Shown here one piece after another: positions 1 through 64,000 of a stretch of DNA of 64,000 bases. Both the position numbers and the translations under genes were made by a program. The DNA comes from Paludibacter jiangxiensis (lineage in GTDB: Bacteria > Bacteroidota > Bacteroidia > Bacteroidales > Paludibacteraceae). The first letter of the stretch is position 1. The number at the start of each line of letters is the position of its first letter. The notes beneath the pieces are model-generated. The model saw only the letters and a program-made list of their open reading frames with translations. It was not told the origin of the DNA and did no database searches. The stretch lies in NCBI GenBank assembly GCA_945897785.1, contig CAMDGD010000001.1, positions 1-64,000 of the forward strand. Reading direction: 5' to 3'.

Positions 1-1
1 A

Positions 2-118
2 ATAATGCAAATACTTGGTATTTCTGCATTAGACAAAACACCCATACATGAGTTATTATGCGAAAAATGTCAATTAAATCAAAATTTCAAAGAGCAACTA
101 AAATTATTTGAATGTTAA
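2..118 (+). CDS. C-terminal end of an unidentified protein (partial)
   Basis: An open frame enters from the left edge and stops at TAA 116-118, giving 38 residues that end in ...QLKLFEC. The fragment has two cysteines in a CxxxC-like spacing (LLCEKCQLN) and a charged, helical end. I do not recognise the family, and the fragment is too short to assign. It converges on murI. It could also be a chance frame, but the other two plus frames close sooner. Confidence 0.35.
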   Translation: MMQILGISALDKTPIHELLCEKCQLNQNFKEQLKLFEC

Positions 119-205
119 TTAATGTTTAAAATTAACGCAACAGCAGTAAAATCGAATAAAAAATTCACTATCTGCTTTTATATGAAAAATTATAGACTAA
201 ATTCG

Positions 206-1045
206 TTACAATAGTGTAATTCTACTTGCATCTATCTCACTTTGCAAAAAAATAGAGGCTGAACTTTTAAATTTATCGACAGATTCGGTGGTAAAATAGC
301 TAACCTTACCTTGCTTAGTACATTTGCTTTCAATGTTTGTATGCCTTTGCAAATAATCCTGTAACGATAATGCAACAAACTTACCTTGTGAAATAATGGA
401 AATATGTTGCGGAGTGTATTTTTTAATTTTAGCTAGCAATAAAGGATAATGCGTGCAAGCCAAAACAATGCTATCAATGTAGGCATCTTTGCGTAATAAC
501 TGTTCTAAATTTTTGCGTACAAAATAATCGGCACCTTCATTTAGATGCTCATTATTTTCTATAAGCGGTACCCAAAGGGGACAAGCCTCACCAACAACAG
601 TAATATCAGGGAATATCTTTTTAATCTCGAGCGGATAAGACTCCGACTGTATAGTGCCAAGCGTTCCTAATAAGCCCACATGCTTAGTTTGGGTAATTTC
701 GTTAATGCGTTCTACCGTAGGTCGGATAACGCCCAACACTCTACGATTAGCATCCATAAAAGGCAAATCATGCTGCTGAATATTGCGCAAGGCTTTTGCA
801 GAAGCCGTATTACAAGCTAAAATGACTAGGTGGCAGCCCATTTCAAAAAGTTTCCGCACACTTTGAAGGGTATATTCATACACTACATCAAAAGAGCGAG
901 AACCATAGGGCGTACGGGCATTATCGCCTAAATAAATATAATCGTATTGAGGTAGCAAGCTCCTTATTTCGTTCAGAATTGTTAACCCGCCGTATCCGGA
1001 GTCAAAAACACCTATAGGAGCAGGAACCGAAGGGAATACTGACAT
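206..1045 (-). CDS. murI: Glutamate racemase
   Basis: Converts L-glutamate to D-glutamate for peptidoglycan, in the cytoplasm. The 279-residue protein has the Asp/Glu racemase layout: an N-terminal FDSGYGG motif (Asp15, Ser16), the first catalytic cysteine in ACNTAS (Cys78) and the second in ACTHYPLL (Cys197, His199). Both catalytic cysteines are present, so the enzyme should be active. Length is normal for the family. The gene lies downstream of the two ompH genes on the same strand, about 180 bp after the second, an arrangement typical of Bacteroidia where bamA, ompH and murI cluster. It may be read through from that operon. Confidence 0.96.
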   Translation of the reverse strand: MSVFPSVPAPIGVFDSGYGGLTILNEIRSLLPQYDYIYLGDNARTPYGSRSFDVVYEYTLQSVRKLFEMGCHLVILACNTASAKALRNIQQHDLPFMDANRRVLGVIRPTVERINEITQTKHVGLLGTLGTIQSESYPLEIKKIFPDITVVGEACPLWVPLIENNEHLNEGADYFVRKNLEQLLRKDAYIDSIVLACTHYPLLLAKIKKYTPQHISIISQGKFVALSLQDYLQRHTNIESKCTKQGKVSYFTTESVDKFKSSASIFLQSEIDASRITLL

Positions 1046-1223
1046 GCTTTATTACTGGAATTAGTTTCACACAAAATTGAGTGATTTTTTCAGAAAAACC
1101 TAATAATAACACAAAATATATTTACAAAAAAAAGCCAAGTAGCGATTGTAAGAATGCCTACAAATACTACTTGACTATGGTATTATGAAACTCAACTTAA
1201 GCTTTTGCTTGAGTTAAAGTTTA

Positions 1224-1748
1224 TTATTTTGCTGCGGCTGTAATATTCAATTTTTTCTTCAATAATGGAGAAATATCCACACTTTTAGAAGATTGATATA
1301 CCGTAGCCGGAACACTAGTATCAAAAATGTAAATAAAACCATTTTCATCACCAATCTCGCTAATGGATTTTTTTACCAATTCGATAATTGGAGCAACCAA
1401 CACTTCTTGTCTCTTTTGAATTTGCTCGTTAGCGGTTTGTTTTACTAATTCAATTCGTTGATTTAAAGCCATCAACTCTTCTTGACGCGAACTTAAGATA
1501 GCCTCATCAACATCCTTTAATGCCTGAAAATCTTGATATTTCTTTTGCAACTCTTCATTCATCTTGGTTAATTCGCCTTCATATTGTTTCGACAAAGTTT
1601 CCAATTGCGTTTGGGCCTCTTTCATCTGAGACATCTGCATTATAATCTCTTGTGTGTTAACATGACCAAATTTTAATTCAGTAGCATTTTGAGCCATTAT
1701 GCTTAATGGAAGCATAAATATAACAGCTATTACAATCTTTTTTAACAT
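1224..1748 (-). CDS. OmpH/Skp-family periplasmic chaperone (second copy)
   Basis: A 174-residue secreted protein: an N-terminal signal peptide ends at about SIMAQ (residue 20), then a long charged helical region (about 40-115) rich in Gln, Glu and Lys that should form the coiled-coil tentacles of a Skp-like chaperone, then a short C-terminal beta part. Skp holds unfolded outer-membrane proteins on their way to BamA. Its neighbours support this: it follows another ompH 47 bp upstream, and bamA lies before that. The Ala/Lys-rich C-terminus is a common ending. Specific clients cannot be read from sequence. Confidence 0.9.
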   Translation of the reverse strand: MLKKIVIAVIFMLPLSIMAQNATELKFGHVNTQEIIMQMSQMKEAQTQLETLSKQYEGELTKMNEELQKKYQDFQALKDVDEAILSSRQEELMALNQRIELVKQTANEQIQKRQEVLVAPIIELVKKSISEIGDENGFIYIFDTSVPATVYQSSKSVDISPLLKKKLNITAAAK

Positions 1749-1795
1749 AATTATATTTTTTAATAAGTTATTAAACTGAGCGCAAATGTAAATAT

Positions 1796-2311
1796 TTATT
1801 TTGAATATCCTAACTTAAGCAATACCTCATCACTAATATCAATTTTTGACGAAGCATAAATTAAATTCATGCTACTGTTCTTGTCCAACACTAACTGATA
1901 TGCCTTTTCGTCTGATATTGTTTTAATGGCATTATAAATCTCGTCTTGAATTGGTTTCATCAAGCTCTCTCTCTTTTTAAATAATTCACCATCTGAACCA
2001 AAATATTGTCTTTTAAGGTCCTGAGCGGCTTTTTCTTTCTCAACAATTTCGTTTTCTCTTTTGGTTTTCATATCCGGCGACATAAAGACCAGTTCTGTTT
2101 GGTAATTTTTATACATAGTTTCCGCCTCAAGGTTTATGGCTTCAACTTCTTTCTGCCATTTATCAGAAACCTGAGTAAGCTGTTCGTTTGCCGACTCGTA
2201 GGCCGGAATGTTTTTCATAATATACTCCATGTCAACCAATGCAAATTTTTGTGCACTTACAGAGGTTAACATAATAAAAAAAAGACTTAAACTTATTGCA
2301 ACTTTTTTCAT
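1796..2311 (-). CDS. OmpH/Skp-family periplasmic chaperone (first copy)
   Basis: A 171-residue OmpH-family protein with a signal peptide (cleavage near SVSAQ, residue 20) and the family opening KFALVDMEYIM, the equivalent of the KIAVVD start of mature Skp. A charged helical segment follows (about 40-115), expected to be coiled-coil. It sits between bamA (132 bp upstream) and a second OmpH gene (47 bp downstream), all on the minus strand, so it most likely serves outer-membrane protein delivery to the Bam complex. The two copies have diverged clearly, so this is an old paralogue pair and not a recent duplication. Confidence 0.92.
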   Translation of the reverse strand: MKKVAISLSLFFIMLTSVSAQKFALVDMEYIMKNIPAYESANEQLTQVSDKWQKEVEAINLEAETMYKNYQTELVFMSPDMKTKRENEIVEKEKAAQDLKRQYFGSDGELFKKRESLMKPIQDEIYNAIKTISDEKAYQLVLDKNSSMNLIYASSKIDISDEVLLKLGYSK

Positions 2312-2443
2312 AGTACTAAATATTTACACCAACGGCTAATATATAAAAAACACAGTAAAATACACGCTGTTAATTTTTACCTAGCGATTGATATTTGATT
2401 AATAATTCCAGTGAATAAACAAATTTCTTACCATTATATATAA

Positions 2444-5020
2444 TTAAAATTCTTGACCAATCATAAAGGCAAACTGGCTACCACTTAAGGTTTTAACACC
2501 TCTTATCAAATCAAAACCGTAACCCCAATCAACCCCCATCATACCAAACATAGGCAAAAACAACCGCACACCGAGTCCTGCTGATCGTTTTAAATCAAAA
2601 GGATTAAACTGACTAAACTCAGCCCAGCAATTTCCGGCTTCTAAAAAGCCCAAAACATATATAGTAGTAGCTGCCTCCAAAATTAAAGGATAATGAAGTT
2701 GCATGCTTAGACGGGTATACACATAACCACTTTGAGCACTCTGTCCGTTTGCCTTAGTTACATAAGGCGTTAACGAACCACTTGAATATCCTCTTAGGCC
2801 TACAATATCGGTTGCAAAAGTAGAATAACCACTCATACCGTCACCCCCCATCAAAAAGGTTTCGAAAGGCGATTTACGATCTTTGTTGTAATACCCTAAA
2901 AATCCATATTCTGCTCGTGCCATAAGCACTAATTTTTGATCGGACGATAAAGGCGTAAACACTTTGCTTTTAAATTTCCATTTATGAAACTCCAACCATT
3001 CATAGCGCACAGCATCTGAAACATTCGAATAATCTTTGTTCGATAATAAAGAATAAGGCGGTGTAGATTGAGTAGATAAAGTGAAAGAAGACCCTTTTCG
3101 AGTATATATAGGATTATCTATAGAGTTACGAGAAATAGTTAAGTTTAAATTTAAGTTATTCGACATCCCATCTGTCATGATAAAATACGACCAATTTTTT
3201 AAGGCATAATTCTGAAAAGTTAAATTAGCGTTGAATACAAAATAATCGTCGGGCCATTGCAAGCGCTTACCAAAACCAACAGAAGCACCGGTAGTATGCA
3301 AGTATTGGTCAGGATCAACCTCATAAACAGACCCATAAGAACTGCTTCCGTAGGAACCGTATGCTGTATATGGATTGTATGCACTATAAGCCTCGTTATA
3401 TCTATTACTTACGCCAGACATGCGTGAATGATAAATAGAAACAGACAAGGAATTTGGTCGTTTTTTACCAAACCAAGGATCCAAAAACGAGGCACTAAAT
3501 GAAGTATAATAGCTACCATTTGTTTGGCCTTTGATACTAAAAGTTTGACCCTCGCCTTGCGGTACTACTTTATAAGTTTTTGGCCTAAAAATATTTTCGA
3601 TAGCAAAATTCTTAAATGTTAATCCAAGAGACCCAGTAATACCAGTATAACCATACCCAGCCGACAGCTCTATCTGATCACTTGATTTAGTTTCAAGTTG
3701 ATAATTTACATCTACCGTCCCATTTTCTGGGTCAGGTTGAATATCGGGTACAATCTTTTCCGGATCAAATTGTCCCATTTGAGCAAGTTCCCTAATAGTT
3801 CTAATAATATCCGACTTATTATATAACTGTCCGGGTTTAGTACGCAACTCCCTACGCACAACATGTTCGTACAAACGGGTATTACCTTGTATGCCTACTT
3901 TATTGATTACCGCTTGTTTCCCTTCGTAAATACGCATTTCAAAATCTATAGAATCACCATCAATAGTTACCTCAACCGGATCTACATTAAAAAATAAATA
4001 CCCGTTATCTTGATACAAATTAGATACAGCATCCTCGTCCATTATCAACCTATCGTTCAATAGTTTTGAATTATAAATATCCCCTTTTTTTATCCGTAAC
4101 ATTTGGTTTAACACCTCGTTGGGGTATAAGGTATTACCTATCCATTTAATATCTCTAATAAAGTATTTTTTTCCTTCATTTATTGTAATATACACATCTA
4201 CTTTTTTCTCGTTGTAGCGTTTAACGGTATCCTTTTCAATAAAAGCATCGCGGTATCCTAGTTCATTATATTTTTCAACAACAGCCACTTTGTCTGCATC
4301 GTATAAATGCTTGATAAATTTCTTAGCGCTAAAGATATTCCATATATTGGTGCTCTCGTTGGTTTTCTTCATCGCTTTGTTAATCTTTCTATCGGAAACA
4401 TGTTGGTTTCCCTCGATATAAATTTTGTGCACCTTAATTTTATTGTTTTTAGCAATATCAATGTCCACAATCACGCTATTAGGTTGAGATAAATCTCCTT
4501 GTTCAGTAATAGTCACTTGCGCTTCACTATACCCCTTATCTTGGTAAAAACCAGTAATTATTATGTTGGTTTGATTCACTAAATTTTGTGTAAACTGACT
4601 TCCATTTTTAAGATCGATGATAGCTTCTAGTTCTTCAATATCCGTTTTCTTTATGCCCTTAAACCTTACTTCCGAAACTTTAGGTCGTTGTGTTAGTATC
4701 AAATTAAGCCAGATTTTATTTCCTTCAATTTTATCGGCCACCACCTTAACATTTGAAAAAAGGCCTTGTTTCCAAAACCGTTTAATAACTGCGGTAATAT
4801 CATCCCCCGGAATGGTTATTTTTTGTCCCACTACCAACTCAGAAAAAGAAATGATAATTGATTCTTCATAATTTTCAGCTCCTGTAACAGATATCTGTGC
4901 AATTTCGTAATTTTTAGGTGTAGCAAGATAATCTACTTTTAAAGTTTCTTGAGCGAAATTAGGTAGTGCGAAAAGCAGTAATATGAAAGATGAAATTATT
5001 ATTTTATACATAGTATGCAT
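2444..5020 (-). CDS. bamA: Outer-membrane protein assembly factor BamA
   Basis: The 858-residue protein begins with a signal peptide (cleaved near PNFAQ), has a run of POTRA domains over about residues 30-450 (repeated beta-alpha-alpha-beta-beta units with GN/GxxxI turns), and ends in a 16-stranded Omp85 barrel. The barrel carries the conserved L6-loop RGY motif near residue 740 (LRGYSSGS) and a C-terminal Phe. It inserts beta-barrel proteins into the outer membrane. A Tyr/Ser/Gly-rich stretch in the barrel (about residues 545-570) looks like a lineage-specific surface loop. Starting at the second Met (5011) would also leave a good signal peptide. It follows uppS by 5 bp and precedes two ompH genes. 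Confidence 0.96.
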   Translation of the reverse strand: MHTMYKIIISSFILLLFALPNFAQETLKVDYLATPKNYEIAQISVTGAENYEESIIISFSELVVGQKITIPGDDITAVIKRFWKQGLFSNVKVVADKIEGNKIWLNLILTQRPKVSEVRFKGIKKTDIEELEAIIDLKNGSQFTQNLVNQTNIIITGFYQDKGYSEAQVTITEQGDLSQPNSVIVDIDIAKNNKIKVHKIYIEGNQHVSDRKINKAMKKTNESTNIWNIFSAKKFIKHLYDADKVAVVEKYNELGYRDAFIEKDTVKRYNEKKVDVYITINEGKKYFIRDIKWIGNTLYPNEVLNQMLRIKKGDIYNSKLLNDRLIMDEDAVSNLYQDNGYLFFNVDPVEVTIDGDSIDFEMRIYEGKQAVINKVGIQGNTRLYEHVVRRELRTKPGQLYNKSDIIRTIRELAQMGQFDPEKIVPDIQPDPENGTVDVNYQLETKSSDQIELSAGYGYTGITGSLGLTFKNFAIENIFRPKTYKVVPQGEGQTFSIKGQTNGSYYTSFSASFLDPWFGKKRPNSLSVSIYHSRMSGVSNRYNEAYSAYNPYTAYGSYGSSSYGSVYEVDPDQYLHTTGASVGFGKRLQWPDDYFVFNANLTFQNYALKNWSYFIMTDGMSNNLNLNLTISRNSIDNPIYTRKGSSFTLSTQSTPPYSLLSNKDYSNVSDAVRYEWLEFHKWKFKSKVFTPLSSDQKLVLMARAEYGFLGYYNKDRKSPFETFLMGGDGMSGYSTFATDIVGLRGYSSGSLTPYVTKANGQSAQSGYVYTRLSMQLHYPLILEAATTIYVLGFLEAGNCWAEFSQFNPFDLKRSAGLGVRLFLPMFGMMGVDWGYGFDLIRGVKTLSGSQFAFMIGQEF

Positions 5021-5025
5021 TATTA

Positions 5026-5772
5026 TTATTTTTGAATTTGTTCGCCTGTTTTGCCAAACCGTCTTTCTCTCTGTTGATAGGAAAGGATGGCATTAAAAAA
5101 ATCTTCTTTACTGAAGTCAGGCCAATGAACATCGGTAAAATACAATTCGGAATATGCTATTTGCCAAAGCAAAAAATTACTAATACGAATTTCGCCACTG
5201 GTTCGTATCAATAAATCGGGATCGGGAATTTTCGCTGTAGTTAACTGTGATGAAAAATAAGCCTCATCAATATCATTGATAGCAATTTCACCTTCAAGCA
5301 CCTTAGCAGCAATTTTTTTTGCAGCATCAATAATCTCACATCGAGAAGAATAACTTAATGCCAACACCAGTTTTAACCCGGTATTGTTTTTTGTTTCGTT
5401 TATACACGATTGCAATTTTCTCGATACTGCATCAGGCAAACGGTTAATATCTCCGATAGCCAATAATTGTATATTGTTTTTATTTAGTGTAGGCGTTTCC
5501 TTTTCAATACTGTTTACTAACAATGTCATTAGGCCGTTTACCTCTTCTTTCGGACGGCTCCAATTTTCTGTAGAGAAAGTATATAGTGTCAAATAACCAA
5601 TTCCAATTTCTGCTGCAGCCTCGGTTACATTTCGAACCGATTCCACTGCGTGTTGGTGACCAAAAACCCTAGCTAATCCTTTCTTTTTAGCCCACCGGCC
5701 GTTACCATCCATTATTACGGCAACATGATTTGGAATATTTTGTGTATTAATTGAATTTTTCAATGTATTCAT
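5026..5772 (-). CDS. uppS: Isoprenyl transferase (undecaprenyl diphosphate synthase)
   Basis: Makes the C55 lipid carrier for peptidoglycan and surface polysaccharides by cis-prenyl condensation. Motifs are complete: IMDGNGRW with catalytic Asp22, FSTENW, and the C-terminal RTSGE...SNFLLWQ with YSELYF. I chose the ATG at 5772 (248 residues) because it lies 7 bp past the stop of the DUF6089 gene, whereas the upstream ATG at 5817 would overlap that gene by 38 bp and add a non-homologous extension. The bamA start is 5 bp downstream, so the three are cotranscribed. Confidence 0.95.
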
Positions 5773-5779
5773 CTTCTCA

Positions 5780-6403
5780 CTATCTGCAATAACTACTTTT
5801 ATTTCCAACATCAACACTCACAAAAAAAGTGGCCATCGATATCCAATCTTTATTTAACCAAATAGATTCATTATTATTATAAGGATTGCTAAGTTGGTCA
5901 AACGAATCGGAAAAAAGCTTAAGCATTGACCATTCCAACCCAATATTTACCTTATCAACTACCTTGTATTTTACCCCAAAACCAAAAGGAATATTTGGGG
6001 CAAAAACAGCTCTATTTCCTTCGTTAAAAAAAGCCAAGCCAACACCACATAAAATATATGGAGAGAAAAAACGGGTCCACTTTGCACTATTCAACAAACC
6101 GTATTCAAAAAAGCTAAATTCTTGTTGAAGCGAAAAATCAACATACTGTTGTTGAAAATCGGTTTTAATACTGCCTGTTTCGAACTGCACTTTTGTAGCC
6201 CAACGACTATTAGCATTTACTTTTACAAAAGCGCCAAATACCGGATTCACATCATCAAAAAGCACCGAATTTCTATCGCCCAAATAAAAGTTTGTACCAG
6301 CCTTAATTCCAGCTTCCCAGATTGCTTGTGCCTGAGCTGAAACAGCCAACAGGAAGCAAAAAAACAGGCTTAAAATACATTTCTTTATCCGATGAAACCG
6401 CAT
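5780..6403 (-). CDS. DUF6089-family outer-membrane beta-barrel protein
   Basis: A 207-residue protein with a signal peptide (cleavage near SAQAQA, residue 25) followed by alternating hydrophobic/polar beta strands ([15 protein letters not shown]..., FGAFVKVNA..., [10 protein letters not shown]) typical of a small OmpA/OmpX-like barrel. Proteins of this family sit directly upstream of uppS and bamA in many Bacteroidia, exactly as here (7 bp to uppS). Function is unknown. The constant coupling to uppS-bamA suggests a role in envelope assembly, which is inference. Confidence 0.8.
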
Positions 6404-6458
6404 TGCTATTTATTAAATTACAAAGCCATCATTCTACGATAGGCTATTATCTAACCAA

Positions 6459-6466
6459 CAAAAGTA
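6459..6466 (-). promoter_or_regulatory. Probable -7 element for the DUF6089-uppS-bamA operon
   Basis: The minus strand reads TACTTTTG, a perfect match to the Bacteroidota -7 consensus TAnnTTTG, 56 bp upstream of the DUF6089 start. I see no good TTG at the -33 distance. Confidence 0.45.
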
Positions 6467-6556
6467 ATTATATTCTTTTAAAAATGTGCTGTTCTATAAA
6501 TGTTAATTTGCCATTTAACAAATTATCACACAGTTGATATCATTAAAAAACCAGAT

Positions 6557-6973
6557 TTAGAATGAAACTAAAGCTAATGCTTCATTTTCTTTACGAGTCA
6601 TTTCAATTTTATCTTGAGCCGTCGTATCTTTTTGCCCACACAAATGCAATACACCATGAATTACCACCCTATACAACTCCTGGTCAAAACTCACCTTGAA
6701 CTTTTTTGCATTTGAAGCCACCGTTTCGAGGCTTATAAAGATATCGCCATGAATGGTTTTTTTTTCAGTGTAATCAAAGCTGATAATGTCTGTATAATAA
6801 TTGTGTTGAAGGTATTGTTTATTCACTTCCAATATTTTCTCGTCTGTACAAAATATATAAGTTATATTGCCTACCGAATATAAATTCATTGCAGCTACTT
6901 GTTTTATCCAAGCACTTAGTTGTCGTTTTGGCAACTTAGGGCACTTTATTCCTTCGTTTAAATAACTAATCAT
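6557..6973 (-). CDS. ybeY: Endoribonuclease YbeY (rRNA maturation factor)
   Basis: A 138-residue UPF0054 protein that acts in 16S rRNA 3'-end maturation and ribosome quality control. The zinc-site region is IHGVLHLCGQKD: His106 and His110 match the HGxLHLxGxDH motif, but the third ligand position (116) is Asp instead of His. I recall this substitution from other Bacteroidota YbeY proteins, so it is probably a lineage variant and not a dead enzyme. It lies 14 bp downstream of the nucleoside-recognition-domain gene and is followed by a new promoter-like element for the DUF6089 operon. Confidence 0.92.
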   Translation of the reverse strand: MISYLNEGIKCPKLPKRQLSAWIKQVAAMNLYSVGNITYIFCTDEKILEVNKQYLQHNYYTDIISFDYTEKKTIHGDIFISLETVASNAKKFKVSFDQELYRVVIHGVLHLCGQKDTTAQDKIEMTRKENEALALVSF

Positions 6974-6987
6974 TTTTTACTACTTTT

Positions 6988-8241
6988 TTATCCAAAAAAC
7001 ATATATGCACAAACAATTGCCGCAATTACACCGGCCAAATCCGCAACTAAACCTGCTGTAACAGCATAACGAGTTTTTTTAATGCCCACCATACCAAAAT
7101 ACAAAGCTACAATATAGAAAGTAGTATCTGCTGCACCTTGAAACAAACACGACAAACGACCAGCAAAAGAATCGGGACCAAAATACGCCATGCTTTCCAC
7201 CATCATTCCTTTAGCACCACTACCACTCAATGGTTTCATAAAAGCCGTAGGCAAAGCATCTACAAAGCGCGTATCTACATTAAACAACTCAACTACGAAA
7301 CGGATGCCATCTGTCAACAAATCCAACGCTCCCGAAGCCCTAAAAACACCAACACCAACCAACATACCAACCATATAGGGAATAATCTTCAATGTCATCG
7401 AAAAGCCATCTTTTGCCCCATCAATAAAGGCTTCATAAACATTTATCCTTTTATACAAAGCGCCACCCATAAACACAACAATAACCGATAAAAGCAACAA
7501 ATTACTGCCTATCATCGAAGCCAAATTCATTTCTTCAGGAGATAAGCTCGAAAACCAATAAATCAGACCTGCCAAGGCAAGAATAATTCCGCCAATCCAT
7601 GCCACAAGCACCTTATTTAGTAAGCCTATCCGTTGTTTTATGCCTACAAATAAAATAGCGGTAAGTGTTGATACAGCCGTTGCAATTAATATTGGGAGAA
7701 AAACATCGGTGGGATTTGCCGCTAATTCGCCATTTGGACCGGCAGTTACAGCACGCATAGCCAACACCGAAATAGGAATAATAGTTAAGCCAGATGTATT
7801 TAGGGCCAAAAACATAATTTGTGCATTGGATGCGGTATCTTTTTTCGTATTTAACTCTTGCAAACTATTCATGGCTTTTAATCCCATTGGGGTAGCAGCA
7901 TTATCCAAGCCAAGCATATTTGCCGAAAAATTCATTAATAACTGTCCGTGAACAGGGTGACTTTTAGGTATATCAGGAAATAACCTAGCGAAAAATGGGC
8001 CTACAATTCTACCCATAAAACCAATGGCACCAGCTTTCTCGCCAATATTCATAAACCCCATCCAAAGCGTCATAACACCTGCCAGCGGTAAGGCTATACC
8101 CATAACACCCAACTCGGCCATATCAAAAGTACTTTGAATGATGCGTGAAAAAACTTGCAAATCGCGAAAAAAAACAAATTGTACAAGCGCCACAATAAAT
8201 GCCACTAAAAAGAATCCTACCCAAATATAATTTAATACCAT
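6988..8241 (-). CDS. Nucleoside recognition (Gate) domain membrane protein, SpmA-SpmB fusion type
   Basis: About 417 residues, almost wholly hydrophobic, with roughly ten membrane helices. Two Gate-domain halves are visible. The N-terminal half has the SpmA-like GLDNAATPMGLKAM motif, and the C-terminal half has the SpmB-like SGSGAKGMM and GAADTTFYI motifs. In spore formers SpmA and SpmB act in spore-core dehydration; in non-sporing Bacteroidota the fused protein is an uncharacterised membrane transporter-like protein. I placed the start at the ATG at 8241 (MVLNYIW), because the 24 residues upstream are not family-like. Confidence 0.85.
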   Translation of the reverse strand: MVLNYIWVGFFLVAFIVALVQFVFFRDLQVFSRIIQSTFDMAELGVMGIALPLAGVMTLWMGFMNIGEKAGAIGFMGRIVGPFFARLFPDIPKSHPVHGQLLMNFSANMLGLDNAATPMGLKAMNSLQELNTKKDTASNAQIMFLALNTSGLTIIPISVLAMRAVTAGPNGELAANPTDVFLPILIATAVSTLTAILFVGIKQRIGLLNKVLVAWIGGIILALAGLIYWFSSLSPEEMNLASMIGSNLLLLSVIVVFMGGALYKRINVYEAFIDGAKDGFSMTLKIIPYMVGMLVGVGVFRASGALDLLTDGIRFVVELFNVDTRFVDALPTAFMKPLSGSGAKGMMVESMAYFGPDSFAGRLSCLFQGAADTTFYIVALYFGMVGIKKTRYAVTAGLVADLAGVIAAIVCAYMFFG

Positions 8242-8602
8242 AACTGTATATTGTACTGATAAATTAAGGGACAAAAACTCACAAAAAAGCTGTATGCATA
8301 ATTCAACTCTCAAAAATACTTTTTTTATTTAAACTGCTCTTACATTACAAGAACAAAACAATAAGAATGTTTAAAACTTAACGTAACACATAACAAAAAA
8401 GAATCCTTGTTACACTTAAGTATTATAAAAACTAAAATGTACTTTTTTGGAATATACTGGTTTTTATTGAAAAATAAACAAAAACCTATTTTTCATCATT
8501 CCTCTTAGTTCATTTGTCTAAATTCATGGTTTTAACCACTAAAAATAACGTACACTTGCAAGTAACCCATTAATTGATGATATTTGCAAAAACTAGTTAT
8601 CT
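8242..8602. other. 361-bp intergenic region between divergent genes
   Basis: AT-rich spacer between the divergent SpmAB-like and hydroxyacid dehydrogenase genes. I see no credible ORF or RNA. For the rightward gene, a weak -33/-7 pair may be TTG 8556-8558 and GATATTTG 8579-8586 (20-bp spacing, one mismatch to TAnnTTTG). For the leftward gene nothing clear is visible. Confidence 0.4.
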
Positions 8603-9553
8603 ATGAAAAAAGTATTAATTACTACCAAGCTTTTGCCGGAAGGACTAAACGAACTGCGCAAATATTTTGAAGTAATTACTCCTGACAAAGATCAGTTTAC
8701 AAGAGAGGAAATCCTAAATCAGATAACAGTTGTTGATGTGCTACTGCCTACTTTTTCGGTTCAAGTAGATAAAGAAATGATTGATGCCGGAAAAAACCTA
8801 ACACTTATAGCGAACTATGGTGTTGGGTATAATAATATTGACACCTATTATGCTCGAGAAAAAGGCATTGCAGTAACCAATACACCCTATCCTGTAACAG
8901 AACCTACCGCCGAAATGGCATTTGGCCTACTCTTGTCTGTAGCTAGAAAAATTACAATATGCGACAGAAAACTACGGGAACCAGATGGAATAACTTGGGG
9001 ATTGCTACAAAACTTAGGACAGTCTGTTTTCGGAAAAAAACTAGGCATTGTGGGTTTAGGCAGGATTGGCAAAGCCATAGCACGAAGAGCACTGTCATCA
9101 GGGATGGAAGTAGTATATTTCAATAGAAACAAACTATCCGAAAAAGAAGAGCGCGAACTACAAGTTAGCTTTGTTCCTTTCGATACGCTATTAAAAACAG
9201 CCGATATAATTTCAATTAGCACGCCACTTACCAAAGAAACTACCCATCTTTTCGACAAGCCTCAGTTCGACTTAATGAAACCCAATGCCATACTGATAAA
9301 TACTGCCCGTGGAGCCATTGTGCATGAAAAAGCCTTGATTGACGCACTTAGAAACGGGAAAATTTGGGGTGCCGGACTAGATGTGTACGAATTTGAACCA
9401 AGCATATCGGAAGAACTACTTGCTATGGATCAGGTTGTTTTGGCGCCTCACAACGGTACTGCTACCGTTGATGCCCGGAATGAAATTACAGCTTATGCAG
9501 GAATGTGTATTATCGAATTTTTCAAAGGAAACCTCATATCTGTGGTCAATTAA
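8603..9553 (+). CDS. D-isomer-specific 2-hydroxyacid dehydrogenase (glyoxylate reductase-like)
   Basis: A 316-residue NAD(P)H-dependent dehydrogenase. The Rossmann motif GLGRIGKA starts at Gly151, and the catalytic triad is Arg236 (NTARG), Glu265 (YEFEP) and His283 (APHNG). The Arg-Glu spacing is the same as in phosphoglycerate dehydrogenase. There is no ACT domain, so this is not a regulated SerA. The overall pattern is closest to glyoxylate/hydroxypyruvate reductases, but substrate cannot be decided from sequence. It is a single-gene unit 205 bp ahead of the oad operon. Confidence 0.88.
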   Translation: MKKVLITTKLLPEGLNELRKYFEVITPDKDQFTREEILNQITVVDVLLPTFSVQVDKEMIDAGKNLTLIANYGVGYNNIDTYYAREKGIAVTNTPYPVTEPTAEMAFGLLLSVARKITICDRKLREPDGITWGLLQNLGQSVFGKKLGIVGLGRIGKAIARRALSSGMEVVYFNRNKLSEKEERELQVSFVPFDTLLKTADIISISTPLTKETTHLFDKPQFDLMKPNAILINTARGAIVHEKALIDALRNGKIWGAGLDVYEFEPSISEELLAMDQVVLAPHNGTATVDARNEITAYAGMCIIEFFKGNLISVVN

Positions 9554-9682
9554 ACAAACGCTAACTCGCATAGAACAAGTTCAGAAAAATATTCGTTAAT
9601 TAAACCCATCCCAATATAAATGTTTTTAATTTATACTTTATATTTAAAGCAATAATAACGCAGTAAAAATTTTAATATATTA

Positions 9683-9712
9683 TTGACCAAGCAAGAATTT
9701 TCATTACTTTTG
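9683..9712 (+). promoter_or_regulatory. Promoter of the oadGAB operon
   Basis: A -33 TTG at 9683-9685 and a perfect -7 TACTTTTG at 9705-9712, 19 bp apart, match the Bacteroidota sigma-ABfr consensus (TTTG, 17-23 bp, TAnnTTTG). The predicted transcript would start about 40 nt before oadG. Confidence 0.7.
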
Positions 9713-9757
9713 GCAGCTATTTTTATAGTTTACTTTACTATCGTTTAAACAAACACT

Positions 9758-10018
9758 ATGGATGCAAATTTAAGTTTATCATTACTACTAATGGTTGTTG
9801 GGATGACAACTGTTTTTATCACCTTATTTTCAGTTGTAATAATTGGAAATCTTATTATTCGGGTAGTTAACAAATACTTTCCGGAAGAAGTAAAAAAAGC
9901 TGTTTCAACAGCGATAACAAGCTCTACTATTGAAAAAAATAAAATGGCTGCAATAATAGCGGCTATAGATATTGTTACTGCAGGAAAAGGGAAAATTATA
10001 CAAGTAGAAAAAAAATAA
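9758..10018 (+). CDS. oadG: Oxaloacetate decarboxylase gamma-type subunit (OadG family)
   Basis: An 86-residue small membrane protein: one N-terminal transmembrane helix (about residues 8-32, LLLMVVGMTTVFITLF...), then a short cytoplasmic part with a stretch similar to the sodium-pump decarboxylase gamma subunit (KKAVSTAITSSTIEKNKMAAIIAAI). OadG anchors the alpha subunit to OadB and helps assemble the pump. It opens the operon 36 bp before oadA. It lacks the His/Pro-rich zinc-binding C-terminus of some enterobacterial OadG proteins. Confidence 0.85.
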   Translation: MDANLSLSLLLMVVGMTTVFITLFSVVIIGNLIIRVVNKYFPEEVKKAVSTAITSSTIEKNKMAAIIAAIDIVTAGKGKIIQVEKK

Positions 10019-10054
10019 AAAAAAGAATAATAATTCAATAATATTTAAGAAACT

Positions 10055-11923
10055 ATGGATAAAAAAATTAAGTTTTCACTAGTATATCGTGACATGTGGC
10101 AGTCTTCGGGAAAGTACATGCCTCGAGTTGATCAGTTGGTTAGAATTGCACCAGAAATTATCAAAATGGGTTGTTTTGATCGTGTTGAAACAAACGGCGG
10201 TGGTTTTGAACAAATCAATTTGCTTTTTGGAGAAAATCCAAACAAAGCAGTTAGAGAATGGACTCGTCCATTTAATGAAGCCGGCATACAAACACATATG
10301 TTAGACCGTTCTTTAAATGGATTACGAATGAGCCCTGTTCCTGCAGATGTTCGGAAATTATTCTACAAGGTTAAAAAAGCTCAAGGCGTAGATATTACCC
10401 GTTGTTTTTGCGGACTAAACGACCCAAGAAACATTATTGCTTCAATAAAATATGCAAAAGAAGCCGGCATGATTGCTCAAGGAACGCTTTCATTAACTGT
10501 TTCTAAAGTACATACAGTAGAATACTATTGCAACTTAGCTGACGAATTGATTGCCAACGGAGCAGATGAAATTTGCTTAAAAGATATGGCCGGTATCGGA
10601 AGACCAGTGTCTTTAGGTAAAATAGTAAAGCACATTAAAACTAATCACCCAGCTATTATTGTACAGTATCACGGACAAACAGGACCGGGCTTTACTCCTG
10701 CTTCAATATTAGAAGTGTGTAAAAACGGTTGCGATATTATTGATGTTGGTATGGAACCTTTATCTTGGGGAACAGGACACGCTGATGTTATCATGGTACA
10801 AGAAATGTTGAAAGATGCAGGATTCAAAGTGCCTGAAATTGACATGATTGCATACATGAAAGCGCGCGCCTTAACGCAAGAATTTATGGATGATTTCTTA
10901 GGATACTTTATTCCTGAGTCAAATCGTCGTTTGCAATCTTTATTAATTGCACCGGGATTACCGGGCGGTATGATGGGAAGTTTAATGAACGACCTAAAAG
11001 ACAACCTTTCTAGCATCAACAAATCATTGATTAAACAAGGGAAAGCGGAAATTACTACCGACGAATTATTGATTAAATTATTCGACGAAGTAGCTTATGT
11101 ATGGCCTCGTGTTGGGTATCCTCCATTGGTAACACCATTTTCGCAATATGTTAAAAACTTAGCTTTATTCAATATCATGCAAGTAACCAAGGGACAAGAA
11201 AGATGGACCATGATTGCAGATAATATTTGGGATATGATTCTAGGTAAAGCCGGAAAATTACCTGGTGAAGTTGCTCCGGAAATTAAAAAACTAGCGGCTT
11301 CTCAAGGACGAGAATTCTACACCGGAGATCCACAGGCGTTATACCCTGACAAATTGGAAGATTTCAAGAAAGAAATGAAAGAAAAAGGATGGGAATTTGG
11401 TCAAGATGACGAAGAATTGTTTGAATTAGCCATGCATCCAGAGCAATACAGAGCACTGCGTTCTGGTGATGCTAAAAAAGCCTTTGAGAAAGAATTGGCT
11501 CAAGAAAAAGCAAAACTTGCCGACAAGACAGCAGCTCCAGTAGCTGCAACAAGCACCGCTGCATTCGAACCAAAAGTACTTAATCTTACTGTTAACGGAG
11601 AGCAATTTACCGTAAGCGTAAGCTATGGTACAGAAGCGGCTCCTGATACACCGTTACAAGCTACTGCTCCTAATGCGGCTCCTTCAGCTACTGTTAACGA
11701 AATCATTGCACCTATCTCAGGTAAGTTCTTTAAAACAAAAGACTCTTCGGAAAAAGCATTGAATGCTGGTGACACAGTTCAAAAAGGACAAGTAATAGGA
11801 TACATCGAAGCAATGAAAGTATTCAATGCTATAACCTCTGATGTTGCGGGTAAAATAGTTGAGTACCGCAGCGAAAACGGAGCCGAAGTAGATGAAGACG
11901 ATGTGCTAATTCGCATTCAGTAA
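10055..11923 (+). CDS. oadA: Oxaloacetate decarboxylase alpha subunit-like biotin protein
   Basis: A 622-residue carboxyltransferase: an N-terminal HMGL-like TIM barrel (about 5-270), the conserved PYC/OADA domain (about 290-470), an Ala/Pro/Thr linker, and a biotinyl domain with biotin-accepting Lys588 in EAMK. It moves CO2 from oxaloacetate (or a related acid) to biotin, and OadB then decarboxylates carboxybiotin. The metal site is unusual: the usual RDAHQS is RDMWQS (Asp13 kept), and the usual HxH reads QYH at 204-206, while the carbamylated-lysine motif is present (LKDMAG, Lys176). Similar sequences are familiar from Bacteroides, so the substrate of this branch may differ. It sits between oadG and oadB. 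Confidence 0.88.
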   Translation: MDKKIKFSLVYRDMWQSSGKYMPRVDQLVRIAPEIIKMGCFDRVETNGGGFEQINLLFGENPNKAVREWTRPFNEAGIQTHMLDRSLNGLRMSPVPADVRKLFYKVKKAQGVDITRCFCGLNDPRNIIASIKYAKEAGMIAQGTLSLTVSKVHTVEYYCNLADELIANGADEICLKDMAGIGRPVSLGKIVKHIKTNHPAIIVQYHGQTGPGFTPASILEVCKNGCDIIDVGMEPLSWGTGHADVIMVQEMLKDAGFKVPEIDMIAYMKARALTQEFMDDFLGYFIPESNRRLQSLLIAPGLPGGMMGSLMNDLKDNLSSINKSLIKQGKAEITTDELLIKLFDEVAYVWPRVGYPPLVTPFSQYVKNLALFNIMQVTKGQERWTMIADNIWDMILGKAGKLPGEVAPEIKKLAASQGREFYTGDPQALYPDKLEDFKKEMKEKGWEFGQDDEELFELAMHPEQYRALRSGDAKKAFEKELAQEKAKLADKTAAPVAATSTAAFEPKVLNLTVNGEQFTVSVSYGTEAAPDTPLQATAPNAAPSATVNEIIAPISGKFFKTKDSSEKALNAGDTVQKGQVIGYIEAMKVFNAITSDVAGKIVEYRSENGAEVDEDDVLIRIQ

Positions 11924-11943
11924 AAACAAATACTAACACCAAT

Positions 11944-11972
11944 AAAATACGCTGACCTTGTCAGCGTATTTT
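11944..11972 (+). promoter_or_regulatory. Intercistronic stem-loop between oadA and oadB
   Basis: A perfect 12-bp inverted repeat (AAAATACGCTGA / TCAGCGTATTTT) with a 5-nt loop starts 21 nt after the oadA stop and ends 18 nt before the oadB start. No long T-run follows, so it is less likely a full terminator than an mRNA-stabilising or partial-attenuation element that sets subunit ratios. Confidence 0.7.
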
Positions 11973-11990
11973 ACGATACAACATACAATT

Positions 11991-13202
11991 ATGGATATCA
12001 TTTATAAACTTTACGAGATGACGGCTATAGGCAATATCATTGCTTCGCCTGAAATTCTAATTATGTATGCACTAGGGTTCTTATTGCTATACCTAGGTAT
12101 CGTAAAAAAATACGAACCTTTGTTGCTAGTACCCATTGCATTTGGTGTTTTGTTAGCTAACTTCCCTATGGGACAAATGGGTGTTGTTCCGGCTGATTTA
12201 ATCAAAATTGACGAACACACCCACATGAATTTATTCGATATTGCGCATAATTATGGTATTATGAATTACCTGTATTATGCCTTAATAAAAACAGGGATTC
12301 TGCCTCCGTTAATTTTTATGGGTGTTGGTGCCATGACCGACTTTGGTCCGATGTTACGAAACTTAAAACTTTCATTATTCGGTGGCGCAGCACAATTAGG
12401 TATCTTTGCGGTTTTAATTATTGCTATGCTTTTTGGTTTTACCCCAAAAGAAGCCGCCTCATTGGCAATTATTGGTGGTGCAGATGGCCCTACAGCTATT
12501 TTCACAACCATAAAACTTGCGCCTCACCTTCTCGGACCTATTGCCATTGCAGCATATTCATATATGGCGTTGGTTCCTGTAATCATTCCTCTTATAGTTA
12601 AACTAACTTGTAACGAAAAGGAATTAAAAATTAACATGAAGGAACAAGACAAGCTATTTCCGCCGAAATATCAAATTAAAAACATTCGTGCAGTAAAAAT
12701 TGCTTTTCCAATAATCCTAGGTACGGTAATTATCGTTTTAGTTCCTTCATCAGCTCCGCTATTAGGTATGTTACTATTTGGTAACTTAGTTAAAGAAATT
12801 GGTACCGACACACAACGATTAACAGTTGCTGCTACGGATTACATCATGAACCCTGCTACTATCTTTTTAGGATTAACCGTAGGCGCAACAATGACATCTG
12901 AAGTATTTCTTGACCCGCAAACCATTATGATTATTGTAGGTGGATTCTTTGCTTTTGCTATATCTGTTGCCGGAGGTATTTATGCCGTAAAACTAACCAA
13001 CTTATTTTCTAAGAAGAAAATCAATCCGTTGATTGGTGCAACCGGTTTAAGTGCTGTGCCAATGGCTTCTCGTGTTGCAAATGAAATATCGACCAAATAC
13101 GATTCAAAAAACCATGTATTACAATATTGTATGTCAAGCAATGTGTCCGGTGTAATTGGATCGGCTGTTGCGGCAGGGGTATTAATATCGTTTTTAGGAT
13201 AA
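11991..13202 (+). CDS. oadB: Sodium ion-translocating decarboxylase beta subunit
   Basis: A 403-residue integral membrane protein with about nine to eleven helices. It decarboxylates carboxybiotin and exports Na+. The hallmark GGADGPTAIF motif is present (Asp165, equivalent to the essential Asp of Klebsiella OadB), as is the conserved C-terminal region MASRVANE...SNVSGVIGSAVAAG. I chose ATG 11991 over an upstream in-frame ATG at 11958, because the latter would place the coding start inside the oadA/oadB stem-loop. It is the last gene of the oad operon and is followed by a strong terminator. Confidence 0.94.
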   Translation: MDIIYKLYEMTAIGNIIASPEILIMYALGFLLLYLGIVKKYEPLLLVPIAFGVLLANFPMGQMGVVPADLIKIDEHTHMNLFDIAHNYGIMNYLYYALIKTGILPPLIFMGVGAMTDFGPMLRNLKLSLFGGAAQLGIFAVLIIAMLFGFTPKEAASLAIIGGADGPTAIFTTIKLAPHLLGPIAIAAYSYMALVPVIIPLIVKLTCNEKELKINMKEQDKLFPPKYQIKNIRAVKIAFPIILGTVIIVLVPSSAPLLGMLLFGNLVKEIGTDTQRLTVAATDYIMNPATIFLGLTVGATMTSEVFLDPQTIMIIVGGFFAFAISVAGGIYAVKLTNLFSKKKINPLIGATGLSAVPMASRVANEISTKYDSKNHVLQYCMSSNVSGVIGSAVAAGVLISFLG

Positions 13203-13219
13203 CAACTTTGCCTTTTCAT

Positions 13220-13257
13220 AAAAAAAGTGCTGAACCTGTGGTTCAGCACTTTTTTTT
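13220..13257. terminator. Bidirectional terminator between oadB and mlaF-like gene
   Basis: A long stem (A-run plus GTGCTGAACC, 3-nt loop TGT, GGTTCAGCAC plus T-run) lies between the convergent oadB and ABC-transporter genes. The A-tract/T-tract on both sides lets it work in both directions. Confidence 0.9.
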
Positions 13258-13279
13258 ATATCTCAATTCTGCGTATATA

Positions 13280-14044
13280 TTATTTATGTAGTGCGTATTT
13301 CACTTTCTTAAATAATTCTGAAGCAAAAACGAACTCATTTAATGCGTCATTATCTGACACATCAAAAATTTCGTTTCGCGATCCTTCCCAAGCTTTCACA
13401 CCTTTATCAATAAATAAAATATGATCACCCACCTCCATAACGGAGTTCATATCGTGCGTGTTTACAATAGTAGTAATATTGTATTCTGCTGTAATTTCTT
13501 GTATTAACTTATCAATAACAAGGGCTGTTATTGGATCGAGACCGGAGTTTGGCTCGTCACAAAAAAGGTATTTAGGATTTAAAGCAATAGCGCGAGCAAT
13601 AGCAACTCTTTTTTGCATCCCTCCACTAATTTCTGAAGGAGATAAATTAAACGATTGCTCTTTAAGGTTTACACGAATAAGGCAAAACTTAGCACGAGCA
13701 ATCATTTCCCTATTTGTCATTCCTGAAAACATTTCTAACGGAAACATAACATTTTCTAATACGGATAAGGAGTCAAATAAAGCTGATCCCTGAAAAAGCA
13801 TGCCTACTTCTTTACGCAATTCCTTAATCTCATTAAAACGCATTTGCATAAAATTACGACCATCATAGAGAATTTTTCCGGAATCAGCTTGATGCAAGCC
13901 AATGATGGATTTCATCAAAACCGTTTTTCCTGATCCACTCTGTCCAATAATCAAGTTCATTTTACCCGAATCAAACCTGGCAGAAAGATCTTTCAATACA
14001 TGGATTTCATCAAACGACTTATTTACGCGCTGTACTTCTATCAT
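13280..14044 (-). CDS. mlaF: ABC transporter ATP-binding protein, MlaF-like
   Basis: A 254-residue ATPase with Walker A GQSGSGKT (34-41), signature SGGMQKRVAIARA and Walker B YLFCDEP. The SGGM signature and partner identify it as the phospholipid/sterol-transporter class (MlaF/Ttg2A) that works with an MlaE permease in retrograde lipid trafficking. It lies 10 bp downstream of the mlaE-like gene. No MCE-domain (MlaD) gene follows, because the operon ends here at the bidirectional terminator. Confidence 0.92.
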   Translation of the reverse strand: MIEVQRVNKSFDEIHVLKDLSARFDSGKMNLIIGQSGSGKTVLMKSIIGLHQADSGKILYDGRNFMQMRFNEIKELRKEVGMLFQGSALFDSLSVLENVMFPLEMFSGMTNREMIARAKFCLIRVNLKEQSFNLSPSEISGGMQKRVAIARAIALNPKYLFCDEPNSGLDPITALVIDKLIQEITAEYNITTIVNTHDMNSVMEVGDHILFIDKGVKAWEGSRNEIFDVSDNDALNEFVFASELFKKVKYALHK

Positions 14045-14054
14045 ATTGGCCCTA

Positions 14055-14804
14055 TTAAGTTAACATTAAATTGGTAATCAATACATTAAAAATCAGAACT
14101 ATTACACTGCTATTAACAACAGCATTTGTACTGGCTTTACCAACATCCAATGCACCACCATAAGCATAATAACCGTAATAAGAAGATACTGAGGCTATAA
14201 TAAAAGCGAAAAAGAATGTTTTTACCACAGAATAAAAAATATAATACGGAATAAACAGGTATTGTATTCCAATCATATAATCATGCGTAGTAAGAATATC
14301 AGTAAATACACAGGCAAAATAACCACCCAATAAACCGGTTGCCATACTAAAAAATACCAAGCAAGGTATTAATAGCACAAAAGCAGCAATTTTTGGCAAA
14401 ATTAAGTAATTGGCAGAATTTACACCCATTATCTCCAAGGCATCAATCTGTTCGGTAATACGCATAGTGCCAATTTCTGATGCAATATTAGAGCCCACCT
14501 TACCTGCTAATATTAAGCACATAATGGTTGATGAAAACTCAAGCAATAAAGTATCTCGTGTAACCAGACCGGTTGCGTAAACCGGCAACAAGGGATCTTC
14601 GGTATTTAACTTTGTTTGAATGGTCATGATAGCACCAATAAAAATGGAAATTACCACTACAATCCCTAGGGAATTTACCACCAGTTTTTCCATTTCTTTT
14701 GGCAATTGCCGAAAAAACATACGCCATTGATCGGGTTGTGAAAAAACACGATACATAAGCGTACAATAAATCCCTACATGCTTTAAAAAAGTGAATATCA
14801 GCAT
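14055..14804 (-). CDS. mlaE: MlaE-family lipid ABC transporter permease
   Basis: About 249 residues with five to six membrane helices and the MlaE hallmark GxxxSNIASEIGTMRITEQIDAL region, which couples to the ATPase. The partner of the adjacent MlaF-like ATPase in the inner membrane. I use ATG 14804; a TTG at 14810 is also possible. The MCE substrate-binding component must be encoded elsewhere. Confidence 0.92.
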   Translation of the reverse strand: MLIFTFLKHVGIYCTLMYRVFSQPDQWRMFFRQLPKEMEKLVVNSLGIVVVISIFIGAIMTIQTKLNTEDPLLPVYATGLVTRDTLLLEFSSTIMCLILAGKVGSNIASEIGTMRITEQIDALEIMGVNSANYLILPKIAAFVLLIPCLVFFSMATGLLGGYFACVFTDILTTHDYMIGIQYLFIPYYIFYSVVKTFFFAFIIASVSSYYGYYAYGGALDVGKASTNAVVNSSVIVLIFNVLITNLMLT

Positions 14805-14932
14805 TATCAAAATTTTAACTTCCTAGTTTTACCTTTTTTTTGCGTAACCTTAGCAAGTAATTACTATTGATACTAACAAGGAGTAGCTAGTTGCATAACC
14901 ACACCCTTGTTAGTATTATCTTCTATATAAAA

Positions 14933-15688
14933 TTAAAATGCTTGAATAATAGCCATAAAGTCAGCCGCTTTCAACGAAGCTCCACCAATCAATCCTCCGT
15001 CAACATCAGGATTAGAAAATAATTCTTTTGCATTTGCCGGATTACAACTTCCTCCGTAAAGTATGGTACAATCGTCTGCAACTTGTTTTCCATATTTTTC
15101 GGCAACAATACCACGCACAAATGCATGAATCTCTTGCGCTTGATCAGCACTAGCCGTTTTACCTGTTCCTATAGCCCAAACAGGTTCGTAAGCTAAAATC
15201 ATTTTTCCGAAATCGGCAGCAGAAAAATCGAACATAGCTTCTTGCACTTGACTTTTTACCACATCGAAATGCTTTTCAGCTTCTCGTTGCGCCAATACTT
15301 CACCAAAACAAACAATTGGCGTTAATCCATTAGCTAACACCAACTGAATCTTATTTTTAATAATTTCGCTAGTTTCTCCGTAATATTCGCGTCTTTCAGA
15401 ATGCCCTAAAATAACAAAACCGGCTCCAGTCGATTGTATCATCTCGGCACTAACTTCGCCGGTATATGCTCCTTTTTCTTTTTCCGCACAATTCTGCGCA
15501 GATACACCAATAACACTTCCTTTAACAGCCTCAACCACACTAGCTACATGCGTTAATGGCGGAGCTACAACCACACCACATTTAACTTCCACTCCAGCTA
15601 AAGCTTCTTTTAATTCTGTAGCCAATGCTACACCTTCTTGTAAGGTTTTGTTCATCTTCCAGTTTCCTGCAACAACATTTTTTCTCAT
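14933..15688 (-). CDS. tpiA: Triosephosphate isomerase
   Basis: A 251-residue glycolytic TIM barrel that interconverts dihydroxyacetone phosphate and glyceraldehyde 3-phosphate. All key residues are visible: Asn9 and Lys11 (GNWKMN), His96 (LGHSERR) and Glu168 ([11 protein letters not shown]), plus the C-terminal phosphate-binding LYGGS and GGLIGGASL. It lies 25 bp after the BT_3928-type gene in a three-gene unit with DUF1599, a stable arrangement in Bacteroidia. Confidence 0.98.
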
Positions 15689-15713
15689 GTCAATAAAATT
15701 AGTATATTAATAG

Positions 15714-16952
15714 TTAGTTCTTTTTATTAAATCTTCTACCCAAAAACAGAATCAATACGCCGCCAATAAGGAACAAAATAGCTACAATGGCTATCTTTTT
15801 TGCCCATTCCGGCTTTGGTATTTCACTAAAACCTGATTCCTCTAAAGGTATAACAAACTCGGGCAAGTCATTATAATGCCATTTATTTATTACTGTTGCA
15901 TCTTTCAAAAGCACCAAGCCAGGGTTGGAACGAACAATTGTTTTTAGTGTAATTACATCTGTTAAACAAATGGGATAAGCCGCTTTTGTTTTAGTTAAAT
16001 AACTTTCAATATCTTGACTAACAGACGCCGTTAAAGCATAGAAATTGTAGCCGTTTTCTTTAGCATAATCATATATGGCATTGATTTCCGCTGCACGGGA
16101 TAAATCAGCTTTGGAAAAATCGTATGACACCAACAAGAATGAATAATCAGCATTTTCTAATACTAAATCTGTAATATCGCCATCTTCCAGGCTTTCAATC
16201 GTAAAATCATGAATAGGTGGTTCGTATCCCTTTTTAATCAACACCGTTTTTTGGTCTACAAATACCCAAGTACTATCGTTTCTAGGATAATCTTCCATAG
16301 AAAACTCTTTCTCAATACCATCCTTAGCATACACTAGCTTAATGTCAAAAGAATCAGGTTCAGCATCATCCGGAATATGCATGCCTTCAATTATATTACT
16401 GCCATTACTATAAGGTCTAAAATCAAGTAGGGGTAAATGCCGGTAACAATAAACGGAAAGTGCTATTGAGAAAAATAAAGCATACACTGTAAAAATCCAC
16501 TGCGTTTTTGCGGCAACAAAAGCATGGTGCTTTTTTAACAAGAAAAAAATTACCAATAGAACGATATCAATAGCAATGTTTTTCCAGAAAGTAGCCCAAT
16601 TACTTATTACTAGAGCATCGCCAAAACATCCGCAATCGTGCACAGGGTTATCTAGTGCTATCCAAAGCGTTAAAGGCGTCATAACCAACATAAACAAGGC
16701 CGCTACCCAAGTAGTTTCCTTCATCCGTATGCCAAAAAGAAAATTTAAGCCTATAACCAACTCGACTGCCGACAATAGAATAGAGCTACCAAATGCTACG
16801 GAAGAGAATTGTTCAAAGAACGGCCCCATCGCCACTAGGTAATCTTCCATCTTATAGGTGAAACCAAGTGGATCAACCGCTTTAACAAAACCTGAAAAAA
16901 CAAATACTGCCCCTAAAATAAGCCTACTCAACAACAATACATTTTTAGCCAT
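15714..16952 (-). CDS. BT_3928-family DoxX-like membrane protein with C-terminal redox-like domain
   Basis: About 412 residues in two parts. The first 170 or so residues hold four to five membrane helices of the DoxX type (LILGAVFVFSGFVKAVDPLGF...) with a CGCFGD motif in the second loop, as in MauE/methylamine-utilisation-type DoxX proteins. The rest is a soluble domain with a thioredoxin-like layout but no CxxC, closed by a C-terminal membrane helix. This family is found beside tpiA in Bacteroides. Its function is unknown; an envelope redox role is possible. I use ATG 16952, 4 bp past the DUF1599 stop, instead of the overlapping ATG at 16973. Confidence 0.82.
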   Translation of the reverse strand: MAKNVLLLSRLILGAVFVFSGFVKAVDPLGFTYKMEDYLVAMGPFFEQFSSVAFGSSILLSAVELVIGLNFLFGIRMKETTWVAALFMLVMTPLTLWIALDNPVHDCGCFGDALVISNWATFWKNIAIDIVLLVIFFLLKKHHAFVAAKTQWIFTVYALFFSIALSVYCYRHLPLLDFRPYSNGSNIIEGMHIPDDAEPDSFDIKLVYAKDGIEKEFSMEDYPRNDSTWVFVDQKTVLIKKGYEPPIHDFTIESLEDGDITDLVLENADYSFLLVSYDFSKADLSRAAEINAIYDYAKENGYNFYALTASVSQDIESYLTKTKAAYPICLTDVITLKTIVRSNPGLVLLKDATVINKWHYNDLPEFVIPLEESGFSEIPKPEWAKKIAIVAILFLIGGVLILFLGRRFNKKN

Positions 16953-16956
16953 ACCC

Positions 16957-17499
16957 TTATCCTCCAAATTCAATTTTGATTAAGCCAAAAACGGCATAAT
17001 TAATCATATCCAAATAATTCGCATCAATTCCTTCCGAAACAAGGGTTTTACCCTCATTGTCTTCTATTTGTTTGGTGCGGTATAATTTCATTAAAATTAA
17101 ATCGGTGTACGAACCCATACGCATTGAACGCCAAGCCTCATCGTAATCGTGGTTTTTAGCCATCATCAACTTTTTGGCTGTTGCAAGGTATTTTTCATAC
17201 AAAGCCATGCCTTTGTCAAAAGCTAAATCATCGTTATCAGCAAAACCTAATTCGAGCTGAATTAAACCGATAACACCATAATTAATGATGCCGATTAGCT
17301 CAGAACGGATACCCTCGTCAACCATAGACACTCCTTTTGTTTCAATGCTTCGAACTCGGGTTGCCTTAATAAAAATTTGATCAGTAATTGACTCTGGGCG
17401 CATTATTCGCCACGCAGCTCCGTAATCTTTCATCTTTTTAGTAAAAATATCTTTACAGATAGCGGCAACCCTATCAAACTGTTGTTCTGTATGCTCCAT
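16957..17499 (-). CDS. DUF1599 protein with two tandem nucleotide-modification-associated domains
   Basis: A 180-residue protein made of two homologous halves. Each half carries the pattern K-x-x-DY-x-x-AWR-x-M-R...S.TD.I..K..R...IE...V.EGI...IN.(A)V.GLI..E.G (about residues 12-88 and 106-180). The family is grouped with nucleotide-modification-associated proteins, and the all-alpha pattern with conserved Lys, Asp and Glu recalls MazG-like NTP pyrophosphatases, which is inference. It leads the tpiA unit. Confidence 0.82.
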   Translation of the reverse strand: MEHTEQQFDRVAAICKDIFTKKMKDYGAAWRIMRPESITDQIFIKATRVRSIETKGVSMVDEGIRSELIGIINYGVIGLIQLELGFADNDDLAFDKGMALYEKYLATAKKLMMAKNHDYDEAWRSMRMGSYTDLILMKLYRTKQIEDNEGKTLVSEGIDANYLDMINYAVFGLIKIEFGG

Positions 17500-17519
17500 G
17501 AGGTTTCTTTTATGAAGGG

Positions 17520-17527
17520 CAAATTTA
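17520..17527 (-). promoter_or_regulatory. Probable -7 element for the DUF1599-BT_3928-tpiA unit
   Basis: The minus strand reads TAAATTTG, matching TAnnTTTG, 21 bp before the DUF1599 start. No convincing -33 TTG is seen. Confidence 0.4.
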
Positions 17528-17639
17528 GCTTTTTATATTTGAAAACGAAAACATACTATGGCATAAAATGCATCATCGAAAATTAAAAAATAAACTAAAA
17601 TAAGTTGTCCAACTAAATAAACAATTCATACTCTTATAA

Positions 17640-17687
17640 AATATTTAGTACTATGTATTGCATGGTACTAAATATTACTTATCTTTG
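17640..17687 (+). promoter_or_regulatory. PadR operator palindrome overlapping a promoter
   Basis: A perfect 12-bp inverted repeat (AATATTTAGTAC at 17640-17651, GTACTAAATATT at 17665-17676) encloses a 13-nt spacer. A -33 TTG (17658-17660) lies in the spacer and a -7 TATCTTTG (17680-17687) lies 19 bp later. The padR start is 17 bp downstream. A dimeric PadR bound here would block RNA polymerase, so autorepression of padR and the PspC gene is likely. Confidence 0.75.
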
Positions 17688-17703
17688 TAAAAAATAATTT
17701 AAA

Positions 17704-18027
17704 ATGCACATCGAAAATATAAAATCGCAACTTAGAAAAGGAACGCTTGAATATTGCATTTTGTTAATAGTAAAGAAAAAAAGAGCGTATGCCAGCGACA
17801 TTATCAACGAACTAAAAACTGCAAAACTGATAGTTGTTGAAGGCACCTTATATCCTTTGCTCACACGATTAAAAAACGACGATTTATTGGAATATGCGTG
17901 GGAGGAATCAACACAGGGTCCCCCACGCAAATATTATAAATTAAGCAAAAAAGGAGTATCTACCTTAGGCGAAATGGAACAAGCTTGGTGCGAATTAAAC
18001 ACTTCTATTGCTCAATTAAAGAAATAA
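17704..18027 (+). CDS. PadR-family transcriptional regulator
   Basis: A 107-residue winged-helix repressor of the short PadR subfamily. The pattern LRKGTLEYCILLIVKKKRAYASDIINEL...VVEGTLYPLLTRLKNDDLLEY...GPPRKYYKLSKKG is diagnostic. It probably senses membrane or drug stress through a small ligand. It is 28 bp upstream of a PspC-domain gene, with which it forms an operon behind a palindromic promoter; this pairing is frequent in Bacteroidota. Confidence 0.93.
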   Translation: MHIENIKSQLRKGTLEYCILLIVKKKRAYASDIINELKTAKLIVVEGTLYPLLTRLKNDDLLEYAWEESTQGPPRKYYKLSKKGVSTLGEMEQAWCELNTSIAQLKK

Positions 18028-18055
18028 TTTTTCGAACAACTCAAAACCTACTCCC

Positions 18056-19105
18056 GTGAAAAAAACAAGTAGCATTAACATTGGCGGCATTATTCTACAC
18101 ATAGAAGAAGATGCTTATGAACGACTTAACGGTTACATTAAACTTCTCGAAAAACACTTTCAGAAATACCCGGAAAAAGCTGATATTATTGGCGACATTG
18201 AACAACGGATAGGTGAATTACTTACCGAAGAACTGTCGGGAAAAGAAGCTATTATTACGCTGAAACATGTGGAAAAGATTATTGCTATTATGGGGAATCC
18301 GGAAGATTTTGATACTTCAGATACAGAAGAAAATGATGAACAACCGTTAACAACAGAAAAAAAACCTAAAAAACTATTCAGAAACCCTGAGGGGAAAATT
18401 ATTGGAGGAATTGCTTCCGGATTTGCAGTCTATTTAACGATAGACCCGCTTATTATTCGCTTGGCACTTATCATATTAACGCTTTTTGGCGCCGGATTCC
18501 CAATTCCACTGTACATTATTCTATGGATACTCATTCCTGAAGCACAATCGAGAACCCAAAAAATGGAAATGATGGGTGAATCAATCACCATTGAAAGCAT
18601 TAAGAAAAATGCTCAAAATAGCATTGACGATATAAAATCGTCGGTAAAAGATTTCACATCAGCACCGGCTACACGACATGCTATGGCGGAAATAGGTGTT
18701 TTTATTGGAAAGATAGCACCAACTTTTTTCAACATACTCTTTGGCATAAGCATAGCAGCCATAAGTATAAGCATCGTTTTTTTGATTATTCTAAAAACAT
18801 CATCACAAGTAATTTGCTGGGACTTTCCTCCTACGCTTGAACCCGAAGTGCTCAATTTCCTCACAAACATTGATATTCTCTTGCTTAGCATAGGCGTGTT
18901 ACTAATTGGCGCTGCAGCAATAACATCATTATTATACATATTACCAAACGCTATCTGGGGCAAGAAAGAAAGTTCGCGTATTGCTGTTCAACTTACCTCT
19001 GCCCTAACAGCTATTAGTATTATTATAATAATTATAGCACTAACAAAATCAATTATTGATTACCACGCCGTTAAAGAATTTATCTTTTACGGAGGAAGTA
19101 ATTAA
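18056..19105 (+). CDS. PspC-domain membrane protein
   Basis: A 349-residue protein starting at GTG. The N-terminal cytoplasmic part (1-105) looks like a HAAS/PspC-adjacent helical domain, followed by the PspC domain (about 107-162, KKLFRNPEGKIIGGIASG...). Three further membrane helices lie near 218-245, 268-300 and 315-335. PspC proteins sense or relieve membrane stress. It is cotranscribed with PadR. The short linker upstream (28 bp) has no ATG in frame before GTG, so the GTG start is preferred. Confidence 0.88.
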   Translation: MKKTSSINIGGIILHIEEDAYERLNGYIKLLEKHFQKYPEKADIIGDIEQRIGELLTEELSGKEAIITLKHVEKIIAIMGNPEDFDTSDTEENDEQPLTTEKKPKKLFRNPEGKIIGGIASGFAVYLTIDPLIIRLALIILTLFGAGFPIPLYIILWILIPEAQSRTQKMEMMGESITIESIKKNAQNSIDDIKSSVKDFTSAPATRHAMAEIGVFIGKIAPTFFNILFGISIAAISISIVFLIILKTSSQVICWDFPPTLEPEVLNFLTNIDILLLSIGVLLIGAAAITSLLYILPNAIWGKKESSRIAVQLTSALTAISIIIIIIALTKSIIDYHAVKEFIFYGGSN

Positions 19106-19111
19106 TCTATA

Positions 19112-19411
19112 TTAGGCTTCACCTCCTGAAAAAGACATTGGTGGAACTTGCTGCTGGTCTCCTAATTTAATCTTCCCATTCAACGACTCAAACTTAGCAA
19201 TATTATCTTGTAAGGCATACAGCAATCGTTTAGCATGCTCAGGAGTTAGTATAATACGAGACTTAACATGCGCTTTTGGTGTGCCAGGCATTATTCGAAT
19301 AAAATCAACCACAAATTCAGAACTAGAATGTGATATGATGGCTAAATTTGAATAGATTCCTTCGGCAATTTCAGACGAAAGTTCGATGTTTAATTCATTC
19401 TTTTTTTCCAT
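19112..19411 (-). CDS. DUF3467-family protein
   Basis: A 99-residue cytoplasmic protein with the family signature ELSSEIAEGIYSNLAIISHSSSEFVVDFIRIMPG...ILTPEHAKRLLYALQDN. Its function is unknown. It converges on the PspC gene with only 6 bp between stops. In many Bacteroidota this gene follows rpoC; here it stands alone, with rpoC about 17 kb away. The ATG at 19411 fits homologues better than the one at 19432. Confidence 0.85.
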   Translation of the reverse strand: MEKKNELNIELSSEIAEGIYSNLAIISHSSSEFVVDFIRIMPGTPKAHVKSRIILTPEHAKRLLYALQDNIAKFESLNGKIKLGDQQQVPPMSFSGGEA

Positions 19412-19436
19412 AATTTTCTTTGTATGTTGCATTGAA

Positions 19437-19444
19437 CAAAAGTA
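19437..19444 (-). promoter_or_regulatory. Probable -7 element for DUF3467
   Basis: The minus strand reads TACTTTTG, a perfect TAnnTTTG match 26 bp before the DUF3467 start at 19411. This supports the downstream start choice. Confidence 0.45.
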
Positions 19445-19542
19445 AGAAAAACTTTGAAGCTAGCAGAATATTGCACTAGCAATGATATTAAAATATTGTT
19501 TATACCAAAAACGTGGTATAATAATACCATTTTATTGGGATA

Positions 19543-19571
19543 TTGGATTATCAAAACTCCGCATATCTTTG
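19543..19571 (+). promoter_or_regulatory. Promoter of cysK
   Basis: TTG at 19543-19545 and TATCTTTG at 19564-19571 (18-bp spacing) fit the Bacteroidota consensus. They lie 34 bp before ATG 19605 and exclude the longer upstream reading frame as coding. Confidence 0.65.
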
Positions 19572-19604
19572 TACAAACAAACAAAAACAAAAAAAATAAA
19601 CACT

Positions 19605-20558
19605 ATGGCATCAATAGTAAACAAATTAACAGACCTTATCGGTAACACCCCTCTATTAACATTGGCTAACTACACCGAGAAAAACAAACTACAAGCTACT
19701 CTAATTGCAAAATTAGAATTTTTTAATCCGGGCGGTAGCGTAAAAGATCGTATAGCTCTTGCTATGATAGAAGACGCAGAAAAAAAAGGCTTACTTAAAA
19801 AAGGAAATCTTATCATAGAACCTACTAGCGGAAATACCGGAATAGGATTAGCTCTTGTTGCCGCAGCAAAAGGTTATAAGCTTATCTTAACTATGCCAGA
19901 GACTATGAGCATCGAAAGAAGGAATTTATTAAAAGCATTGGGGGCTACACTAGAACTCACACCTGGAGCACAAGGAATGAAAGGTGCAATTAATAGGGCC
20001 GAAGAATTAAAAACCGAAAATCATAATGCAGTTATCTTACAACAATTCAACAATCCTGCAAATCCTGCCATGCACAAGAGCACTACCGGTGAAGAAATAT
20101 GGAGAGACACCCACGGAAAAGTAGATATTTTCGTAAGCGGAGTTGGAACCGGCGGTACTATAAGTGGAGTTGGTGAAACGCTAAAGAAATATAATCCTAA
20201 TATAAAAATTATCGCTGTTGAACCAGAAGAATCTCCAGTACTATCAGGAGGTAACCCTTCTCCTCATAAAATACAAGGTATTGGTGCTGGTTTTATTCCA
20301 AACAACTACAATGCAAATGTTGTTGACGAGGTATTCAAAGTAAAAAGTGATTTGGCTATACTAACTAGTAGAGAATTAGCCTCATCAGAAGGATTATTAG
20401 TGGGGATATCTTCCGGTGCTGCTACTTACGCTGCTACCGAAATTGCCAAACGTCCTCAAAACAAAGGAAAAAATATTGTTGTAATTCTACCTGATACCGG
20501 CGAACGGTATTTATCTACAATATTGTACGATTTTGAAGGGTATCCAATTCAGGAATAA
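19605..20558 (+). CDS. cysK: Cysteine synthase A (O-acetylserine sulfhydrylase)
   Basis: A 317-residue PLP enzyme of fold type II that makes L-cysteine from O-acetylserine and sulfide. It has the PLP lysine in SVKDR (Lys47), the substrate-binding loop PTSGNTGIG, the phosphate-binding loop GVGTGGT(I)SG, and the C-terminal SSGAA and PDTGERYLS motifs. The real start is ATG 19605, since the 41 in-frame residues before it contain the promoter. It is monocistronic; no serine acetyltransferase gene is next to it. Confidence 0.96.
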
Positions 20559-20636
20559 TTTAAAATAAAGGCATATTCTAAAAATAATAGTATAAATTTA
20601 CAAGCAACGATTTGAGATGTGAAATTCAAAATCATA

Positions 20637-22775
20637 TTACCTTCTAAAAACATCACCTAAGCCTTTGCTGATTTTTTTAATTGTTTCAACCCCTTTATTT
20701 AATGGTTCTGCAGAGACATCTTCGTATCTATCACTTATATGATTCTGATCAAACTGCTGAGGATAAATAATAAAGCGACTATTAATTGAAAAATGTTTTT
20801 CAATTTTAATAGGAAGACTATCTAAAATTGGAATATATGAAGCAGATCCTTTTCTGGCAGAAACTAAAACAAACAAATCATTATCCCTTAAAAATTTTGA
20901 AAGTATTAAAAAATCATCCCATTCGTTAAATTCATTAAAAGAAGAACTAAACGATAGCTTTTTCCTTTTTAAAAATTTGCCTATTGCTTCTATGGTAACT
21001 TGATTACAATAAAAAATAACAGGGATTGATAATTCAGAAGACAGTTCGGAAATTTTCAACAACCAGGTTTCAAAACCTTTCTCAACTTCTGTAAATGGAG
21101 GAGCAACAACAATTATTCTCTTATGTAAAATCAACGATCTTTCTATTTTACTTAAAAAAACAGTTTTATCAGTGTTATTTAAGATGTTGTCAATTTTTTC
21201 TCCTATTAATTTATCCAATATACTCTTTTTATGAGGCCATCCTAGAATAACTATTGAGGCCATAATTTCTTTTGAAATTCTAGTTATACCGCTTGCAATA
21301 TTGTGGTCAATAGTAGTTATAATGTTTACCTGAGTCTCTGTTGCTGAGGCCTGTTTTATAAATGTTTCAAACTCATTTCTAATATTTAAAATATTTTTCT
21401 CTGATTCGTTATCATATGAGACTACCGTTAGAATTGAAATTGGATTTGCCGATTTTTTATCTTTAATTAAAACAGAAAACTCTAATAGTTTTTCAATTAT
21501 TGATACATCTGCTGTAGGCATTAAAATATGTTCACTATGCACATCTCTGGCCCAACTATTATCAGGAAAATCCTTTTTCTCAATCAACAACTCTCTAGCT
21601 GCTTTTTCTGTAGAAAATGATGCAACAATACATGTTATTAGAATCAAAATGATAGTGCCATTCAAAATATTTTCATCTAATATACCCGCCTTATACCCAA
21701 CCAAAATTACAGCTAATGTAGCAGCAGCATGAGAACTACTTAAACCAAAAATTAGCTTTCGTTGTGTACTTGAATACTTGAAAATTAGCTGTGTAAACAG
21801 TGCTGCTATCCACTTTCCAAACAAAGCTACAACAGTAAGTGTTCCGGCAACTATTAACGCTGAATACCCACTTAACAAGACTTTAATGTTTACCAACATA
21901 CCAACACTAATAAGAAAAAATGGAATAAATAATGCATTCCCAATAAACTCAATGCGGTTCATTAAAGCCGATGAATGTGGAATTAGTTTATTTAAAGCTA
22001 AACCAGCCATAAAAGCACCAATAATTGGTTCTAAACCTGCAACTTCGGATAGAAACGCGGCTAAAAAAACAATTGATAAAACAAAAATATAATGAGAATG
22101 TTTTTCGCTTTCTAATTTACTAAAAAACCACTTTGATACTTTTGGTATTATAAAAAACATAATAACTGAAAGAATTACTAATGACACACCTAGCCTAATC
22201 CAAAATTGCTGACTTAATTCACCTTGATTATTACCCATTATTATGGCAAGAATTATTAACACAGCCGTGTCTGTTAAAATTGTACCACCAACTGTTACGG
22301 CAACAGCCTGATTTTTTGATACACCTAGCTTGCTTACAATAGGATATGCTACGAGAGTATGTGTTGCAAACATACTTGAAATAAGCAAACTTGCATTTAC
22401 TCCATAACCAAGAATATAGTAGGAAACAGGAAAACCTATACTCAAAGGAAAAATAAACGTGAAGAAACCAAACAATATACTCTTATGCTTATATGATTTG
22501 AATTCGTTTAAATCCATTTCTAATCCAGCAATAAACATAATATACAATAATCCTATAGTAGAGAAAAGATCTACTGCAGAGTTTTTCTCTAGAAAATTAA
22601 ATCCATAAGGCCCAATTAATACTCCAGATATTATTAATACAATTATTCCCGGAATATTTAATCTTTTCAATAATATTGGGGATATTAATATAATGAAAAG
22701 AATTAATGAGAACACTAGAACCGGATTTGTTAGCGGCAACCTAAATTCATGCAATAAATAATCAACTATCTCCAT
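20637..22775 (-). CDS. CPA2-type cation/proton antiporter with C-terminal UspA-like region
   Basis: A 712-residue protein. Residues 1-395 hold 12-13 membrane helices of the Na+/H+ exchanger (Kef/NapA) fold with the motif THTLVAYPIVSKLG and a conserved acidic stretch GLEPIIGAFMAGLALN. Residues 400-712 are cytoplasmic and resemble two tandem universal-stress-type domains (HILMPTADVSIIEKLLEF..., RIIVVAPPFTEVEKGFETW...). It likely exchanges Na+ or K+ for H+ in the inner membrane. Single-gene unit, convergent with cysK. Confidence 0.9.
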   Translation of the reverse strand: MEIVDYLLHEFRLPLTNPVLVFSLILFIILISPILLKRLNIPGIIVLIISGVLIGPYGFNFLEKNSAVDLFSTIGLLYIMFIAGLEMDLNEFKSYKHKSILFGFFTFIFPLSIGFPVSYYILGYGVNASLLISSMFATHTLVAYPIVSKLGVSKNQAVAVTVGGTILTDTAVLIILAIIMGNNQGELSQQFWIRLGVSLVILSVIMFFIIPKVSKWFFSKLESEKHSHYIFVLSIVFLAAFLSEVAGLEPIIGAFMAGLALNKLIPHSSALMNRIEFIGNALFIPFFLISVGMLVNIKVLLSGYSALIVAGTLTVVALFGKWIAALFTQLIFKYSSTQRKLIFGLSSSHAAATLAVILVGYKAGILDENILNGTIILILITCIVASFSTEKAARELLIEKKDFPDNSWARDVHSEHILMPTADVSIIEKLLEFSVLIKDKKSANPISILTVVSYDNESEKNILNIRNEFETFIKQASATETQVNIITTIDHNIASGITRISKEIMASIVILGWPHKKSILDKLIGEKIDNILNNTDKTVFLSKIERSLILHKRIIVVAPPFTEVEKGFETWLLKISELSSELSIPVIFYCNQVTIEAIGKFLKRKKLSFSSSFNEFNEWDDFLILSKFLRDNDLFVLVSARKGSASYIPILDSLPIKIEKHFSINSRFIIYPQQFDQNHISDRYEDVSAEPLNKGVETIKKISKGLGDVFRR

Positions 22776-22817
22776 TTATTATACATATTAATTTTCTACT
22801 GTCTAAGAAAAAACATT

Positions 22818-22825
22818 CAAAGATA
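22818..22825 (-). promoter_or_regulatory. Probable -7 element for the antiporter
   Basis: The minus strand reads TATCTTTG, a perfect TAnnTTTG match 43 bp before the antiporter ATG. No clear -33. Confidence 0.4.
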
Positions 22826-22937
22826 CATAACTGTTTTTGTTGTTATGAAATTGTTACGAATAAAAATAATCATCTCTATATCCTCAACAATAAAAACATT
22901 CTTAAGAATATCATCAAATAAAATTGCTTATTGTTTA

Positions 22938-22945
22938 TATCTTTG
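22938..22945 (+). promoter_or_regulatory. Probable -7 element for mnmA
   Basis: TATCTTTG lies 44 bp before ATG 22989, inside the longer upstream open frame, which therefore is probably not translated. No clear -33. Confidence 0.45.
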
Positions 22946-22988
22946 TTTTTTCATTTTTTTGCACAAAATACTAAGCAATTATTTTTTT

Positions 22989-24068
22989 ATGAATATCGCT
23001 GCATTGGTTTCAGGAGGTGTTGACAGTTCCGTAGCCATTCATCTACTTAAAGAACAAGGATTTAATCCTACCATTTTTTATATAAAAATTGGCATGGAAG
23101 ATGAGCACGGCTATATCGACTGCCCTGCCGAAGATGATATGACAATAGTAAAATGGCTTGGCAAACACTACGGATTAAAGGTAGAGATGGTTTCCTTACA
23201 CAAAGAATATTGGGATAATGTGGTGACCTATACCATCGAAAATGTAAAAAGAGGCTTAACACCAAACCCCGATATAATGTGTAATAAACTGATTAAATTC
23301 GGATTTTTTGACAAACAATGGGGTCAATCTTTCGATAAGATTGCAACTGGCCACTATGCTACCAGTACTAAAATTAATAACACTACTTTTTTATCTACGG
23401 CAAAAGACAAGGTTAAAGACCAGACATATTTTTTAGGACAGATGAATAATATTCAGGTAGCTCGTGCGCTTTTTCCAATTGGTCACCTACCTAAAGTTAT
23501 GGTTAGAGATATTGCTACTAAAGCGCAACTCCCCTCTGCCAGCAGAAAAGACAGTCAGGGTATCTGTTTCCTTGGTAAAGTTAATTACAACGATTTCATT
23601 AAAAGATATTTAGGCGAGAAAAAAGGTAAAATTATATGCTTGGAAACAGGAAAAATATTGGGAGAACATAACGGATTTTGGTTTCATACCATTGGGCAAC
23701 GAAAAGGCTTAGGGCTAAGCGGTGGTCCTTGGTTTGTGGTAAAAAAAGATATTGAAAACAATATTGTGTATGCCTCACAAGGATACGACCCTGAAACGCA
23801 ATACGGCAAAACCGTAAACCTTACCGGCTTTAATTACATTGCAGCAAACCCGTATACCCTAAAAGCGGTTGAGACAGGAGAAATTATAAATTGCCTATTT
23901 AAAATACGACACACACCGGATTTTACCAAGGGAACTTTAGAGAAAATTGGCGATATTTACCGCATTCGTTCTACCGAAAAAATTCAAGGCATTGCCGCCG
24001 GACAATTTGCTGTTGTGTACGATGTGGAAGCTAATATTTGTATTGCTAGCGGAGAAATAATTGAATAA
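22989..24068 (+). CDS. mnmA: tRNA-specific 2-thiouridylase MnmA
   Basis: A 359-residue enzyme that thiolates U34 of tRNA-Lys, -Glu and -Gln. It has the PP-loop ATP site SGGVDSS (8-14) and both catalytic cysteines, Cys98 (PDIMCNK) and Cys193 (QGICFLG), plus the GQRKGLGL tRNA-binding motif. The start at 22989 gives the usual N-terminus; 48 upstream in-frame residues are hydrophobic noise overlapping the promoter. lptB follows 55 bp later and is probably cotranscribed. Confidence 0.95.
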   Translation: MNIAALVSGGVDSSVAIHLLKEQGFNPTIFYIKIGMEDEHGYIDCPAEDDMTIVKWLGKHYGLKVEMVSLHKEYWDNVVTYTIENVKRGLTPNPDIMCNKLIKFGFFDKQWGQSFDKIATGHYATSTKINNTTFLSTAKDKVKDQTYFLGQMNNIQVARALFPIGHLPKVMVRDIATKAQLPSASRKDSQGICFLGKVNYNDFIKRYLGEKKGKIICLETGKILGEHNGFWFHTIGQRKGLGLSGGPWFVVKKDIENNIVYASQGYDPETQYGKTVNLTGFNYIAANPYTLKAVETGEIINCLFKIRHTPDFTKGTLEKIGDIYRIRSTEKIQGIAAGQFAVVYDVEANICIASGEIIE

Positions 24069-24123
24069 CTAATTTAAACTCTTGGTGAAATTTGAAAGCT
24101 GAAAGCTAAAATTCTAATAAATT

Positions 24124-24879
24124 ATGAATAATTCGATGGTCCTTCGTACCGAAAATTTAGTAAAGAAATATGGCAAACGAACAGTAGCCAACCATGTTTC
24201 TATTAATGTTAAACAAGGAGAAATTGTAGGATTACTCGGTCCGAATGGTGCCGGGAAAACCACTACTTTTTACATGACCGTAGGCCTGGTTACGCCAAAT
24301 GAAGGTGCCATATTTTTAAACGACGAAGAAATTACAAACGACCCTGTATATAAACGTGCACAAAAAGGAATCGGGTACTTGGCTCAAGAGCCTTCTGTAT
24401 TTAGAAAACTGAGTGTTGAAGATAATATTCGTACTGTTTTAGAAATGACTCCTTTTAGCAAGGCATACCAAAAAGAAAAACTTGAATCGCTAATAAGCGA
24501 GTTTAATCTTGAATTGGTGCGAAAGAACTTAGGCGATCAGCTTTCGGGTGGCGAACGAAGAAGAACCGAAATTGCTCGTTGTTTAGCTATAGAACCAAAA
24601 TTTATTATGCTCGATGAGCCTTTTGCAGGAGTAGATCCAATTGCCGTTCAGGATATTCAGGATATTGTTTGGAAACTGAAAGACAAAAACATAGGTATAC
24701 TAATAACCGATCATAATGTGGATGAGACACTCTCAATAACCGACCGCGCATACTTACTCTTTGAAGGAAAAATTTTATTCCAAGGTAGCGCCGAAGAACT
24801 TTCTGAAAATCCTATTGTTAGAGAAAAATATCTTGGCAGAGATTTTGAATTAAAAAAGAAAACACGCCTTATAGAGTAA
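24124..24879 (+). CDS. lptB: LPS export ABC transporter ATP-binding protein LptB
   Basis: A 251-residue ATPase with Walker A GPNGAGKT (39-46), Q-loop [17 protein letters not shown], signature [13 protein letters not shown] and Walker [14 protein letters not shown]. The SGGERRR signature and the RKL...EDN region are typical of LptB, which powers LPS extraction from the inner membrane through LptF/G. Those permease genes are not in the window, which is normal in Bacteroidota. Confidence 0.95.
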
Positions 24880-24885
24880 GTTCAA

Positions 24886-25473
24886 ATGACTGCATCTAAA
24901 ATACTACTACTGCCTGCGATTTTTCTGCTTTTTTGTTCAGCTAAACCAAGTGTTTATCTTGACAATGAAGAAGCTCAAAAAGCCTTTGGGTATTTAAATC
25001 AAGTACGACAAAACCCCAATGCATACAGCAAAGAAATTGGCGTAAACTTACGAAAAGTAAAACCCCTAGCTCCATTAATATGGAACGATACGCTGGCAAA
25101 GGTTGCTCAAGCAAAAGCCATAGACATGGCTGAAAATAATTATTTCAGCCACACCAACAAAAAAGGACAAGGAATTAATATACTTATATACGAGGCCGGC
25201 TACGCTATACCCGAAAGCTTTTACAAAAAGAAAGGCAATAATTTTTTTGAATCGTTAGCTATGGGACAAGAGAATGGAATAGATGTAATTAAAGCCTTAA
25301 TAAAAGACAAGGGGGTAAACCCACCGGCACACAGACAACATTTATTGGGACTAACTGATTTTTGGGCCGCCTGTTATGATATAGGCATAGGTTTTGTGCG
25401 AACAAATGACCCTCAGAGAAGGACCTACACCTGCATTATCATTGCTCGACACGAGGCTTTTACAATCAAATAA
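24886..25473 (+). CDS. Secreted CAP (SCP/PR-1-like) domain protein
   Basis: A 195-residue protein with a signal peptide (about 1-22) and one CAP domain. Family landmarks are visible: LNQVRQNP, LIWNDTLAKVAQAKAIDMAENNYFSHTNKKGQGINILIYEAGY and the downstream HRQHLLGLTDFWAACYDIGIGF. The metal-site histidines of CAP proteins are present (FSH; HRQH). Bacterial CAP proteins are extracellular and mostly uncharacterised. It follows lptB by 6 bp and converges on the anti-sigma gene with 1 bp between stops. Confidence 0.88.
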   Translation: MTASKILLLPAIFLLFCSAKPSVYLDNEEAQKAFGYLNQVRQNPNAYSKEIGVNLRKVKPLAPLIWNDTLAKVAQAKAIDMAENNYFSHTNKKGQGINILIYEAGYAIPESFYKKKGNNFFESLAMGQENGIDVIKALIKDKGVNPPAHRQHLLGLTDFWAACYDIGIGFVRTNDPQRRTYTCIIIARHEAFTIK

Positions 25474-25474
25474 C

Positions 25475-26395
25475 TTACCACTTTAACTTCATCTTTACCC
25501 GTTCACCGGCTTTTTCAGTCCACTGAGGCGAACTACTTATTACTCGTATGGCTTCTTGTGTGGCCTCTTCCGAATTCGTTTTTTTCACCTTAATACCGCT
25601 CGGAAACTGTGAGTTATTGAGCACAAACTCCACTTCAACCTCACAGGGACTATCACCGCACATTTTTTTTGCACGACTTACAAAATAATTTTTGAAAGTT
25701 CTTTTATCAAAAGCCTTTGGTGTTTCAAACACAACATTTTCCGTTATTGAAGGCATAGCATCTACGGCTTTAGCGTGTGCAGCTTTAGCCACTGTTTTAC
25801 CGGTAAGCGCAACCTCGGCTAATCGTTCACTGCTTATTTTTTGTTCTTGAGTAGATTTAACTTTTGCTTTTCGAGTTGTATCTACATTTTTTTTATCCTT
25901 TGTAATTTCAACTTTAGCCAGTACTTTCTTTTCTTCGGGTTTCACCTCCTTAGGTTTTTCCGCTTTTTCATCCAATAAAAGCGGTTTCTTTTCTGCTGGT
26001 TTAACATTATCTTGCTTTGCTTTAACAAGGGTATCATACTGGATGGACACTTCAGAACCGGTATTATTTATAGGAGTATCTTCTACAGATTGCTGCGAAT
26101 TTTTAGCGATTAATTCTTCACATAACGGACTAAAAATAAGCATACTGCCAACACCTAACACAAGCACAACCCCTGCTGCAACAGACCAATAAAAAATATG
26201 TTGCCGTTGTTTTTTAACAATTGATTTTTGGGTAATTTCGGTTTGCAACCGTTCTATCGAATCAATATGATTACTTAAAACAGCATCATATCCATCTAAA
26301 GCCTCTTGCAAAAAAGCATCTTCCATAGACTCACGCTCAAGTTTATTAGCGTCCTTTCCATAGCGTTTTCCTTTTATGTACTCTATTAGTCCCAT
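25475..26395 (-). CDS. Probable anti-sigma factor with C-terminal TonB-like domain
   Basis: A 306-residue single-pass membrane protein. The first 66 residues are cytoplasmic and charged; a helix spans about 67-90 (IFYWSVAAGVVLVLGVGSML); a long Lys/Glu/Pro-rich periplasmic linker (about 100-215) precedes a compact C-terminal domain (about 235-306) resembling the TonB C-terminal fold (CEVEVEFVLN...IRVISSSPQWTEKAGERVKMKLKW). It starts 1 bp after the sigma-factor stop, so the two are translationally coupled. An N-terminal sigma-binding segment is inferred from position, not seen as a known motif. An energy transducer is the alternative. Confidence 0.65.
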   Translation of the reverse strand: MGLIEYIKGKRYGKDANKLERESMEDAFLQEALDGYDAVLSNHIDSIERLQTEITQKSIVKKQRQHIFYWSVAAGVVLVLGVGSMLIFSPLCEELIAKNSQQSVEDTPINNTGSEVSIQYDTLVKAKQDNVKPAEKKPLLLDEKAEKPKEVKPEEKKVLAKVEITKDKKNVDTTRKAKVKSTQEQKISSERLAEVALTGKTVAKAAHAKAVDAMPSITENVVFETPKAFDKRTFKNYFVSRAKKMCGDSPCEVEVEFVLNNSQFPSGIKVKKTNSEEATQEAIRVISSSPQWTEKAGERVKMKLKW

Positions 26396-26396
26396 A

Positions 26397-26969
26397 TTAC
26401 AAATGCAATGCTTTTATCATACAAGTTTTCAAATTCCGCTTACCATTTTGAATATAACTTTTCACTTTTTGTAAAGAGTATCCAGTCATCAATACAATGT
26501 CTGCATAAGAACAAGCTTCAAAGAAAAAACTTTTTATACACCGTAGTTGAGCTTTTGGTAATCCTTCTAAACACATTTCCATGGCCTTCTCTTTTTCCAT
26601 ATCGTTGGTTTCGACAATAAGATGCATAAAAGGCTCCACTTCCACAAGCTTATCACTAATTTCTTCAAAAAATGTTGGATTATTTTTTCGGAGTATCTGT
26701 AAGCAATGGTTCTTAGCTACAGTATACAACCAACTTTTAAAATTTGCAATATCATGTTTTAAACATTTATCTACCAAGGTCTCGTACAACTGCATAACAG
26801 CATCTTCTGCTTCATGCTGCCGTTTCAGGTACTTTAAACACAACCCGTATACCAAGGGTATGTATCGAGCGTACAATTCCCCTAACGGTTCTTGATCGGT
26901 CGTTTCCTTGTACCGAAGCAAGAGTTCCTCATCGGTTTCTTTGCTGTGTTTTTTTAACTTGAAAATCAT
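26397..26969 (-). CDS. ECF-type RNA polymerase sigma factor
   Basis: A 190-residue sigma-70-family protein with region 2 (about 28-95, LYARYIPLVYGLCLKYLKRQHEAEDAVMQ...FKSWLYTVAKNHCL) and a region 4 helix-turn-helix (about 128-180, LEGLPKAQLRCIKSFFFEACSYADIVLMTGYSLQKVKSYIQNGKRNLK). There is no region 1.1 or 3, as expected for the ECF group. It is in operon with the membrane protein that follows and divergent from the VWA gene, suggesting that it controls this locus in response to an envelope signal. Confidence 0.92.
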   Translation of the reverse strand: MIFKLKKHSKETDEELLLRYKETTDQEPLGELYARYIPLVYGLCLKYLKRQHEAEDAVMQLYETLVDKCLKHDIANFKSWLYTVAKNHCLQILRKNNPTFFEEISDKLVEVEPFMHLIVETNDMEKEKAMEMCLEGLPKAQLRCIKSFFFEACSYADIVLMTGYSLQKVKSYIQNGKRNLKTCMIKALHL

Positions 26970-27095
26970 GCTTTTACCTTGTCTTTATTGCAAAGAAAAC
27001 ATTTTTTTTTGATGACAGAAAAAAAAATGCAAAAAAACTACCCTATTTTATGGAATTAAAAAAAAATAGCATCAATACATCAAATCGTAAAAAAC

Positions 27096-27155
27096 ATGAA
27101 TTTGAAGAACTACAAAGAAATGGCTAGAAAAGAATCAGCAACTAACTTTAATTAA
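27096..27155 (+). CDS. Possible 19-residue leader peptide ahead of the VWA gene
   Basis: An ATG-to-TAA frame of 19 residues (MNLKNYKEMARKESATNFN) ends 12 nt before the VWA start. It could couple translation or be a chance frame. No rare-codon attenuation pattern is evident. Confidence 0.2.
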   Translation: MNLKNYKEMARKESATNFN

Positions 27156-27167
27156 ACAATTTACATT

Positions 27168-29183
27168 ATGAAAAGAACAACATCAACCCCAAGAAAAAAT
27201 GCTCAACAATATGGCGTTGAGAAAGCTAAAAATGAAATAAACAACCAATTTATTTGGCAAAATAATTTTAGCACTAAAACATTATTCCTATTAGTAATCC
27301 TTTTATTGTCAACTAACATTGTGGCTGAATCAGAAAAAACCACCATTAAGGGTATTGTTACTGACTACACTACAAAACAAGCTATTGCTGGCGTCTTAGT
27401 AAAAATAAACGGAAAGCCAACAAGCACCAAAACCAACCAAAAAGGACAGTATCAAATTCAGGCAACTATTGGTGAGATAATAGTATTTATACATCCAAAC
27501 TACCAATCAGAAAAAATAACTATAAAAACAGTAACACTAAACATTCGCCTGAAAAAAAAGCCTGAGAAAATGCAAAATAATGCCGATTCAAAAAAAGAAA
27601 GCAAAACCCATTGTACGGAAAAATCAACGATGCTTCCATACGCAAAAGAGGTCATAGGGATACAAGAATCTGTAGAACATACAAATTATCAACCTATGCT
27701 TGTTGCAGACAAGTCATACTATCATAGAAAGCAGCCTGTGGTATATCCACAAAACACAAATACAGAATCGTATGCTTCCTTTAAAGAAAACCGTTTTATT
27801 GATGTAAAAACAGAAGCGCTTTCCACTTTTTCTTTAGATGTTGATGCAGCGTCGTACAGCAACATACGGCGAATGATAAACAACGGACAGTTGCCAGAAA
27901 AAAACAGTATTCGCGTAGAGGAAATGATTAACTATTTCTCATACAATTATGCGCAACCCTCAGGCAAAGATCCGGTACATATCAATACAGAAATACATGC
28001 TTGTCCATGGAATAAGAATCATTTACTTGCCCGTATTGGGGTAAAAGCAAAAGAAATCCCTACCGAAAAACTGCCTGCATCAAACTTCGTTTTTCTATTG
28101 GATGTGTCGGGTTCTATGAATAGTGCGAATAAGTTACCATTAGTAAAATCGGCTTTAAAACTATTGTGCAACAACCTCCGCTCAAAAGACAGGATAGCCA
28201 TAGTAGTTTACGCCGGAGCAGCCGGAGTTGTACTAGAATCGACACCGGGCGATGACATTCAAAAGATTACCGAAGCCTTTGAGAAATTACAAGCTGGAGG
28301 TTCTACAGCAGGGGGTGCCGGCATTGAATTAGCCTATAATATTGCGCAAAAAAATTACACCAAAGAAGGCAATAACCGAATCATTTTATGTACCGATGGC
28401 GATTTCAATGTTGGCATATCGTCAGACAAAGAATTGGAAACACTAATTGAGCAAAAAAGAAAGACAGGTGTTTTTTTAACAGTATTAGGCTTCGGCATGG
28501 GCAATTATAAAGACGATAAATTACAAACGATAGCGCAAAAAGGAAACGGAAATCATGCCTATATCGACAATATTCAAGAAGCCAATAAGGTATTGGTAAA
28601 CGAATTTGGCTCAACCATGTATGCTGTTGCTAAGGATGTAAAACTACAAGTGGAATTTAATCCGGCACTGGTTAACGGATATCGCTTGGTTGGCTACGAG
28701 AGTCGCTTATTAAACAAAGAAGACTTTAACGACGACTCCAAAGATGCCGCTGAACTGGGAGCAGGACACACAGTAACAGCCCTCTACGAAATTATACCCA
28801 CCGGCATAGAGAACAGATACGGTGGCGTAGATAATTTGCGTTACCAAACAACAGCAAAGCAAGTTGCTACAATAAAAGATATTGACTTTACTAATGAAGA
28901 AATAATGTTCGTTAAGCTACGGTACAAACCTATAGACAACAACAAAAGCATTAAAATGGAAGTTCCTGTATTGTACACCGCTAACAAGAGAGCAAGTGCT
29001 GACTTTAACTTCGCCGCTTCTGTTGCTATGTTTGCTCAAATTTTAAAAGACTCCGATTTTAAAGGAGAAGCAACATATAAAACCGTATTAGATTTAGCCG
29101 AAAAAGGTATCTACAATGACAAAAGAGGATACCGCAGCGAATTTATACGGTTGGTGGAAGCCGTGGAGCAAATGGAAAAATAA
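27168..29183 (+). CDS. YfbK-type VWA-domain protein with CarboxypepD_reg-like N-terminus
   Basis: A 671-residue protein. A membrane helix or signal anchor (about 36-53) follows a 35-residue polar head; then comes a carboxypeptidase-regulatory-like beta sandwich (about 58-130), a linker, a YfbK/DUF3520-type N-terminal region (about 205-290, FSLDVDAASYSNIRRMINNGQLP), a VWA domain with intact MIDAS DVSGSMNS near residue 311, and the C-terminal DUF3520 region (about 500-670). The protein is probably periplasmic or outer-membrane bound and acts in protein-protein contacts with a divalent metal. It is divergent from the sigma/anti-sigma pair. Function is unknown. Confidence 0.85.
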   Translation: MKRTTSTPRKNAQQYGVEKAKNEINNQFIWQNNFSTKTLFLLVILLLSTNIVAESEKTTIKGIVTDYTTKQAIAGVLVKINGKPTSTKTNQKGQYQIQATIGEIIVFIHPNYQSEKITIKTVTLNIRLKKKPEKMQNNADSKKESKTHCTEKSTMLPYAKEVIGIQESVEHTNYQPMLVADKSYYHRKQPVVYPQNTNTESYASFKENRFIDVKTEALSTFSLDVDAASYSNIRRMINNGQLPEKNSIRVEEMINYFSYNYAQPSGKDPVHINTEIHACPWNKNHLLARIGVKAKEIPTEKLPASNFVFLLDVSGSMNSANKLPLVKSALKLLCNNLRSKDRIAIVVYAGAAGVVLESTPGDDIQKITEAFEKLQAGGSTAGGAGIELAYNIAQKNYTKEGNNRIILCTDGDFNVGISSDKELETLIEQKRKTGVFLTVLGFGMGNYKDDKLQTIAQKGNGNHAYIDNIQEANKVLVNEFGSTMYAVAKDVKLQVEFNPALVNGYRLVGYESRLLNKEDFNDDSKDAAELGAGHTVTALYEIIPTGIENRYGGVDNLRYQTTAKQVATIKDIDFTNEEIMFVKLRYKPIDNNKSIKMEVPVLYTANKRASADFNFAASVAMFAQILKDSDFKGEATYKTVLDLAEKGIYNDKRGYRSEFIRLVEAVEQMEK

Positions 29184-29280
29184 CTTAAACATCAAGCAAA
29201 TACGAAGTTCCTATATAATAGCAATAGGTTCCTTTTATAAAATAGCAAACTAAAAGCTATATGATTTCAAAATAGAAGAT

Positions 29281-29316
29281 AAAAAAGGCGATAACCATAA
29301 TAGTTATCCCTTTTTT
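29281..29316. terminator. Bidirectional terminator between the VWA gene and phoH
   Basis: A stem of AAAAAAGG-GATAAC (one bulged C) with GTTATC-CCTTTTTT and a 7-nt loop lies between the two convergent genes. Confidence 0.85.
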
Positions 29317-29330
29317 ATTCTACAATCTGT

Positions 29331-30653
29331 CTATAAAAGATTACTGGCTAACTCAGACAAATAGCTTCGTTCACCTTTTATTAAATTGATATGGGCAAAG
29401 ATATCCTGCCCTTTCATCCGATCTATCATATACACCAAGCCGTTTGATTGATGATCAAGGTAGGGAGAATCAATTTGCTGAATATCACCGGTAAACACAA
29501 CTTTTGTTCCTTCTCCAGCACGGGTAATTATTGTTTTAACTTCATGTGGCGTTAGGTTCTGTGCTTCATCAACAATAAAAAAGGTATCACTCAAGCTTCT
29601 TCCCCTAATATAAGCTAAGGCTTCTATTACCAACTGCTGATTTTTTTGCATCTCTTCCATAATGCGCACCTCTTTTCCTTGATACGACAAATTGTGTTTT
29701 ATTACATTAAGGTTATCAAACAATGGTTGCATATATGGAGTTACCTTTTCCTTGGCATCACCGGGTAAAAAACCTAAATCTTTATTTCCCAAAGCAACTA
29801 TCGGTCTGGAAAGCAACACTTGTTTATACACTTCATGCTTTTGCAAAGCTGCGGCTAATGCCAACAGTGTTTTTCCTGTACCCGAACGACCGGTTAACGC
29901 TACCAATTTTACATCGTCATCCAATAATACATTGATTGCAAAAGCTTGTTCTGCATTACGCGGCTCAATTCCAAATATCCGTTCTTTTTCTAAGCGTTTT
30001 ACCTTTCCTTCAAAGGGATTGTATCTACACATTACGCTGGCGCGATTGCTTTTTAATACGAAACACTCATTGGGTTCAACATCCGACTTAAAATTGAACT
30101 GATCCAAAGGAATTCCTTCTTGTGATCCATATAAAGTATCTATTATCGTGGGGTCTATTGAATCAAAAGTGGCAAATTCTTTATCGAAGATATCCATATT
30201 GGTGACTTTATCCGATATATAATCTTCGGTTAAAACGCCTAAGGATTTTGCTTTCATACGCAGATTGATATCCTTAGTAACCAGTATAGTTTTGTTTTTC
30301 GATGTGTTTTTTAACGAAAAAGCTGTAGCTAATATTCGGTGATCGGGAATTTTTTCGGCAAAGGATTTTGCAATCTCCTCCGGATAATCTTCTCCGGTAA
30401 CTACAAAAATACGACCTCTGGACGGGCCCAACTCTGCTCCTTTAGAGAAAAGCTCATTATCGGCAATTAAATCTATTTCACGCGCAAATTCTCGTGCATT
30501 AAAATTTATTTGATCATTTCCCTTTTTAAACTTATCCAATTCTTCTAAAACAACTATTGGAATATAAATGTCGTTTTCTTCAAAATTGTAAATACATTTG
30601 TGGTCGTGTAAAATGACATTGGTGTCTAATACAAAATTTTTCTTTGCTCCCAT
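29331..30653 (-). CDS. phoH: PIN-PhoH fusion ATPase/ribonuclease (PhoH2-like)
   Basis: About 440 residues. The N-terminal PIN nuclease domain (1-150) keeps the acidic metal-binding positions (Asp10 in LDTN, Asp104, Asp128 in TKD). The C-terminal PhoH ATPase (about 230-440) has Walker A GRSGTGKT (255-262) and Walker B FFIVDEAQN. PhoH2 proteins are RNA helicase/RNases; the Bacteroidota form is uncharacterised. The start at 30653 (MGAKKNF) leaves the PIN domain at the N-terminus, as in homologues. It is divergent from folC. Confidence 0.93.
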   Translation of the reverse strand: MGAKKNFVLDTNVILHDHKCIYNFEENDIYIPIVVLEELDKFKKGNDQINFNAREFAREIDLIADNELFSKGAELGPSRGRIFVVTGEDYPEEIAKSFAEKIPDHRILATAFSLKNTSKNKTILVTKDINLRMKAKSLGVLTEDYISDKVTNMDIFDKEFATFDSIDPTIIDTLYGSQEGIPLDQFNFKSDVEPNECFVLKSNRASVMCRYNPFEGKVKRLEKERIFGIEPRNAEQAFAINVLLDDDVKLVALTGRSGTGKTLLALAAALQKHEVYKQVLLSRPIVALGNKDLGFLPGDAKEKVTPYMQPLFDNLNVIKHNLSYQGKEVRIMEEMQKNQQLVIEALAYIRGRSLSDTFFIVDEAQNLTPHEVKTIITRAGEGTKVVFTGDIQQIDSPYLDHQSNGLVYMIDRMKGQDIFAHINLIKGERSYLSELASNLL

Positions 30654-30807
30654 ACAATTATTTTTTAAGGTCAACAATCTCAAACTATCAGGCTCTTGTA
30701 AAATATTCTTTCATCAAAGCTTTGTAAAAGTAAAAATATTTCTCAGAGATTATTAACAAGACATTGATAACTTATCAACAATCGCAGGTGTTTAACAATA
30801 CTTATTT

Positions 30808-32079
30808 ATGAATTATCAAAATACAATAAAATACCTTTACAGTCAACTCCCCATGTTTCAGCACAATGGAAAGACTGCTTATAAAGAAGGGCTCGACAAT
30901 GCTTTAGCTCTCGACAAAGCCTTAGGTCACCCTCACCAAACTTTTAATAGCATACATATTGCTGGCACAAACGGAAAGGGCTCTGTATCAAATTTTTTAG
31001 CTTCTATCTTACAACACGCTGGATATAACGTCGGACTTTACACCTCGCCTCATCTTAAGGATTTTAGAGAACGAATACGATTAAACGGAAAAATGATTCC
31101 AAAAAAAGATGTATGTGCCTTTGTAGAAAAAATAAAACCGCTAATAAACAAATTGAATCCTTCTTTTTTTGAACTAACAACGAGCATGGCCTTTAACTAT
31201 TTTGCCGAAAAAAAAGTAGATATTGCAATCATTGAAGTTGGGTTAGGTGGCCGTTTAGATAGCACCAATATCATCAAACCAGTATTGAGTGTTATTACGA
31301 ACATTAGTTTTGACCACATGCAATTTCTCGGAAACACCTTAACTGCTATTGCTACAGAAAAAGCCGGTATAATAAAAGCAAATACCGCTGTTGTTATAGG
31401 TGAAAGCAAACCCGAGACCAAAGCTGTTTTTAGCAATAAGGCCAAGGAAATGCACGCACCCATCTTTTTTTCAGAAGAACTTATACAAGTAACAGCAAAG
31501 AAACAAGGGCTGAAACAACAAGTATTCGACAGCAACTACCTAAAAAATATCACCGTTGGATTGGGTGGCTGGTATCAACAAAAAAATATTGCCACAGTTT
31601 TAACAGCCATTATTCAACTTCAAAATGAAGGAATAAAAGTTAATACTGAAGCAATATATGCGGGCTTTAAAACAGTAAGAAAAACAACCGGACTGCAAGG
31701 TCGTTGGCAAGTATTGCAAAAAGAACCAACCATACTATGTGACACCGGACACAACCAAGATGCCATTGAATATATTCTCAACCAACTAGAAACCTACCGC
31801 TTCGAAAAATTAAGACTGGTAATAGGTATGGTTAACGATAAAGATATTGATAAAATACTATCGTTACTTCCTAAAAATGCTCAGTATTATTTCTGTAAAG
31901 CACAAATACCAAGGGCACTGAATGAACAGGAACTGCTGCTCAAAGCAAAGAAATACGGACTCACAGGAAATAGTTATCCAACGGTTGCAATGGCCATAAT
32001 CGAAGCTAAAAAAGACGCTACACCTAAAGACTTAATTTTTATTGGGGGAAGTACCTTTGTTGTTGCCGAGGCAATATAG
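30808..32079 (+). CDS. folC: Bifunctional folylpolyglutamate synthase/dihydrofolate synthase
   Basis: A 423-residue Mur-ligase-type enzyme that adds glutamate to folates. It has the P-loop GTNGKGS (53-59), the family motif LYTSPHLKDFRERI, EVGLGGRLDSTN with the conserved Asp, FDH for Mg2+, and the C-terminal DTGHNQDA. Length is normal. It stands alone, divergent from phoH. Confidence 0.95.
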   Translation: MNYQNTIKYLYSQLPMFQHNGKTAYKEGLDNALALDKALGHPHQTFNSIHIAGTNGKGSVSNFLASILQHAGYNVGLYTSPHLKDFRERIRLNGKMIPKKDVCAFVEKIKPLINKLNPSFFELTTSMAFNYFAEKKVDIAIIEVGLGGRLDSTNIIKPVLSVITNISFDHMQFLGNTLTAIATEKAGIIKANTAVVIGESKPETKAVFSNKAKEMHAPIFFSEELIQVTAKKQGLKQQVFDSNYLKNITVGLGGWYQQKNIATVLTAIIQLQNEGIKVNTEAIYAGFKTVRKTTGLQGRWQVLQKEPTILCDTGHNQDAIEYILNQLETYRFEKLRLVIGMVNDKDIDKILSLLPKNAQYYFCKAQIPRALNEQELLLKAKKYGLTGNSYPTVAMAIIEAKKDATPKDLIFIGGSTFVVAEAI

Positions 32080-32296
32080 CATCATTATACTTAACGGCAC
32101 ACTTTTTAGCTGTTTTTCAAACTGAAAATTTATTAAAATATTGACTAAAAAGGTTAGCTTTTCTACATTATTTACTACATTTACTTTCGACTTAAACACT
32201 ATTTCAATATTATAATCAATCCAAAGCAAACCTTTCTTAGCCAACAGCATGATTATTAAACAGTTCAATATAACATGAAAAATCAATTAAAAACAA

Positions 32297-32962
32297 ATGA
32301 AAATACACTACACCTTGCTATTTTTACTTTTATTTTTAACTGGCATATATGCACAGTCGGACGAAGCAATTATTGACACACTAACAAATACAACAAGCCA
32401 TATTGAGCCTAGTAGCTCTATCATTGATACAATTACAACAAAAGAACATCCCCAACTTTTACCTGAACATTACTTGCTTACCCAACAAATGCTGTGGGGA
32501 AAATATGGTTTGATAAGAGCCCTACCTAGTTTAGAAGTAACTGAAAAAAACCGCATTCGAGAAATTAAATGGCGAAGATATATGCTAAGCGGACATAAGA
32601 TATTGGGTTATGCTTCTATTCTAGGTATGATTGGACAAGCCTATACCGGAGTGCTATTATATAAGGGAGAAAGATCCTATAAAGATTTACATGAAAAGTT
32701 TGCTGCCTTTACAAATATAACCTACTTTACGTCCGGCGGTTTAATGCTTTTTGCTCCACCATGGAGATCTGACAGAGCGCCTGGATACAGCAATACCAAA
32801 ACACATAAATACCTTTCTATAGTTCACTTGAGCTGCATGATAACGAGTAATATCTTGGCAGATGTAGCCGAAGACCCAGGCTTTGGTCGAGATATGCACA
32901 GAACTACAGCATTTTTAGCCTTTGGCTCATTTTTTATTTCCTCAGTAGTTATAAACTTCTAA
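32297..32962 (+). CDS. Secreted-start four-helix membrane protein, cytochrome b561-like
   Basis: A 221-residue protein. It begins with a signal peptide (cleavage near IYAQ, residue 20), then a 75-residue periplasmic segment and four membrane helices at about 102-122, 136-154, 171-190 and 203-221. Histidines sit at helix edges (His100, His132, His170, His177, His201) as would suit heme b ligation. This resembles the cytochrome b561/ferric-reductase-like core, although I cannot place it in a named family. Next to it are a small membrane ORF and a desulfoferrodoxin-like secreted protein, which suggests an envelope redox function. Confidence 0.6.
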   Translation: MKIHYTLLFLLLFLTGIYAQSDEAIIDTLTNTTSHIEPSSSIIDTITTKEHPQLLPEHYLLTQQMLWGKYGLIRALPSLEVTEKNRIREIKWRRYMLSGHKILGYASILGMIGQAYTGVLLYKGERSYKDLHEKFAAFTNITYFTSGGLMLFAPPWRSDRAPGYSNTKTHKYLSIVHLSCMITSNILADVAEDPGFGRDMHRTTAFLAFGSFFISSVVINF

Positions 32963-33019
32963 GAAAATACAACGTCTGAAGTAACTGAAAGCTAACTCTG
33001 CAGTCTCTAATAAATTAGT

Positions 33020-33196
33020 TTGTATTTGGGCATTACTGGTTTTATCTTGTTAATCTTTTCTGGTTTGATAAGTTTACGATATTTTATACTCAAACCTAAA
33101 TACAGGGTTAACAAATGGCTTGGCATTACAGGTAGCAATGCAATGACTATATATTACTTGTTTATGTTGTTTTATAAGTTCATTTTAGCTCATTAA
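33020..33196 (+). CDS. Small membrane protein with TTG start (58 residues)
   Basis: An open frame of 58 residues runs from TTG 33020 to TAA 33194-33196. It encodes two hydrophobic helices (GITGFILLIFSGLISL and MTIYYLFMLFYKFILA) separated by a basic loop (RYFILKPKYRVNKW). The helix-loop-helix pattern looks like a real small membrane protein, and it fills the gap between the b561-like and desulfoferrodoxin-like genes. No ATG start precedes it, so it may start at TTG or be the remains of a longer gene. Confidence 0.4.
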   Translation: MYLGITGFILLIFSGLISLRYFILKPKYRVNKWLGITGSNAMTIYYLFMLFYKFILAH

Positions 33197-33220
33197 TATT
33201 AATCATATAACTCTTTACAC

Positions 33221-33562
33221 ATGAAAACAAAATTAGGTATAACTGCTCTAATGGTACTTATACCATTATATATCTTTGCTGACCCAGCTAAAAAAGTAAC
33301 TCTTTCGTTTAATAAAGAAACAAAAGAGCTATCAATGGTAATTCTTCATCCAGTAGCAAACCCAAAAACACACTTTATTGACAAAATCTCAATACTTGTT
33401 GATGGGGAAGAAGTGAAAGTTATCAAGCCAACAAAACAATCAAGTTTAAAAGCTGAAGATGTAAAAGTAATAATCCCTGTTATTAAAATAGGGAGCAAAG
33501 TGGAAGTAAAAACACATTGCAACGAGATGGGAAATAAATCGGGTAAGCTTACCGTAAACTAA
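33221..33562 (+). CDS. Secreted desulfoferrodoxin/SoxZ-like beta-sandwich protein
   Basis: A 113-residue protein with a signal peptide (1-20, IFA/DPAK) followed by an all-beta domain. The pattern LHPVANPKTHFIDKISILVDGEEV...VKTHCNEMG resembles the iron-site frame of superoxide reductase (HP...H...I, then C near the end) and the SoxZ-like fold. His43, His51, His99 and Cys100 could bind metal, but the full four-His/one-Cys set of desulfoferrodoxin is not complete. It is probably an electron-transfer or metal-binding partner of the upstream membrane proteins, which is inference. Confidence 0.55.
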   Translation: MKTKLGITALMVLIPLYIFADPAKKVTLSFNKETKELSMVILHPVANPKTHFIDKISILVDGEEVKVIKPTKQSSLKAEDVKVIIPVIKIGSKVEVKTHCNEMGNKSGKLTVN

Positions 33563-33572
33563 AATATCCTTT

Positions 33573-33603
33573 TTAACGTGTTGACTTTGAGTCATCACGT
33601 TAA
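33573..33603. repeat. Near-perfect 31-nt palindrome after the desulfoferrodoxin-like gene
   Basis: TTAACGTG-T-TGACT / TTG loop / AGTCA-T-CACGTTAA: 14-nt arms with one T-T mismatch and a 3-nt loop, between convergent genes. It lacks a T-run on either side, so it is not a classic intrinsic terminator. It may still fold as a terminator-like hairpin or bind a protein. Confidence 0.6.
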
Positions 33604-33680
33604 TAGGGACATACAGTATTCTAAAATAATATCTATTCCTTTGCGACACAAACAGTGTCCAGTAGAAACAGAAAAGTCAC

Positions 33681-35840
33681 CTACTCACTATCTTTATTTT
33701 GAGCAGCATAGGCTTTTAATAGTTTGTCTTGAACATCCATCGGCACCAATTCGTAACCAGCAAATTTCATGGTAAACGAAGATCTCCCTCCGGTTAACGA
33801 ACTCAAGGTAGTCGAATAACTCGACAATTCTTTTAAGGGTACTTTCGCAGATAAAGTTTCATGTCCTCTATCACTATTCATTCCTAAAATCACAGCTCTG
33901 CGACCTTGCAAATCACTCATTACATCTCCCATCCTTTCCAATGGCACATGCACCTCAACATCATAAATTGGCTCTAATAACTTTGGTGCAGCTTCTTTAA
34001 ACGCCTGACTAAAAGCATTTCTTCCGGCTAATTTAAAGGAAATTTCGTTCGAATCTACTGGATGCATTTTCCCATCATAAATAATCACACGAACATCACG
34101 TGCATAAGAACCGGTTAATGGGCCTTCTTCCATCTTTTCCATAATTCCCTTTAAAATAGCCGGCAAAAATCTATTATCAATAGACCCACCTACAATACTA
34201 TTAATAAAAACGAGTTTTCCTCCCCAAGCTAACGGTATTTCTTGCTGGTCTTTGGCGTTAATTTTATACTCCTGCCCATTAAATTTATATAACGACGGCA
34301 ATGGCATTCCTTCCGTATAGGGTTCTATAATCATATGTACTTCAGCAAATTGACCTGCACCTCCCGATTGCTTCTTATGACGGTAATCTGCGCGGGCTTG
34401 CTTGGTAATAGTTTCTCTGTAAGGAATACGAGGCTCTTCATACTGAACCATTATTTTATCATTATTTTCAATTCGCCATTTTAAAGTGCGTAAATGAAAC
34501 TCTCCTTGTCCGTATACAATAGTCTGCTTCAACTCTTTAGAATATTCAATTATCCATGTTGGGTCTTCTTCATGCATACGAGTAAGCACCTCACTTAACT
34601 TCTCCTCGTCAGCCTCTGCTATAGCCTTAATTGCTCTTCGGTATTTATAGTTAGGATAATTAACTTCCTTAAACTGATAGGAAGCTCCTTTTCCATTTAA
34701 GGTATTACCGGTGCGCACATCCTTTAATTTTACGGTTGCACCAATATCACCTGCAACCAACTCACTTACTTTTATACGGGTTTGTCCGGCTACAACAAAC
34801 AACTGACTAATCCGTTCTTTACTACCTCTGTTTGCATTTTGTACATCATCTCCTTCTTTAATTCTACCTGACATGACCTTAAAATAAGAAACCTCACCAA
34901 TATGCGGCTCCACATTGGTTTTAAAAACAAAAACACTAGGCAAACCATTAATATCAACACAAACTTCCTTATCATCAACTGTTCTTGCTTTTGGCATTTC
35001 TGTAACAAATGGAACTACATTTCCGAGAAACTCTAGTAAACGACTAATTCCTATATGCTTTAATGCTGCAATACACACTACCGGAAAAATATCTCGGTTT
35101 GCCAAGCCTTTACGAATACCTGCGCGCATTTCATCTTCACTCAAGGTTCCAGCCTCAAAAAACTTTTCCATCAAACTTTCGTCATTTTCTGCTGCTGCTT
35201 CTATCAATGCTCCATGTAATGCCTTCGCATTTTCAATTTCTGCCTCAGGTATTGCTGTAACTTCAGGAGCACTTTTCTCTGTATTCCAAGTATAAAGCTT
35301 CATGGTTAACACATCAACAACAGCATTAAATGAAGGTCCAACTTCAATAGGGTATTGAACTGGTATAATTTTTTTGCCAAATCTTTCTTTAAGTTGATCA
35401 ATAATCATAGCGTAATTTGCTTTTTCCTGATCTAACTTATTAATTATAAACATAGCCGGCTTTTTAAATTTTTCGGCATTTTTAAACTGATTTTGTGTAC
35501 CAACCTCTACTCCGTACTGGGCATTTACACATATTGCAGCCATATCTGTTACTTGCAAAGAAGAAATTATGCTTCCTACAAAATCATCAGCTCCTGGACA
35601 ATCAATTATATTTAATTTTTTTTTACAAGATTCTACATGTACAATGGTTGAAAAAACAGAATATCCGTACTCATGCTCTACCGGAAAGAAATCTGAAACA
35701 GTATTCTTTCCATCAATGGTACCTCTACGCTTTGTAATACCTCCCTCAAAAACAATCGACTCTATTATTGTTGACTTTCCTGAACCAGAACTCCCCAAAA
35801 GAGATATATTTTTAATCTCGTTAGTTTGATATATTTTCAT
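33681..35840 (-). CDS. EF-G-like translation factor with degenerate GTPase motifs (EF-G2-like)
   Basis: A 719-residue protein with the full EF-G domain order: GTPase (1-275), domain II (about 295-375), domains III-V (about 385-700). The G1 loop is GSSGSGKS (16-23) instead of AHIDAGKT, and switch I is not the usual RGITI. The G3 motif is DCPGADDF (80-87), with Ala84 where EF-G has its catalytic His; G4 NKLD (135-138) is intact. It is therefore unlikely to be the canonical FusA. It fits the Bacteroidota EF-G paralogue group, one member of which (Bacteroides EF-G2) is known to translocate without GTP hydrolysis. It is a lone gene beyond the rpoC terminator. Confidence 0.85.
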   Translation of the reverse strand: MKIYQTNEIKNISLLGSSGSGKSTIIESIVFEGGITKRRGTIDGKNTVSDFFPVEHEYGYSVFSTIVHVESCKKKLNIIDCPGADDFVGSIISSLQVTDMAAICVNAQYGVEVGTQNQFKNAEKFKKPAMFIINKLDQEKANYAMIIDQLKERFGKKIIPVQYPIEVGPSFNAVVDVLTMKLYTWNTEKSAPEVTAIPEAEIENAKALHGALIEAAAENDESLMEKFFEAGTLSEDEMRAGIRKGLANRDIFPVVCIAALKHIGISRLLEFLGNVVPFVTEMPKARTVDDKEVCVDINGLPSVFVFKTNVEPHIGEVSYFKVMSGRIKEGDDVQNANRGSKERISQLFVVAGQTRIKVSELVAGDIGATVKLKDVRTGNTLNGKGASYQFKEVNYPNYKYRRAIKAIAEADEEKLSEVLTRMHEEDPTWIIEYSKELKQTIVYGQGEFHLRTLKWRIENNDKIMVQYEEPRIPYRETITKQARADYRHKKQSGGAGQFAEVHMIIEPYTEGMPLPSLYKFNGQEYKINAKDQQEIPLAWGGKLVFINSIVGGSIDNRFLPAILKGIMEKMEEGPLTGSYARDVRVIIYDGKMHPVDSNEISFKLAGRNAFSQAFKEAAPKLLEPIYDVEVHVPLERMGDVMSDLQGRRAVILGMNSDRGHETLSAKVPLKELSSYSTTLSSLTGGRSSFTMKFAGYELVPMDVQDKLLKAYAAQNKDSE

Positions 35841-35980
35841 AATATATTAAGATTAAATGGTTTGTGTCTACGTAATAATTTTTTAATACGATTTTCGCAA
35901 TTTAGAAATTTGTTGGCAAATTCCTTAAACATTTATTAACTAATATCCATGTTTTTCAACACGTTTTTATACATAAAACT

Positions 35981-36018
35981 AAAAAAAAAACCGAAGAAAA
36001 ATTTCTTCGGTTTTTTTT
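35981..36018 (-). terminator. Terminator of the rpoBC operon
   Basis: A-tract, stem CCGAAGAA/TTCTTCGG with a tight AT loop, and T-tract, 22 bp past the rpoC stop. It is symmetrical enough to work in both directions. Confidence 0.88.
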
Positions 36019-36039
36019 AATTATTACTTAGGATAAACC

Positions 36040-39000
36040 TTATTCTTTCATTCCTCCCACAACTGGTTCTTCAACATCCAACACATTTTTCTTGGCATCA
36101 ATCATCTTCTCGTATTCTTCTAATGAGCCGACAACAATCTTATCAAAATCACGCTGACCAGTTCCTGCAGGTATCAAATGACCACAAATAACATTCTCTT
36201 TCAAACCTTCTAATCTATCAGTTTTTCCGTTAATAGCTGCTTCGTTCAATACTTTAGTTGTTTCTTGGAATGATGCAGCCGACATAAAGCTATTGGTTTG
36301 AAGCGCTGCTCGTGTAATCCCCTGTAATATTTGATTCGAAGTAGCAGGAATAGCATCACGGACTTCAACCAAACGCAAATCCTTCCGTTTCAACATACTG
36401 TTTTCGTCACGAAGCTTTCTTGCAGTAACAATTTGTCCTGGAACAAAAGTTTGAGAGTCCCCAGCATCTAAAACTACTTTTTTGCCCCAAATTCTATCGT
36501 TTTCTTCTCTAAACTCATGCTTATCTGTATATTGCTTTTCAAGAAAACGAGTGTCTCCTGGTTCATAAATTTCGACTTTACGCATCATTTGACGCACAAT
36601 TACTTCAAAGTGCTTATCGTTAATTTTCACCCCTTGCAAACGATATACATCCTGCACTTCGTTAACAATGTATTCTTGAACGGCAGTAGGACCTTTAATT
36701 GCAAGAATATCAGCTGGTGTTATGGCTCCGTCAGACAATGGAGTTCCTGCACGAACATAATCATTCTCTTGCACAAGAATCTGACGCGAGAGTGGCACTA
36801 AATACTTTTTAAGTTCACCTGTTTTTGAGGTTACAGAAATTTCACGATTTCCCCTTTTAATTTTACCAAAATTAACTTCACCATCAATCTCTGCAACAAC
36901 TGCTGGATTTGAAGGATTTCTAGCTTCAAATAACTCTGTTACTCGCGGAAGACCTCCGGTAATATCACCAGCTTTTCCAACTGCACGAGGAATTTTCACC
37001 AACAATTGCCCAGTAACAATTTTATCTCCCTCTTCTAAAACAAGGTGAGCTCCTACAGGCAAACTATATGTTTTTATTATATTCCCTTTAGTATCAACAA
37101 TATGCGCTGATGGAATTTTATTTTTATCTTTCGATTCAATAATTACCTTCTCACGCAAACCAGTTGCTTCATCCGACTCTGTTTTAAAAGTAATATTTTC
37201 AATTACATCTTCAAACTTAATTTTACCAGAATTCTCTGCAACAATTACCGCGTTAAAAGGATCCCACTCACAAATTAGCGTTCCTTTAGAAACAAGTTCT
37301 TTATTTTTAACAAATAACTTAGATCCATACGGTACACTCTGTGTAGTAAGAATAATTTGAGTATGAGGATCAACTATACGCATTTCCGCTAAACGACCAA
37401 CAACTACTTGATATGAAGTTTTAGCTGCATCGTCTTTTACTTCAACTGTACGCAACTCTTCAATATCTACAATACCATCGTATCGAGAAGTGATACCTGA
37501 TTCTGCACCTACATTCGAAGCTACCCCCCCAACATGGAAAGTACGAAGCGTTAACTGTGTTCCTGGTTCACCAATAGATTGAGCAGCAATAACTCCAACA
37601 GTTTCTCCTCGTTGCACCATTCTGCCGTTTGCTAAATTTCTTCCATAACATTTAGCACATACGCCTTGTTTTGATTCACAAGTCAATACAGAACGAATCT
37701 CAACCCTCTCGATAGGAGAATCTTGAATTTGCTTCGCAGCTTCTTCTTTAATTTCTTCACCGGAAGAAACTATCAATTTTCCAGTTTGAGGATGTTGAAT
37801 ATCATGAACTGATACACGACCAAGTATTCTTTCATATAAAGAAGCAACAACATCTTCGTTATTTTTTAATTCTGTAGCAATTAATCCACGTAAAGTGCCA
37901 CAATCTTCTTCATTAATGATAACATCTTGCGACACATCAACTAAACGACGAGTTAGATAACCGGCATCGGCTGTTTTCAAAGCAGTATCTGCTAATCCTT
38001 TACGTGCACCGTGGGTCGAAATAAAATACTCTAACACAGAAAGACCCTCTTTAAAGTTTGCCAAAATAGGATTCTCGATAATTTGACCACCTTCAGCTCC
38101 TGATTTTTGTGGTTTAGCCATCAATCCACGCATACCGGACAACTGACGAATTTGTTCTTTAGATCCACGAGCACCTGAATCTAACATCATGTACACCGGA
38201 TTAAATCCTTGTTTATCTGATGAAAGCTGATTCATCAAAATATTCGATAATTTTGCGTTGATATGTGTCCAAGTATCAATAATCTGATTATACCGTTCGT
38301 TAAAGGTAATGAATCCCATATTATAGTTATTCAAAATCTCTTCAACTTCAGCATAACCTTCCTTAATTAACATTTCTTTCTCTTCCGGAATAATTACATC
38401 TCCAAGATTAAACGAAAGTCCACCTTTAAAGGCCATTTGGAAACCTAAATCTTTTATATCATCAAGAAATTGTGCAGTACGAGCCACACCACATTCTTTT
38501 ATAATATTACCTATAATGTCGCGTAAAGATCTTTTGGATAACAATTCGTTTATATACCCAACTGCTAGTGGTACACACTTATTAAATAAAACTCGACCAA
38601 CAGTAGTTTCAATCATCTTATCTACAAGTTCTCCGTTTTCATTTAAATCTTTGGCTAAAATGGTAATTTTAGCATGCAAAGCAACTTTCCCTTCATTATA
38701 AGCAATCTCAGCCTCTTCTGATCCATAAAATTTCAGACCTTCGCCTTTTACTCCAGCTCGTTCTTTAGTAATATAGTATAAACCCAACACCATATCTTGC
38801 GAAGGAACTGTAATTGGAGCTCCATTGGCAGGATTTAAAATATTATGAGAAGCCAACATCAACATTTGAGCTTCTAATATTGCCTCATTACCAAGCGGCA
38901 GGTGTACTGCCATTTGGTCACCATCAAAGTCGGCGTTAAAAGCAGTACAGGCCAATGGATGTAATTGAATTGCTTTGCCTTCAATCATTCGTGGTTGGAA

Positions 39001-40347
39001 AGATTGTATCCCTAAACGGTGTAGCGTTGGCGCACGGTTTAATAATACAGGATGAGCTTTGATTACATGCTCTAAAATATCCCAAACAACCGGATCTTTA
39101 CGATCAATAATTTTCTTGGCAGATTTTACTGTTTTTACAATTCCTCTTTCAATCAATTTGCGAATTACAAAAGGTTTATACAATTCCGCTGCCATATCTT
39201 TTGGAATTCCACATTCGTGCATCTTCAATTCTGGTCCGACTACAATAACCGAACGAGCAGAATAATCAACACGTTTTCCTAATAAATTTTGACGGAATCG
39301 ACCTTGTTTTCCTTTTAATGAATCAGAAAGCGATTTCAAGGGACGATTAGCGTCAGTCTTAACAGCACTTGATTTACGTGAATTGTCAAACAACGAGTCA
39401 ACAGACTCTTGTAACATCCGTTTTTCGTTACGCAAGATTACTTCAGGTGCTTTAATCTCGATTAATCGTTTTAAACGATTATTACGAATAATAACCCTAC
39501 GGTATAAATCATTCAAATCTGAAGTAGCAAAACGACCTCCATCTAAAGGAACCAACGGACGCAATTCTGGTGGAATAACCGGAACTATCTTAATAATCAT
39601 CCATTCAGGTCTATTACGATTTCTAGATGCACGAAAAGATTCTACAACTTGTAATCGTTTTAATGCTTCATTTTTTCTCTGTTGCGAAGTATCTGTATCT
39701 GCTTTATGTCGCAAATCATACGAAAGAGTGTCTAAATCGATACGAGCCAACATATCATGGATAGCATCTGCACCCATTTTTGCAATAAATTTATTGGGGT
39801 CACTATCCTCTAACAATTGATTTTCGCGAGGTAATGCCTCAATAATATCAAGGTATTCTTCTTCTGAAAGGAGTTCTCCTTGAGCAATACCCTCTTGAGC
39901 ACTAAGTATTCCAGCCTGAATTATTACATATTTCTCATAATATATAATGGTATCTAATTTTTTACTTGGCATGCCAAGTAAATAGCCAATTTTATTTGGC
40001 AATGAACGAAAATACCATATATGCGCAACAGGTACTACTAGTTGAATATGTCCCATTCGTTCGCGACGCACTTTTTTCTCAGTAACTTCTACGCCACATC
40101 TATCACAAACAATCCCCTTATATCTGATTCGCTTATATTTTCCGCAATGACATTCATAATCCTTAACGGGACCAAAAATTCTTTCGCAAAATAAACCATC
40201 TCGTTCCGGTTTATAAGTACGGTAGTTAATTGTCTCAGGTTTTAAAACCTCTCCACTCGACAAATCCAATATCTCTTCCGGAGAAGCTAAACCAATAGAT
40301 ATTTTACCAAATGTACTTTTTACTTTATTTTCTTTTCTGAAAGCCAT
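36040..40347 (-). CDS. rpoC: RNA polymerase beta' subunit
   Basis: A 1435-residue catalytic subunit. The active-site Mg2+ motif NADFDGDQ is present, as are the N-terminal zinc-finger cysteines ([19 protein letters not shown]), the C-terminal zinc-site cysteines ([13 protein letters not shown]), the rudder/bridge region and the trigger loop ([13 protein letters not shown]). It follows rpoB by 66 bp, which includes a stem-loop, and is the last gene of a long operon that begins with tRNA genes. Its C-terminal tail ([12 protein letters not shown]) is typical of the phylum. Confidence 0.99.
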
Positions 40348-40372
40348 AAATATAGAAAGCTTAAAGCTTCGA

Positions 40373-40400
40373 GTATAAAGTGGATATTACCACTTTATAC
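40373..40400 (-). promoter_or_regulatory. Intercistronic stem-loop between rpoB and rpoC
   Basis: A perfect 11-bp inverted repeat (GTATAAAGTGG / CCACTTTATAC) with a 6-nt loop lies in the 66-bp rpoB-rpoC gap. No T-run follows. An RNA processing or stability element is likely. Confidence 0.6.
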
Positions 40401-40413
40401 CCTATGCGGTTTA

Positions 40414-43400
40414 TTATTCCAAATTAATACTTAATCCCAATCCCCTTAATTCATGTAATAACACATTAAGTGACTCAGGAATTCCCGGAGTCGGCATTGG
40501 TTCTCCTTTAACAATAGCTTCATATGCACGAGCACGACCCATCACATCATCTGATTTAATCGTAAGAATCTCTTGCAAAATATGTGCTGCACCAAAGGCT
40601 TCTAATGCCCAAACCTCCATCTCTCCAAAACGCTGACCACCAAATTGAGCTTTACCACCAAGAGGTTGTTGTGTAATAAGAGAATATGGTCCGATAGAAC
40701 GAGCATGCATTTTATCTTCAACCATGTGTCCTAACTTCAACATATAGATTACTCCTACAGTAGCTGTTTGGTCAAAACACTGACCTGTACCACCATCGTA
40801 TAAATATGTTTTACCATAAGTAGGAACACCGGCTTTAGCTGTCCATTCATTTAAGTCATCAAGACTTGCTCCATCAAAAATTGGAGTTGAAAATTTAACA
40901 CCCAAATTTTTCCCTGCCCAACCAAGAACAGTCTCAAATATTTGTCCAAGGTTCATACGAGAAGGTACACCCAATGGATTCAAAACAATATCTACAGGAG
41001 TCCCATCTTCTAAGAAAGGCATATCTTCTTGACGAACAATACGAGAAACAATACCCTTATTACCATGCCTACCCGCCATTTTATCTCCAACACGAATTTT
41101 GCGTTTCTTAGCAATATATACTTTTGCTAATTGCACCGTGCCTGCAGGCAATTCGTCTCCAATAGTAATGTTGTATTTTTTTCGCTTCAATTGCGCATCA
41201 AGTTCTTTATATCTTTTCAAGAAATTAACGATAACATCGCGTATCATGTCATTTTTATGGGCATCAGTAGTCCATTTTGTTACATGAACGGTAGTATAAT
41301 CGATATCATTTAAGGCTTTTTGGGTAAACTTACTTCCCTTAGGAATAATTTCATTACCAATATAATCTTTCACACCTTGAGAAGTTTTACCACTAGTTAA
41401 TACCATCAGTTTCTCAATTAGGACAGATTTCAATGCAGCAATTTGAGCCTCAAATTCTTCATCTAATTTTGGAAGTACTGCTTTATCTAACAATTTCGAT
41501 TTTCTGTTTTTTATCGATTTTGAAAATAAGCGTTTATCTATTACTGTTCCAGATAAAGAAGGACTTGCTTTTAAAGAAGCATCTTTCACATCGCCTGCTT
41601 TATCGCCAAAAATCGCCCTCAATAATTTTTCTTCAGGTGATGGATCAGATTCTCCTTTAGGCGTAATTTTACCAATAAGGATATCTCCCGGCTGAATTTG
41701 GGCTCCTATTCGAATAATTCCATTTTCATCTAGGTCTTTGGTTGCCTCTTCACTAACATTAGGAATATCAGAAGTAAGCTCTTCCATACCTCTTTTTGTT
41801 TCTCTTACTTCAAGCGAATATTCATCAACATGTATTGAAGTAAACACATCTTCTTTAACCAATCGTTCGTTGATAACAATAGCATCTTCAAAATTATACC
41901 CTTTCCAAGGCATAAATGCAACCAATAAATTTTTACCGAGGGCTAATTCGCCTTTTTGACTAGCATATCCTTCAGTTAATATTTGACCTGGCACTACTTT
42001 ATCACCTCGTTTGATAATTGGGCGTAAATCGACTGTTGTACTCTGATTCGTTTTTTGAAATTTTGGAATGTTATAAGTAACGATATCACTATCAAAACTC
42101 ACAAACTCTTCTTCTTCTGAACGCTCATATCTTATTTTAATACAAGTTGAATCTACAAATTCAATCACACCAAATTTTTCTGCTGTAATTTGTGTTCTAG
42201 AGTCTTCAATTAGCTGTTTTTCAATACCCGTACCTACAATAGGTGAATCACAACGCAACAAAGGCACTGCCTGACGCATCATATTTGATCCCATTAAAGC
42301 ACGGTTAGCATCATCATGTTCCAAAAACGGAATTAATGATGCTGCAATAGAAGCAATTTGTGTTGGAGAAACATCCATCAAATTTACATCTTGCGGATCT
42401 ACCACAGGGAAATCTGCATCCAAACGAGATTTCACCTTAGTTCGTATAAAGGTTCCTTTATCAGTTAACGGAGCATTTCCTTGAGCAATGATTTTCTTTT
42501 CTTCTTCTTCTGCTGTTAAATAAATAATGCCATCTTCAGATAAACTAACTACACTATTTTCTACTTTTCTATACGGAGTTTCTATAAACCCTAATTCGTT
42601 AATTTTCGCATACACACAAAGAGATGATATTAACCCAATATTTGGCCCCTCAGGAGTCTCAATTGGACACAAACGACCATAGTGTGTAAAGTGTACATCG
42701 CGAACCTCAAATCCGGCTCTCTCTCTCGAAAGACCACCTGGCCCAAGTGCAGACATACGACGCTTATGTGTAATCTCAGCTAAAGGATTTGTTTGATCCA
42801 TAAACTGAGACAACGCATTTGTTCCAAAGAAAGAGTTGATTACCGAAGATATCGTTTTTGCATTAATCAAATCAATTGGAGTAAACACCTCATTATCACG
42901 AACATTCATTCGTTCACGAATAGTTCTGGCCATACGAGCCAACCCCACCCCAAATTGATTGTGTAATTGTTCACCAACAGTTCTAACTCTACGATTACTT
43001 AAGTGGTCAATATCATCTACATCAGCTTTTGAATTTATAAGCTGAATAAGGTAACGTATAATTTCGATGATATCCTCTTTTGTCAATACCCTAACATCCC
43101 CATCGGTTGTTAGGTTTAATTTTTTATTGATTCGATATCTACCAACATCGCCTAAATCATATCTTTTTTCGGAAAAGAATAGACCGTTAATAACCTCACG
43201 AGCAGTAGTATCATCAGCAGGCTCAGCATTTCTGAGCTGACGATATATATAAAGTACAGCCTCTTTTTCAGAGTTACTTGGATCCTTTTGTAAGGTATTA
43301 TAAATGATAGCAAAATCATTTAAGTTTTGGTCTTCTTTATGCAACAAAATTGTTTGCACATTAGAATCCAATATATCATCAATATGACTATTGTCAATGA

Positions 43401-44226
43401 TAGTTTCGCGATCGATAATAACCTCGTTACGTTCGATAGTTGTTACCTCTCCGGTATCTTCATCTACAAAGTCTTCGACCCATGTTTTTAAAACACGAGC
43501 AGCTAATTTTCTTCCAACTAACTTCTTCAGACTCGTTTTGTTCACTTTAAATTCTTCAGCGAGTCCAAAAATTTCCAGAATATCTTTATCACTTTCAAAC
43601 CCGATTGCACGTAACAATGTTGTAACCGGAAGCTTTTTCTTCCTGTCAATATAAGCGTACATAACATTATTAATGTCTGTAGCAAACTCTATCCACGATC
43701 CTTTAAAAGGAATAATTCGTGCCGAATAAAGTTTCGTGCCATTTGCGTGCATACTCTGACCAAAAAAAACTCCAGGTGAACGGTGAAGTTGAGAAACAAC
43801 TACTCGCTCGGCACCATTAACAACAAAAGTTCCTTTAACAGTCATATAAGGAATAGGACCTAAGTACACATCTTGAATAACAGTGTCAAAATCCTCATGT
43901 TCAGGATCAGTACAATATAGTTTAAGCTTGGCTTTTAAAGGCACACTATAAGTCAAGCCTCTTTCAATACACTCCGCGATACTATAACGAGGAGGATCAA
44001 CATAATAATCGAGAAACTCTAATATGAAATTATTACGGGTATCTGCAATAGGAAAGTTTTCCGCAAATACTTTATATAATCCTTCATTTTTTCTCCTTTC
44101 AGCAGGAGTGTCAAGTTGAAAAAAATCCTTGAAAGATTTTAGTTGAACCTCTAAAAAATCGGGATACTCTAGTTGATTCTTTATAGAGGCAAAATTAATC
44201 CTTTGATTTTCAGTAGTTGAAGACAT
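40414..44226 (-). CDS. rpoB: RNA polymerase beta subunit
   Basis: A 1270-residue subunit with all the conserved blocks: the rifampicin-pocket region [40 protein letters not shown] (wild-type-like, with Asp, His and Ser at the usual resistance positions), the [13 protein letters not shown] motif, the [12 protein letters not shown] motif and the C-terminal [15 protein letters not shown]. It is preceded by rplL with a hairpin-bearing 104-bp gap and followed by rpoC. Confidence 0.99.
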
Positions 44227-44272
44227 GTGTCAAAGATATTAAGTGAACTTAATTATTTTATATACATAAAAA

Positions 44273-44296
44273 GGTTTAGAGTCCCGTATAAACGGG
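44273..44296 (-). promoter_or_regulatory. Stem-loop between rplL and rpoB (possible attenuator)
   Basis: GGTTTAGAGTCCCGT pairs with ACGGGATTCCAAACC around an ATAA loop (one mismatch, one G-U). It lies in the rplL-rpoB gap, where other bacteria place a partial terminator that lowers rpoBC transcription relative to ribosomal proteins. Confidence 0.6.
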
Positions 44297-44330
44297 ATTC
44301 CAAACCATAACTCTTTAATAATGAGCTCTT

Positions 44331-44711
44331 TTACTTAAGTTCTACTTCAGCCCCGCCTTCTTCTAATTGCTTTTTCAAAGCATCTGCTTCATCTTTAGCT
44401 ATACCTTCTTTTAATGCAGAAGGAGCTGCATCTACTAAGTCTTTAGCTTCTTTTAAGCCAAGACCGGTTAATTCTTTAACTAACTTAACGATAGCCAATT
44501 TGTTTGCACCTGCTGATTTCAAAATAACATCAAAAGATGTTTTTTCTTCTACTGCATCTGCACCATCTCCTGCAATTGCAGGACCTGCAACAGCAACAGC
44601 TGCAGCAGCAGGTTCTATACCATACTCGTCTTTTAAAATTTGAGATAACTCATTTACTTCTTTAACTGTTAAGTTAACTAATTGTTCTGCAAAAGATTTC
44701 AAATCTGCCAT
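44331..44711 (-). CDS. rplL: 50S ribosomal protein L7/L12
   Basis: A 126-residue acidic stalk protein: an N-terminal dimerisation helix region (1-35), an Ala/Gly hinge (about 36-52, [14 protein letters not shown]) and the C-terminal factor-binding domain with [20 protein letters not shown]. It recruits translation GTPases to the ribosome. It follows rplJ by 41 bp. Confidence 0.98.
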
Positions 44712-44752
44712 TTTTACTTATATTTTAAATTAAGTTTATACTAATTATTTAA

Positions 44753-45268
44753 TTATCTTTCGGCAAGTGTTTTTAACACGCCATGGATAGTTGTTCCTCC
44801 AGATTGGAGTGCGGATATAACATTTTTGGCTGGAGATTGAAGTAATCCAATAAGTTCACCAATAAGTTCATTTTTACTTTTGATACTAACTAAAGCTTCA
44901 AGCTGATTAGCACCTATATAGAAACTTTCTTCAACATAGGCTGCTTTTAAAACAGGTTTTGCATTTGCTTTACTAAACTCTTTAATCAACTTTGCAGGAG
45001 CATTACCACTATTAGATAACATAATAGAAGTATTCCCAACCAATGCCTCAAAAAGTTCTGAATAATCTGTTTCTGAGCTTTCTAATGCTTTGCGCAATAA
45101 GGTGTTTTTTACAACAACCAATTTTACATCTTGCTTATTACATAGTCTTCTCAAGTTACTTGACTGCGTAGAATTTAATCCTTCAATATCAGCAAGATAG
45201 AAATGACTATATTCACCAATCGTAGTTCTAATTTGTTCTATAACAACGCTTTTATCTTCTTTTTTCAT
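44753..45268 (-). CDS. rplJ: 50S ribosomal protein L10
   Basis: A 171-residue base of the L7/L12 stalk. It has the L10 start (KEDKSVVIEQIRTTIGEYSHFYLADIEGL), the NTLLRKAL segment that contacts 23S rRNA, and a C-terminal helix that binds L12 dimers. It follows rplA by only 11 bp, so no long L10-leader regulatory RNA is present in the gap. Confidence 0.98.
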   Translation of the reverse strand: MKKEDKSVVIEQIRTTIGEYSHFYLADIEGLNSTQSSNLRRLCNKQDVKLVVVKNTLLRKALESSETDYSELFEALVGNTSIMLSNSGNAPAKLIKEFSKANAKPVLKAAYVEESFYIGANQLEALVSIKSKNELIGELIGLLQSPAKNVISALQSGGTTIHGVLKTLAER

Positions 45269-45279
45269 AAGTTCTTTTA

Positions 45280-45978
45280 TTAAATTTCTTCTACCGATTT
45301 AGGGTCAATTTTAATACCCGGACTCATTGTACTTGAAAGATAAATGCTTTTTACATAGGTACCTTTAGCTGAAGAAGGTTTCATTTTGATCAATGTTGTA
45401 ATAAATTCTTTTGCATTGTCAGTAATCTGATCAACCGAGAAAGATGCTTTACCCACAGAGGTATGGACAATTCCAAATTTATCTACTTTAAAATCAATTT
45501 TCCCTTGTTTAACTTCAGTTACAGCTTTACCTATCTCGTTTGTAACCGTACCACTCTTCGGATTCGGCATCAAACCTCTTGGTCCTAGCACTTTTCCTAA
45601 AGCCCCAATTTTCCCCATAATAGAAGGCATTGTTATAATTACATCTATATCAGTCCAGCCTCCTTTAATCTTATCGATGTATTCTTCCAGACCAACATAA
45701 TCAGCTCCCGCTGCTTTAGCCTCTGCTTCTAAATCAGATGTACATAAGGCCAATACTCTTATCTGCTTACCGGTACCGTGAGGCAGAGATACCACGCCAC
45801 GAATCATTTGGTTAGCTTTACGAGGATCAACGCCTAAACGGACATCCACATCAACTGAAGCATCGAATTTAGTACTAGTAATATCTTTCACTAAAGCTGC
45901 TGCTTCTTTTAAAGAATAGAATTTTCCTCCTTCAATTTTTTCAGAAGCTAACTTTTGATTTTTTGTAAGTTTACTCAT
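45280..45978 (-). CDS. rplA: 50S ribosomal protein L1
   Basis: A 232-residue protein with the L1 motifs [28 protein letters not shown] and [15 protein letters not shown]. It forms the L1 stalk of the ribosome and can repress its own operon in other bacteria. It follows rplK by 16 bp. No clear L1-binding mimic could be identified in the nusG-rplK gap. Confidence 0.98.
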
Positions 45979-45994
45979 AGTAATTGAAGTTTAT

Positions 45995-46438
45995 TTAATT
46001 ATTATTTGGGAAAGCCCCCTTAACGGTTATACCCATACTTCTGGCTGTACCTGCAACCATTTTCATAGCAGATTCTAACGAAAAACAGTTTAAATCAACT
46101 ATTTTATCTTCTGCAATAGCCTTTACTTGATCCCAAGTAATAGCAGCTATCTTTTTACGATTTGGCTCGGCACTACCTCCTTTTAATTTTGCTACTTCCA
46201 ATAACTGAATAGCTACCGGAGGAGTTTTAACTACAAAATCAAACGATTTATCAGCATAATAAGTAATAACAACCGGCAAGATCTTCCCTGGTTTGTCTTG
46301 AGTTCTAGCATTAAATTGCTTGCAAAACTCCATGATATTAATCCCCTTAGACCCCAAAGCAGGTCCAACAGGAGGAGATGGATTTGCTGCACCTCCTTTA
46401 ATCTGTAATTTGATAAGTCCAGCAATTTCTTTTGCCAT
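45995..46438 (-). CDS. rplK: 50S ribosomal protein L11
   Basis: A 147-residue protein with the characteristic proline-rich loop ([29 protein letters not shown]) that binds thiostrepton and the GTPase-associated rRNA, and the C-terminal RNA-binding signature GTARSMGI. It follows nusG by 61 bp and leads into rplA. Confidence 0.98.
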
Positions 46439-46499
46439 AATGATTTTTGTTTTAAATTGGTTTAAAAAAACAACTAGCGCGTAACATGAAAATCACCAG

Positions 46500-47045
46500 T
46501 TATTCCTTTTCTACTTGCGTGAAACCTAATTCGAGCGGTGTTTTTCGCCCAAATATTTTAACTTCTACCTTGAGTTTCTTTTTCTCATTATTCACTTCTT
46601 GTATTATTCCACTAAATCCACTAAAAGGGCCAAAAACCACTTTAACAGATTCACCTTCGTAATACGGAATATTGATTTCCTCTCCTGTTTCCTGAAGCTC
46701 ATCAACAGAACCTAAAATTCTATTAACTTCAGATTGACGAAGCGGTGTTGGTTTATTCATATTACCACCTAAAAAACCGATTACATTCGGTGTATTTTTT
46801 AAGCGATGTGGAATTTCACCAACTAAATCAACTTCAATTAATACATACCCTGGCAAATAACTGCGCTCTTTGGTGATTTTTTTGCCGTTACGGATTTGGT
46901 ATACCTTTTCTGTAGGAATTAAAATTTGACCGACATATTGTCCTAGATCGGTATTTTTAATTTCTGCATCAAGATATTCCTTTACCTTGTTCTCTTTTCC
47001 ACTAATGGCACGCAAAACATACCATTTCTTTCCTGTTTCCGACAT
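46500..47045 (-). CDS. nusG: Transcription termination/antitermination factor NusG
   Basis: A 181-residue protein with the NGN domain (about 5-115, KWYVLRAISGKENKVKEYL...LPGYVLIE) and a C-terminal KOW domain (about 128-175, GESVKVVFGPFSGFSGIIQEV). It couples RNA polymerase to the ribosome. The gene lies between secE (16 bp upstream) and rplK. Confidence 0.97.
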   Translation of the reverse strand: MSETGKKWYVLRAISGKENKVKEYLDAEIKNTDLGQYVGQILIPTEKVYQIRNGKKITKERSYLPGYVLIEVDLVGEIPHRLKNTPNVIGFLGGNMNKPTPLRQSEVNRILGSVDELQETGEEINIPYYEGESVKVVFGPFSGFSGIIQEVNNEKKKLKVEVKIFGRKTPLELGFTQVEKE

Positions 47046-47061
47046 TTTTATTACCTCCGAT

Positions 47062-47250
47062 TTAGAGTATCTTGTAAATAAAAGTCATGAGATTTTCAAA
47101 ACCTAAATCCATAAGCCATACAACCATTGCTATTATTAGGGAAGCTACTAATACGACAACAGCACTATTGGAGAGTTCTTGAAGTGTAGGCCAAGAAACC
47201 TTATGTGCAAGTTCCGAATAAGACTCTTTGATATAGTTAATAATTTTCAT
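47062..47250 (-). CDS. secE: Preprotein translocase subunit SecE
   Basis: About 62 residues: an amphipathic N-terminal helix (YIKESYSELAHKVSWPTLQEL) and one membrane helix (about 30-52, AVVVLVASLIIAMVVWLMDLGF). This is the short single-helix form that clamps SecY. I use ATG 47250; the longer open frame to 47298 would run through tRNA-Trp, whose 3' end is 18 bp upstream. Confidence 0.93.
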   Translation of the reverse strand: MKIINYIKESYSELAHKVSWPTLQELSNSAVVVLVASLIIAMVVWLMDLGFENLMTFIYKIL

Positions 47251-47268
47251 TCCTTTAAATTGAATTTG

Positions 47269-47341
47269 CACGGGTCGAGAGGCTCGAACTCCCGACACCT
47301 GGTTTTGGAGACCAGTGCTCTACCAACTGAGCTAGACCCGT
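47269..47341 (-). tRNA. tRNA-Trp (CCA anticodon)
   Basis: 73 nt; acceptor ACGGGTC/GACCCGT pairs perfectly; anticodon loop CT-CCA-AA in a CTGGT/ACCAG stem; GTTCGAGCC T-loop. The 3' CCA is not encoded. Lies between tuf and secE on the same strand. Confidence 0.96.
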
Positions 47342-47388
47342 GTATATTATCGGCAAAATTATTTACCGATAATAATTAAATTACTTTA

Positions 47389-48576
47389 TTAATCATCAAT
47401 TTCAGTAATCTGTCCTGCACCTACTGTACGGCCCCCTTCGCGAATTGCAAAACGTAAACCAACACTACATGCTACTGGGTAGATTAATTCAATTGAAATT
47501 GTTAAGTTATCACCAGGCATTACCATTTCAGTTCCTGCTGGAAGAGTAATTTCTCCAGTTACATCCAAAGTACGGATATAAAACTGTGGACGGTATTTAT
47601 TATGGAATGGAGTATGACGACCACCTTCTTCTTTTTTCAGGATATATACTTCAGCTTTTACTTTTGTATGAGGAGTCACTTTTCCAGGGTGTGTAATAAC
47701 CATACCCCTTTTAATTTCTTCTTTATCAATACCCCGAAGCAATAATCCAACATTATCCCCAGCTTGACCTTCATCCAAAATTTTGCGGAACATTTCCACA
47801 CCTGTAACAACTGATTTTTTTGCTTCTGAACCAAGACCGATAATTTGAACCTCTTCTCCTGTTTTAATTATACCTGTTTCAATACGCCCTGTAGCAACTG
47901 TACCACGGCCTGTAATAGAAAAGACATCTTCAACAGGCATCAAAAAAGGTTTATCTACTTCACGAGGTGGAATTGGAATCCAAGTATCTACAGCTTCCAT
48001 TAATTCCATTACTTTTTCCTCCCATTCAGCAACACCGTTCAATGCACCGAGTGCAGAACCGCGAATAATTGGAGTATTATCGCCATCAAATTCATAGAAT
48101 GAAAGCAATTCACGCATTTCCATTTCTACTAACTCTAACATTTCCTCATCGTCAACCATGTCGCACTTATTCATGAATACAACGATTTTAGGCACATTTA
48201 CTTGGCGAGCCAATAAGATATGTTCACGAGTTTGGGGCATAGGACCATCTGTTGCAGCAACTACAATGATAGCACCATCCATTTGAGCAGCACCTGTTAC
48301 CATGTTTTTCACATAATCCGCGTGACCCGGACAGTCAACATGCGCATAGTGACGTAAAGCAGTTGAATACTCAACATGAGCTGTATTAATAGTAATACCT
48401 CTTTCTTTTTCTTCTGGAGCGTTATCGATAGAATCGAATGAACGCAATTCAGAAAGACCTTTTTTTGCCAACACGGTTGTGATAGCAGCAGTTAATGTTG
48501 TTTTACCGTGGTCAACGTGGCCAATTGTACCAATGTTTACATGCGGTTTGGATCTGTCAAAATGTTCTTTTGCCAT
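47389..48576 (-). CDS. tuf: Elongation factor Tu
   Basis: A 395-residue GTPase with G1 GHVDHGKT, G3 DCPGH, G4 NKCD, G5 SAL and the C-terminal domain ending in [13 protein letters not shown]. It delivers aminoacyl-tRNA to the ribosome. The gene sits between a four-tRNA block and tRNA-Trp, an ancient tufB-like organisation. Confidence 0.99.
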
Positions 48577-48636
48577 AACTCAAAATTATTAATTAGTGAT
48601 TTATATTGTTTTCTAAAAACTTTTTTTTCTAAACTG

Positions 48637-48708
<72 letters not shown>

Positions 48709-48714
48709 AATCTG

Positions 48715-48787
48715 AGCGGGAAACGGGGCTCAAACCCGCGACCCTCAGCTTGGAAGGCTGATGCTCTATCAACTGAGCTATTCCCGC
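48715..48787 (-). tRNA. tRNA-Gly (TCC anticodon)
   Basis: 73 nt; acceptor GCGGGAA/TTCCCGC; anticodon loop CT-TCC-AA in a TCAGC/GCTGA stem; no encoded CCA. Six bp from tRNA-Thr(GGT). Confidence 0.95.
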
Positions 48788-48823
48788 AAAATTAATCTCC
48801 AATAAATCAATTGGCAATTAAAG

Positions 48824-48906
48824 TGGGCAGTGGTGGATTCGAACCACCGTAGGCTTACGCCAGCAGAGTTACAGTCTGCCCCATTTGGCCACTCTGGTAA
48901 CTACCC
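48824..48906 (-). tRNA. tRNA-Tyr (GTA anticodon)
   Basis: 83 nt with a long variable arm (class II); acceptor GGGTAGT/ACTGCCC with one G-U; anticodon loop CT-GTA-AC in a GCAGA/TCTGC stem; no encoded CCA. Confidence 0.95.
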
Positions 48907-48919
48907 GTAAAAAATAATG

Positions 48920-48993
48920 AGCCTCTTGTCGGATTCGAACCAACGACCCCGAGATTACAAATCACGTGCTCTGGCCAACTGAGCTAAAGAGGC
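48920..48993 (-). tRNA. tRNA-Thr (TGT anticodon)
   Basis: 74 nt; acceptor GCCTCTT/AAGAGGC; anticodon loop TT-TGT-AA; the anticodon stem (CGTGA/TCTCG) contains one T-T mismatch. First tRNA of the cluster that leads into tuf and the rpo operon; no encoded CCA. Confidence 0.92.
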
Positions 48994-49022
48994 ATTAACA
49001 AAGCGTTTGAATATAGAATTAA

Positions 49023-49055
49023 AAGCCGTTTTAACAGAACCTGCTAAAACGGCTT
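49023..49055 (-). terminator. Hairpin between hpf and the tRNA cluster
   Basis: A perfect 11-bp stem (AAGCCGTTTTA / TAAAACGGCTT) followed on the minus strand by TTTTAATT. It probably terminates the rpsU-xer-hpf transcript and separates it from the tRNA-tuf-rpo operon. Confidence 0.65.
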
Positions 49056-49108
49056 GCAAATGTAGAGCAATTATTTTTAATTACAAAAAATTATTCTCTA
49101 ATTTTTTA

Positions 49109-49405
49109 TTATTGTCGTGCTTTTTCTTTAAATTTAATCAACTGCTTTTCAATAGCATCAATAGCTGTATCTAAAGACTCTTCAAAGCTATCATAAACCT
49201 TAGAAGCAAAAAATTCTGCATTTGGTATAGATAGTTTAATCTCGACTTCCTTATTCAATGAAGTTTCAGGTTTGATTAACTTGAAATATAAATCAACATG
49301 AATGATTTCATCTGTCAATTTTTTCAACTTTTGCACTTTCTTATTCGCATATGCTTCCAACTGATTTGAAATATCAAAACGAACTGCATGGATTTTTACA
49401 TTCAT
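49109..49405 (-). CDS. hpf: Ribosome hibernation-promoting factor (HPF/YfiA family), short form
   Basis: A 98-residue protein of the sigma-54 modulation/ribosome-hibernation fold (MNVKIHAVRFDISNQLEAYANKKVQKLKKL...), with DAIDAIEKQLIKFKEK at the C-terminus. It stabilises idle ribosomes in stationary phase. It lacks the C-terminal dimerisation domain of long HPF. It follows xer by 20 bp. Confidence 0.93.
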   Translation of the reverse strand: MNVKIHAVRFDISNQLEAYANKKVQKLKKLTDEIIHVDLYFKLIKPETSLNKEVEIKLSIPNAEFFASKVYDSFEESLDTAIDAIEKQLIKFKEKARQ

Positions 49406-49425
49406 AATTTAATCTCCTATTTATT

Positions 49426-50304
49426 TTATGCTCTTGGATGAGCTTGTTTATAAATTTTTTGTAATTGCTCAAAAGTAGTGTGTGTATATATTTCTGTTGC
49501 TGAAAGATTGCTATGGCCCAACAACTCTTTTACGGCATTTAATTCTGCACCATTATTTAGTAATGTAGAAGCAAAAGTATGTCGCAATACATGTGGACTC
49601 CTTTTTGTAAGTGTACTTCCTTGCGACATATACTTGTTAACCACATTATAAACTAATTTTGAGTACATACTACAACCGTTTCTTCTAACAAAAAACGAAA
49701 GACTACCAACATTTTCTTGCTGTGATTTTAATTTCAAGTAATCTTGCACCAAAAGCAATAAGTCTTTTCCCAATGGTATTCTTCTTTCCTTATTCCTCTT
49801 ACCTATGACCCTTAAAGATGCTGTAAAAAAATCAAAATCAGTGTCTTTAATAGTTACAAGTTCCGAAACACGAATGCCTGTCTCATAAAAAAGCGTTATT
49901 ATAAGTCTATCTCTATAAGACTCAAAAGCATCCCCAACAATTACTTCGTTAATTACAAAAGCCACTTCTTTTTCTTTAAAAAAAACAGGAAGAGGCTTAG
50001 CTGCTTTGGGTGAAATAATATTTCGCGCAGGATTTCGTTGAACTATGTTCTCGTGAATAAGAAATTTATAAAACGATTTTAACGAAGACAATTTTCTAGT
50101 AACAGAGCGAGGACTTACTCCTTCTTCCATTAAAAATATTATCCATTGACGGATGTGTTCCGAGGCAACAGCGTTAAGCGCATTTATTTGGAATTCCTTT
50201 TTTACAAACAACTCAAATTGCAACAAGTCGTTTTTATAAGACAAAACAGTATGTAAAGAATAATTCTTTTCATACTGTAAATATTGCATATACTTCTCAA
50301 TCAT
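49426..50304 (-). CDS. Tyrosine recombinase XerC/XerD-like
   Basis: A 292-residue recombinase with the SAM-like N-terminal core-binding domain (about 1-90) and catalytic residues Arg145, Lys169, His238, Arg241, His264 and nucleophile Tyr273. The gene is embedded in a housekeeping operon (rpsU-xer-hpf) with no attachment sites or cargo, so it is most likely the core dimer-resolution recombinase and not a phage integrase. Assignment to XerC versus XerD is not possible by eye. Confidence 0.93.
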   Translation of the reverse strand: MIEKYMQYLQYEKNYSLHTVLSYKNDLLQFELFVKKEFQINALNAVASEHIRQWIIFLMEEGVSPRSVTRKLSSLKSFYKFLIHENIVQRNPARNIISPKAAKPLPVFFKEKEVAFVINEVIVGDAFESYRDRLIITLFYETGIRVSELVTIKDTDFDFFTASLRVIGKRNKERRIPLGKDLLLLVQDYLKLKSQQENVGSLSFFVRRNGCSMYSKLVYNVVNKYMSQGSTLTKRSPHVLRHTFASTLLNNGAELNAVKELLGHSNLSATEIYTHTTFEQLQKIYKQAHPRA

Positions 50305-50378
50305 AAAAACAACCGTCTATTTTCACAACTAAGATACAAAAAAAAGAAAGACAATGCTACGCAAATAGAATATATTAC

Positions 50379-50570
50379 TTATTCAGCTGAGTGTTGTAAC
50401 TTTTGAACATAAATAGCATGCAACTTCTGCTCTCTATTTACAATAGATGGTTTATCAAAACATTGACGCCTTCTTAATTCTTTTACAACTCCTGTTTTTT
50501 CAAATTTTCTTTTGAATTTCTTAAGTGCTTTTTCAATGTTCTCACCTTCTTTAACCGGTACTATAATCAT
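50379..50570 (-). CDS. rpsU: 30S ribosomal protein S21
   Basis: A 63-residue basic protein (VKEGENIEKALKKFKRKFEKTGVVKELRRRQCFDKPS) of the S21 family, bound near the anti-Shine-Dalgarno region of 16S rRNA. It opens the rpsU-xer-hpf operon behind a good promoter. Confidence 0.95.
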   Translation of the reverse strand: MIIVPVKEGENIEKALKKFKRKFEKTGVVKELRRRQCFDKPSIVNREQKLHAIYVQKLQHSAE

Positions 50571-50622
50571 AATTGATTTTATTTATTGTGAAATATTAAA
50601 CTTGTATTCTTAAAATGGCTTG

Positions 50623-50653
50623 CAAAAATAGACAATCCTTTTTGAACTGCAAA
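50623..50653 (-). promoter_or_regulatory. Promoter of rpsU-xer-hpf
   Basis: On the minus strand, -33 TTTG (50653-50650) and -7 TATTTTTG (50630-50623) are 19 bp apart, matching the Bacteroidota consensus, about 53 bp before rpsU. Confidence 0.65.
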
Positions 50654-50714
50654 AAAAAACGAAAAATAAATTACTTACTGACAATCAAGAAAAAAGGATT
50701 TCGTAAATTTCTTT

Positions 50715-50722
50715 TACTTTTG
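50715..50722 (+). promoter_or_regulatory. Probable -7 element for the FcoT-like gene
   Basis: TACTTTTG matches TAnnTTTG, 20 bp before the ATG. No TTG at the right -33 distance. Confidence 0.4.
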
Positions 50723-50742
50723 TAAAAAGCAAACATCCATTT

Positions 50743-51201
50743 ATGAAAAACAACTTATTGACTCTTTTTTTAAGTCCGTACAAAAAAGAAACACAGTTTC
50801 TTCAATCCTTTGAAATAATAAAAAACAAAGGATACGGCACCTTTAAGACTACAAGCAATTTTTATTGCAGTGAAAATAAGCCTGTAGAACATTTTTCTGC
50901 TGTTGAACTTCAAATCTGTCTGAATCAATTATTGTATCTATATTTTGCTCATCTTAATCTATTTGACAAATCTACCTTTTCAAACAAAGAAACATTTGTG
51001 GAACAATTAAACAAAAACAACTTTATCACAGAACAAACGATGCATTTTAAAAAACCTATTGATGTTTCATCTTCATTTCAAGGCGTAATTGAAGTGTTAA
51101 AATCAAAAAAAATAAAAAATACTGTATTTATGGAGTGCCTATATACATTCGAAATGAATTGTTATGGAACGGTTAAAGTGGCGCATATTATTGAAAACTG
51201 A
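50743..51201 (+). CDS. Possible FcoT-like hotdog-fold protein
   Basis: A 152-residue protein without signal peptide. The pattern HFSAVELQICLNQLLYLYFAHL recalls the central helix of FcoT-like hotdog thioesterases (HFxAVE...CxNQ), with a C-terminal beta strand rich in Cys/Phe/Tyr (MECLYTFEMNCYGTVKVAHI). This is tentative. It abuts the aminopeptidase P gene (5 bp), so the two are probably cotranscribed. Its substrate is unknown. Confidence 0.45.
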   Translation: MKNNLLTLFLSPYKKETQFLQSFEIIKNKGYGTFKTTSNFYCSENKPVEHFSAVELQICLNQLLYLYFAHLNLFDKSTFSNKETFVEQLNKNNFITEQTMHFKKPIDVSSSFQGVIEVLKSKKIKNTVFMECLYTFEMNCYGTVKVAHIIEN

Positions 51202-51205
51202 TAGA

Positions 51206-52996
51206 ATGAACATACAGAAAAGAATTGACCGAGCTAGGCAAGTTTTAAGAGAAAACAACTCTACTGCTTGTGTTATTCCTACTAACGATCCACATATAAG
51301 TGAATATACTGCAAATTATTGGAAAACACGCACCTATTTATCTGGATTTACAGGCTCTGCAGGGACTTTAATCATTACAACAAAAGATGCCTGTTTATTT
51401 ACCGACGGTCGGTATGAACTTCAGGCTAAAGAAGAACTAAAACATAGCGCCATTGACTTAGTAATAACGAATGACATTATTCTCTCAATAAGTATCTGGC
51501 TAAAAAAACAACTATCTCGTGGAGATACCATTCTTGTAAATAATTTTCTGTTTACTATTCACGAATATAATCTACTATATAAAAAGTTGACATCGAAAAA
51601 CATTCAAATAACATCCGGTGTTGATATTGCCGAAAAAGTTTGGAAAAAAAGACCACCTCTTCCTCAAGAGGATGTTTTTATTCACCACATTAAGTTTTCT
51701 GGAGAAACGACCGCAGACAAATTAAAGAGAACAAGGCTAGCACTGTCGGAAAAAGATTCTGACACATTGTTATTAAATTCTTTAAATGACATTGCCTGGC
51801 TGTTTAATATTCGAGGTAAAGACATTGATTATAACCCACTAACAATTGCTTATGCTTTTATTGATAATGAAAAAGCAATTCTTTTTATATCAAAAAACAA
51901 ACTTACCAAGGAAGTGAAATTCTATTTACAGAAGAACAGAATATTCGCAGAGGCCTACGAGAATTTTCTTCCATACTTAGCCTCAATTAAAAATAAAACG
52001 ATTTTATTGAACCCAACAAAAATGAATTATGGCGTATTTGAAAAGATTCATTCCAACAACACAATCATTTTTGATTATTCTCCGATAGAAGAACTTAAAA
52101 GCATCAAAAACCAAATAGAAATTCAGGGCTTCAAGGATTGTATGATTAAAGACGGCATAGCCTTAACAAGGGCTTTCTTATGGCTTGAAAATTGCTTGAC
52201 GCATAAAAAACAAGTGACTGAAATTGATTTTGCAAAGAAAATTGCCCAGTTTCGATCACAACAAAGCTTATATTATAACGAGAGCTTTGCTCCTATCGTT
52301 GGATATAAAGAGCATGGAGCTATCGTTCATTACAAGGCCTCGAAAAAAAGCAACAAAATAATTCAGGCTGAAGGATTATTGCTAACTGACACCGGCGGAC
52401 ATTATTACAACGGAACAACAGATATTACGAGAACAGTTGCTTTAGGCAGTGTTAACAACAAGCAGAAAGATCACTTTACTTGGGTATTAAAAGCAAATAT
52501 TGCCTTGTCAAGAAAAACTTTTAAAACAGGGACTTTTGGATATCAATTAGATAAAGTTGCACGAAAACAACTCGTAATAAACCATTGTAATTATAACCAT
52601 GGAACAGGTCATGGTGTTGGTCATTTCTCATCAGTTCACGAAGGACCACAAAGCATTAGACCCGATAAAAATAAAGTGCCGTTATCTGCAGGCATGATTG
52701 TTTCTAACGAACCTGGTGCTTACTTTGATAATGCTTACGGAATTCGAACAGAGAATTTACTACTTGTTAAATCAAAAGAAAATATTTCAAACAATAGCGT
52801 ATTGCATTTCGAAGTATTAACTTTGTTTCCTATTGACACATCAATTATTAATTTTTCATTAATGACAAGAAACGAGCTATTGTGGCTTAACAACTATCAT
52901 AAAAAAATAGTAGCAACATTATCTCCATTTTTAGAATCAAATGAAAAAGATTGGCTAAAAAGCAAGTGTCAACTAATAAAAGAAACACAACTGTAA
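51206..52996 (+). CDS. Xaa-Pro aminopeptidase (M24B, aminopeptidase P)
   Basis: A 596-residue metallopeptidase: creatinase N-terminal domain (about 1-150), second linker domain (about 165-305), and the M24 pita-bread domain (about 315-535). The metal ligands are present: two Asp in TDTGGHYYNGTTDITRT, His in GHGVGHFSSVHEGP, and Glu in SNEPGAYF and in the later TENLLLV. A C-terminal helical extension follows. It removes N-terminal residues before proline. I use ATG 51206; the ATG at 51164 would overlap the upstream gene. Confidence 0.93.
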   Translation: MNIQKRIDRARQVLRENNSTACVIPTNDPHISEYTANYWKTRTYLSGFTGSAGTLIITTKDACLFTDGRYELQAKEELKHSAIDLVITNDIILSISIWLKKQLSRGDTILVNNFLFTIHEYNLLYKKLTSKNIQITSGVDIAEKVWKKRPPLPQEDVFIHHIKFSGETTADKLKRTRLALSEKDSDTLLLNSLNDIAWLFNIRGKDIDYNPLTIAYAFIDNEKAILFISKNKLTKEVKFYLQKNRIFAEAYENFLPYLASIKNKTILLNPTKMNYGVFEKIHSNNTIIFDYSPIEELKSIKNQIEIQGFKDCMIKDGIALTRAFLWLENCLTHKKQVTEIDFAKKIAQFRSQQSLYYNESFAPIVGYKEHGAIVHYKASKKSNKIIQAEGLLLTDTGGHYYNGTTDITRTVALGSVNNKQKDHFTWVLKANIALSRKTFKTGTFGYQLDKVARKQLVINHCNYNHGTGHGVGHFSSVHEGPQSIRPDKNKVPLSAGMIVSNEPGAYFDNAYGIRTENLLLVKSKENISNNSVLHFEVLTLFPIDTSIINFSLMTRNELLWLNNYHKKIVATLSPFLESNEKDWLKSKCQLIKETQL

Positions 52997-53014
52997 TTTT
53001 TAGATTTTATTTGT

Positions 53015-54442
53015 ATGAAAAAGCTATTATTATTGTGCCTACTATTCCTCTATTCAACATTTTTAGGCTTTAGTGCGTACAAAATCCACATTAAAGCACC
53101 TCAATTAGTAAACGACTCGATTTTTTTAGCCGGTTATTATAATGGAAAAATATATGCATTAGACACCTTAGCTTTAAACAACAAAGGAGAAGGCGTGTTT
53201 ACTGGGAACAAAACCTTGGATGAAGGTTTATACATGCTTTACTTATCCCCACAACGACACTATGACTTTCTTGTTGGAAAAAAACAGGATCTAGTAGCAA
53301 AAATTGACACTAATAAGCTAACACTGCAAATGCATGGAGACATTCAAACCGAAGCATTTATTGATTTTGGCACTTATATGATGCAAAAAAAAGAAGAACA
53401 AAGTACTTTAAAGAAAAAACAAGATGAAGCAAAAGGCGATTCAATTAAAGAAAAAGCCATTTTGTTAGAAATTAAAAAACTCGACGATGATGTGATTGAT
53501 TACCAAAAAAGTATAGCCGAACGATTTAAAGGAGAACTTATGGACTTATTTCTAAAAGCCCTTATTATTCCTCAATTTCCAGAAGAACTCTTACATAGCA
53601 ACTTGGCTGAAGAAGAATTGCAAATGGCAAAATACCAATATGCCAAATACCATTATTGGGATAATATCGACTTATCGGACATTCGATCATGGCGATTAAA
53701 CATGTTAAACCGTAAACTACAAGAATATCTACAACACATTATCATTCCTAATCCTGACAGTATTACTGAGGCAGCAATCTATTTAATAGAAAAATCTAAA
53801 CAAAAAAACATACCCTATAAGTATGATAAAAACAAACCTACTTCTTATGAATTACTGGTTAATTACATGATACAATATTCAGTAACAAGTAAAATGATGG
53901 GAATGGATAACTTGATGGTAGCACTTGCCGACAAGTATTATTTTACAGGAGAGGCTCCTTGGGCTGATTCAACAATTATGGCAAATATTGCTACTGAAGT
54001 TAAAAAGGTCCGGCACAACTTAATTGGAATGACAGCGGCAAATTTACCGCTAAAAAAATATGATGGAAATACTTTTAATATCCATGACATCAAAAGCAAA
54101 TGTACTCTACTCTATTTTTATGAACCATCCTGTGGTCATTGCAAAGAAGTTACACCTAAACTATACAATCAAGTTTACCAAAAATACAAGTCAAAAGGCT
54201 TAGAAATTATTGCTATGTATATTATGACTGACAAAAAAGAATGGAAAGATTTCTTAGATAAGCATCAGTTATTTGATTGGATAAATGCATGGGATCCTAA
54301 TAGACAATCATTCTACTGGCAGTTTTTTGACACATCAACAACCCCAGGCATCTACTTACTTGATATAGACAAAAAAATCATTGCAAAAAAAATCGATATT
54401 CCATCTGTTGAAAAGATACTTGAAATTGAACTTAATAAATAA
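53015..54442 (+). CDS. Secreted thioredoxin-fold (TlpA-like) protein with DUF4369/DUF5106-type N-terminus
   Basis: A 475-residue protein with a signal peptide (1-20), an N-terminal beta-rich DUF4369-like part (about 22-125, ...NDSIFLAGYYNGKIYALDTLALNNKGEGVFTG), a helical middle region (about 125-330) and a thioredoxin domain (about 335-475) with active site CGHC (Cys373-Cys376) and the cis-Pro site TTPG. It is expected to work as a periplasmic thiol-disulfide oxidoreductase in reduction of envelope or cytochrome thiols. Confidence 0.85.
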   Translation: MKKLLLLCLLFLYSTFLGFSAYKIHIKAPQLVNDSIFLAGYYNGKIYALDTLALNNKGEGVFTGNKTLDEGLYMLYLSPQRHYDFLVGKKQDLVAKIDTNKLTLQMHGDIQTEAFIDFGTYMMQKKEEQSTLKKKQDEAKGDSIKEKAILLEIKKLDDDVIDYQKSIAERFKGELMDLFLKALIIPQFPEELLHSNLAEEELQMAKYQYAKYHYWDNIDLSDIRSWRLNMLNRKLQEYLQHIIIPNPDSITEAAIYLIEKSKQKNIPYKYDKNKPTSYELLVNYMIQYSVTSKMMGMDNLMVALADKYYFTGEAPWADSTIMANIATEVKKVRHNLIGMTAANLPLKKYDGNTFNIHDIKSKCTLLYFYEPSCGHCKEVTPKLYNQVYQKYKSKGLEIIAMYIMTDKKEWKDFLDKHQLFDWINAWDPNRQSFYWQFFDTSTTPGIYLLDIDKKIIAKKIDIPSVEKILEIELNK

Positions 54443-54445
54443 ACC

Positions 54446-54961
54446 ATGGCTTTAGTAAAATCTGTTCGAGGATTCAGCCCTCAAATTGGCTCAAATTGTT
54501 TTTTAGCAGAAAACGCAACAATAATTGGAGATGTTATTATTGGAAATGATTCAAGCATTTGGTTCAACACCGTGATTAGAGGAGATGTAAATGCGATACG
54601 AATAGGCAACAATGTAAACATACAAGATGGTGCAGTGCTACATACTTTATACGAGAAATCAACGATAAAAATTGGCAATTTTGTTTCTATAGGACACAAT
54701 GTAACAATTCATGGAGCTACAATTAATAATTATGCGTTAATAGGTATGGGAGCTATAATATTAGATCATGCACTTATTGGAGAAGGGGCTATAATTGCAG
54801 CAGGATCGGTTGTGCTTAGTGGAACTATTGTTGAACCAAACTCATTGTGGGGAGGCGTTCCGGCAAAATTTATAAAAGTAATCAGCGAGGAACAATCAAA
54901 AAATATTAACAAAAAAATCGCACACAACTATTCATTGTATGCTAGTTGGTATAATGATTAA
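54446..54961 (+). CDS. Gamma-carbonic anhydrase family protein
   Basis: A 171-residue left-handed beta-helix with repeated hexapeptides (IIGDVIIG, IRIGNNVNI, IKIGNFVSI). Zinc ligands correspond to His66, His84 and His89 (VLHT and GHNVTIHG). The family (YrdA/PaaY-like) may act as carbonic anhydrase or in acyl transfer. It is 3 bp after the TlpA-like gene. Confidence 0.92.
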   Translation: MALVKSVRGFSPQIGSNCFLAENATIIGDVIIGNDSSIWFNTVIRGDVNAIRIGNNVNIQDGAVLHTLYEKSTIKIGNFVSIGHNVTIHGATINNYALIGMGAIILDHALIGEGAIIAAGSVVLSGTIVEPNSLWGGVPAKFIKVISEEQSKNINKKIAHNYSLYASWYND

Positions 54962-54978
54962 TTTTTTTTGATTTTGGA

Positions 54979-55009
54979 TTTGTAAATACAAAAACTAAAA
55001 CTATCTTTG
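54979..55009 (+). promoter_or_regulatory. Promoter of the tandem tRNA-Val genes
   Basis: -33 TTTG at 54979-54982 and -7 TATCTTTG at 55002-55009 (19 bp apart) fit the consensus, about 26 bp before the first tRNA. Confidence 0.7.
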
Positions 55010-55034
55010 CAACCGCTTAGCATTAGAAGTGTAT

Positions 55035-55109
55035 GGGCGTTTAGCTCAGCTGGTTCAGAGCACCTGCCTTACAAGCAGGGGGTCAATGGTTCGAATCCAT
55101 TAACGCCCA
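55035..55109 (+). tRNA. tRNA-Val (TAC anticodon), copy 1
   Basis: 75 nt; acceptor GGGCGTT/AACGCCC; anticodon loop CT-TAC-AA in a CCTGC/GCAGG stem; identical to copy 2 over the whole gene. No encoded CCA. Confidence 0.97.
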
Positions 55110-55136
55110 CATATTTTAAAACAACATACACTTCAG

Positions 55137-55211
55137 GGGCGTTTAGCTCAGCTGGTTCAGAGCACCTGCCTTACAAGCAGGGGGTCAATGGTTCGAATCC
55201 ATTAACGCCCA
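55137..55211 (+). tRNA. tRNA-Val (TAC anticodon), copy 2
   Basis: 75 nt, identical to the copy 27 bp upstream. Followed directly by a terminator, so the two form one unit. Confidence 0.97.
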
Positions 55212-55212
55212 C

Positions 55213-55247
55213 AAAAAAAGGTTATCCACTTGGATAACCTTTTTTTT
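55213..55247 (+). terminator. Terminator of the tRNA-Val pair
   Basis: A-tract, stem GGTTATCC/GGATAACC, 4-nt loop, T-tract. Confidence 0.9.
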
Positions 55248-55274
55248 GTGGGACATAAATCAAATTCTTGCAAA

Positions 55275-55309
55275 AAAAAAAGATTGCCAATAATTGACAA
55301 TCTTTTTTT
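55275..55309 (-). terminator. Terminator of the T9SS operon
   Basis: A-tract plus AGATTG pairs with CAATCT plus T-tract around an 11-nt loop, 18 bp past the gldN stop. It may act in both directions. Confidence 0.8.
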
Positions 55310-55326
55310 ATTATTTCAAAAAACTA

Positions 55327-56208
55327 TTAATATTCCCACAAATCTTGTTCTTGATTCAAGATATCTGTTTTAATACGCATTTGTTCTCTTTTAACTTCTT
55401 CTGGAGTAGAATTGTAATCAAGAATCATACGGTTTTGAAGATTCGATTCTTTATATAAATTACTAGCAAATCGTCTTTTCATAAACAAATCATCAAAAGA
55501 CATACGCGCTCCATTATTCTTATCTGTAATCATTACTTCTCTCTGAACAAAATGTGGCCTTAAAGCATCATAAGGAATCCAGAACAATGGGAAATTTTGA
55601 ATACCAACACCCCTATCTGTTACAATAACAGGAGCAATAGAAACTATTTTAACATTAAAAGTAGATGAGTTTTTATCAAAGAACCAAACTTCTTTCAAAA
55701 AATATTTAATAACCTCTCTGTTCGGTATATCACTTTCTTCAATTTCATAAGATTTTACTTTTGTAACCGGATCAGTTTGCGTTTTATATATTACTTCAAA
55801 TTTATTTAGAAACTCCTCAAAATCTACTAAATTGTCTTTAGTGAATTTCTCATAGTTAAATTCAAAATTGAATGCAGGAACTTTTTTATCTTTAATCAAT
55901 TTAAAAATAACTGAAAACAAAGACTCACGCCCATTACCAGGTTCTTCTGGATAATACAATGGATAATTCATCTTTTCTCTTAGGTCTATCACTCTATAAA
56001 CCACTTTTTGCCAATAAATATCATCAGCTCGTGGATTTTGAAATTCAATTGGCTCTAAGTCTTCTAAGTCATATGCCGTAGGCAAATTACTAGGAATTTC
56101 TCCGAACTCGTTGAAAAAATCATTTTGTGTTGAACTCTGCGCATTTAAGGTAACAATTCCAATAAAGAATGTTACCAGCAGGATAAATAAACGATTGTAC
56201 GCTTTCAT
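55327..56208 (-). CDS. gldN: Gliding motility/T9SS protein GldN (PorN)
   Basis: A 293-residue protein with a signal peptide (1-23, cleaved near LNAQ). It carries the PorN/GldN features: DIYWQKVVYRVIDLREKMNYPLYYP, LFSVIFKLIKDKKVPAF and the late VSIAPVIV...FPLFWIPYDALRPHFVQREV segment. In the T9SS it forms the periplasmic PorK-PorN ring under the outer membrane. It is the last gene of porP-gldKLMN. Confidence 0.94.
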   Translation of the reverse strand: MKAYNRLFILLVTFFIGIVTLNAQSSTQNDFFNEFGEIPSNLPTAYDLEDLEPIEFQNPRADDIYWQKVVYRVIDLREKMNYPLYYPEEPGNGRESLFSVIFKLIKDKKVPAFNFEFNYEKFTKDNLVDFEEFLNKFEVIYKTQTDPVTKVKSYEIEESDIPNREVIKYFLKEVWFFDKNSSTFNVKIVSIAPVIVTDRGVGIQNFPLFWIPYDALRPHFVQREVMITDKNNGARMSFDDLFMKRRFASNLYKESNLQNRMILDYNSTPEEVKREQMRIKTDILNQEQDLWEY

Positions 56209-56236
56209 AATTCAATTATTTAAATTTTTCTCTATT

Positions 56237-57862
56237 CTAGTTTACTATAACTTCCATAGGAGGTAATTTTCGCTCAACTTTGTCAGGCCCCATAGCTCTA
56301 ACACCACCAATAAAAAACTTCTTTCCTTTTGAAGTTGTTCTAATATAAGCTATTTGTTGTTCTGTAAAATTAGCACCAGACGATGATAATATTTGAGACC
56401 CCATAGCACTAGACACATTTAATTCAAACCCTATCACTTTAAAATCTGCTTCAATATCAGCATCATCTAATTCAGCACCTAGTGTTGTAACATCTAGTAG
56501 AAACTTTTTAGCAATTTTTTCATTGCCTTTATATTTCATTCTATTCCCAGCATCATCTCTATAAGGAAGAAATGCAATAGGGGGTGGTAACATCTTCACC
56601 CGGAAATTTCTAGAACCCATCCGTTGATCTCTTCCATCAATTTTAGCTACAACATTAATAATGCATTCTTGACCAACCTTTGCCGGTCTTGCTATATAAC
56701 CTCCATTAGGCTTTTTAATTAATGATCCACCAACCATTGTAGCTACTACAGAAGTAGATGCTACACCCGGAACAGAAACACTAACTTCATTATCAATACC
56801 AGCATAAAACACATTCATTTGATCAGCTGAGATTGTAGCAGATGGCGCCCCAACATTAAATTCAGACTCAAACACATAAAAAGAAGAAGAACCATCGGGT
56901 CTAAATACTTTTATATACCCTCCATATTTTTGTTCACCAATAGAACTAGCCGGTCTCTCATACAATCCATCTTCAACAATCGTACCACCAACCCCATTTT
57001 TATAATCTCCTCCTACATATACTTGAGGTTTTTGAGTGGAGTCTCTTGCAGCTAATATAATACGTGCAGAATATTTCCCCCCTTGAATAACATATTTAGA
57101 CTCAGGTATAGGCAATGCTTCAATTGCATTTACGCGAAAATCATCCGCATCAACCATCCCTTTTAAATAAGTAACAACCTCCCCTTCAATACTACGCACA
57201 TCTGCCTGAATTTTAGAGAGAATTGTAGTTACAGCAGCAACAGGCATCATAGAGAAACGAGCTACTTCCCAATCTCTCAATTCGTTACCGTGTCCAATAA
57301 CTTTATCTGTTGAAAAAGTTTTTGTAATTAAACTAACTTTTGCTGTATCAGATATTACTTTAGACAATAACAAATCTCTGTATTTCTCAATGGCTTTGCG
57401 AATAACAATTCCTTTTTTGGGTCCACTTTCCTCAATACAAATCCAACCAGCAGCATCTAAGTTACTTTTAGCTTCGATATGATATCCATCAAGCGACTTG
57501 TTTTTATAAACGCCTGCTGCTTCTAACTTATCTTTTCCATCAGCATGGGCTACAATTTCAATTTTAAGATCTTCAATAGCTTGAAAAAGCTTATCAGACT
57601 CTAACCTAATATCTTTTGCTGAATTTAACCAATCACCTACCTTATCAGGATTTCGTCCATTCAAATCTTCAAACTGATAATATAAATTTACATTTCTATT
57701 TACTGAACCTTTGGTATTAATATGGAGACTCTGTTCAACCATAGAAAACCCTTCAAGTATATCGGCAGATACATTCATTGCCAACATCGCTGTTAACACC
57801 AAATACATCATGCCTATCATTTTTTGTCTCGGCGTTTCCGGACAATTCGTTGCACCACCCAT
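56237..57862 (-). CDS. gldM: Gliding motility/T9SS motor protein GldM (PorM)
   Basis: A 541-residue protein: a short cytoplasmic head (GGATNCPETPRQKMIGM), one membrane helix (about 18-36, MYLVLTAMLAMNVSA), then a long periplasmic shaft of four domains, first helical (about 40-225) and then beta sandwich repeats. With GldL it forms the proton-driven rotary motor that energises the T9SS and reaches the GldK/GldN ring. Gap to gldN 28 bp. Confidence 0.95.
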   Translation of the reverse strand: MGGATNCPETPRQKMIGMMYLVLTAMLAMNVSADILEGFSMVEQSLHINTKGSVNRNVNLYYQFEDLNGRNPDKVGDWLNSAKDIRLESDKLFQAIEDLKIEIVAHADGKDKLEAAGVYKNKSLDGYHIEAKSNLDAAGWICIEESGPKKGIVIRKAIEKYRDLLLSKVISDTAKVSLITKTFSTDKVIGHGNELRDWEVARFSMMPVAAVTTILSKIQADVRSIEGEVVTYLKGMVDADDFRVNAIEALPIPESKYVIQGGKYSARIILAARDSTQKPQVYVGGDYKNGVGGTIVEDGLYERPASSIGEQKYGGYIKVFRPDGSSSFYVFESEFNVGAPSATISADQMNVFYAGIDNEVSVSVPGVASTSVVATMVGGSLIKKPNGGYIARPAKVGQECIINVVAKIDGRDQRMGSRNFRVKMLPPPIAFLPYRDDAGNRMKYKGNEKIAKKFLLDVTTLGAELDDADIEADFKVIGFELNVSSAMGSQILSSSGANFTEQQIAYIRTTSKGKKFFIGGVRAMGPDKVERKLPPMEVIVN

Positions 57863-57921
57863 ATACTATAGTAATATTATTATATTAATAAAAAAAAATA
57901 ATTAATAATCAGTGGACTATT

Positions 57922-58737
57922 TTATATTGATAATGCATTAAGCATATTACCGTATACTGTATTCAAACTTGTAATTTGTTGAGCCATTTTAGACGCTTGA
58001 TCTTTGAACGAATCAACATCTTTCAAAGATTCTGAAACTGAAGCATTTATTTTAGATAAACCAGTATTTACAGATTTAATAGATTCACTTTGATCTCCTA
58101 CTGACTTTAATTGGATTTCGTAAATAGAATTAATTGCAGAAAGATTTTTATTTACATCTTTCATGGTTAGAATAAAACTAGCTGTTGACTCTTGAGCAGT
58201 ACCAAGTTCAGTTGCGATTGTTTTATATGAACCCACTAAAGCTTCTGATGAAGCATTAATTTGCACTTGTGTGTTGGTAAACCCTGCAACAGAATCAGAA
58301 GCAGCAGTCATATTTGACACCAAAGAACTTGTTGCACCAGCTAAAGCAGATAAATCTGATATCTTAGCAGCTGTATCAGATAACTTTGCAATACCTAATG
58401 ATAATTTATCCATTTCATCATTTGACATTGAAGAAACATTGTCTATATTTTGTAGTCCTTTTAAAGCTGTTCCACTCTCACCAATTTCGACATGTTCTTC
58501 TCCAGATAATTGAGGGAACACCTTTTCCCAATGAGGGGATTTGTGTGGATTTGCGAAAGCAGTAAGTGCAAATAAAACTGCCTCAGTACCCATTCCTGCT
58601 GTTAACATCATTGACGCTCCAGGCCAATGTTGAATTTTAAATAAGGCACCAACGATTACAATTGCTGCTCCAAAACTAAAAGCATAACCCACTACTCTCA
58701 TCCCTTGTGGGGTATCCATCCAATCTCCTATAGTCAT
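57922..58737 (-). CDS. gldL: Gliding motility/T9SS motor protein GldL (PorL)
   Basis: A 271-residue protein with two membrane helices (about 14-33 and 40-60, separated by the conserved FKIQHWPGA turn) and a cytoplasmic, Ser/Asp/Lys-rich helical tail (about 100-271), likely coiled-coil. The conserved Glu in the second helix (GMGTEAVLFAL) is the expected proton-path residue. Part of the GldLM motor. Confidence 0.95.
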   Translation of the reverse strand: MTIGDWMDTPQGMRVVGYAFSFGAAIVIVGALFKIQHWPGASMMLTAGMGTEAVLFALTAFANPHKSPHWEKVFPQLSGEEHVEIGESGTALKGLQNIDNVSSMSNDEMDKLSLGIAKLSDTAAKISDLSALAGATSSLVSNMTAASDSVAGFTNTQVQINASSEALVGSYKTIATELGTAQESTASFILTMKDVNKNLSAINSIYEIQLKSVGDQSESIKSVNTGLSKINASVSESLKDVDSFKDQASKMAQQITSLNTVYGNMLNALSI

Positions 58738-58776
58738 AATACTAAAAATTTAAGGTTAATAGAATTTATTATAATC

Positions 58777-60201
58777 TTATCTTTGTCCTTCAATAAAACT
58801 TCTGATACATCTAAAGCCGATATACGATTTGCTTTCTTGTTGATATTCATAAGTTCTAGCACCACATTGAAGATACGCACCAATATCTTTCCAAGATCCA
58901 CCTTTGATAACTTTTCTTCTTTTTACATCCGGATCAGATGTTTTTGCGTTTTGTTGATATTCAGGATTCATATCATGAACAAAGCTCAAAGTTGATTCAG
59001 TATAAACTGATGATGTCCATTCAGAAACATTTCCAGACATATCATAAATACCATAATCATTCGGAGGATATGCAGCAACAAAAGCTGTAATCATATAACC
59101 ATCATCAGTATAATTCCCTCTTAAAGGTTTAAAGTTGGCTAAGAAACAACCTTTAGCTGTTCTAATATAATTCCCTCCCCAAGGATACATTGCCAAATCT
59201 CTACCTCCACGAGCAGCATATTCCCATTCAGCTTCGGAAGGAAGCCTCCAATCTTGAACAAGAGGCCCTTTTGTAGCCACCTGATATCCATTAAACAAAC
59301 GAGTTCTCCAATGACAGAAGGCCACAGCTTGTTCCCATGTTACACCAACAACAGGATATTCTCCATAACCGGGATGCGACAAATACATTTTCATGTAAGG
59401 CTCATTGTAAGCATAAGTAAAGTCTCTAATCCAGCATAATGTGTCCGGATAAACATTTAATATCTTAGTAGAGATAAAATCTGCTCTTTTTTTCAATGGA
59501 CGATAAATTGTTCTATTAACAATAAATCCATTTTCGTCACGATAAGTAGTATCTTTTTTAATCATAACATCAGCACTATCTCTAGTTACTCCTAATCCAT
59601 CTGTACTTCTATCATACCCACTTTTCAATGAATTAAACTTATTGACTTTCATAGCTGCCTGTTTGTAATCCACAAAATCAAATTTATAATTCAACACTGT
59701 TCCATTTAACTGAGGCACTAATTCAATAGCATCTTCACCCACATAGTACATACTATCTAAAGCTCTTTTTTGATCTTCGTTAGCTCTACCCCAAGGAATA
59801 GGTTTGTCCCAATTTAAATGAGGAGGGATTTCATTTCCTTTACGGTCTTGTGTTATTTTATAAGCCTCATCACCTCCGATAGCCGGATTAGCAAGTCTTT
59901 CTCTGGCAATTGAATCGCGTACATAAATTATAAATTGACGATACTCACCATTAGTGACTTCAGTTTCGTCAATCCAAAATGCATCTACAGACACAGTTTT
60001 TGACTGTGAATTCATTGCCCAATTTGCATCTTGGTCGTTATTACCTGTGGTAAAAGACCCTCTATTAACAAACACCATCCCGAAAGGAGAAGGATCAGTC
60101 CAAGAACGAGAGAAAACACCAACCAACTCTCCGTTTCCTTGATTACTTCCGCAGCTAACTATAGCTAAAAGTAAGGTAGAAAAAATCAATAACTTTTTCA
60201 T
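58777..60201 (-). CDS. gldK: T9SS/gliding lipoprotein GldK (PorK)
   Basis: A 474-residue lipoprotein: lipobox IVSC with Cys17, then a formylglycine-generating-enzyme/SUMF1-like domain (GMVFVNRGSFTTGNN..., FWIDETEVTNGEYRQFI, ...PVVGVTWEQAVAFCHWRT, WRLPSEAEWEYAARGG, GNVSEWT, KGGSWKD). In T9SS this fold is structural, not catalytic; it builds the PorK-PorN ring. Gap to gldL 39 bp. Confidence 0.95.
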   Translation of the reverse strand: MKKLLIFSTLLLAIVSCGSNQGNGELVGVFSRSWTDPSPFGMVFVNRGSFTTGNNDQDANWAMNSQSKTVSVDAFWIDETEVTNGEYRQFIIYVRDSIARERLANPAIGGDEAYKITQDRKGNEIPPHLNWDKPIPWGRANEDQKRALDSMYYVGEDAIELVPQLNGTVLNYKFDFVDYKQAAMKVNKFNSLKSGYDRSTDGLGVTRDSADVMIKKDTTYRDENGFIVNRTIYRPLKKRADFISTKILNVYPDTLCWIRDFTYAYNEPYMKMYLSHPGYGEYPVVGVTWEQAVAFCHWRTRLFNGYQVATKGPLVQDWRLPSEAEWEYAARGGRDLAMYPWGGNYIRTAKGCFLANFKPLRGNYTDDGYMITAFVAAYPPNDYGIYDMSGNVSEWTSSVYTESTLSFVHDMNPEYQQNAKTSDPDVKRRKVIKGGSWKDIGAYLQCGARTYEYQQESKSYIGFRCIRSFIEGQR

Positions 60202-60230
60202 ATCAATTAATTATATATGTATTCACAAAT

Positions 60231-61178
60231 TTATAAAACTCTAACACTTTTATATTTATTCAATTTGTTTTTCTCCAAATTTATATTGTAACGCAAAACT
60301 AACTCAAGTGAGCCAAATGAATAAGCAATTATTCTTGTAGTTGGCAAATCGTAAGCAAAACCAACAGTTAAGCCGTTTATAAGATTAAGCCCTCCAAAAA
60401 AAACTATGCAATCTTGCAACCTCCAACTTAACCCCAACCAATACTTTTCATCTTTTTCTATGCGTGCACTTAGGTCCGATTGAAAAGAGATAAAATCTGT
60501 TTTTAGCAAAAGGGATGGTTTTACTACATACCTGACATTTTTTAAAGGTAGTGTGTATCCTGCTGTAAAGTAAGCTGTTCTACCAATAAAACTATTAATG
60601 TAATCATCCATTTCCAATTGAGGTTGAAATAAGTGCAAAACAGACAAACCAAGATAATAACGAGGGCTTACATACATTACCCCAAGACCATAATCCATTG
60701 CTACATCATTAACAGATTGCTTTGGAATTGCCATATCTCCACTAATATCATGGTAATCACTTTCAACTAAGCGAACACTGTCGCCATTTATTGTTTGACT
60801 TATAAAGCCAAGATTTGCACCAACATTCAGCGACGCTTCGCCTATTTGGTATTTTAAAGCATATTGAAAATTCACACTTTGGTTAGAAAAAATTCCAAAC
60901 TTGTCATTAACAAAAGCTATGCCAACACCTTGTTTCTTATCAAAAAAAGCTTTAAAAGGCATATTTGCAGCAAAAAAATTAGTTTGAGGGGCATTTGGAA
61001 TACCAACCCATTGTTGTCTATGCAAGCCTATTAAATTAATTCCTTTATTATTCGCCAAAACAGAAGGGTTATAACTTTCGGCAGCAAACATATACTGGCT
61101 TATTTGCGGATCACTCTGTCCTCTAACAGAGAAATTAAAAAAAAGCACGGAACAAAGTACTAAAAAAAAAAATCTCAT
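60231..61178 (-). CDS. porP: PorP/SprF-family T9SS outer-membrane protein
   Basis: A 315-residue protein with a signal peptide (1-20, near VRGQ) and a PorP/SprF barrel: SDPQISQYMFAAESYNPSVLAN, GLHRQQWVGIPNAPQT, VGIAFVNDKFGIFSNQ and the late FGGLNLINGLTVGFAYD. It is the first gene of the T9SS operon and 29 bp ahead of gldK. PorP works with PorK/N/E in anchoring the trans-envelope complex. Confidence 0.93.
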   Translation of the reverse strand: MRFFFLVLCSVLFFNFSVRGQSDPQISQYMFAAESYNPSVLANNKGINLIGLHRQQWVGIPNAPQTNFFAANMPFKAFFDKKQGVGIAFVNDKFGIFSNQSVNFQYALKYQIGEASLNVGANLGFISQTINGDSVRLVESDYHDISGDMAIPKQSVNDVAMDYGLGVMYVSPRYYLGLSVLHLFQPQLEMDDYINSFIGRTAYFTAGYTLPLKNVRYVVKPSLLLKTDFISFQSDLSARIEKDEKYWLGLSWRLQDCIVFFGGLNLINGLTVGFAYDLPTTRIIAYSFGSLELVLRYNINLEKNKLNKYKSVRVL

Positions 61179-61319
61179 ATTACCATTGCTTTTACTTGAA
61201 AAATACGCTAAACAATAAACCTTAATTCAGAAGCTTCAAAATTAATTAAAAAATTAAACTATCAGCTATTGAATCAAAACTATCTATACACGATAGGATA
61301 AGTTTCAATCAAAAACACA

Positions 61320-61541
61320 TCAATACTCTTCTTCATTAAAGAAAAAATCTTCTTTACTCGGATAATCAGGCCATATATCCTCAATACTTTCGTATATTTC
61401 ACCCTCATCTTCAATCTCTTGTAAATTTTCAATTACCTCTAAAGGGGCACATGATCGCATGGCATAATCTACTAATTCATCCTTTGTTGCCGGCCATGGG
61501 GCATCTTCTAATTTAGAAGCTAACTCTAGCGTCCAATACAT
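61320..61541 (-). CDS. DUF2795-family small acidic protein
   Basis: A 73-residue, strongly acidic protein (LEDAPWPATKDELVDYAMRSCAPLEVIENLQEIEDEGEIYESIEDIWPDYPSKEDF...). The ATKDELVDYA-like start is the DUF2795 signature. Common in Bacteroidota and of unknown function. A promoter sits 58 bp upstream; the gene stands alone between the T9SS operon and a methyltransferase. Confidence 0.85.
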   Translation of the reverse strand: MYWTLELASKLEDAPWPATKDELVDYAMRSCAPLEVIENLQEIEDEGEIYESIEDIWPDYPSKEDFFFNEEEY

Positions 61542-61934
61542 AATTATTAAGTCTTTGATCTTTTAATTCCTTGAGGTTTTCATCCCTTAAATTGCATGCA
61601 AAAATAAAAGAAAATATATTACAAACAATTTTTATATATAAAAAACTTCTACTGCCTTTGTAAATTCAGTGTTTACAAAAAAATCACACAAATCATGAAA
61701 AAAAATAGCTGTTTATTTTATTAAAATAAGAACATAAAAAAAATATTTAAAAAAAAAATATAAGTTATTAATAGAAAGAGTTTTAATCAATATTTAACCA
61801 AGAGCACATACAATAAGAATATTGCTCTTTAAAAACTTAAAGGTTATATATTCGCAGAAAAAATGTTTCACAACACATTTTACTATTACTACAAAAAACA
61901 AATCTACTACCACTTTTATAGCAAGCTGCTTTAT
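61542..61934. other. 393-bp AT-rich intergenic region
   Basis: Very AT-rich, with runs of A around 61735-61760. It contains the DUF2795 promoter at its left end. A short inverted repeat (AAGAGCA 61800-61806, TGCTCTT 61823-61829) is weak. I see no ORF or RNA gene. Confidence 0.45.
61599..61628 (-). promoter_or_regulatory. Promoter of the DUF2795 gene
   Basis: On the minus strand, -33 TTG (61628-61626) and -7 TATTTTTG (61606-61599) are 19 bp apart, a good Bacteroidota promoter match. Confidence 0.6.
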
Positions 61935-62699
61935 TTAAAACAACAAACGATAATTATGTTTGGTTAGTTTCATGTCAAAAAAAACAATCCCTAAGGTAAA
62001 CAAATCAAATGTAACGGTTACCTGAGAATGGGATAAAATTACAGTCCAAGCATCTTCCATTTCTCTAGAATAATGTATATCATCAAAAACAAATACTGTT
62101 TTCTCGTGCACTCTCGATAAACAAAGATTGAAATACCTCAAGGTAGCCTCTTTAGTGTGATTTGCATCAAAAAGAACAAAGTCAAGCGAATCTAGATTCG
62201 CTAAATGCTTAGCCAATGTAATATCAATATTTCCAACTATTATATTGACATTTTGAAGAGCGCACGAGGATAAAACTTGTTGAGCAATTTGAGCAATTTG
62301 CGGGCATCCTTCAAATGAATAAACGGTTGCTTTTGAGTCAACAGAGGCCAAATAAGCCGTAGTTATACCTAAAGAAGAGCCCAATTCAATAATAGTATTT
62401 GGTTTGAAAGTCCTTACTAAGCGAAATAAAAGTTGTGCATATCTTTTCTTACTAAGTGATTTTGTAGCAATATGTGCAACTTTTCGTTTACCTGACTCTC
62501 CTGTTCCAAAATCAGTAACAAATAATTCTTTTCTATCTTTGACTAACTTCTTGCGCAGGCTTTCAATCTTTTGAAAAACATAATACGGATGTCTTTCTTC
62601 GATAACATTTGTTATTAAATCGAAAGCAAAGGGAGAGTGAACACCGTAACCCCTTTTATGCCTTGCAAAAAACAAGTATTTGATAAACCTAAAAAACAT
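61935..62699 (-). CDS. Class I SAM-dependent methyltransferase
   Basis: A 254-residue protein with a Rossmann-type SAM site near residues 100-165: IIELGSSLGITTAYLAS (motif I), VYSFEGCPQIAQIA (acidic loop), and DFVLFDANHTKEATLRYF. The fold is like the O-methyltransferases of the CmoA/TrmO-like class; the H-containing FVLFDANH pattern is frequent in Bacteroidota homologues. Substrate unknown. Single gene. Confidence 0.82.
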   Translation of the reverse strand: MFFRFIKYLFFARHKRGYGVHSPFAFDLITNVIEERHPYYVFQKIESLRKKLVKDRKELFVTDFGTGESGKRKVAHIATKSLSKKRYAQLLFRLVRTFKPNTIIELGSSLGITTAYLASVDSKATVYSFEGCPQIAQIAQQVLSSCALQNVNIIVGNIDITLAKHLANLDSLDFVLFDANHTKEATLRYFNLCLSRVHEKTVFVFDDIHYSREMEDAWTVILSHSQVTVTFDLFTLGIVFFDMKLTKHNYRLLF

Positions 62700-62727
62700 A
62701 CTTGAAAAGATAAATATACCTTAAACA

Positions 62728-62761
62728 AAAACGCTTACAATCTATCGACCATAAGCGTTTT
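62728..62761 (-). terminator. Terminator of tRNA-Leu
   Basis: A 10-bp stem (AAAACGCTTA / TAAGCGTTTT) around a 14-nt loop lies just past the tRNA on its strand, followed by TTTTTGTTTAA. Confidence 0.65.
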
Positions 62762-62771
62762 ATTTAACTTG

Positions 62772-62855
62772 TACCCAGAGCCGGGATCGAACCGGCATGG
62801 AAATAAATCCACTGGTGTTTGAGACCAGCGCGTCTACCAATTCCGCCATCTGGGC
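62772..62855 (-). tRNA. tRNA-Leu (CAA anticodon)
   Basis: 84 nt class II tRNA; acceptor GCCCAGA/TCTGGGT (one G-U); anticodon loop CT-CAA-AC in a CTGGT/ACCAG stem; long variable arm; no encoded CCA. Confidence 0.94.
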
Positions 62856-62870
62856 ATTGAAATCGTGGTG

Positions 62871-62878
62871 CAAAAGTA
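62871..62878 (-). promoter_or_regulatory. Probable -7 element for tRNA-Leu
   Basis: The minus strand reads TACTTTTG, a perfect TAnnTTTG match 16 bp before the tRNA start. No clear -33. Confidence 0.45.
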
Positions 62879-62933
62879 ATATTTTTTTTACTTTTACCTA
62901 TTCGCTTATTCATTTTTTTTGAAATAGATACTA

Positions 62934-62968
62934 TTTGTTGCAATAAATAAAAAATGAGCGTATTTTAG
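62934..62968 (+). promoter_or_regulatory. Possible promoter for the mannose-1-P guanylyltransferase gene
   Basis: TTTG/TTG at 62934-62940 and TATTTTAG at 62961-62968 (20-bp spacing, one mismatch to TAnnTTTG), 46 bp before the ATG. Confidence 0.35.
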
Positions 62969-63013
62969 CAAGCTTAAAAATTACGAAATAACCATTTATA
63001 ACTAGCTCATTTT

Positions 63014-64000
63014 ATGAAAAATAACTATTGTGTAATCATGGCCGGCGGCATTGGAAGTAGATTTTGGCCGTTTAGCAGAAACGACAAACCAAAACAATTT
63101 CTTGATTTCTTCGGTACAGGAAAGTCGCTTTTACAAATGACTTTTAGTCGGTTCCAGCAAATTGTTCCGACAGAAAATATCATTATTGTCACCAATCAAC
63201 TATACAAAGACTTAATATTAGAGCAATTACCTGAAATTTCTTCGAAGCAAATTCTTCTTGAACCTTTACGTAGAAATACTGCCCCATGTATTGCTTATGC
63301 CATAAACAGAATACAATCAATTACAAGTGAAGCAAATATTATTATTACGCCATCTGATCACTTAATATTAAAAGAAGTTGATTTTATTCAAACTATAAAA
63401 ACAGGACTTGATTTTATTCAAGCAAACAATAGTTTGCTAACCTTAGGAATTAAACCAAACAGGCCGGAAACTGGATATGGATATATTCAAATTGAAGAAG
63501 GAAAAGGTGACTTACGAAAAGTAAAAACCTTTACAGAAAAACCAAATTTAGCGTTAGCGAAGGTATTTGTAGAGAGCGGTGAATTTTTCTGGAATTCAGG
63601 CATATTTCTTTGGAATTTACAGGCAATTACAGATGCTTTTAAGAATTTACTTCCTGAAGTTTCATCTAAATTTGAAAGTGGAAAGGCATATTATAACACC
63701 ACCGAAGAAAACGAGTTTATAAACAAGATTTACCCTTCTTGTCAGAATATTTCTATTGATTATGGCATCTTAGAGAAAGCGCCAAATGTACATGTGCTCT
63801 GTTCTGATTTCGGTTGGTCGGATTTAGGCACTTGGGGTTCCTTATATGATATTTCTCAGAAAGATGAACAAGAAAATGTATCGCTTAAGTCGTATACCCA
63901 ATACTATAACAGTTCAAAAAACATTGTAACAGTGTCGGAAGGGAAGTTGGCTGTAATTGAAGGATTAGAAGGATATATTGTTGCCGAGACCGACGATGTA
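63014..64000 (+). CDS. manC: Mannose-1-phosphate guanylyltransferase (partial, 5' end)
   Basis: 329 codons run off the right edge. The protein makes GDP-mannose for surface glycans. It has the nucleotide-binding signature MAGGIGSRFWPFSRNDKPKQFL (residues about 9-30), the EPLRRNTAPCI motif, the sugar-phosphate-binding FTEKPN, FFWNSGIFLWN, and IDYGILEKA...FGWSDLGTWGS. There is no sign yet of a second isomerase domain; the short length so far and the context suggest the single-domain form. Confidence 0.95.
   Translation, partial: MKNNYCVIMAGGIGSRFWPFSRNDKPKQFLDFFGTGKSLLQMTFSRFQQIVPTENIIIVTNQLYKDLILEQLPEISSKQILLEPLRRNTAPCIAYAINRIQSITSEANIIITPSDHLILKEVDFIQTIKTGLDFIQANNSLLTLGIKPNRPETGYGYIQIEEGKGDLRKVKTFTEKPNLALAKVFVESGEFFWNSGIFLWNLQAITDAFKNLLPEVSSKFESGKAYYNTTEENEFINKIYPSCQNISIDYGILEKAPNVHVLCSDFGWSDLGTWGSLYDISQKDEQENVSLKSYTQYYNSSKNIVTVSEGKLAVIEGLEGYIVAETDDV

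Follow-up and report, generated by a model that had tools for sequence, protein, structure and literature searches.

An EF-G2 (fusA2) orthologue downstream of rpoC in Paludibacter jiangxiensis, with a substituted switch II histidine and a putative Cur-type operator

The EF-G2 gene, its protein and its family

The window, that is the whole 64 kb stretch of Paludibacter jiangxiensis DNA analysed here, carries on its minus strand an intact reading frame, genuine by ORF check (33681-35840), which opens with ATG and encodes a protein of 719 aa identified by profile and structure matches as EF-G2, a fusA2 orthologue of the EFG II subfamily. Its upstream neighbour on the same strand is rpoC (36040-40347, recognised by translation), which ends 199 bp before the EF-G2 start. 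A domain search found EF-G domains I to V, in agreement with an earlier note made from the sequence alone. The same note had described G1 as degenerate and switch I as unrecognisable, and neither description held. The P-loop, GSSGSGKST (G1, residues 16-24; 35769-35795, minus strand), differs from the AHIDAGKT of canonical EFG I but is an intact GxxxxGKS, and the GxxxxGK[ST] form was found in all 220 EFG II sequences aligned here, the GSSGSGKS of the window included. Switch I ends in EYGYSV (G2, residues 57-62; 35655-35672, minus strand), the published Bacteroidetes EFG II pattern: according to the cited part of Margus et al., EFG II proteins lack RGITI in G2 and carry Ser in the fourth place, the Bacteroidetes members having YGYSV (PMC3150367). 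In the alignment, Ser61 occupies the place of the Mg-binding Thr. The substitution in G3 was confirmed, DCPGADDF (residues 80-87; 35580-35603, minus strand) carrying Ala84 (codon 35589-35591) in place of the switch II His and aligning there to His87 of T. thermophilus EF-G, and G4 is retained as NKLD (residues 134-137; 35430-35441, minus strand), both as the note had read them. In domain IV, loop I (YRHKKQSGGAGQFAE; 34341-34385, minus strand) bears the EFG II lysines K489 and K490 and is followed by an insert of 27 residues (about 510-536; 34233-34313, minus strand), which is absent from canonical EF-G and in which the AlphaFold model places two short strands.

The protein scored 1283.4 bits against NCBIfam NF058620 'EFG2_Bacteroid' (cut-off 1000; model positions 1-717 of 717), a family match beyond chance, and 495.5 bits against TIGR00484, the canonical EF-G model, below its cut-off of 659.4; RGITI and DTPGH are missing from it. 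The best solved chain was 7uvp/8dmf (1170 bits), the latter entitled 'Cryo-EM structure of the ribosome-bound Bacteroides thetaiotaomicron EF-G2', with 69% identity over 717 residues, a structure comparison Z of 50.3 and an rmsd of 3.4 for the AlphaFold model (pLDDT 89.5, pTM 0.80). Seven canonical EF-G entries from bacteria and mitochondria outrank 8dmf by Z, up to 54.6 for the closest, ribosome-bound E. coli EF-G (9rtu), which is attributed to conformation rather than to kinship. The chain of 7uvp/8dmf is named 'Tetracycline resistance protein TetQ' despite the EF-G2 title, a label that misleads annotation by transfer.

The B. thetaiotaomicron (Bt) protein (BT2167, fusA2; 8dmf/7uvp; NF058620) shares the domain layout and the insert, aligns over the full length and likewise has a small residue for the switch II His, Ser in 8dmf as against Ala84 here; its G4 is NQLD, whereas the window protein has NKLD. 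Margus et al. tabulate 13 EFG II positions (their Tables 1 and 2), of which EF-G2 has 11; the features shared with the Bacteroidetes sub-subgroup, as given in the cited part of that paper, include YGYSV, Gly16, Ser61, Thr308, Gly352, Lys371, Lys489 and Lys490, and the mismatches are Ile25 for Leu and Leu563 for Glu (PMC3150367). Canonical EF-G (EFG I, the str-operon fusA) has the same five-domain fold but carries RGITI and the switch II His, neither of which is present in EF-G2, and lacks the insert. The nearest named relative is a protein from a Paludibacteraceae metagenome-assembled genome (78% identity). At E <= 1e-200, EF-G2 matches occur in 226 of the 247 genomes sampled from the order and in 44 of 61 from the family.

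A canonical fusA follows rpsL and rpsG in a str operon on contig 33, separate from the EF-G2 contig, and keeps AHIDAGKT, RGITI and DTPGH (gene names taken from translations; assembly of 1.9 Mb in 77 contigs, 85.8% complete). The earlier note had asked whether a second, canonical fusA lies elsewhere and would have taken its absence as a refutation; the gene is present, and the reading of the note stands on this point. Together, these comparisons identify the gene at the level of sequence and structure as the orthologue of Bt EF-G2 and the fusA2 of its genome; the protein is one more example of an already known kind.

Putative starvation control and the rpoC neighbourhood

In Bt, BT4338 activates fusA2 through a 22-bp palindrome; the gene ranks first in enrichment among the BT4338 targets, and carbon limitation induces it 238-fold, according to the cited part of PMC6989115. 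BT4338 is Cur, a protein of the Crp family (PMC10994844, PMC3878776 and PMC5061871, in the passages cited), and Cur control of fusA2 was also reported for B. ovatus, B. fragilis and B. vulgatus (PMC10294740, cited part). A Cur/Crp-type operator-like palindrome, CGTGTTGAAAAACATG (35948-35963, minus strand), starts 123 bp before the ATG of the window gene; an upstream Cur-type site would be a feature common to the two genes, and both genomes have a canonical fusA elsewhere. The Bt site, as published in the cited part of the source, matches 12 of the 14 consensus bases and that of the window 10. A plain count of 10 of 14 is insignificant, 61% of shuffles reaching it; the support for the window site comes from a trained matrix and from position. 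By a matrix trained on other genomes, on sites with 12 or more of 14 matches to the published consensus, the palindrome at -123 scored 16.3 bits, a value attained by none of 1000 dinucleotide shuffles (largest 15.5). With 30 loci of its own family as well as L176 and L177 left out of the training, a set in which named same-family loci may remain, it scored 16.6 bits, again above all 1000 shuffles (largest 11.4). Matrix sites of EF-G2 genes from the same genus and nearest kin lie at -128 (L064), -113 (L068) and -123 (L176). Within the 64 kb of the window, two places exceed 11 bits, one of them being the EF-G2 palindrome. The window's strongest Cur-type palindrome, TGTGTTGTGAAACATT (61862-61877, 19.1 bits), lies about 320 bp upstream of an ORF of 73 aa (61320-61541, minus strand) and ahead of PorP-like and gldKLMN (type IX secretion) genes at 55327-61178.

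Across relatives, a strong operator was defined as at least 12 of 14 matches to the published Bt core with a start at -160 to -90, and upstream regions could be scored for 136 of 141 inner Bacteroidales genes (the five with under 300 bp are missing) and for 63 of 64 from other groups. Strong operators were present in 68 of the 136 inner Bacteroidales regions and in none after shuffling, with 0 in the control stretch from -250 to -180 and 1 in that from -86 to -16; after removal of near-duplicates the count was 62 of 123, with 0 and 1 in the same control stretches. None was found at -160 to -90 in the 63 regions from other groups, in 16 deeper-group rows and two near-canonical ones taken together, at 15 canonical genes or at 20 lower-scoring Bacteroidales genes outside the inner clade. 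By analogy with Bt fusA2, the EF-G2 gene of the window is probably under a similar starvation switch.

An intrinsic-terminator-like hairpin of 16 pairs with a T run (35983-36018, minus strand) lies between rpoC and EF-G2, and since the putative operator is downstream of it, EF-G2 most likely has its own promoter. The Bacteroides-type -7 box has the consensus TAnnTTTG. A weak match in the window, GGAATTTG (4 of 6; 35917-35924, minus strand), 23 bp after the operator, is a tentative candidate for such a box, at a spot where relatives match the consensus better. Behind the 62 strong operators, TAnnTTTG matches of at least 5 of 6 showed no overall excess (47 versus a shuffle mean of 46.4) but were clustered, with 11 at 23-25 bp (2.6 expected; largest of 500 shuffles 9) and 13 at 31-33 bp (2.6 expected; largest shuffle 8), both ranges having been picked post hoc from a first count; the nearest relative of the window EF-G2, L176, has a 6-of-6 box at 25 bp. 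Co-transcription of rpoBC and EF-G2 was considered and is unlikely, given the terminator-like hairpin and the rarity of the arrangement: among the 131 further inner Bacteroidales loci with at least 1 kb upstream (ten of the 141 have too little flank), just two, L064 (same genus) and L176, have rpoC ahead of EF-G2 on the same strand. At L051 rpoC converges on EF-G2 from the other side, and at L068, also of the same genus, no rpoC occurs within the flank. Of 14 canonical fusA loci from elsewhere in the phylum, nine have the end of rpoC a short way upstream. A rearrangement may have placed the EF-G2 paralogue where str genes stood, behind rpoC. Elsewhere in the window, a recombinase of the phage-integrase family (49426-50304) lies near a tRNA gene cluster (48636-48993).

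Two Crp-type genes in the genome exceed the family cut-off, L101 on contig C58 and L102 on contig C26. Of 41 genomes sampled from the family, 37 gave an L101 match; most of them have their best L102 match at the place of the L101 relative, at lower identity. Among 25 readable L101 relatives, 13 have a palindrome match of at least 11 around the opening of the frame; inside the gene the figure is 2, and in shuffled sequence 5 (25 parsed loci of 30, the window genome's own locus being among the five left out), and that at the genome's own L101 gene scores 8.7 bits. L101 is put forward as a tentative candidate for Cur on these sequence comparisons; a further reason for caution is that an L101 gene also occurs in some family members with no EF-G2 match (for example G394 and G395).

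Mode of action and alternative readings

Taken jointly, the gene is very probably a fusA2 orthologue that would be induced on starvation by a Crp-family activator and whose product would translocate without the usual GTP hydrolysis, the regulation and the biochemistry being carried over from the Bt orthologue. On exhaustion of good sugars, a Crp-family activator of the Cur (BT4338) type would bind the putative operator and induce EF-G2, which would bind GTP and the ribosome; its domain IV would then drive slow translocation of tRNA and mRNA without the usual GTP hydrolysis, and some protein synthesis might thereby be kept up at low energy cost. The cited part of PMC10294740 states that EF-G2 'enables GTP-independent translation'. 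The overall interpretation of the earlier note, a member of the Bacteroides EF-G2 group that may help translation under starvation, is supported by the family assignment (NF058620 above cut-off, 69% identity to 8dmf), by the canonical fusA elsewhere and by an upstream palindrome resembling the sites of Cur, a regulator active in starvation.

The note had also judged efficient hydrolysis unlikely, partly from the missing His, which is too strong a conclusion from the His alone. The His is indeed absent, but its loss alone leaves loss of GTPase activity unproven, since the H91A mutant of E. coli EF-G still hydrolyses GTP, at 28 versus 202 per second, about sevenfold slower, with Pi release at 0.32 versus 28 per second (PMC4532990, cited part). 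Retained hydrolysis in both H91A and H91Q (PMC4532990) speaks for the alternative that the window gene encodes an ordinary hydrolysing EF-G paralogue, a backup elongation or recycling factor that tolerates the loss of the His, as may hold for Thermus EFG II, and so do the higher intrinsic GTPase of T. thermophilus EFG2 (Connell et al., as cited by Margus et al., PMC3150367, in the passage used here) and the intact P-loop, G2 Ser and NKLD of EF-G2. We nevertheless regard this alternative as unlikely: the closest characterised protein, Bt EF-G2, lacks GTPase activity by the title of its paper, and the insert and the small residue at position 84 are common to it and the window protein. The authors of PMC4532990 also mention that H91A had previously been described as fully inactive, a result that would favour the reading of the His loss given in the note.

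A region of 26 residues reportedly underlies the lack of GTPase activity in Bt EF-G2 (Han et al. 2023), and this region would correspond to the insert found here. It is very improbable that the gene is a functionless paralogue, in decay or of foreign origin: its unusual location, with rpoC ahead in only two of the 131 other loci, would speak for this, but the frame is intact, identity to the nearest named relative is 78%, the family occurs in 226 of the 247 genomes of the order at E <= 1e-200, and the tree described below places the protein among its own genus and closest kin. A tetracycline ribosomal protection protein, as the chain label of 7uvp/8dmf would have it, is hardly credible, the scores of 124.1 bits for Tet(Q) (cut-off 1425) and 246.8 for tet_protect (cut-off 775) lying far below those thresholds and refuting the identity, and the 8dmf title naming EF-G2.

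Histidine loss and insert length across Bacteroidota

Alignment of 237 rows covered 17 canonical and 220 EFG II sequences. The EFG II set comprised the window protein, 141 inner Bacteroidales, 14 of a deeper group and 64 members of the phylum belonging to other orders and classes; matches in the phylum at E <= 1e-100 include canonical EF-G. The inner Bacteroidales rows were taken as the best-scoring matches, so that this sample leans to the Bacteroides side, and the proteins of L068 and L177 in it are identical. The switch II His was present in all 17 canonical rows and in 0 of the 220 EFG II rows, nor did any of 20 further, lower-scoring Bacteroidales rows have it; it is therefore lacking in 240 of 240 sampled EFG II rows of the phylum, including 141 of 141 inner Bacteroidales other than the window. 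Its replacement is Ser (91), Ala (49) or Gly (1) in the 141 inner Bacteroidales; Tyr predominates in the rows from other orders (43 of 64) and in the deeper group (12 of 14), whereas the 20 lower-scoring Bacteroidales have Ser, Ala, Leu, Phe, Met, Gly or Pro.

The interval spanning the insert (508-538) measures 4 to 12 residues in canonical rows (4 in 14 of 17), 4 in all 14 deeper-group rows, 22 to 24 in the 64 rows from other orders and 31 in every one of the 142 inner Bacteroidales, the window counted in, which thus exceeds most canonical rows by 27; the 20 lower-scoring Bacteroidales have 31 or 32 residues in 18 cases and 22 in two. Trees were built from 112 of the 237 rows and from these together with the 20. 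The larger one, of 132 rows, computed with the insert and His columns excluded and confined to canonical EF-G and the EFG II of Bacteroidota, was rooted on canonical EF-G by assumption; the 17 canonical rows form one side of a branch with SH support 100. On the larger tree a single change accounts for the His state, and three changes are required for the three insert classes.

These comparisons suggest an order of events in which the His was lost first, the insert grew from 0 through 18 to 27 residues and the strong operator then appeared. With the loss of the His earlier than the insert, there are natural proteins that show only one of these two changes, and if the series holds, it would let the His and the insert be told apart as the cause of abolished GTP hydrolysis. 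It is conceivable, though we advance it tentatively, that the loss of the His, and perhaps that of efficient GTP hydrolysis too, is ancestral to the EFG II of Bacteroidota and predates both Cur control and the insert in its full length. In that case translocation at low energy cost would be a trait of the whole phylum, not a gut adaptation, and the inner Bacteroidales would later have put it under a starvation switch. The series of His, insert and operator was not found in the literature searched, but the primary paper on Bt EF-G2 may discuss it; the cited part of Margus et al. maps indel regions of EFG II and gives G3 as DxPG with the His unnamed (PMC3150367), and the cited part of PMC4342817 does not deal with the matter. 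The series is a modest evolutionary extension, and the part of this work that is apparently new.

The Lys of NKxD varies within the inner clade: of the 141 relatives, 134 have Gln or His, one has Tyr and only 6 share the Lys of the window protein (NKLD), whose handling of the nucleotide may therefore differ.
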